Of a stretch of 36,726 bases of DNA, positions 1-36,726 are shown one piece after another; within the stretch, counting starts at the first letter, position 1; every line of letters begins with the position of its first letter. The position numbers were made by a program, and so were the translations under genes. This stretch comes from Globomyces pollinis-pini. Taxonomy: Eukaryota; Chytridiomycota; Chytridiomycetes; Rhizophydiales; Globomycetaceae. Location: the NCBI GenBank assembly GCA_025399215.1, contig MU621266.1, forward strand, positions 1 through 36,726. Reading direction: 5' to 3'. Below the pieces are notes generated by a model, which worked only from the letters and a program-made list of their open reading frames with translations, had not been told where the DNA came from and did not search any database.

Positions 1-1245
1 TTTTTTGAGATTTAATAAAAAAAGAGTGAAAAATGTTGAGTCCTAACGCGCTGGGTGTATAGTAGCATATAGTTAATGTAATAGTTTATTGACATTGCGG
101 TCTATTTAAGGTTGGGGTAGAGTTACCTTGTATTTTAAAATTATCCACTATATTTACGCGAGCTTCTTATAGTAGTAATTTTCGTAATGAGTAACACATA
201 TACTGCCTGTGGTCATTACCTAACCTTATGTTTAATACCGTAATTCGTAACCCTAACAGATTTCTATTTGTCATTTTGTTGAATGATGATATTCTAAACC
301 TTTTGATGCTTCTTCTGTCCTCACATCAACGCTAGTTTTCAGATAATTCGCGAGTTTTTCATTAACTCGCGTGTAAAATAAGAGCATTTAAAATAGTAAA
401 TATCACATACTTTTTTAAAGTTGCTTATCCGAAGATTTACCTATAATACAGACATACTTACTATCCGGTTTAAATTCTGCATTCAATGAACTTTGAGAAC
501 GATGTGATACATATCCTTATATGATCATTACTATATTCAATTAAAGATGCACGATGATTTCTTATTTTAAAAAACATCAATAATATACTCAGTGGAATTA
601 ATATTTTTTAGGATGACACTTTGAAGAACTACACATGTTTCTATCGGAATAGACACGCATCATCTGGATATATTTACATTCTTAGGTAAAGAATCACTGT
701 TAATAAAGCCGACAACTCTCTATTACTAGTGTATGAGTTATAAAGGATTACTAGTTTATGAGTCAAAATAACTTATAGATACGAACATGCAACAAAGTGT
801 AGCAAGAATCAAGGGAACCAAATTTTTCAACTTACCAAAAGAAATAGAGGTTCTGACATAACTTTATTGATGAAATCTAAGAGTAAAAGAAGAATTGGAA
901 AAGATAGAGAAAAAGAATTTGAAATAAGGTTTATCATAACATAGCTGTTTGTGACGCGTCTTGCAGAAGATAATTAGAGGTGAGAGTTACAAAGCAAGAC
1001 TAAGTCAGCAAATTCAATCAAAGCTATGCTCTTTCTGTGACAGTGACAAGCGCTTACTTGATGAATGTAGACGAAAGAGTATCTTGTTGTTTCGAAGTAT
1101 GAAAGGAAAGCATCAAAATAAGTGTCTGAATATTAATGGATTTTAGCTCAGATTTTTTAGACACAGAGGATAAAGCAGATAAATGATGTATCATTTCCAA
1201 AACCAAGTTGCATTCGTTTTTATTGAGATTCTTTATGCAATTAAC
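1..1245. other. Gene-free left end
   Basis: I see no supportable gene here. Reading frames are short and broken, and the longest (961-1146) starts at TTG and has no recognisable motif. Two structured spots stand out. One is a perfect hairpin at 349-371 with 8-base arms CGCGAGTT/AACTCGCG and a 7-base loop. The other is the palindrome GACGCGTC at 953-960, which contains an MluI-type ACGCGT core. No function can be assigned to either, since no gene start lies close by. Confidence 0.5.
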
Positions 1246-2102
1246 CTATCCACTTATCCGAGCTGAAGGATCAACTCTTGAATCTTTCATCAAACTTTTC
1301 ACTATTTCAGCATTTCCATTCATAGAAGCCCATCTGATTGCTGTGTTGTCATCATATGAAGGATCAACGCTTGAATCTTGTAGCAAAAATTTGACTATTT
1401 CAAAATGCCCATAAAACGAAGTCCATTTGATTGCGTAATTGTTTTCGGCAGAAGGATCAACTCTTGAATCTTTCAAAAAAAGTTTAAGTATTTAGAAATG
1501 TGCTATTGTTGTGATCAGAGAAGGTTGCTTTGCACCATCAGGCAAATCTCTGGGTTTAGCGGTGTGAGTTGATTGAATCGTTTTTGAGCTAGTTTCATGA
1601 GATATGGGTTCTTGTAGAAGGAACCATCTTTCAAAGAGTCTCTCAGCACATTAAATCCAAAGTCTTTAACGAGTTGATAGGTTGCCTTATTTGTTGATGC
1701 ATAGTTGCCGAATTGCTTGAGAGAGGTGAACTGTTGAAGAATGTCATGGTGAATGTCTATTTTGTCTATTAGTAAAGGCTTTGTGTCAGTTTGCTGACGG
1801 ACAAGGTTTGATTTAATAGACCTGATTTCTTGAAGCCTTTTCAGTGGCAGTCCAAATACAGACAGATTCGCATGACATTACACTTCACAGTCACTCGAAT
1901 GAATTCGATTTGTTCCTCTTGTGATATATCTTTATCAAAACTTTGAGGAATAGCTTTCTTTCTGTCTCTTTAGTATATCTTCAGTGTGCTATTGACTCTT
2001 TTGGTTCAACGATATCCTCCAACTAGATTGTAGTGCATGATCTCTATTGCGACTTCTAACATGCAGTTTAGCGATATATGGGAGGTTTGATTTAATAGAC
2101 AT
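1246..2102 (-). pseudogene. Decayed ankyrin-repeat protein gene
   Basis: Read on the minus strand, the segment starts with ATG at 2102-2100 (MSIKSNLPY) and runs through a conserved-looking N-terminal region. It then reaches two to three ankyrin repeats, with motifs such as 'KDSRVDPSAENNYAIKW' and 'GHFEIVKFLLQD' between about 1491 and 1246. The frame is broken many times. There is a shift near 2065, in-frame stops at 2008-2006 (TGA) and 1972-1970 (TAA), and another shift near 1870. A clean stretch of about 110 codons follows (LPLKRLQEIRSIKSNLVRQQ onward), ending in TGA near 1541; then come a further shift and a TAA at 1494-1492. The order of the pieces is still that of one protein, so this is a recently dead gene rather than scattered fragments. 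The first codons and 5' flank match those of the gene beginning at 36678. Confidence 0.8.
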
Positions 2103-2236
2103 GGTTTCATGAAGCATTTAATTTTGGTAAGAGTTAGTGGCAGTCCTAATAGTCATCTAATTGAAGAGATGTTTATCGAAAAAGAAAAATGCGAGTATGT
2201 TCGAATTTATTTAGTAAATAAGAAAGGGGAAATAAA

Positions 2237-2710
2237 TTAGTACACAATGGTGGGAGTAGGGTTTGAAGAAGGGTGACGGTATTCTTTCGGTTTGGACGAT
2301 CGTTTCGCAATGATGATAGCTATGCCAACAAGCACCAAAATAATAACCAAAATAATAGAGATAATGGCCAGAACGGACAAACCGTTAGCATTCCCTTCAT
2401 TAGTATCTTTTGGTTTAGTAGCAGTGACATCTTTCGGACTACCCGTTATGGTTGGTAAGGTCAAAGCAGTTTCGGTTGGTAAGATGATAGTGGGGAGTGT
2501 AAAGGTTGGTAACACCGCAGATACGATAGAGTCCAATGGTGGGATAGAGACAGCTGGAATAGCAGGAACTCCAGGGATGTTGTTTGGAATAGGGATGTTG
2601 TTAGGAACAGGGATGCTATTTGGGATATTGAAAGGAAGTTGAGGGTTTGGAATGGACTTGACCATCATCAACATGAACAGGGTTAACATTGGTACGATTG
2701 AAAACATCAA
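2237..2710 (-). CDS. Proline-rich single-pass membrane protein
   Basis: This is a 157-residue protein of unknown family. It has a hydrophobic N-terminal signal segment (about residues 1-20, rich in Met and Leu). A low-complexity outer region follows, built of I-P and N-N-I-P units (for example PVPNNIPIPNNIP) and then Thr/Pro-rich sequence. A short polar spacer leads to one strong membrane helix (about residues 110-134, LSVLAIISIILVIILVLVGI) and a basic tail beginning KRSSKPKEYR. The expected topology is outside N-terminus, inside C-terminus, as in fungal cell-wall or sensor-like single-pass proteins. No introns are needed. A TATAAAAG box lies about 90 bases upstream on the minus strand. The short I-P/L-P repeat style resembles the neighbour at 3031-3351, so the two may share an origin; this is weak evidence. 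Confidence 0.75.
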   Translation of the reverse strand: MMFSIVPMLTLFMLMMVKSIPNPQLPFNIPNSIPVPNNIPIPNNIPGVPAIPAVSIPPLDSIVSAVLPTFTLPTIILPTETALTLPTITGSPKDVTATKPKDTNEGNANGLSVLAIISIILVIILVLVGIAIIIAKRSSKPKEYRHPSSNPTPTIVY

Positions 2711-3030
2711 GTTTGAGTGGATTGAATTGGTTTAGATGTTGATGTCAAATATCCAGTTCAGTTGATTCGATACTGATTTCCCAATTACATTCTCTTTTAT
2801 AGATTTATTTTTATTTTTTCAAAATAAGGAATCGCCACACAATTCCTGATTTGGAATGACGATAAAGAGGTAGGCAAATCCAATCTACAACAAAACCATA
2901 AGCAAAATAAAGTATCTAAAGACTTGTCCAAATTAATCTCGCTGAATATTAGCAAAGTCAATATGTATGAAAAAATTAGGTTAGTAAATGGATTGGATTT
3001 ATTATATTGATTGCAACAAAAGTATATTCA
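2711..3030. other. Intergenic, promoter of the 2237-2710 gene
   Basis: Between two minus-strand genes lie 320 bases with no convincing reading frame. A minus-strand TATA box (TATAAAAG) is at 2801-2794. Nothing else is recognised. Confidence 0.5.
2794..2801 (-). promoter_or_regulatory. TATA box for the proline-rich membrane protein gene
   Basis: TATAAAAG on the minus strand, 84 bases before the ATG at 2710. It is a good match to the TATA consensus at a plausible distance if the 5' UTR is about 55 bases long. Confidence 0.4.
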
Positions 3031-3351
3031 TCATAAGAGGGAAAATAGCAATACTCCAACAAGACTTGGTAAAGTGGAGTAAGACCAAGCTGAACTGGTT
3101 GGCGAGGAAGCTGCTTGCGAAGGCTTGGTACCTGTTGATGTGGTAGTCAATTGGCCAACAATAGTTTTTGCGAAATCGGTAACCACTGGAAGAAAGGTTG
3201 TCAAACTACCAGGAATAGTAATTCCAGTAGGCAATTCTGTTGGAAGACCGACAGGAACAGTAAGGCCACTTGGAAGACTGATTTGACACATTACACTCCC
3301 AACCAAAACACTGGACACAGCACTAAACTTCATGATTATCTTTCTGCACAT
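3031..3351 (-). CDS. Small GPI-anchored-type secreted protein
   Basis: A 106-residue reading frame. The seventh residue is also Met (3333-3331). Starting there gives 100 residues with a cleaner signal peptide (MKFSAVSSVLVGSVMCQ), and a minus-strand TATAAATA box at 3369-3362 sits about 30 bases before that codon, so I favour the internal start. The mature part has repeated Pro/Leu/Val/Thr units (LPSGLTVPVGLPTELPTG). A Ser/Thr/Pro-rich stretch follows (TTTSTGTKPSQAASSPTSSA), then a terminal hydrophobic tail (LPSLVGVLLFSLL). A signal peptide, an S/T-rich stalk and a short hydrophobic C-terminus together are the layout of a GPI-anchored surface protein. No family is recognised. Confidence 0.7.
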   Translation of the reverse strand: MCRKIIMKFSAVSSVLVGSVMCQISLPSGLTVPVGLPTELPTGITIPGSLTTFLPVVTDFAKTIVGQLTTTSTGTKPSQAASSPTSSAWSYSTLPSLVGVLLFSLL

Positions 3352-3830
3352 TTTTCCTTCCTATTTATATTGCTCTGAGCCCACCAAAGCCTTCAAAATC
3401 ACTCAGCCCATATCATACAACCTACCATTTATTATCCCTTTCAGTTAAACATATACGGCAGTACTTCATATCAATTTCAGCAGTAAGGATATATAGAATA
3501 ATGAATTTTAGCAGTAAGTATACAATGAATGACATTTAAATTGTTGTATGTTTGACTATCACTTTTTATTCATAATTACTGATCGACCTTTGTCCATATG
3601 ATTTGTTGGATAAGTTTTGGAAGCAAGTGACATAAAAGAAATCAGTCCATTCATTTTTGAATCGCACTCTTGGTCTACGAAACATAGTCAGAAAACTGAG
3701 AGAAAGTCACAGTTAGTGACTGTATTTGATTAACAAGATTGATAATCCTGTGTTTATTAAATCTTTGATATTTTCCGATTGATTTCTTCCAGGTGTTTAT
3801 TTAACTTTTTTCGTGTTTATTTAGTTGAAG
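3352..3830. other. Divergent intergenic region
   Basis: These 479 bases separate the minus-strand small secreted protein from the plus-strand LRR gene. A minus-strand TATAAATA box lies at 3369-3362. An imperfect direct repeat built on the core AGCAGTAAG lies at about 3476-3505 and 3508-3530. No gene is seen. Confidence 0.5.
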
Positions 3831-6800
3831 ATGAATGGATATCAGTGCCTTGGAATCTCACTCCTAATCTTCTACGTATTTGCCAATTCGGAATTAGAAG
3901 ACCACCGACCAACCAAAGAAATGATTGCTTTGGAATCTCTTGTAAATGAACAATCAAATCAAAATCAAGCAAATTCACAATCAGATTGTCAAACCATTGT
4001 ACAGTTGTGGAATGAATTAGGTTAGAATTTAACAAAAAATTCTAATCTTTAGGGGGAACCCCCATAGATCACTATAGTTCCTTGAATTGTTGCGATATCA
4101 GTGGAATTGTTTGCCCTTATGGATACCTAGAAAGCGGTTACTCAATGTAACTATATTTAAATATTTCTAATGCAAGTCAATGGAGTCAACAACAGTTAAG
4201 CGGAACCATCACCGACATGATTGGGAATTTAAAATCAGTCATATCGATGTAATTAAATATAACTTACAACTTTGAAAAGAGATTTAAGTAATAATTATAT
4301 TACAGGTGTAATACCGGAGTCAATTGGCAAATTGACAAGTATAACATCAATGTACTTTATTTAAATCTGACCATAGCGCATTTCATCACAATCAACTGCA
4401 TGGTCCTATTCCAGTAACGTTTAATGACTTGCACAACTTATCTTCTTTGTATTGTCGATACATATTGTTAATGTATATAATAGGTTATTGCAAAGTAATC
4501 AATTATCAGGCGAAATCACTACCATCATGTTTTCAAACCTCAAGCATTTAGATTATTGTGATTTCAAGGATAATGTCAATTTATGTATGTCGGAAATGAC
4601 AGATGCTTTTCAATGTGGTGACTTACCCGCATGTCCAACTATTGATTCTGATTGTCAGATATTGCACAATTCTTGGAATGAACTTGGTGGAGTTGCTGAT
4701 GACGCTCCTCCAGTATCAGGTTGTTGTGGAATCCCTGGAAGTGGTATTTACTGTACTTTTGATTACCCTTACCAAGGATTTTATCTTGATTGGAGGTCTA
4801 GAAATTTATCTGGAACTATACCATCATATCTTGGAGACTTGTCAAACCTTACCTACCTGTATGACATATCTTTTCCTAATTGTTTCGTAATTAGGTATTT
4901 GTTTGATAACCAGTTAACTGGGACCATACCAGACTCTTTGGGGAAACTTTACACGTTAAATGGATTATTTTTGTCAGATAATCAGTTGAATGGGTCTATT
5001 CCAAGTACCTTGGATGACTTGCCAGAACTACATTGGCTGTAAATGAACTATTGCACTCATTATCATTATAGATACTTAAATAACAATTTCTTAACTGGAT
5101 CTATTCCTCCTCAAATTGGCAAAAATCAAATCAATTTTTTGTAAATTCCACAATCAATAATTGTAGGAAATTAAATGGAAATTCTCTCGAAGGTTCATTT
5201 CCAAATCCGCAAATAAGTCCCGGATTTGATTCACTCTATGTCTGTAATCTAAATGACAACCCATTGCTGTGCTTGGACTCTGATAACATTTTACCAACTG
5301 TGTGTGGTGATTTACCAAGTTGTGACAAGAATTTGACAACTGATAGCCAACCATTCCCTTCCGACCCTTCTTTGAACCAAACTATAACAGAAGTAGATAC
5401 CATTTCAGTACCTACACCTATTAATGATTCAATTGAACCTACAATACCACCTGATGCACAATGCCAACTACTTTCAGCACTGTGGAGTGAGCTTGGAGGA
5501 AGTTATAACCCAAACTTAACACCAGATAATTGCTGTGAAACTGGAAATAATGGGATATACTGTAATGGAAAGCATACTTCCGAAGGGTATTATATTGAAT
5601 GGAGAAACAGTAATTTTACCAATGCCATCCCGGAAACTATTGGCCAGCTATCAAACATTAGTTATATGTAACAATCGACTCATCATTAATTACAGATATT
5701 TTTCGGATAACTCGTTGACAGGAACTATACCAGAATCTATTGGCAATTTAACTACGCTAGAAGGCATATTTTTGTCCAATAATCAGCTGAATGGAACACT
5801 GCCACGATCATTACAATATTTGAACAGTTTGAAATGGCTGTAACTATTCCATTGTAGTTTAACTATTTGTACAGGTTTTTGGATTCTAATCAATTCTCTG
5901 GGAATATTCCAGCATATTTTAAAGACCTAAAAGTACAATTTTTGTAATTATCATAAATAATTTTTATACTAGGTATTTAAACAATAATCAATTCCATGGG
6001 CCATTTCCAAACCCGAACACTCAACCAGGATATGAAGACTTATATACATGTCGTATTGCAGACAATCCATTACTCTGTCTTGATAATGAGAATACTTTAC
6101 CATTAGCCTGTGATACTTTGCCGCCATGTTCAACCCGAACCGTAACGGAACCAATAACCTCGTTGATTACTATTCCGCCAACTGCCACATTCACATCTCG
6201 TTCTCCTCAAGCTACCATAAAGTCAGCTTATTGTAGAATTTTGTTTAATGGTTGGTACACTCTTGGTGGTCAATCTGCTTTAAAACTAAAAAATGGCTCA
6301 TGTTGTGGAGAAGTATCTAATGGGATATACTGTAACAATGAAAATCAAATCGAGGATGGATTTTATGTGGATTGGAGAAATTTGTCTCTAAATGGAACTA
6401 TTCCAGATGAATTTGGTAGTCTTTTACCTTTGGCATACCTGTAACAAACTGATGTTCTAACTTGAGCATAGTTATTTATTTGGAAACAATTTGACTGGAA
6501 GAATACCAGAGTCGTTTGGAAACTTGATTAACCTGAATGGTCTATTTTTATCCAATAATCATTTGGTGGGCACTATACCAGAGTCAATAGGCAATCTTCC
6601 TAGTTTGAATTGGCTGTAAATCTGTACCTATGAGCTAATCTTTTAGTTATTTGGATGGAAATGAGCTTACAGGGTCAATTCCATCTCAACTAGGATTTAA
6701 TAATTTGAACTTTTTGTAATACAGTATTGATTAATTTTTTAGAAAGTTAAATGATAATCGGCTCAGTGGTTCATTTCCAAATTTGATCCAAAACTCTGGT

Positions 6801-9325
6801 TTTGTGTCGCTTTATGTTTGTAACATCCAGAACAACGATGAACTGTGTATTGATTCAAAAAATATTCTACCTTCTATATGTGGATCCTTACCAAATTGCA
6901 GTGTAAACACAAATACAATTGAAACTGCACCCATTATCAGCACGACTGCTGGTTCTAATGATACCACTTTGCAAATCGATTCCACAAAAACAGTCTCTAA
7001 TAGTCAAAATACCCCATTTGCGAATCTCAAAGATTGTAGAATTGCGAAGCGGATTTGGGAATTGATGGGAGGTGGTCCTGATGTTCAAATACCCAAAGAC
7101 AATTGTTGTGGTAAAAACGGTATCCTCTGTGAATCTGGATCTATCACAACTATGTAAATTACTATCAACTGATCGATTAATATTAGTGAATGGCGGTCAC
7201 TTAAATTAAAATCCAAGATACCTAAACTTATTGGGAATTTAACAAATTTGGTTACGTTGTAATTGATCATTAACACTGAATATCTAGAGATTTAAGAAAT
7301 AATTACTTGAATGGAACCATCCCGTCAACTATGAGAAGGTTAACAAAACTACAAACGATGTAAATTATTTTATATGTGATGTACTAACTTTGAAAGCCAA
7401 CTGGATCAAAATCAATTAACAGGTTCTATCAAATTTCTTGAGGGGATGTATCAATTAGAAAAGGCTTTTTTAAGTTATAATCAGTTCAATGGAAATATAC
7501 CACTTCTAAATTCTACGCAATTAACCACATTGTAACTTTAAAACTGTGATTGATACCTTATAGAATACTGGATTCAAACAATTTGAATGGACCTATCCCC
7601 AATTTATCACAACTGACAAATTTACAATACTTGTATTTAATTCTAATTTTTATTTAATATGATAGATCTATATCTCAAAATCAATTGACAGGGATGATAC
7701 CACATTCTATCGGACTATTGAATCAATTGATGCTACTGTAAATTGAAAAGCTAATCCATTAGTGATGTATCATCCAATGAACTATTAGGTGAAGTACCAG
7801 ATTTCAAAAATTTGACACAATTAAGATGGTTGTAAGTAAAATAGAAATCATAATCGTTAGATATTTAAAAGATAATCTTTTTTATGGAAATTTACCAGTT
7901 TCTAAAGCACTCAATACAGAGCTCAACGCATGCCATATTAAATCTGGAAATCAGTTTTGCTTTTCTAATGTGAAAGATATACCAGAATCATGTGGAAAAG
8001 CACAAGAGTTTCAAAATTGTGATTGTATAGTTGTGAAAAATGCCTGGGAATCAATGAATGGGAATACAAATCGTTCTCCAGACAGAAATCAATGCTGTCA
8101 GAAACCTTCTGGAATACAATGTCGAGAAGAAAAAATCATCTCAATGTAATTGAAGATTATGTTTAAACCAACGTATAGCAATTGGGCTCATTCAGATTTG
8201 TTTGGCGATATATACACAGAGTTTAATCAACTTCAAAGTCTTGAAACATTGTAATTTATTCTATAATTTACATTAGAATTCTGAATTCGAATGAATTAGA
8301 ACATCCGAACAACTTGAATCTGAAAGATATTAATGTCAAACATCTGTATCATTTTTGAACTCATGTAAAAAAATAGGGACTTAGGGAACAATCGGTTAAA
8401 TGGACTCATTCATCCTTGGATTTGTGAATTAAAGGATTTAGAAGAATTGTAACTCTCTAATTGTTTAACAATATTAGGAATTTAAGTTACAACTCTTTTT
8501 ATGGAGAACTGTGTGACTTTTCAAATTTAACAAACCTGAAATTCTTATCATTTGCAGGAAACAAATTAGAAGGACATATTCCATCACTGAATAACTTGAA
8601 ACAATTGAAATCAATGTAATTTTTATGGATATTGACTGTTACAGTGATTTCAGTTTCAATGAATTCATTGGAGAATTTCCGATTGTCGAAAATTTGACTC
8701 AACTCGAGAATTTGTAAGAATATCCGATGTTAAATAAGATAGAGCTCTGAACCAAAATCTATTATCCGGAACTATACCAGATCTTAGAACTTTAACGCAA
8801 CTCTCTTCCATGTATGAACAATTCATCTTAACCTATAGAGATTTAAGTTCAAATAGGTTCAATGGCAGTTTTCCAGCCCTTGACAATCTTCAACAACTTC
8901 AATTATTGTAACTCTTGTTTTTTAGATTCTTTAGGGATTTTTCATTTAATCAACTCACAGGGCCAATAGAAAACAGTTTCTCGAATCTTCCGAATGTACG
9001 ATATTTGTAAGAGTCTAATATTTACTGATGCCATAGAAATTTGGAAGAGAATTTCCTAAACGGTTTTCTCCCAGCATTGAATAATTTATCGAATTTGGAA
9101 TATTTGTACATTATATGTGATTAGTTAATCAATAGGAATCTAAGATACAATCAATTCATTGGCCCATTTCCAAACCCACCAAATAATACTGGGTTTCGAA
9201 ACCTCAACAAGTGTTTAATAGAAAGTGGAAATCAACTTTGTGTTGATATTGGCCATACTATACCAATTTCATGTCCATTATTACCACAATGCAGTATTGC
9301 GCGTAACAGCACATTGAATGAATAA
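3831..9325 (+). CDS. Secreted protein with six tandem LRR modules, 32 exons
   Basis: I join 32 exons across 31 introns of 25-37 nt to give 4557 nt, exactly 1518 residues plus a stop. The first ATG (3831) starts a signal peptide (MNGYQCLGISLLIFYVFANS). The rest is six copies of one module. Each opens with an N-cap of the pattern C-x6-W-x2-L/M-G-G ... CC ... G-I-x-C. Plant-type 23/24-residue LRRs follow (L-x2-N-x-L-x-G-x-I-P), then a cysteine cap (LC ... C..LP.C), often with a Ser/Thr/Pro linker. There is no membrane helix or GPI tail at the end, so the product is probably soluble outside the cell. Introns start (GT) at 4021, 4147, 4249, 4352, 4449, 4859, 5039, 5141, 5668, 5840, 5944, 6441, 6616, 6716, 7154, 7259, 7360, 7532, 7633, 7738, 7832, 8146, 8251, 8346, 8449, 8616, 8714, 8812, 8908, 9007 and 9106. 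Such proteins usually bind ligands or cell walls; the actual role is unknown. AATAAA overlaps the stop codon. Confidence 0.85.
3987..9304 (+). repeat. Six repeated LRR modules inside the LRR gene
   Basis: Module N-caps lie at about 3987-4114, 4650-4754, 5462-5563, 6231-6333, 7034-7130 and 8024-8122. Modules 2, 3 and 4 have the same exon layout after the cap: a 144-nt exon (two LRRs), then a 69-nt exon (one LRR), then the C-cap exon. Module 1 has three 72-nt exons. Modules 5 and 6 carry six and nine LRR exons, and their LRRs are less regular, often lacking the G-x-I-P signature. The shared layout of modules 2-4 points to whole-module duplication; modules 5 and 6 look like local single-exon expansion. 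Confidence 0.85.
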
Positions 9326-9511
9326 AATTTGATTATTATTTTATAACTAAAGGGAAGAATTAATATTCTTCTCCATTGGTTACAACTGTCTAGTTGCTTA
9401 CAGTGAGTTTCTCAGAATTTATGCAGATCATTCAGTCAAAATTGTCACGAAAAAAAAGTTCGCACGAAATATTTCATCCAATCATAATTTGATTAATTGA
9501 ATTGACTCCAA

Positions 9512-10991
9512 ATGAAGATTCCCAAACGGTTTAGAAAGAACAAAGAGAAAGAGGAACCAATTCCAATTTATGAACGATTTAATCAACGCGAACGACTTGC
9601 TATCCTTTTACTACTCCGTCGCATTGCTATTATAGTCCCAGAAGTAATTTCATCAGTTTTGGTATTCTATATAAAAGGTCCAGTGTTAAAAGATTGGAAT
9701 TTAATCTACCACATATTTGTCCGATTAGTAAGCCATGCTGAATGCTGATATAGTAGATTAGAAAACTTGGTAGTTTGCATGGAGATTATCCAAGAATTCA
9801 AGATGAACAACGACAGTCAAAATGGAAAATACAAGCATCTCCAAAAAAGTGTACTATTTTACCAGGAAGTTTCAAACGATATGATAGTGTAATTCAATTC
9901 TTATCCAAAAAATGTCCTGGAGAATGGCCACCAATGGCAACTGACACTCTAACACTTGTAAATGGGGAATGGATAATTGCAGATGGAGCTGATACTGATC
10001 ATGTTGTGCTATTTTTGCATGGAGGAGCATACTGGACAGGAGATATAATGATGTAATTTATTGTTTCTCTGATTGTGTACAGGTATCAAGGGTTGGGACA
10101 TCTCATATCGAAAGAGTCCAATTCTAAATATTTTGGTTAGTCAGTTATAGTTTAATATGACATATAGGGGTGCGATATAGATTAGCACCACAACATCCCT
10201 ATCCATGTGCATTAATTGATGCAGTGTCTGCATACCTATACTTACTAGAATCATATCCACCTGCAAAAATAGTAATCATGGGGGATTCTGCTGTAAGTAT
10301 GTAAATTGCTTAAAATGATAGGGAGGTGGGTTAAGCATTGCTACAATAATGGTTCTTCGTGATATGCAACTTCCATTACCAGCAGGAGGGTTTTGCTTGT
10401 CACCATGGGTAATTTGTATCCAGCAACTCATCGTCATTAGGTGGATTTGACGCTCTCTTGTGATAGTATGCAAACAAACAAACACACCGACTTTTTGAAC
10501 GATTTAAATATTCATGACAAAAGGTTGATTAATAGAATACACTATTATACAGCTGATGAATATTTGAAAGAGGATTATATTAGTCCTTTCTGGTCCACAG
10601 ATTTTGGTGGACTTCCTCCATTGTTGCTACAGGCTGGTGGTGCTGAAAGGTAAATACTGGCTTTTTAACTGGTTAAAAGATTGCTAGATGAGATTGTCTC
10701 AATATCTGTAGCTGCCGCCAAGCATAATAAAAGCATTACGTTGGAAGTGTACGAGGCAAGTGCAAGTTCATTAATATTTAGAGTCATGTTCACGTATTCC
10801 ATATGACTTTTCCATTTCAGAAAGGAGCTCAAATTGCACTTACGAGAGCCGGAGAATGGATCAAAAGTGTCACTAATCGAACATCTGAGCTTTCAGAAAT
10901 ATCTCAACGGATTGAATTATCATTTCTAGGTGTAGAGAAGAAGACAAGTCTACTTTGGAAGACTCCTAGTGTAAAGCAGTTATTTGGTTGA
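9512..10991 (+). CDS. Membrane-anchored alpha/beta-hydrolase (HSL/Say1-like esterase)
   Basis: Eight exons (9512-9727, 9757-10052, 10083-10135, 10168-10292, 10322-10408, 10441-10649, 10680-10755, 10782-10991) give 1272 nt, i.e. 423 residues. A hydrophobic segment near residues 27-55 ([18 protein letters not shown]) looks like an N-terminal signal anchor. The hydrolase domain shows the oxyanion-hole motif HGGAYWTGD, then [10 protein letters not shown], the nucleophile elbow GDSAGGGLS (catalytic Ser), LSPWVDLT, AGGAERLLDE (expected Asp) and HVFH (expected His). This is the hormone-sensitive-lipase branch, which includes yeast Say1 and arylacetamide deacetylase. Those are ER-bound and deacetylate sterols or xenobiotics; that substrate is inferred. 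An intron splits the GDSA/GGG motif. The last intron (10756-10781) is GC-AG. Confidence 0.85.
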
Positions 10992-12143
10992 TTGTGTATT
11001 TTAAAAAATCATGTAACAGTTGGAAAATACAAGGATCGCTTATGTATGTAATAGATTCAGTTTGTAGTAATATTGCAAATTTTTGCTTAAGTGTTTATTG
11101 GACAAAGCGTATTTTCTGATTAAATACCAAGGAAGATTCAATTTTCCATCTGTCTTGTCGTTAGGCATACACGAAAATTAATCAGTTGGTATTTTTGGAT
11201 CAAACAAACACTTTCATTTGGAATTTTGTAAGTCGCGTTTTTAACAGCATTGTGAAAAAGATTCACGAAATCATCTATCCATGCCAATCATTCAAATATT
11301 AGTCCAGAGTTAAATAAAGGGGTTTAATCATTTTCGAAGGGTGCTTAGAATAGTCAAATGAAAATAAGAACCTGATACCACCACACAGGGTAGACTCATC
11401 ATTACATATATGACTCATTCAGGTTTTAAATCCACTATACAGTAGTCATTAAAATACCAACCAGTTTCAGCACCTAGTTAAACTATTTTACCGTGGTAAA
11501 AATTGGTAATTATACGAGCTTTGCAATATCCTTTAGAATGAAACCATTTGTAATTGGTGACACAAAAATTGTCGGCATCAAACTCCGATTAAAATTAATC
11601 TCATGTTTCTTGCCCAAAACATTATGTATGCAATGCAGCTTGAGCTGCGATGAATAGAACAGAGTTTATATAAGATAATCAGTTTGCCTTTGCTTTTGTC
11701 CCAGTCAATGCTTTTAGTTTTATTGGGAAATCATCATCCAATTGCTTTAGAACATCCCCTGTTATTTTTTTTTTATATTCATCACCGGATTATAGTGGAA
11801 TATAGTTACATTGATCAATTCTTTTCTTTTGTCGTGGCTTCAAAAGTGTCGGGATGGAAACTCCGATTAAAATATTGCTTGAACACTAACCACAACATGC
11901 TCGCCCCAAAACCACCATTTGATAGCGGAAAACGAGCAAATGCAAAGATGTCCTTTAATAAATATCTAACGATTTGATTTTAAAATCCAGTCGTGTCTTT
12001 GCAGTCACTACCTGCAGCTTTTATTTCGCTTATCTAAAACGCATTGGGAAAGTTTCGGGTCTCGGCCGTAATCTGTGCCATCTGAAATAATTGTTTCATT
12101 TTCGTATATAAAGCAAGCCATAGAATGATTTCAATTCAATTCA
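10992..12143. other. Long intergenic region upstream of the ABC transporter gene
   Basis: These 1152 bases hold no convincing gene. The 97-codon frame at 11684-11977 starts at TTG and has no domain. A 16-base exact direct repeat, AAACTCCGATTAAAAT, occurs at 11580-11595 and 11858-11873 with similar flanks (TGTCGG before it). A small inverted repeat GCAGC/GCTGC is at 11635-11648. A TATA box lies at the right end. The length compared with other gaps in this window suggests a large promoter region, but this is inference. Confidence 0.45.
12105..12113 (+). promoter_or_regulatory. TATA box of the ABC transporter gene
   Basis: TATATAAAG, 31 bases before the ATG at 12144. A start of transcription about 25-30 bases downstream would leave almost no 5' UTR, so either the UTR is very short or the box acts differently. 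Confidence 0.5.
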
Positions 12144-15100
12144 ATGACAGCCGAAAAGAAAGAATTGGCTTCCGAAGACGCGAAGGAATATGTTCCTGAA
12201 ATCATAAAACCGATCAGATACAGCGTAATTGAGTTTCCCCTTAATTCTCCTAGGATTTATTTCGATATACAACTACAATAGAATTTATATTCATGGCTAT
12301 TGCTCTCTTTTTCAGTATTGCAGCTGGCGCTGCTTTGCCAGCGACTTCCTTGGTTTTTGGAGGATTAGTAGATACTTTTGCTAAATGGCAAGCTCAACCC
12401 GCAATTGGTGTGCTGATTACTGCTGATCAATTGGTTGCCGAAGTTAACGAACAGATTATATTCTTTTTCTATTTATTTTGTAATGGATCATTCATTAACC
12501 TCTAGTGATTGCGTTAATCTCTACTTACGCATATATGGGTGTCTTTGTCTATACTAGTGAAGCAGCCGCCCAAAGAATCAGGAAACAGTACCTCAGTTCA
12601 GTAATGCGACAAAATATTGGTTGGTTTGATAAAGTGGGACCTGGAGAAGTTGCTACCAGAATTACTAGTGATACTCTATTAATTCAAGATGGTATCGGTG
12701 AAAAATTACCGATGGCATTCACCTCCGCTGCTACCTTTATTTCCGGTTTCGCCGTTGCCTTTACCAAAAGTTGGAAAATGACTTTGGTGATGATGTCCGT
12801 TGTACCTTTGATCATTATCAGTGTTGCAGTTATGAACTTGGTCTCTGGTCGATTCCAAACTAGAATTTTATCCCTGTATTCCTCAGCTGGAAACATTGCT
12901 GAAGAAAGTATCAGTGCCGTTCGAACTGTCACTGCATTCAACTCACAAAAGAAAGTCAGTAATCTTTACAATAACAGTTTGGCCGGTGCTAGATCCGAAG
13001 GTATAAAAAAATCTATCACTACTGGTACTGGTTTGGGTTTCTTGATGTTTTTCATTTATTGTTCATATGCTATTGCCTTTTGGTATGGTCACATTTTATT
13101 ACAGGACAATGAAATTACTGTTGGGAATGTCGTCAATGTCTTCTTTGCTGTTTTGATTGGTGCATTTTCTTTAGGACAGATTGCACCTGATTTACAAGCG
13201 TTTGCATTTGCCATTGGTGCTGGAACTAAAATCTTTGAAACTATTGATAGAATTCCAGAAATTGATCCACAATCAGAAGATGGAGAACGTCTATCACGAG
13301 AAACTTTAGAAGGCCATATAGAATTACGTGATGTAGAGTTTACTTACCCTTCACGTCCAGATATTCAAGTTTTGAAAAAAATGAACTTAATTATTCATCC
13401 AGGGTCAACAGTGGCTTTAGTCGGTCAATCAGGGTCTGGAAAATCTACTATTGTTCAATTATTGGAACGTTTTTATGACGTCGATAGCGGATCAGTTTTA
13501 ATTGATGGAAAGCCTATTAAATCTCTTCATATCAAAACTCTTCGTCAGATGATCGGATTAGTTTCCCAGGAACCAACATTATTTGAAGGTACTGTTGCAG
13601 AAAATGTTGGATTTGGATTGGTTGGCTCCGCGTTTGAAAAAGAAATTGGGGAAAAACGTCAAGCTTTGATTGAAGATGCTTGCAAACAAGCAAATGCGCA
13701 TGATTTCATTATGAAACTTCCACAGGGTTATGATACACAAGTAGGTGAAGGTGGTCTTTTACTTTCTGGTGGACAAAAGCAAAGAATTGCAATTGCAAGG
13801 GCCATTATTAAAGATCCAAAGATTCTACTTTTAGATGAAGCAACTTCAGCATTAGACACTACCTCTGAACGTGTGGTCCAAGAAGCACTTGATAGAGTAT
13901 CAAAGTCAAGAACTACAATAAGTATTGCTCACAGACTTAGTACCATCCGTAATGCAGATAATATTGTTGTGATGGTCCGGGGTGAAATTGTGGAGCAAGG
14001 TAACCATGATAAATTAGTCAAGCAAGATGGATTATATGCCAAATTGGTTAATGCACAAACTCTTGAAACTGGTTCTACAAATTCTTCTCAAAAATCCGAA
14101 GATGATCCTGATGAAATCATTGATCAAGTTGTCCATGAAAAAGAAGTAGAAGAAGAAGATGTTGGAACGGATGATTTAGAAACTGGTAAAGAAAAGAAAA
14201 TGTCTTCAATAGCGGTCTTTGGCCAAATTATGAAATTCAACGCACCAGAATTGAAATATACCATTCCAGCATTGATTGCCTCTATTGGGTCCGGTTTAAT
14301 TAACCCATATTTTGCAGTTGCATTTGCCGAAATCATCAATGCCTTTGCTACCAAAGGCGAGGAATTAGAAAGCAATGCAAAATATTGGTCAACTGTATTT
14401 CTTTTAATTGCTACTGCGGCATTTATACTTGGATTTCTACAAAATGCTCTGTTTGGACTTGCTTCGGAATTGTTGACTGAAAGACTTCGAAAGATGGTAT
14501 TTGTGGGATTAATGAGGCAAGATATTGGCTTCTTTGATGATGAAAAGAACTCGACTGGTTCATTAACTTCCAACCTGTCTTCAGATGCACAAAAGGTCCA
14601 AGGAGCTTCTGGTGCCACTCTTGGTGCTATTTTGCAAGTTCTTGCAAATTTAATTGCATCCATTGTCATTTCATTTGTGTACGGTTGGAAATTGGCTGCA
14701 GTTGCTACGGCTTGTCTACCGATCTTGGTATTAACATCAGTTTTTAGACTAGCCATCTTTACATACTTTTCAGATAAGAGCAAAGCTGCTTATGAAAGAT
14801 CTTCCCAAGTTGCTTGTGAATCTGTCTCGGCTATTAAAACTGTTCAATCACTTACAAGGGAAAATGCAGTCTACGACGCATATGCCGCACAATTAGTGGG
14901 TCCACTAAATGATGGATTTCGAAGTGCAGTTTTCAACACACCTCTTTATGCATTGGCGCAATCAATCAATTTTTTAATCAACGGATTGATATTCTGGTAT
15001 GGTGGTCATCTATTGGCGTATGAAGGGTACACCAACAAAGAATTCTTTACTGTCTTTGTTGCTATTGTTTTTGGATCACAGAGTATTGGAAGAGTCTTTT

Positions 15101-15988
15101 CGTTTATGCCTGATCTAGCCAAAGCAAAGGAGTCTGGGGAGTCTATTATAAAGTTATTGGACCGTAAACCAAGAATTGATTCAGATTCAACCGAAGGAAA
15201 GAAAATTGAAAATATTGAAGGACTTCTAAAATTCAACAATGTTAAATTTAGTTATCCAACCCGTCCGGATATACAAGTGCTAAAGGGGTTAGAATTTGAA
15301 GTGAAACCGGGACAATTTGCCGCCTTAGTTGGTCCAAGTAATCTATTTAATTTACTAATGTATAGGTGGTTGTGGTAAAAGTACCACTATAGGATTAATT
15401 GAGCGGTTTTATGATATCAGTGCAGGAAAGATTACCATTGATGGGAATGATATTTCCTCGCTTAACGTTCGAGACTATCGTCATGCTGTTGGATTGGTTT
15501 CACAGGAACCGAATTTGTTTGACATGACTATTAAAGAAAACATTGCTTTTGGGTTAGATTACATCCCATCGCAGGAAGAAATAGAAGAGGCGTGTAAATC
15601 TGCCAACATTCATGACTTTATCATGTCCCAACCAGACCAGTATCTCACTAGAGTCGGAATTAAAGGAGGCCAACTCTCAGGAGGACAAAAGCAAAGAATT
15701 GCTATTGCTAGAGCATTGATTAAAAAACCCAAGATTTTACTGTTAGATGAAGCTACCTCTGCGTTGGATGCTGAATCAGAAAAGGTAGTTCAAGAAGCTT
15801 TAGACAAGGCATCCAAAGGCCGTACAACTTTATCTATTGCTCATCGACTCTCCACCATTCAACATGCAGATGTAATTTATGTATTAAAAGATGGTGTGGT
15901 AGCAGAAAAGGGGACACATTCTGAATTGTACCAACTTGGAGGAATATACTATGAACTTGCAGTACAACAAGATTTGACTGTGGAATAA
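12144..15988 (+). CDS. Full-length ABCB (P-glycoprotein-type) ABC transporter
   Basis: Four exons (12144-12224, 12254-12479, 12506-15337, 15366-15988) give 1253 residues, the usual size for TMD-NBD-TMD-NBD exporters. A short cytosolic N-terminus leads into TMD1. NBD1 has Walker [10 protein letters not shown] (about residue 408), the Q-loop SQEPTLFEG, the signature [15 protein letters not shown], Walker [13 protein letters not shown] and the H-loop IAHRLST. An acidic linker ([17 protein letters not shown]) joins TMD2. NBD2 has Walker A GPSGCGKST (about residue 1044), [36 protein letters not shown] and IAHRLST. Both ATP sites are canonical. Members export lipids, peptides (Ste6-like) or drugs across the plasma or vacuolar membrane; the substrate cannot be read from sequence. 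The last intron (15338-15365) interrupts Walker A of NBD2. Without it the long exon appears to stop at 15378, a false truncation. Confidence 0.95.
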
Positions 15989-16142
15989 ATAATTGCTAAA
16001 TAATATAATATTTCATAACATCTGAAAGTGCATCTAATTCATGACATGAACAGATTCGTCAGTAATAAAGGTTCTATTGGAAAGACATAGTCGGTGGCTG
16101 ATTGACAAGTACTGATCTGCAATCAGTTTTTACAATTTTTTC

Positions 16143-16640
16143 ATGATCCGGTACTTTGAGCAAATAAACGATGAATGGAGGCAATACTCGTCCATTATTG
16201 AAGCTTATTTGGAGTTAAGAGAAAAAGCACCTTTAATTCCATTTGCTTCTCTCCTAAATCACATTGGTGTATGGGATGATACGATCCCAAAGAAAGAAAT
16301 ATCTAAGTGGGCCAGAAATGCAGCAAATGAAAATGGTTTGAAATTGTTTGAAATAGACCGATCCACCACCAGGAAATTATGTAAATTTATCAGTGATGAA
16401 GAAATATTTGTCGATTGTCCCATTTGCTATGAACTATTGAAGGATGTTGATGTCATCAAATGTGAAAAAGCTTGTAAAGTGGTTTATCATAAGAAATGTA
16501 TCTATAATTGGTTGAATACAAGTATCAGTTGTCCGAATTGTAGATCTTCTTTGACATCGGCCAGATTGCAAGCTAGAGCAGAGATAGTAGAACAATTGCG
16601 TACATTTGATCAAATGACTGCCATGCTCCGCTCTGTTTGA
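16143..16640 (+). CDS. RING-type zinc-finger protein, likely E3 ligase
   Basis: A single-exon 165-residue protein. The first ~95 residues match no domain I recognise. A zinc-binding module follows: CPIC, then K-C-E-K-A-C, V-V-Y-H-K-K-C, WL, and CPNC. The spacing C-x2-C ... C-x3-C-x4-H-x2-C ... C-x2-C makes it a C4HC3 arrangement, closer to RING-CH than to classical RING-HC (C3HC4) or RING-H2, because Cys stands where the first His normally is. A Trp sits before the last Cys pair (W-L-N-T), as in E2-binding RINGs. The C-terminus is a short helical tail. A ubiquitin-ligase role is inferred from the domain. There are no membrane segments, unlike most MARCH-type RING-CH proteins. Confidence 0.8.
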   Translation: MIRYFEQINDEWRQYSSIIEAYLELREKAPLIPFASLLNHIGVWDDTIPKKEISKWARNAANENGLKLFEIDRSTTRKLCKFISDEEIFVDCPICYELLKDVDVIKCEKACKVVYHKKCIYNWLNTSISCPNCRSSLTSARLQARAEIVEQLRTFDQMTAMLRSV

Positions 16641-17216
16641 TTTTTGAATATAGTCTTTTGCAATTCCACATTAGTGTCGAATTTGTGTTTCTGTTAACTT
16701 AGAAATCACCACAAATATTTATAGATAAACATATTAATCTAAGTTGATTACGATGGATGATCAATCAAATTGAATTAATAAAACTAATTTGGCTAAGAAT
16801 ATTTAATATTATGGGCTAATATTTAATACTATGCAACGGTAAAGATTTCAGAGATTTGAGAAATCAGTAAAGACACGTAATTGTTATGAGCATATTAATA
16901 CAATGAAATCAACAATATGTAACGTGTCTATGGAGGTGTATAATGTGTACGTGGAAATAGTTTACACAACATCCACGAGCATGCAAAAACAACAAGATGC
17001 GATTGGATTACTACTTGCAGTTACAGTTGGGGTTAGTTTGCTTTATATCGTATATCAAAACAGTTCAATAGTCGATTGCTCATCAATACTGTCATTGAAC
17101 ATTCGCATGTACTCATTAGCATCTGAATAATCCATCACAATCATTCCGTCTGAATCTAGTATCCTTTAGTCTCTTTAATTTCAATAAATGCTTCTTCCTT
17201 TCTTTTTCATTTTTTC
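16641..17216. other. Intergenic region with weak candidate small ORFs
   Basis: These 576 bases have no firm gene. A plus-strand frame at 16981-17130 would encode about 49 residues with one hydrophobic stretch (AIGLLLAVTVGVSLLYIVYQ). On the minus strand, 17160 to about 17065 reads as a plausible protein end (SDANEYMRMFNDSIDEQST), but no upstream exon with an ATG could be attached. They overlap, so at most one is real, and neither is supported well enough to call. Confidence 0.35.
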
Positions 17217-20200
17217 ATGTCTGACGAAGAGGTACCAAAGACCATTTAACCAAAGGATAACGACTGCCCGTTATGTATGGAGGAAATAGATCTTTCCGAT
17301 AAATACTTTAGACCTTGTCCTTGTGGTTATCGGGTACGTTGAGGTCGTTAATTTTAGCTCTGTCGTTTCTGTTGGAATCATATCAAGGAAGACTTGAATG
17401 CTCTCTGCCCTGCCTGTCGTCGCCCTTATTTGGATGAAAATATCGAGTTTAAACCCGTATCGCCTGAAGAGTATTATCTTGTTTGTTAACCTCAGATTTG
17501 CTCAAATTAAAAATGCAAAGAAAAGACAACAGAAAGAAAGAAAAGAGCAGGATATGGCTGCAAAAAAACTACTAGCTAATACAAAGTTCAATGTAGGCAA
17601 TCCAAACGTCAGGTTGAAATATCATCAATTCTCATAATTTTAGAGTTGTACAAAAGAATTTAGTTTATGTGTTGGGATTACCTTTAAACTTAGCTACTGA
17701 TGAGGTATACACGTATATCTTATACTCTAGATTTTAAGATCACATGATTATTTTGGTCAGTATGGAAAGATAACAAAAATCGTCGTCAACAAACGGACCC
17801 CAACAGCTGGTCCCAATTGCCATCCCTCAAACCCTGCTACATCACATACTGGTGTTTATATCACTTATGCTAGCAAAGCAGATGCATCCAGGGCCATTGA
17901 AGCCGTTGATGGGACGTTGTTAGATGGCAAGATTATCAGGTATTTATAATTTTGAATGATTTTCTTATAAATAGGTAAGAAAGTTTGTTGTTCTTATAGT
18001 AGGGCTACTTTTGGAACCACAAAATACTGTTCATATTTTCTTAAGGGCCAAACTTGTCAAAATGTGGGTTGTCAGTTCTTACATGAAAGTGGGGAAGATG
18101 CTGAACAATACTTGAAAGAAGAAGCTAGATTGTAACGGATTGGGTATCTTACTTTTAGGCAACGACAAGAGAGAACTAACAAAGCCATTGCATTCGCTAC
18201 TGTGAAAAAGGAAGATCATGAGGTTGGATTACCTGTGGCTGCTGCTTGGTAATTTTGTATATATTAACTAATTGTTAGGGCTAAAACTGGTCCCATTGCT
18301 CTCAACAATAGTCGACAATTTCCAGTTTTGGGTGCAGACGTACCTCCAGATGAACCACCTATTTCAGAACATGATGAAGATATTCAAGAGTCGGAACCTC
18401 CAAAGATTAATACCACCGAAGCAGAGGTTAAAAAGAAAAGTGCCGGGAGTCGCGTTAAATTTTCACTGGACACCGAATTGGATATCGAACAGAATGATGT
18501 GGACTTGGTTGTACTAGGTTCTGGTGCTCTAGATGATGATGCAGTAGTCCCTGGGCAAGTTGCTGATTCTGAAGATAATGATTCTATGTCACTGTTTGAA
18601 CATGGCTACTCGCTTTTCTCTAAATATAATGGGCTTTTTAATCCCTTTGGTGAGGAGAAATTGAAAGCTGTCCTATTACAATCACTTGCTGGAAAACAGA
18701 CAGGGGTAGTTGCCACCGTAAACAGTAACGAACCTACACCTAAGAGTCGTTTCGAAGGATTTTTTCCAGGGACCGTTGGCCCTGTATCGAATTCAGACCC
18801 TAGCGAAGACAAGGTATCTCAGGTACACAACAACATTTTTTATATTTTATTTAGTCAAATGGAGCATCTTCAAGTATTCAAGGTCAGAAACGACCTACTT
18901 TTCCCATCAATAACCGATCAGATCAAATGAGACAACAGCAATATCAACAGTACCAACAGCAGTTCATTCAACAAAATCGATATGGACAAGCAGGAACAGG
19001 ACAATACCAAGCAGATTACGCAGACTCAAACACCTTACTGGAATCAGGAAGTCGTGACCATAAAATTGATGATTACTCAAGTACAATAAATTGATTAAAA
19101 TTTTAATTTTTTATTTATTTAGATGTAATTGAACATTCCACAGCACAGCCGCATTTTTTAAGGGACTTCCATGGGGGCCAATCCATGGAAGTTACAGATC
19201 CGAAAATTGGCCAAATCAAGAATGGAAGCAACCGTCATTAACTTATGCGAATCCTACAAACTTCATGCACACTGCCATGACAAGCACATATGGCGTTTCT
19301 ACAGATATGGATTTTGATGTTGATGAATTTAAAAGTCCTTTTTCTTACCCAGATTCGTTGGCTACTAGATCTCCTTCTGTTGCTCCTAACATGGCAGTTG
19401 ATGGGCCGAATGATATGTTACTAAGGCGTGCAAGTACGGAAGATACGATTGGTGAGAAGATTGTAGAGAATTTGACGACGAATGTTCCACAACCAACTTT
19501 TCGTGACCGTCTGATGGTAGATAATCGTTCTGCAGTTGGAGATAGTATACGGCCATCCAAAGACGCTCATGTTTCTACTGGGGATGCTGCCAAACAGCCT
19601 ACCACGCCTGAATGGCCGATTAAAAAACCGGTACCGGTGAATAAGGAGGTTGTTGTTGAGGATGGACTAAAGCATATCCGTAAATATTCTCGTTCGTCTA
19701 CAGGTAGCCTTTTTCGTGATTTAATCAATTCAGGTAGCCAAGGAGAACTGGATTCAAGTCCATCGAGATCCCCGAAACGTCAACTTTCAAAAGATAGTCC
19801 ACTGGTTGATAAAAATACAACAACTGTGGAGGCAAATTCAACGGAATCTGAGTCGAAGGTATTGAATGATGAGCAAGATCCTTTACCTTCACAACCAACT
19901 CCTATTACTCCCAAACATATTCGAAGGGTATTGACGATTATATCAAAGCCTAAAGATGTTACACCAATCGAGGCTCCTCAACAATCAGTAGTTAAACCGA
20001 ATGATGATATAGATGAAATACCTGCACGTAAAAAAGAGATTCAGAAACCGCGAAAGACAATCGTTTCAGAAAATCCTGTAGTTGAAATTGTTCCAGAAAT
20101 TGAACCGATCTTAACTCGTCAGCGTAAAAAGCAAAAGAAGTTTAATCAAGTTAAAAAGTTAAAAAAGGTGATTCCTAAACCACCAATCGAGCCAAAACTT

Positions 20201-21595
20201 GATCAACCAATTTCAGTTGAAAAAGATGAATTAGAGAAGGTAGATGTTGAGATGAAGGTTGATTTAGATATTGAAGGGACTCGATGGACAGATTCACAGA
20301 CTGGTCAAGTGGATATTGCTCAAACTTCATCTAAATCTGATGCAACTACAGTTCAAATTAATTCTAATTCTCAATCGATACCACATACAGTAGAATCTGG
20401 AAAGGAAAATGTGGTTGATATGGAGCAAACTGAAATTGAGGATGCAGGAAATGAAAATAATACAAAGTATATGCTTGGAGCTATCACCGAACTTGATAAA
20501 ATCGTGTCTATTCCATTGGCCCCTATCACAGCAAACGAAAGTTTTTCAAATATCGAGAAGGAATTGGAATTATTGGAATCGAACATCTCCAGTCTGTATC
20601 ATCTAACAATGTCTCTTTGTACGTTAGCTCTCAATGAACAATTTCTTTCCATAGACTATTGTTCTAAATGTCCTCCCTCTGATGGATCACAGCTTGTGGT
20701 TATTGGGGTGAATGGAAACTCTCAAACTGTTGATCCAAATGAATTTGTTGACGAAGCTCTTGGAAGTTTGAAAGTAACTGCAGACAAATTGAAATTAAAT
20801 TTACAAACACATGCGAAAAGGATTGTTAAATATGAACATGATATTACATTAACTAATGAAAAGTACGATATAGAAACTGATTGGTCATCTGACAATTGGT
20901 TCGAAAAAGTCTCTGTGGTTAATCAGGTTATTGACCATATAGAGCATGCTAAAGGAATCCGATACATTCGATCGTCCAATCACGTTTGCCCCGAAAATGT
21001 TGATGGTGATAGAATTAGGCCGTTTGTCATCCCAGAATCTACCAATCCGACACCAAACGTAAATACCAGTGGATTCGATATGAGTGCTGAACAATACATG
21101 GATGAATTGATGAATTGTATGCAACAATATTTAGTCAAAGATTCTCATGTGGTTGAAATAGAAATCACGAAATCTAAACGGAAGAGGAATATGAAGACTG
21201 GAAAAGGCAAAAAACAACATAACACAATTAAAAATCCATGGGTAACTTTAGCTAATATTACTGGTATAGAGCCTGAAAGACTCTATACACTTGAGCCTCT
21301 GCAGCAGTTCCAATTAATTCGGACGATTCAGAAAGAATACCCTGATCCTCATCTGTTAGTTCGAACTCTATTTCAGAATATCAAAGTCTCAAGGCCAAAA
21401 AAGAAAAATTTAACAAATGTGGAAAAAATTGAACAGTTGGAATATGAAATTGCGATTTGCAGACTACATGAAAACCATATATACGAAAAATTGCTGGCTG
21501 TTCGGGATTTGAATGATGTCTGGAGGCAGGATATGATTCGTGATTTACAAGTTGTTTTCGAAACAAATTCAGATGATGATTGGATTGATGAATGA
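17217..21595 (+). CDS. NOT4: CCR4-NOT ubiquitin ligase Not4 (long model)
   Basis: Exons 17217-17231, 17256-17333, 17358-17470, 17496-17612, 17644-17704, 17731-17939, 18003-18131, 18159-18248, 18279-18822 and 18855-19080 encode the diagnostic Not4 core. A C4C4 RING (CPLCMEEIDLSD, PCPCGYRLC, CPACRRPY) is followed by a basic coiled segment. Next come an RRM (NLVYVLGLP, ILRSHDYFGQYGKITK) and a C3H1 finger (C-x8-C-x4-C-x3-H ending FLHE). Not4 is the E3 subunit of CCR4-NOT, acting on stalled ribosomes and mRNA decay. The last intron has two possible 3' ends. AG at 19122 gives a 566-residue protein ending at 19241, close to yeast Not4 in length. AG at 19148 joins the large open frame and gives 1342 residues. 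I prefer the long form: the frame is open upstream of the 19265 ATG, and only 23 bases separate the short form's stop from that ATG. The core is certain; the C-terminus is not. Confidence 0.75.
19149..21595 (+). other. Large C-terminal frame: Not4 tail or separate gene
   Basis: The frame is open from 19133 to the TGA at 21593-21595. If translated alone from the ATG at 19265 it gives 776 residues. Most is disordered and charged, with Ser/Pro-rich segments, a basic cluster (RQRKKQKKFNQVKKLKK) and an acidic patch. The last ~380 residues look folded or coiled: ELELLESNISSLYHL, then a Cys pair (YCSKCP), and finally a helical end with PERLYTLEPLQQFQLIRTI and DDDWIDE. I recognise no named domain. 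Some fungal Not4 proteins carry long C-terminal extensions with basic and helical segments, which agrees with a fusion. If it is an independent gene, it has almost no promoter space. Confidence 0.55.
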
Positions 21596-21607
21596 TGCTT
21601 TAGGTCA

Positions 21608-21624
21608 ATAAATAAATCTTTATT
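21608..21624. terminator. Shared poly(A) region of convergent genes
   Basis: The plus-strand NOT4 frame (stop 21595) and the minus-strand 7TM gene (stop 21662) converge with only 66 bases between stops. The segment AATAAATAAATCTTTATT carries AATAAA on the plus strand and also, through TTTATT, on the minus strand, so one short element could serve both 3' ends. Confidence 0.5.
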
Positions 21625-21661
21625 AATTTTTTCTTTACCATTTAAATTTCGTTTTTTTTCT

Positions 21662-22948
21662 TTAGTTAGGACGTGGTGAGTTCATGTATTCGTTCGGGCT
21701 TGGTGATAATGGAGTTCGCGTTTGGAAAGGAAAATTGGACGCATTTGAAGATATATTTCTACGGTCACTTTGTGGTGTTGAACTATTGATTTGTGTTGGG
21801 GACGCGATTGCTCTCATATTTGGAGTTAAACCAGTGGTACTGATCCTTAGTGGTACTATTCTTCGCGTATCATTAGGTGACAGGGATGTGTTGGGGATGC
21901 TTAAATGTGCTGATGGTGAAGTATTCGTAACACTGTTTCTGACGCCAGCATCAACAATATTTGAACCATCGATGGAATTCATTGACTTGCGTATATCCAA
22001 TGTAGATAAACGTTGAGCAGATGCCGGTCGAAGTTGCCCACTACCTCTAATTGTAATACCAGGCTTTGATGTACGCTTTCCATCATTTACTCCTTTAGTC
22101 AATTGTCTAGGATACTTCATCTTTGCACAGTAATCATATATCAAAACATACACAATCGGATAAATTGTCAATTTTAGATCAGCAATGATGTTCAATTCAC
22201 CAATTGTCGAAGTCACATCTATCGCAACAACAATAGTCCCAATCAAGTACACTATTAACGCAATTATATCAATGACCATCATTAAGATGATTCTTACATT
22301 TAGCTTTTTATGGTACTTGTCGAAACGTACTTTGCTACGATCACTAAAGTTTTCTCTTCGTTTTGGTGCATCTAATTTAATGCTTTGTAACAAATAAAAT
22401 ACGATACAAACATGCAGACAGGTTTGACATATGTACCAGGAAAGTTTTCCACCAATTATCCACTACCAGCAATTAGAATATCATCCAATATTTACCGCTT
22501 TGACTGTTTTGTTATCGACCAGAATTATCCTGTTGATAAAGTTGGGCGAAAGAGTAATGACAAAGATAACTACAACCACATACTGTAAATGCAATAACTT
22601 CCTTTTACTCCAATATGTATATCCAATATGAAATAATTTTACTATTTCAACGAATTGTAACGTAGCAGCTAATAGCATTATACTAGTAGAGTAATTGTCG
22701 ATGACGATTAACACTATTTGAGGAATTTCTTCTGAATTCAACGATAATAGTAAATGATTGATTATCCAGATAACTGCCAGTATAAAGTACGCTAAAAGTT
22801 GACGATATAGGATGATATTCTCGACCAGACCACTAAAAAGGTGATAGATATAGCAAGAATCTACTACCAACAACACCAACTGTAATGCGATAGTAACGAA
22901 GCTCAGCATAGATGTTTCAGTCATTTTAGTTGCAGATGATTCAGTCAT
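21662..22948 (-). CDS. 7TM protein, member A of a three-gene family
   Basis: Two exons (22948-22496 and 22462-21662) joined by a 33-nt phase-0 intron give 417 residues. I take the ATG at 22948 (MTESSATKMTE) because it aligns with the start of the divergent neighbour. An upstream frame reaching 23029 begins at TTG and is not used. About seven hydrophobic segments are seen: four before the intron and three after. Exon 2 opens with the family-typical W-I-I-G. After it come a loop with K-L-D-A-P-K-R-R and, after the last helix, a cytosolic tail of about 170 residues rich in Ser, Thr, Pro, Asn and Arg. No GPCR class signature (DRY, NPxxY) is visible, so receptor function is only a guess. The gene is head-to-head with member B (221 bases apart). 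Confidence 0.8.
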
Positions 22949-23169
22949 TTTGGTTCTTACGGCAAAGTGACGTGTCCGTAATTTTTGAGTACAAAGATGA
23001 TGCGTTACCTCCAAGTAAGAATTCCACAATGCTGCGTTTTCTTATGTAATTAAATAAACGAAGGATATGAAGAGTTTTCATTTGAAACTTGTTCAGAATT
23101 ACACATATCTATCATTCAGTAGATTGACTGCATGTAAAGCGCGTCATCGTTTACAATTTTTCCAACTTC
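22949..23169. promoter_or_regulatory. Bidirectional promoter of the divergent 7TM pair
   Basis: This 221-base spacer lies between two divergent paralogous starts. It holds TGACGTG at 22968-22974, 20 bases from the start of member A, and GCGTCA (TGACGC on the other strand) at 23141-23146, 24 bases from the start of member B. Both resemble CRE/ATF half sites. No clear TATA box is seen. Co-regulation of the pair is inferred from the layout. Confidence 0.4.
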
Positions 23170-24626
23170 ATGAAATATTCGGATGCTACGAAGCAAGTGA
23201 CGCCAATTGATTATATTACAATTGGATTTCTGATGATACTGTTCGTCTACAACTTCTTCTACTTCTGTCTACTGATGATGGGAGAAATTAAGGATAGGTC
23301 TTTTGCCCAAAAACTCATACGGATGCTGTTTTTATTACAGATAGTTCTATTATCGAAGTTTTTTGCTTATTTTGGTGAAGCGTTGGTGTATGGAAACCTT
23401 CCCGCTGATGCTGCAATCGTTGTCCACTCAATAATGACATACTCGGACTCACTTTTACTCCTTGTCAGTGTACTATATCATGTAGAAATTATCCAGCTAC
23501 TTAAGATTGTGTTGATCTTTTGGACTCCGTCCAAAATATTTGTATTCAAAGTCGCTATTGTGATCGTATTCCTTGCACTCAAAATCCCTTCCTTAATAGT
23601 GGATGTATTTGTATTGAATCATCAGCCACTATATCTAGCTCTTTCACAGGTAAGTTTCTATTCTCGATTTTATTCCAGTGGGACTATATTGGTTTAACAA
23701 GTTGGTTTTGCTATCATGTGTGCGTTGAAATTCATTTGGCATTTAATCTATCTTTTAGTGTCAAAATAGATGCACAGCAACGTCGCGTAAACTTTAGCAG
23801 AAGAGAAAAGAAGAAGTTTGATATCAATTACAAACAATTTCAATCAATCATTTTCTGGATTAGTTCCCTAGACTCTATTTGCCTTTTAATTCATATTACA
23901 GGAGTATTAATTTCTTTAGATGATTCGCTCGGATTGGAAAGTTTAGGTATCTGTCTGCAAAGAGTGGCAAGTTTAAGAATAACACTACATCCATATATTT
24001 TTCAAAGACTTCACCAGGCAAATGCGGATATGAAATTTTCCAGGGAGTTGAAGAAGGAAGAAAGGCCTAACTCTGTTTCATTACCTGCAAATAACCGACC
24101 AAATGGTAGATTACGTGGAAACTCAGTCCGAATATCAATATCGATTCCAAATAACCAAGTAACACACAATGATCTATACTCTCCAACCACACCCGTAATT
24201 ACCAGTAATGGTTTACTGCCTTCTTCTGAGTCACCTGTCGACGAAAATGCCCAACCCATAACGAGACGTTCTTCTAACGGACCTACAAACACTTTAGAGC
24301 AGACCCACGGTCGAAGAACATCAAATGCGGCTATGATGTCAAATCCACCTTCAGAACAGACCCATGGTCGAAGAGCATCAAATGCGGCTATGATGGCAAA
24401 TCCTACTTTAGAGCAGACTCATGGTCGAAGAGCATCAAATGCGGCCATGGTAAATCACATGCAACGGCGGATGTCCAACGCACCCATGGTGAATAATAGT
24501 GAAGTATTACAGCGGAGGATGTCAAACACACCCGTTTCGAACGCAGCGGTTAAAGCAACAGCTGTTATTCAAAATTCTAAACCCGTCTTTGATGAAGAAG
24601 CTAGTACTCAGTCACAAGGGCCCTAA
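23170..24626 (+). CDS. 7TM protein, member B, with R-R-x-S repeat tail
   Basis: Exons 23170-23649 and 23679-24626, with a 29-nt phase-0 intron, give 475 residues. Hydrophobic segments are near residues 13-38, 46-72, 82-116 and 120-150 in exon 1. Three more lie in exon 2, which begins W-D-Y-I-G-L-T-S-W. The shared motif V-K-I-D-A-Q-Q-R-R-V-N-F lies between helices 5 and 6. The tail (about 190 residues) carries R-R-S-S, then three copies of a 19-residue unit with H-G-R-R-A/T-S-N-A-A-M, then two Q-R-R-M-S-N motifs. R-R-x-S is the classic substrate pattern of PKA-type kinases, so the tail is a good candidate for multisite phosphorylation (inference). Members A and C share the helices and intron position. 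No named family is recognised. Confidence 0.82.
24294..24452 (+). repeat. 57-nt in-frame minisatellite in the 7TM-B tail
   Basis: Copies lie at 24294-24350, 24351-24407 and 24408-24452 (the last partial). Each encodes (L/S)-E-Q-T-H-G-R-R-(T/A)-S-N-A-A-M. The unit is a multiple of three, so changes in copy number keep the frame and only change the number of R-R-x-S sites. Confidence 0.85.
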
Positions 24627-24880
24627 ATTTTACTGCTAATTCACGGTTTTAATGGCAAATAAAAAATAAGCTAACAAATGTGTTGTATCGAGTAGTTTGG
24701 TCTTAATGAAATATTTTTTTGTCGCGTTCAAGTCCATTTCTACAAGATGGACAATCAAAGCGGACTAACTGTTAAATAGATTGTTATTTGATCCCCAGAT
24801 GTAAAGACCAAGCAGATTGTACTCTTTATCATACATCAATCTTCATTTAATATGTTGCTTTTACTTTTCACTTTTTTGAA

Positions 24881-27828
24881 ATGAACACTAACCGAATTAT
24901 CCTTCCAAAGAACATCAAACCGTCACATTATACGCTATGCATTACCCCAAACTTAGAATCATTTGTTTTTGAGGGGAAGGTGACGATAGAGTAAGCAATT
25001 TTAATTTGACTGAAGAGTGTCAATCTTGGAAGATTCCAATACAATCACTCTTAATGTTCTGGATTTGAATATTGCTTCCGCCTCTTTATTATACAATAAT
25101 ATGGTTCTGGCACCAAAAGAAATCGTATTGGATAACGCGAATCAAACACTTTCATTGGTATTCAATTCCATGTTGTTGCAAAACTCTACTGCGTCATTAA
25201 ATATTCAATTCACTGGATCTCACAATGATCAGCTGGTCGGGTTCTATCGATCCTCTTATTTAGACAAAAATAACAAAAAACAGTATTTGGTGGTTACTCA
25301 ATTCTGTCCAACGGATTGTCGTCGTTGCTTTCCTTGCTGGGATGAAGTAAATGTTATTTTAATTCACCTCAGCCAAATTTAAAAGCAACATTTGATATCA
25401 CTCTGATTGTTCCAAAGCATCTGACTGCCTTAGCAAATATGAATGTTCTTTCTGAAGAAGTTTTAGACGAAGGATTAAAATCTGTAACCTTTTCAAGGAC
25501 CCCTATTATGAGTCCTTATGTATTTATATAGAAGCTGATATGAAATAGTTAGTCACAATGTGTGTGGGAGACTTTGATTATGTAGAAAGAGTATCGCACC
25601 CAACATTTCCAGCCAATTCAGCATCTATTGTATGCAGAACATATACTTTAAAAGGGCAGAGTGATTTGGGAAAGTTCAGGTAATCCACATTTAGTTTATG
25701 TTAAAAAGTGTTGAGGTCGCTGTTAAAGTATTAGAATACTTCTCAAAGTATTTTGATATTGCATATCCATTACCAAAAGTAACTGAATCATTCAACTCAT
25801 CAATTTTATTAGTTGGATATGATCGCAATTCCAGATTTTGCTTTCGGTGCAATGGTAAAGTTGCTGTCCAGTTGATTTTATTTAGGAAAATTGGGGATTG
25901 GTGACTTACAGGGAGACAGCTATTCTTTATGACCCAATAAAGAGCAGTTCAAGTGGAAAAAAGAGGGTAGCTTATACGGTTGGTCATGAACTGGGTAAAG
26001 TACCATATTTAACCTTAGCACATCAATGGTTTGGAAATTTAGTGACCATGGATTGGTGGAATGATCTTTGGTTAAATGAGGGATTCGCAACGTCTGTGGG
26101 ATGGATGGTAACAGACTATCTTTTTCCTGATTGGAACGTCATGACAGAGTTTTTGGTTAATGACTATACTAGAGGCATTAACTTGGACTCGTTACGCTCC
26201 AGTCATCCGATCGAAGTGGAAGTTAATAGCCCGTCTGAAATCGGGCAGATATTTGATGCAATTTCATATAGTAAAGGAGCATCAATTATTCTAATGCTGT
26301 CAAACTATTTGGGTCAAGAAAAATTCTCATTGGGAGTAAACCGATATTTGAAGAAGTATGCATATAGTAACGCAACTACAAAAAACCTTTGGGATGCACT
26401 TAGTGAAGCTTCGGGCCAAGATGTGGAAAAAATTATGAATGCCTGGACTGGGAAAACTGGCTGTCCAGTTCTTACTATAATCGATGAGTCTTATGATGAG
26501 AAGCAACAAGAAATCACATTAAAATTAAAGCAAACACGATTTCTAGCGTCTGGAGACCTAAATAGTGACGAGGACCTTGCTACTTGGTTTATTCCTATTT
26601 CAGTTATCACCGACAACCAAAACGAATCCCACATTGTAAGATTTATCAATACAAAGAATGGAACCATTACTTTCCCATATAAGTACTCCTCAAACAGCTT
26701 TTGGAAACTAAACGCATCCGTAACAGGATTTTATCGGGTATGTTACAACCATGAACAATTGGGGAGATTGGCGAATTATCTTCGAACTAATCCGCAAAGT
26801 CCGATTTTGACCAACCAAGATAGGATTGGTATTATTTCAGATTCCTTTGCAGTGTCTCGGGCTGGCCTTGGTAAAGTGTCCAGTTCCTTGAATGTCCTCA
26901 AAAGTCTCCAATCCGATTCCAATGTGAAGTAACGTTTTTCGTATTCTGATTTCTAGCGTTTTAACGGAAATTTTTGATAAATTACAATTAGTTCAATCAG
27001 TTTGGAGAAGCGAGACTATAGTCTATAACCATATGTTAGATTTACAAAAAAAGATCTTTTCACCAATTGTTGCACAATTAGGGTTCGATTACGCTGATGG
27101 TGAAGACTATTCGTTAATTGTTAAAAGAAATTTGGCCGTTCAAGCGGCAGCTGATGCAGGTTCCCCCAAGTATTATTTTATAAGTAATGTATAGTGTATT
27201 GGAGCAACTTCAAAAACTTTTTGATGCGTTCGTTAACGAAACTCAATCTATCCATCCAAATTTGCGAAATTTGGTGTTTAAAACTGTGTTGGTTTATTCT
27301 AAAAATCCACAAAAAGACTTTGATTTGTTACTTGACATCTCGAAAACAGCATCAACAGTCGATGAACGAATGGGTGCATTACTTTCATTAGGTTGTGTAA
27401 ATGACGATACCATTCTTAAATCGTTTTTAAATGATATGGTTCTCAACCCAGAAATTGTACGCCAGCAAGATTTGCCCTCTGTTTTAGACACAATTGGGTC
27501 CAAATCACCTCTATTAGCTGCATCTGAGTATTTATGGGATTGGTTCAAACGAAATTGGAAATTATTACAATCGTCTATTTCCAATCTCGGATTATTGGGT
27601 AAAATATTAGTGGCATGTATGTCTTCGAAACAACTTCAAGACATTGTTGACTGGTCAAGTGGCAGTGACTGTCCCAATGATTCAGAAAAGATTGATAGAG
27701 TGAGAGAATTACTTCCTATCCGTCGATCTTTTGATCAAACAATTGAAAAGCTCAAGATTAACCGTGTGTGGGGAGAAAGAGATTTATCTGATATCCGCGA
27801 ATGGGTACAAAACGATGCCAAAAATTAA
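24881..27828 (+). CDS. M1 zinc aminopeptidase (puromycin-sensitive/Ape2 type)
   Basis: Ten exons (24881-24990, 25016-25346, 25373-25519, 25549-25679, 25709-25778, 25813-25854, 25886-25994, 26019-26928, 26957-27169, 27195-27828) give 898 residues, the normal family length. The exopeptidase motif GAMEN appears as FGAM/ENWGLVTYRE across an intron. The zinc motif HELAH (HEXXH) is assembled across the next intron and followed by QWFGNLVTMDWW and the third ligand Glu in LWLNEGFA. The catalytic Tyr is in ISYSKGASIILML. The C-terminal helical ERAP1-like domain is complete. The enzyme removes N-terminal residues from peptides, usually in the cytosol; no signal peptide is seen. Oddities: the motif usually reading QFEPTDARRAFPCWDEP here reads QFCPTDCRRCFPCWDE, and the 24-nt intron at 25995-26018 is in frame and stop-free. 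Confidence 0.93.
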
Positions 27829-27917
27829 TCTTGACAACAATAAATTTGAATTGACCATTTAAATTCCTTTCTATGCCAGTTTCTCAGTTTCTATTTCTGT
27901 GGTCGTTTTTTCTTATG

Positions 27918-27923
27918 ACGCGA
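27918..27923 (+). promoter_or_regulatory. MCB-like element upstream of CDC45
   Basis: ACGCGA (in GACGCGAG), 53 bases before the CDC45 start. In yeasts, DNA-replication genes including CDC45 are driven at G1/S through ACGCGT-type MCB boxes bound by MBF. This copy matches the ACGCG core with one mismatch to the full box. Function is inferred. Confidence 0.4.
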
Positions 27924-27975
27924 GTGGGAAGTCAATTCTTCGGACAAAATAGTTTTTGATATTTTGCAAAGCAGG

Positions 27976-30584
27976 ATGGTTTTAATCCTTGAAAATTCGA
28001 TAAATCAGCTATACGATCAAATCAAAAACAATTCTTTAATTCATCAACCTTCAAAGGTGCTCTTTCTGGTTCATGCTGATATAGACGCTCTTTGTTCTCT
28101 TCGAATCTTTCTCGTAATTCCCCTCATCGTAATAATCCACTAGGATTTATTTAAAATTGATTGTTTGGCTTACGAAATTATACCTATTAGCACTTATACG
28201 GATTTGAAAAACGCTAATGATCTACTGTTAAATCAAGTTAATTCAAATGTTTATTGTTCCATTATCGCATTGAATGTCGGTGGAATGGTTCAACTTTCAG
28301 AGTATCTATCTCTAAATGAGCAGACATCTCTTTATTTAGTGGATTCTCATCGACCCTTGAATTTGCATAATTTATTTGGAATTAATCAAGTATATACTAT
28401 CTAGATGATGCTAACATAATTTTATAGATCTACGTTCTTGATGATGGATCTTTTGATAATTTGGATGAAATTCGACTGGCATTTGAAGCGTTAGAGGTAT
28501 ATACACTACATGTTGATGATTCAGTTTGCTGAAGACACAGACGATGAAGAAACTGAGGAAGAAGATACAGATGATGAAGAAGAGGAAGAAATCAATGAGG
28601 ATGAAAAGGATGAAGACGCCAATGGATCAGATGTTGACGCAGAAGACCAACAAAAGTTAGCCAAAGGTTTTTAGTATAAATTAAAGTTTACTTTCAGATT
28701 CTGATGAAGATGATGGTGCACAAGAAGAGAGAACAGCAAAGAGTGATCCCACAGAACAGAAACCGAGTGAAGATTCAGATGATAATACCGAAATTATAGA
28801 GACAGCTAGTCAGGTAATCTTGAAAGCCTGTTATTCACTATTATAGAGCTCATTTGCAAAAAGAAAAATGGACAAGGATACCCTTAAACTAGATACAAAG
28901 TCCAAGCGAAGCAGACTTGAGGAGCGAAAAGCACTAAAACGCTCCTACAAACGAATAATAGCCGAGTATTATGGTGATGGTACATCTTTTGGAGCTCCGA
29001 TCACAAACCTTGTGTATAAGTTGGCTTCAGAATTAGGCAGAGAAAATATTCAATATTTATGGTATAATATCAGCATTTTTAAATTGTTTCAGGTAATTTG
29101 CTTTATCTTATCTAATTCTTTAGGTATTCAATAATAAGTATGACAAGCAACTATGTTTACGGAAAAATGAATACTCTAGAATACACACAATATGCAGCAC
29201 TATACAAGGAAGAGGTGGATCGATTAACTATATTGCCAGTTGAAGATGATAATTCAGATCAAGGAGACATATCAAAAGCAGTAAAAAATGCAGATGACAA
29301 TTCAATCCGTTTCATTGAAGATTTACAACTAATGTAAAACATACTGTATTTGACCATTTTGCAGGCTTTTAAAGCATTGGAATTTGTATGACTCAATGTT
29401 TCACAGCACATATGTTGGAACTAAATTAGGGATTTGGAAAGAAAAGGGTCGACAGAGATTGACTAATTTATTGGTCAAAATGGGGTATTTGATAATGATA
29501 TTTATAGTTTTCGATAGGTTTCCCCAAAAAGAGTCGAAGCAGTTTTATTCTGAAATGAGTCTAAGCTATAAACGAGCGTTACCAGAAAAGTTGACTGATA
29601 TGGCACCTAGATACAACATGTCCGATATTATGTTTCCATCCTTTGAGAAAAAGTATGGATTCATCACAACTTTATCTGCTACTGATTTGGTGTATTCTGT
29701 GACAGCCCTCTTGGATTGTGGTGCTTCTTGGATTCAACAGAAAGGAATTACTGGCTATGAAACAATGTTGTCTTCTTCACTTTCAGATCAATCTAATATG
29801 CTGCTCTCTGTTCAAGCGAAGCATGCATTCCAAGATCAAAGCAGCTTGGGGGAAGGGGGCTTGGTAGGGGCAGGAGTGGGAACTAGAACCGTTCCAGGCA
29901 CAATCGCACTGCATATTTTGAATTCTTGTGCTGTGCACGAAAATGATAAACGAGAAGATTGGGTTAAGCATTTTTATTTGGCATATGATGCCTTGGAAAA
30001 GTAAATATCATGCATTTATATTGACATCGCTAGTCCAAGACTTCTCCAGCATGGTATCTTATTAGGGATTCATTTTCAAAAATTATTGGTACAAACAGGA
30101 ATATCTATTCTGGAGAAAAAAATGGTTCAAACATTAAAAAACTTTCAACTGACAATTTTAAAAGGGAATCAAGCTGACCATGTGAATGGGGAATCTGAAT
30201 CAAAAATATTTGGGAAAAGTGCACCTTTACTTTATAGATTAGCCAGTTTTCTAATGGATGCATTCAATGTGAGCTTCAATTTGTTTGACATCATTAGGAA
30301 TATAAGCGGAAGCAATTACCTTTCATCATTGTAGCACTAGATGCCGATACAGGACTGTATTTGGTAATGGGCAGAGCTGCTTCCAATGCTACCACAGCAA
30401 CTAGAAATAGGAAAAAGTAAGCAGCAGTTTGTTCTCTAACCTTAGTCCATTTGGTTTGGCATTTCTTGATGCTGCAAATCGCAGCGGAATTGATATTAAA
30501 CATGACTTCTTTGATTCTTCCTGCATACAAGTAGCTCCTGATGATCTTTCCACCTTCTTAGAAAACCTAAACTTATCCTTGTAG
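27976..30584 (+). CDS. CDC45: DNA replication initiation factor Cdc45
   Basis: Twelve exons (27976-28113, 28144-28389, 28428-28496, 28525-28666, 28698-28813, 28847-29061, 29124-29333, 29365-29484, 29518-30000, 30034-30268, 30298-30416, 30446-30584) give 743 residues. Cdc45 is the RecJ/DHH-fold subunit of the CMG helicase that loads at origins and travels with the fork. Family hallmarks are HADIDALCSLRI near the N-terminus, YLVDSHRPLNL, and IYVLDDGSFDN. A long acidic low-complexity insert (about residues 152-237, mostly Asp and Glu) follows, then the basic R-L-E-E-R region. Later come KHWNLYDSM, LLVKMG-FPQKESKQFY, and a C-terminal block LPFIIVALDADTGLYLVMG and SPFGLAFLDAA. It is longer than animal Cdc45 because of the acidic insert. 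The sixth intron is two introns back to back, and the eighth is 33 nt, in frame and stop-free. Confidence 0.93.
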
Positions 30585-30655
30585 TTTTATATAGTCAATA
30601 TCGTAATCTAGCTTTTATGTTTTATATTTTTTAAGGTTTTATTTTCTATAGCTAA

Positions 30656-30661
30656 ACGCGT
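30656..30661 (+). promoter_or_regulatory. Perfect ACGCGT (MCB) box before the AIM24-like gene
   Basis: ACGCGT lies 49 bases before the ATG at 30710 and downstream of the CDC45 stop. By sequence it matches a yeast MCB box. Whether it acts on the AIM24-like gene is unknown. Confidence 0.35.
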
Positions 30662-30709
30662 GTCAACTTTTGCTCCATCACATTTAGTTAGCATTAAATA
30701 TTTATCACG

Positions 30710-31411
30710 ATGAATGAAAAAACGTTTGTTTGTGCTGGGTTTGGACAGGAATTTTTACCAGCATATACTGTTGAATCAAAACTATCACCAGCTTCAATGA
30801 AATATAAAATTGTGGGTGGTGAAAGACAGAGCGTTGAAATCTACTTGGATGCAGGAGAGGAAGTTAAAAGCGAGTCAAGTGCAATGGAGTATCGTATTGG
30901 TCAAGTTCATATTGAAACCAAGTACAACTGGAGATTACTATTCAATTGGGAGTGGGATGGGTTTCAAGGCTTTGGATTTGATAATGTCTATCAAAACGTG
31001 GGTAATGATATAGCCACTGTATGCATTAGTCCTCGAAATGGTGGGCAGATACTTGCAATAGATTTGTCTATATATGGTTCTTTATTGGTCACGCCAGGAT
31101 TGTTTTGGGCATCACTAGGAAATATCCAATCAACGTATAAAGTCCAATCCCATACAGATTTGATTCAGATTTCAGGTACTGGAATTGTATTTCTTACTGG
31201 TCACGGATGTCTAAATCTAATTCACTTACGCGATTGTGATGAAATGTTTTTAGAATTTGATACGTTGGTAGGATTTAACGCAAACATGCGATATGACTAT
31301 CGATATGAAACTAGTTCCAACTGCTTAACGTTTTGTTTGGGTGGTCAAAGTATATATGGAAAGTTTGTAAATGGACCTGGTATCGTTATCACTCAATCAA
31401 TGAGAAAATGA
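30710..31411 (+). CDS. AIM24 / TIGR00266-family protein
   Basis: A single-exon 233-residue protein with the beta-rich layout of the AIM24/TIGR00266 (DUF124) family. Visible family features are Y-K-I-V-G-G, V-E-I-Y-L-D-A-G-E-E-V, SAMEYRIG, VHIETKYN, a region around I-S-P-R-N-G-G-Q-I-L-A-I-D-L, L-V-T-P-G-L-F-W-A-S, ISGTGIVFLTGHG, and the ending F-V-N-G-P-G-I-V-I-T-Q-S. Yeast Aim24 is a larger mitochondrial inner-membrane protein linked to MICOS. This protein lacks an obvious presequence and is closer in length to the bacterial members, so mitochondrial location is uncertain. It is one of few intronless genes here, together with the SMP-30-like, RING and small surface protein genes. Confidence 0.8.
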   Translation: MNEKTFVCAGFGQEFLPAYTVESKLSPASMKYKIVGGERQSVEIYLDAGEEVKSESSAMEYRIGQVHIETKYNWRLLFNWEWDGFQGFGFDNVYQNVGNDIATVCISPRNGGQILAIDLSIYGSLLVTPGLFWASLGNIQSTYKVQSHTDLIQISGTGIVFLTGHGCLNLIHLRDCDEMFLEFDTLVGFNANMRYDYRYETSSNCLTFCLGGQSIYGKFVNGPGIVITQSMRK

Positions 31412-31647
31412 TCTCTTACGCTGTCTAAATTTATCGAAAATACACTTTGTAAACTTTTTCTTTTTTGTTTTAGTAATTAATTGGGGTCAAATACTTAATA
31501 AGCGAAATTAGCATAGTGTGGGTATTAAAGTCAGTATTAGAAACTTATAGTTGAGTTGGTAGAATATTTCTTAATCTGGTAAAAATTGCAAACAAGATCT
31601 ATGCAGCGATTCGAAGTATTATTATATTTTTCCTAAGATACTCAACT

Positions 31648-31663
31648 TATATAAAACGCGAAA
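31648..31663 (+). promoter_or_regulatory. TATA box and ACGCGAAA element of 7TM member C
   Basis: TATATAAAA at 31648-31656 directly abuts ACGCGAAA (31656-31663), 13-20 bases before the ATG at 31677. The TATA match is strong but very close to the ATG. ACGCGAAA is a hybrid of the MCB and SCB cell-cycle motifs; its role is speculative. Confidence 0.4.
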
Positions 31664-31676
31664 TTTTTTTTAAAAA

Positions 31677-32553
31677 ATGTACAATGTGGTTGATTTAAGA
31701 ATCATAGAGAAGATAACTATAGGTTTGATTGTTTTGACGATGCTTATGCAATTATATCATTGTTTGTTTCTGTGTCGCGGAATCATTCCAAATCGAATAG
31801 TTACACGAAATTTACTTTGGTTAACCATATTAACATTCATTTGGAATCTCTCCAAGCTACTTCCGTATGCATCACCAACTAACGTTTGGTTGATATTTTT
31901 CAATAATGTGACTGCAGTGTTGACTACTATCGCTACAACTTTGCAAAATTTGGAAATATTTAAATTACTTACAAGCTTAATGCGATTTTGGACAACCAGA
32001 CGAGTCAATATTCTTCAGGCGTGTATTGGTAGTCTTTTCCTGTGTTTAACTGCTCCTTACATTTTTTTGCCATTCACAGATGGATCTTTTATGAACTCGA
32101 ATATAATACAAAAAGTATTAAATAATTCAGCTTAATACTTAGTGGTCCATATACGGAGCCTCGATTGTTGGAATATTGAAGGTTTTGATTGAAATTCTGG
32201 TTGCATTCTATCTGTCCCATATTGTAAGAATTGATTCTTTGAAAGAACGAGAGAACTATTTGGAATTGGATAAAATCAAATTTGCGCGATTTTACAGGAA
32301 TCTACAGCGAAATCTGTTTGTGATTTCAACATTAGAAGTTCTGGGATTACTGGAATATCTGGTGGTAATGGTCCTACAAGATCAAGGATTTCTTAACGAA
32401 ACTGATGCAGAGAACTTGGGACGGATAGGATCTCTACAGATGGCAGTACATCCCATCATTTATTCAATGTTATTCCTGAGTATCTTGAAGATGAAATTTT
32501 CAGTTGCATTGAGAATTACGGAAACTCCGTATTCAAAGACTACTAAACTATGA
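31677..32553 (+). CDS. 7TM protein, member C (short tail)
   Basis: Exons 31677-32114 and 32143-32553, joined by a 28-nt phase-0 intron, give 282 residues. Layout matches members A and B: four hydrophobic segments before the intron (starting I-T-I-G-L-I-V-L-T-M, then L-W-L-T-I-L-T-F-I-W, N-N-V-T-A-V-L-T-T-I, and I-L-Q-A-C-I-G-S-L-F), then W-S-I-Y-G-A-S-I-V-G and two more helices. A loop with R-I-D-S-L-K-E-R-E corresponds to the K-I-D-A-Q-Q-R-R loop of member B. The protein ends shortly after the last helix (KMKFSVALRITETPYSKTTKL), so the long phosphorylatable tail is missing. If unspliced, the frame stops at 32135 inside the intron. Confidence 0.8.
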
Positions 32554-32890
32554 ATTTTAGAAATAAATCAAATATCTACCCATAAAATGACTTAAAAAAA
32601 TGCTAACCTTACCCATTAGGAACTTTAGAAGCCAAACAACTTGCAGTCTCGCGTAGCGATTTGGTAAACTTGCACATATAATCTGTAAGCGTTTTCTACA
32701 TGCACTACCAAAACTGTGGTTGGTTAGATTAACATTACTAATGCTTTCTTATACTATAATTAGAGCGTGATTGAATACGCTCAACACGGTTGCAATGCCA
32801 ATTGAAGTGAGCAATTGCAGATGTTCAACCAACTAAATTAATACACAGGCTGGGTATCATCCTTGTGGTCTGTTTAGATTCAGCCCGCCG

Positions 32891-32898
32891 TGACGTCA
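32891..32898. promoter_or_regulatory. CRE palindrome TGACGTCA
   Basis: A perfect 8-base cAMP-response element lies 44 bases before the ATG at 32943 and 9 bases before a TATA box. In fungi such sites bind CREB/ATF-type bZIP factors (for example Sko1 or Atf1 relatives) in stress and cAMP responses. The position is that of a core-promoter-proximal site. Confidence 0.6.
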
Positions 32899-32907
32899 TA
32901 CTTCGCC

Positions 32908-32915
32908 TATAAAAA
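32908..32915 (+). promoter_or_regulatory. TATA box of the SMP-30-like gene
   Basis: TATAAAAA, 27 bases before the ATG at 32943 and directly downstream of the CRE. The 5' UTR must be very short if the box is used at the usual spacing. Confidence 0.5.
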
Positions 32916-32942
32916 CAAAAGAAAGACTTTGAACTTTTTTAA

Positions 32943-34082
32943 ATGAATTTCTTGATTGGAGTGTTTTCCATTGTATCAGCACAAAGTGTGATTCCGTTAG
33001 AAAATGTTGCAACCAGTTTTGTATTGAATCCAAACCCTTTCGGTCCAAACATTGAAGGTGCTTCGGTGGATGCTGCTGGTACTGTCTATGCTGTGGATTT
33101 TAGAGATACTCAATTCCAAAATCCAAATAGTGCTGTTGGTTCTGTGTTTCCTAAAGCTGGTCTAGCATTTGGAAAGCAAGGCACTAAAGTTGATACCCTC
33201 TTGAACGGTGCTCGGTTCTTGAAAGATGGTTCTGCCATCATTGTGGATGCTGTAGCTCATAAAGTTTATAATTTTAAATCTTCATCATCCTTTACCGAGA
33301 TATGTGGAGGGGCAAAGTTTTTACAACCAAATGATCTTGCCATAACAAAATCAGAGAAATATGTGTACTTTTCTGGTCAGAACTTTACTGCAACAACGTT
33401 CCCAACAGGTCAATCGGGTGATATCTGGCTATGCGATCGAGAAAGAGGAATTGTGAAGAATGTTGGTTTGCCTTTTTATAGTCCAATGGATATACATCGT
33501 ACCAATGGAATAGAAGTATCACCAAATGATCAATATCTTTACGTATCTTCTGCTTCTAATTTCAATGGTACTGTTCTTTCAAATCAAATTATACAATTTC
33601 AAATCAACCAAGAAAATGGTGATCTGGGTCAACCACGAGTATTAATTGACTTTGGAATGCTTGATAAAACTGGGGATGTAGATATCGATGGTATGCGTAC
33701 CGATATTGAGGGTAATCTATACGTAACCCGTAATGGAGCTGGTAAAGTGACCATCTTATCTCCAACTGGTGAATTAAAAGGAACAATTAAACTTCCAACA
33801 ATTAGTAATCCAACCAACCTTGAATTCGGTGGTACTAATGGAAAGACTTTAGTGATTGTTGGAAAATGTGCTGGTAATTTAACCTCATCATGTATCAATA
33901 CTTGGGAATCACCAATTGCTGGGAAAGCTATCACTTACTTGCGTGAAGGTACCAGTCGTCAAGTGGTCAGTACCATCTCACAGAATAATCGAAACACTCC
34001 ATTATCTGCTACCACCAACAAAGCAAGTTCCAATTCAATACTTTTTGCAAACCTATTTTGGATCTTGTTTATGATTTATTAA
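32943..34082 (+). CDS. GPI-anchored SMP-30/gluconolactonase-like beta-propeller
   Basis: A single-exon 379-residue protein. It begins with a short signal peptide (MNFLIGVFSIVSAQS). The body reads as a six-bladed propeller of the SMP-30/gluconolactonase/LRE-like group: N-I-E-G-A-S-V-D-A-A-G-T-V-Y-A-V-D-F, a blade with QPNDLAITKSEKYVYFSGQ, R-T-N-G-I-E-V-S-P-N-D-Q-Y-L-Y-V-S, and D-G-M-R-T-D-I-E-G-N-L-Y-V-T. The Glu, Asn and Asp in these motifs are the expected metal ligands. Relatives hydrolyse lactones. The protein ends with a Ser/Thr/Asn-rich stretch (TTNKASSNS) and a hydrophobic tail (ILFANLFWILFMIY), the layout of a GPI signal, so it is probably displayed on the cell surface. The substrate is unknown. 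Confidence 0.85.
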   Translation: MNFLIGVFSIVSAQSVIPLENVATSFVLNPNPFGPNIEGASVDAAGTVYAVDFRDTQFQNPNSAVGSVFPKAGLAFGKQGTKVDTLLNGARFLKDGSAIIVDAVAHKVYNFKSSSSFTEICGGAKFLQPNDLAITKSEKYVYFSGQNFTATTFPTGQSGDIWLCDRERGIVKNVGLPFYSPMDIHRTNGIEVSPNDQYLYVSSASNFNGTVLSNQIIQFQINQENGDLGQPRVLIDFGMLDKTGDVDIDGMRTDIEGNLYVTRNGAGKVTILSPTGELKGTIKLPTISNPTNLEFGGTNGKTLVIVGKCAGNLTSSCINTWESPIAGKAITYLREGTSRQVVSTISQNNRNTPLSATTNKASSNSILFANLFWILFMIY

Positions 34083-34086
34083 AACC

Positions 34087-34111
34087 AATAAAATTCATAC
34101 AAAATTTTATT
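34087..34111. terminator. Palindromic shared poly(A) region
   Basis: The SMP-30-like gene (stop 34082) and the minus-strand PPR-like gene (stop 34180) converge. Between them AATAAAATT (34087-34095) and AATTTTATT (34103-34111) form a perfect 9-base inverted repeat with a 7-base spacer. It therefore offers AATAAA to both strands. Confidence 0.5.
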
Positions 34112-34179
34112 CTATTTCTGTTTTGGTTATTGTTTAGAATCGAATGAATGAAATGTTTGATTTAAATATATTAAAAATG

Positions 34180-36614
34180 TTAATGATCATCACCAAATAA
34201 CTTGACAAACTGATCTTGTTCCAAAGTACGACTAGTAGTCAAATTACGTTTCCTATCTCTCCGTTTCATCACCACCTTTGAATGATCACGTAAAAGAGGT
34301 TGTATTGGAGTTGACATCAAAATAGATTTTTCAAATAGAATCAAATCATTAATGATATCATCAATTAATAATGGATCATCCATTTCATTCATATTTGATT
34401 TCCAATATTGTTCAATGGTTTGATAACAAATTGAAAATGGTCCTTGAATACCTAATTTCATCGTATATCCCAATTCATGTTGTTGTTTTAATTTTTCAAT
34501 CATATCTTTCAATGTATGTATATCTTTCATGTATCGATATTTTTGTTGATGATGAATTCGTTTTGTAAGTTGTAATCGTTTACTTTCTTTAATTAAATAA
34601 TTTAATTGAATATTTTTTTTTTGAATTAAATTTAAAATGTTGGTTTGTTGATGATTTAAATATCGACACCAAAATAGATAGAGGGATTCAAAAGTGAGTG
34701 CATAGGTTTTCATAAATTGGATGAGTTGGTGATGTTGTCGTTGATGACAGTAGAGTTTGATCATACTGGTGAGAATAGATCTTGGGATTTCTTTTGGTAT
34801 CCAATTTTTGAAATTTTTAATGATATATGCTTTGGTTGCGTTTTTGGTAAGTGGTGTGTGATGATTGATTGTTGAGGATTTGTTTTGATTCTCTTTTTCG
34901 GTTTGTATTTCCTCTTTGCTTGTCGTTGCTGCTTTTGGTGTTGCTGTTGTTGTCGTTGCTGTTGTTGCTGATGTTGTTGTCGTTGCTGTTGTTGATGTTG
35001 GAGTTGAGGTTGTTGATCTTGTTGGTGTTGAATTTGCTGTTATTAAGGTTGTTGGTGTAGTTGATGTTGTTTTACAAGGATTAAAATATTCAGCAATTTC
35101 CAAAGTACTATAATTCATATTTTGTTTTAAATTATGTTCAGATACAAATCGAATTCGTTCATGATGATAAAATTCAAAAAGTTGTAATCCATAATCTAAC
35201 AATCCAAATTCTGATATAGATTGAATACAATGTCCTAAAATATGATAGTTTAATTGAACTTTAGATTGATGATTTTTGAAATGATTTTGAATACATGTAA
35301 TCCAAAAAATTAAATATTTTTCATTTTGAATGGAATTACAATAATTTAATAAAATGGTATAAATATCATTGGTGAAATATAATTTTGATTTCATCAGTTC
35401 TTGATTCATTCTTCCCAATCCTTTAAATTCTTTCATTTCATATAATGATTCAAGGTATAAAAATAAAATATCACTATTGTTTAAATAAATATTTAAATAC
35501 CTAGAGTATTTCAAATTGGGATGAATGGATGTGAGATCTTCATATAATCTTTTTACGGCTCGATAGTTGGAGATACTTTTATGTGCCATCATTAAATTTT
35601 TATATATGGAAACATCTGGAGATTTTTTCAATCTGGCAAACAATAATTTATGAATTTTTTCAATCATTCTTTTATCTTTGAAAGCAGTGAACCCTGTTGA
35701 AAGTTTAGACATGTTTGATACAAGTGTGATATTTATATATGTTTGATTAAAATGTGATAATGTATGTATTTTGATGTTTGATTCAAGTGTGATTTAAAGG
35801 TATACGTTAATATACAAATGTGATGATAATGAATGTATTTAGTACCAATATGATACTATTGTACATGTTTTTTACCTTTCAAAAAAGCATTCAAGGTCGA
35901 GTTTTCCAAATGAAATCCAAGGTTTAATAAAGTATCCCAAATATGCCTTGTAGCATCATGTAATTTTTGAAGATCTTTATTATCGGATATGATATCTAAT
36001 AGGGAGATAATGAAAGGATTGGATAGATATACTTGATCTAATTGATTATTTGAATTGAATTGATTTTGATGTAATTGTACAGTATGATTAAATATTTGTA
36101 AACATTTTGATAAATTTTTGTTTGTAGAATGTAATAGACATTGGTATATTTTATGATCTGGTTGAATTCCACAATTTTTAATTTCTGAATAAATCAATAA
36201 AATTTGATTTGATTGTGTAAAAGTATTCAATAGTTGGTACCAATCTGGTAAAGTTAAAGCAGTACAAACTCTAGATTTTTGAATGTTTAAGAATAAAGTA
36301 AATAATTGATTTTGATTTAATTGGGACAAGTATTGATTTGTTTGTAGTAATTTTAATAATGATGATTTTGAAATTGCATGACCTGAATTTAAATCATTAA
36401 TGATAGATTCTACTAGTTTAAATGTAATAATTTTTTGATTATTTAAAGGTATTTGAGGGGATATTAAAATAGGATTTTGTGATTGAACATTTTTTAATAT
36501 TTGAATTGAATTCGATAATTTCACGTCATGAAATTGTTTTGTGTTGAATAGTAGGCTTGTCTTTAATAGTAATTGTCTGTGTTTCTTTGTAGTTGAATGG
36601 ATGATGGAATTCAT
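34180..36614 (-). CDS. PPR-like mitochondrial protein (two exons)
   Basis: Exon 1 (36614-35876) starts with a basic, Ser/Thr-rich, acid-free presequence (MNSIIHSTTKKHRQLLLKTS) typical of mitochondrial import. It contains at least one pentatricopeptide-like unit (IYSEIKNCGIQPDHKIYQCL). Exon 2 (35693-34180) continues with helical pairs (for example SIYKNLMMAHKSISNYRAVK and YHILGHCIQSISEFGLLDYG). Joining at AAAG/GTAAAA ... CAACAG/GG, phase 1, gives 2253 nt and 750 residues. A Thr-rich low-complexity insert lies near 34910-35070. Fungal PPR proteins bind mitochondrial transcripts; the target here is unknown. The 182-nt intron is far longer than others in the window, so two genes (start ATG at 35712 for the second) remain possible. 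The 750-residue join restores a continuous frame and is preferred. Confidence 0.65.
34910..35070 (-). repeat. Thr-coding trinucleotide-like low-complexity tract
   Basis: Imperfect GTT/GCT/GTC-type triplets on the plus strand (ACN, GCN on the coding minus strand) encode a run dominated by Thr with Ala, Ser and Pro. The tract keeps the frame and looks like an expanded linker between helical regions. Plus-strand frames across it (all Leu or Val) are artefacts. Confidence 0.75.
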
Positions 36615-36677
36615 TTTAAAAAAAAAAAAAAATTATCAACTACCTAACACTGACCAATACTAATACTTAAAGAAACC

Positions 36678-36726
36678 ATGTCTATTGAATCAAACCTCCC
36701 ATATACAATGTCAAACGAAGCAATTG
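36678..36726 (+). CDS. 5' end of a gene related to the ankyrin pseudogene (partial)
   Basis: Only 16 codons are inside the window: MSIESNLPYTMSNEAI, truncated by the window edge. The first nine residues match the dead ankyrin gene's MSIKSNLPY with one change. The bases just before the ATG also align (CTAAC ... ACCAA ... GAAACCATG in both). I infer that this starts an intact member of the same ankyrin-repeat family. Without the downstream sequence the repeats themselves cannot be confirmed. Confidence 0.6.
   Translation, partial: MSIESNLPYTMSNEAI

What the first reader, a model, noticed from the sequence alone, without database searches (positions are those of the whole stretch)
3831..9325. 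One exon per leucine-rich repeat, six modules in one gene
After the signal peptide exon, 30 of 31 introns are phase 2 and fall at the same place in the repeat, after two bases of the codon for the last residue of an LRR. LRR exons are 69 or 72 nt (19 single) or about twice that (5: 144, 144, 144, 135, 138), i.e. 23/24 residues each. This gives a gene that can add or lose LRRs by exon duplication without breaking frame. Modules 2-4 have the same exon layout, so whole modules also duplicate. The total of 1518 codons closes exactly. Such a locus could diversify a secreted recognition or adhesion protein quickly.
Basis: seen in the sequence. Interest (0 to 1): 0.75.

Follow-up and report, generated by a model that had tools for sequence, protein, structure and literature searches.

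The report
Chytrid gene built from one-repeat exons
A gene of a chytrid fungus is cut into small exons that each encode one leucine-rich repeat, cut at the same point as reported for rice receptor genes; other genes of this fungus share the design, including receptor kinases that a 2010 survey found lacking in fungi.

Summary
3831-9325 is one gene: 31 introns of 25-37 nt, 30 in phase 2, 1518 codons. A predictor blind to phase and repeats, but trained on these splice sites, finds 29 of 31 introns. The public Globomyces pollinis-pini protein BC833DRAFT_120350 fits 30 of them.

The design is not peculiar to this locus. In 17 other gene models, 68 of 69 introns near a strict "IP-type" repeat are phase 2 at the same residue; six "LP-type" repeat models have 1-3 introns each. 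Members include LRR-transmembrane-kinase genes, a kind reported lacking in fungi in 2010 (PMC2939053). Site and phase equal those printed for rice LRR-kinases (PMC3050792).

On contig C147 a 99-bp head-to-tail array (72-nt exon plus 27-28-nt intron, introns alike) shows exon and intron duplicating together. The window gene shows no such trace, so "diversifies quickly" is unsupported here. It most likely encodes a secreted, six-domain LRR binding protein on an old exon array. One-exon-per-LRR design is known in plants, animals, brown algae and, as 90-bp exons, Tetrahymena; the fungal setting is what is added.

The parts
3831..9325 (+). Whole gene: 32 exons, 31 introns of 25-37 nt, 1518 aa; BC833DRAFT_120350 of Globomyces pollinis-pini
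3831..4020 (+). Exon 1: signal-peptide-like start and beginning of N-cap 1; intron 1 (4021-4052) is the only phase-1 intron
   Evidence: signal peptide judged by eye
4053..4640 (+). Rest of module 1: exon 2 (N-cap), LRR exons 4177-4248, 4280-4351, 4377-4448 (72 nt each), then LRR and C-cap at the start of exon 6
   Evidence: module ends approximate
4650..5325 (+). Module 2: N-cap and first LRR in exon 6 (4484-4858), double LRR exon 4895-5038 (144), single 5072-5140 (69), LRR and C-cap in exon 9
   Evidence: ends approximate
5459..6129 (+). Module 3: same layout; double LRR exon 5696-5839 (144), single 5875-5943 (69)
   Evidence: ends approximate
6232..6900 (+). Module 4: same layout; double LRR exon 6472-6615 (144), single 6647-6715 (69)
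   Evidence: ends approximate
7032..8010 (+). Module 5: N-cap in exon 15; LRR exons 7187-7258, 7288-7359, 7397-7531 (135, double), 7564-7632, 7666-7737, 7763-7831; LRR and C-cap in exon 22
   Evidence: module ends approximate
8019..9325 (+). Module 6: N-cap in exon 22; LRR exons 8179-8250, 8277-8345, 8377-8448, 8478-8615 (138, double), 8645-8713, 8743-8811, 8839-8907, 8935-9006, 9037-9105; last LRR and C-cap in exon 32 (9136-9325)
   Evidence: module ends approximate
9106..9135 (+). Intron 31; the public protein ends inside it, but the exon behind it encodes an LRR and a C-cap like those of the other modules
4859..4894 (+). Intron 6 (36 nt), one of two introns that could be retained in frame without a stop (the other is 8812-8838); the predicted protein of Globomyces sp. 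JEL0801 reads through it

Best explanation
The locus is a single gene of the chytrid fungus Globomyces pollinis-pini for a secreted protein of six tandem LRR domains, each with a Cys-rich N-cap, plant-type (IP) LRRs and a Cys C-cap. It is built from a standard genomic unit: one 69- or 72-nt exon (one LRR) plus one intron of about 30 nt that splits the codon of the first Leu/Ile of xxLxLxx in phase 2. The unit duplicates as exon plus intron by tandem (unequal) exchange, keeps the frame at any copy number, and sometimes loses an intron (double exons). Whole N-cap/LRR/C-cap modules have duplicated too. Other IP-type LRR genes of this fungus are built so, including LRR-transmembrane-kinase genes. 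In the window gene the array is old and no recent change is visible. Shown by computation: gene structure, common site and phase, the 99-bp exon-intron array on C147, repeated modules. Inferred: unequal exchange as the agent, intron loss as the source of double exons, secretion, and binding of an outside ligand or surface.
For: Gene model and public protein P0001. Same site and phase elsewhere: 68 of 69 introns near a strict LRR anchor in the 17 models that have such anchors, 21 of 21 in the window gene; 68 of 89 anchors carry an intron there, 21 of 25 in the window gene. Control in the same genome: six LP-type LRR models (L034, L035, L040 three models, L045) have 1-3 introns each, ten in all, seven in phase 0, one in phase 1, two in phase 2. 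C147 (L051): self-identity 0.543 at lag 99 against a mean of 0.283; eleven 27-nt introns share 0.518 core identity against 0.356 (sd 0.108) for 18 27-nt introns of other genes; 13 exons of 72 nt, starts 99 or 100 bp apart save one step of 199; period 99 by Tandem Repeats Finder. The exon base before the intron is T in 30 of 30, whereas neighbour introns follow G or A in 28 of 41, which speaks against repeated insertion at a favoured site. Modules 2-4 share one layout (144 + 69) and 28 of 47 residues in each pair of double exons, but only 6, 14 and 7 of 22 in the single ones. N-caps of modules 1-5 form one clade (support 0.89), module 6 pairs with a module of the C426 gene (0.85). Best matches among solved structures are plant LRR receptor ectodomains.
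Against: In the window gene itself neither introns nor neighbouring exons show residual similarity, so duplication of exon plus intron is shown only for one relative, and even there neighbouring exons are only slightly more alike than others (0.651 vs 0.626) and the best exon pair is 0.76 identical. No transcript data. Models of relatives come from a simple predictor and were not curated; some are fused to neighbours. In the 24 models 111 further introns lie away from strict anchors (67 phase 2, 23 phase 1, 21 phase 0). N-cap trees rest on about 40 residues. No ligand, partner or localisation data.
Confidence: 0.8

Rival explanations
1. The array is under fast present-day turnover: LRR exons are gained and lost between strains, or skipped by alternative splicing, to diversify recognition.
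For: All 29 inner exons are divisible by 3 and phase 2-2. The predicted protein of Globomyces sp. JEL0801 lacks exactly exon 8 and exons 16-17 while near-identical around them (47 of 47, 599 of 601, 325 of 329). C147 shows that such arrays have expanded.
Against: No similarity of neighbouring exons or introns beyond background and no tandem repeat in the window gene. The JEL0801 prediction also reads through an intron, drops exons 2-5 and the start of exon 6, loses nearly all after exon 26 and is fused to the next gene, so its missing exons look like prediction errors.
Confidence: 0.12
2. The introns were inserted separately into an intronless LRR gene at a site that recurs in every repeat.
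For: Every repeat offers the same NTN (Leu/Ile) codon, so a sequence-directed insertion would also give a regular pattern; introns of the window gene are not alike beyond background.
Against: The site has T before the intron in 30 of 30, whereas neighbour introns of the window follow G or A in 28 of 41; LP-type LRR genes offer the same kind of Leu codon but have few introns; introns of the C147 array are related by sequence.
Confidence: 0.1
3. The gene model is an artefact: several short genes, or LRR pseudo-exons fitted to expectation.
For: Seven introns were placed using the LRR register, and the second predictor was trained on the result; no RNA evidence here.
Against: The first predictor, trained on other genes, already gave 24 of the 31 introns; one blind to LRRs and phase gives 29; the public protein is one gene product consistent with 30; linkers between modules are open; the minus strand of the locus gives one model over 100 aa, of 151 aa with five introns in mixed phase.
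Confidence: 0.03

Closest known systems
Plant LRR-kinase genes with one exon per LRR (rice group 5, ERECTA, SERK types; PMC3050792, abstract and passages read)
   Same: 72-nt exons (also 144, 69, 66 ...), phase 2, introns split the first Leu of xxLxLxx and separate repeats exactly; IP-type LRRs
   Different: Window gene has no TM-like segment or kinase, six LRR domains in a row and introns of about 30 nt; its N-cap gives no Pfam match
Brown-algal ROCO LRR exon arrays (PMC11378527, passages read)
   Same: 72-bp phase-2 exons, one LRR each, thought to duplicate and shuffle
   Different: ROC-COR proteins; alternative splicing and positive selection reported there, neither shown here; exact split residue not compared
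Tetrahymena 90-bp LRR exon arrays (PMC6564038, passages read)
   Same: Tandem LRR exons of fixed length with phase-2 introns; exon shuffling
   Different: 90-bp exons, intron-length peaks near 120 and 260 bp in T. [quoted passage not shown] here 69/72 nt, about 30-nt introns, fused double exons
Animal LRR genes with exonic modularity (NLRs, Slits: PMC6642158, abstract and passages; gonadotropin receptors as cited in PMC11378527)
   Same: Repeat-sized exons that permit in-frame skipping; phase 2 in gonadotropin receptors
   Different: Other LRR classes and protein architectures; split residue not compared
Plant LRR receptor ectodomains of known structure (GSO1, FLS2, ERL1, BRI1)
   Same: Best sequence matches among solved structures
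   Different: One long solenoid on a membrane receptor (recalled), against six short secreted solenoids

Membership tests
[quoted passage not shown]
   19 single and 5 double exons
[quoted passage not shown]
   21 of 21 introns near a strict LRR anchor (25 anchors; 9 further phase-2 introns and the phase-1 intron are not near one); split residue Leu or Ile in all 30
[quoted passage not shown]
   No RNA data; the public protein is consistent with 30 of 31 introns
Extracellular IP-type (plant-type) LRR proteins | LRR domains and IP-type consensus | tested here: met
   LRR_8 E 2.8e-53, LRR_1 E 7.3e-44; 25 strict IP-type anchors; plant receptor ectodomains as best solved matches
Extracellular IP-type (plant-type) LRR proteins | LRRNT_2 N-cap (PF08263) | tested here: not met
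   Not among the 6 families found at E 0.001; a C..W...GG..CC..GI.C N-cap is seen in alignment instead
LRR receptor kinases | Transmembrane segment and kinase domain | tested here: not met
   No TM-like segment in the window protein, no kinase family; relatives in the genome have both
Rapidly shuffled LRR exon arrays (brown-algal or Tetrahymena type) | Recent exon duplication or scrambling | tested here: not met
   Window gene. The C147 relative keeps duplicated exon-intron units, but its best exon pair is 0.76 identical, so not very recent either
Rapidly shuffled LRR exon arrays (brown-algal or Tetrahymena type) | Copy-number change between strains | tested here: inconclusive
   Only a predicted protein of JEL0801 is at hand; its missing exons may be prediction errors

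The most novel reading that the evidence does not exclude
The shared split point (first Leu of xxLxLxx, phase 2, 72-nt unit) in this chytrid and in rice is one inherited trait: a single LRR exon unit older than the plant-fungus split, or moved between these lineages, from which both a fungal and the plant set of LRR receptor kinases were built separately. A chance match of site and phase within a 24-codon repeat is about 1 in 72 if all sites are equal (my estimate, made after seeing the match). Chytrids would then hold a receptor-kinase repertoire reported as lacking in fungi, grown by exon-intron duplication that can still be read on contig C147.
Probability: 0.3. Interest if true: 0.75.

Novelty: new variant of a known kind. 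Interest (0 to 1): 0.5.

Why it matters
One-exon-per-LRR arrays are part of receptor evolution in plants, animals and some algae. In the listings of searches (titles and starts of abstracts of an open-licence library) I saw no report of such genes, or of LRR receptor kinases, in chytrids, and a survey of 49 fungi called LRR receptors almost entirely absent (PMC2939053, passages). A chytrid genome with such genes, among them LRR-TM-kinases, gives a further lineage in which to ask whether these exon units share an origin or arose in parallel. The C147 array, with exon and intron still recognisably duplicated together, is a tractable place to study the process.

Tried and rejected
Rejected: several genes rather than one (open linkers, one public protein). 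Rejected for this gene: recent exon shuffling. Considered and set aside: that GTAA donors were selected so that retained introns stop translation at once. 23 of 30 phase-2 introns begin GTAA, but 25 of 41 neighbour introns do too (p 0.20), so this follows from donor consensus plus phase 2. Considered: unusual splicing because introns are only 25-37 nt; neighbour introns have a median of 30 nt as well, so it is a trait of the genome. A search of the genome with Pfam LRR_1 gave only 2 places and not the window gene, because exons are scored one by one; it was replaced by a module query. Transfer of the receptor kinases from plants was looked at only through a kinase search: after six Globomyces proteins the next three hits are plant receptor-like kinases at 26-30% identity (E 3e-9 to 5e-8), which decides nothing. 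A profile search with full-length receptors was swamped by LRR proteins. The first gene-finder run gave no model because of a wrong end coordinate; later settings over-predicted introns and were replaced. The first N-cap tree missed module 5 and held one false N-cap; it was redone. One candidate paper was not held. Structure prediction was not tried.
Full report
Identity. The window is contig C177 of an 18.5-Mb genome of 459 contigs. Its protein is BC833DRAFT_120350 of Globomyces pollinis-pini (P0001; best hit,726-bp contig). A predicted protein of Globomyces sp. JEL0801 (P0002, 82% over 81% of the query) is next; of 4341 hits the other 118 listed are LRR proteins, mostly unnamed, the named ones from bacteria and plants.

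Gene structure. A gene-finder with codon scores from other genes of the window and crude splice rules gave 30 introns, 27 in phase 2, at one of four settings; 24 of them stand in the final model. With the LRR register used at seven introns, the model closes at 1518 codons with 31 introns, 30 of them phase 2. A second predictor, blind to phase and LRRs but with splice matrices trained on these introns and a penalty tuned on this gene and two ORFs, recovers 29 of 31, with one wrong acceptor and one miss. The public protein is consistent with 30 introns; it lacks 11 residues with a conserved N-cap Cys, and ends inside the last intron. All 29 inner exons are divisible by 3.

Anatomy. Exon 1 starts with a signal-peptide-like stretch (by eye; it does not reach the hydropathy threshold). 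Six modules follow: Cys-rich N-cap, IP-type LRRs, Cys C-cap; modules 2-4 have the layout 144 + 69. No TM-like segment, 31 N-glycosylation motifs, 51 Cys. Pfam finds LRR families only; the best solved matches are plant LRR receptor ectodomains (query P0001).

The design is shared in the genome. A composite module query gave 106 exon-level matches at E up to 10, the window's own included. Twenty stretches around part of them were fetched and modelled; 24 models with three or more loose LRR motifs were kept, not curated; three stretches (L033, L036, L047) gave none. Seven models have no strict IP-type anchor. In the other 17, 68 of 69 introns within 12 residues of an anchor are phase 2 at the residue that is split in the window gene; 68 of 89 anchors carry an intron. 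A further 111 introns in the 24 models lie away from anchors: 67 phase 2, 23 phase 1, 21 phase 0. One model (L052) runs 143, nine times 72, 81, 1195, 280, 350 nt. Of the seven models without strict anchors, six are LP-type LRR genes with 1-3 introns each; the seventh (L035, 5684) has five introns and four loose motifs and was left out of that control. So repeats alone do not bring introns.

Receptor kinases. The long 3' exons of L041 (two genes), L052 and L042 (two genes) encode a TM-like segment, basic residues (by eye) and a kinase-like region (L052 has a second, weak hydrophobic stretch inside the kinase). Pfam confirms LRR plus Pkinase in the two tested (E 3.4e-28 and 4.4e-32). A kinase query gives 43 exon-level matches at E up to 1e-5 on 22 contigs; most of these loci were not modelled. 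Of five G. pollinis-pini public proteins found with the kinase, two (P0123, P0124) carry LRR families as well, with a TM-like segment; P0124 has two N-caps. Soanes and Talbot 2010 (PMC2939053, passages) found five LRR receptors in four species and fifteen secreted LRR proteins in 10 species among 49 fungi, and no LRR-kinase with a TM region (four LRR-kinases of Batrachochytrium lacked one). Listings of searches for later reports showed none in the library held; that is no proof of absence from print.

How the arrays grow. On C147 (L051) thirteen 72-nt exons start 99 or 100 bp apart, save one step of 199 where a unit was missed by the pattern; self-identity at lag 99 is 0.543 against 0.283 on average; introns of 27 nt share 0.518 core identity (n 11) against 0.356 (n 18) for 27-nt introns elsewhere; Tandem Repeats Finder gives period 99, with 68-76% matches. 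So exon and intron duplicated together, though not very recently: the best exon pair is 0.76 identical, and neighbours are only slightly more alike than other pairs (0.651 vs 0.626). In the window gene the same tests are negative: neighbours in the list of single exons 0.562 (18 pairs) vs others 0.554 (153 pairs), equivalent introns of modules 2-4 0.56-0.69 against 0.60 for random pairs, no tandem repeat. N-caps of modules 1-5 group together (0.89) and module 6 pairs with a module of the C426 gene (0.85), so part of the module set predates the split of the two genes (short sequences, moderate support).

Why not insertion. In the 30 LRR introns the preceding exon base is always T; among 41 predicted neighbour introns it is T in 9 and G or A in 28. 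A favoured insertion site would be expected to look like the other sites. Together with the C147 introns this favours inheritance of one unit.

Comparison. Rice LRR-kinase introns split the first Leu of xxLxLxx in phase 2, with 72-nt exons and doubles (PMC3050792, abstract and passages): the same site, phase and sizes. Brown-algal ROCO genes have 72-bp phase-2 LRR exons (PMC11378527, passages); Tetrahymena has 90-bp phase-2 LRR exons (PMC6564038, passages); human LRR genes show exonic modularity (PMC6642158, abstract and passages). The kind is therefore known; the fungal setting, the tiny introns, the six-domain secreted protein and the link to chytrid LRR-TM-kinases are what is added. Whether the plant-chytrid match in site is common descent, transfer or parallel evolution is open.

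Limits. 

Noticed in passing
L041 (786), L042 (two), L043, L044, L048 (+), L050, L052: In these eight LRR-TM models the start Met lies 4-8 residues before the first N-cap Cys and no signal peptide is seen; six were checked and all have an in-frame stop shortly upstream. The second L041 model is an exception, with a longer N-terminus. Either a hidden upstream exon or signal-peptide-free N-out insertion.
   Followed up: partly
L051 2806-4167 (contig C147): Head-to-tail array of about 14 units of 99 bp, each a 72-nt LRR exon plus a 27-28-nt intron, with introns related by sequence.
   Followed up: yes
L050 and L043 (contigs C95 and C14): LRR ectodomain plus TM-like segment plus an SH3 domain (SH3_2 in one, SH3_1 and SH3_9 in the other over the Pfam cut-off): a receptor-like layout with an adaptor domain in place of a kinase.
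   Followed up: partly
L037 (contig C426): Second multi-module gene with the same kind of N-cap (four found) and phase-2 LRR exons; nearest to the window gene in the N-cap tree. The model seems to run on into a neighbouring gene.
   Followed up: partly
window genes 9512-30584, + strand: Introns are tiny throughout: 41 predicted introns, median 30 nt, 25 of them starting GTAA.
   Followed up: partly
22481-22948 (-), 23170-23697 (+), 31677-32135 (+): Three hydrophobic-looking proteins of 152-175 aa, related to one another (24-28% identity, E 1.5e-5 to 2e-9), without a Pfam family.
   Followed up: partly
24030-24626 (+): ORF with short internal repeats of the type EQTHGRRASNAAMM, no Pfam family.
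   Followed up: no
2237-2707 (-) and 3031-3333 (-): Two small Pro-rich proteins with signal-like starts (by eye) next to the LRR gene, no Pfam family and no mutual BLAST match.
   Followed up: no
P0002 (HDV02_002775, Globomyces sp. JEL0801): Predicted protein omits exon 8 and exons 16-17 exactly, in frame, and is fused to the neighbouring hydrolase; most likely prediction error, but it would be a recent exon loss if real.
   Followed up: partly
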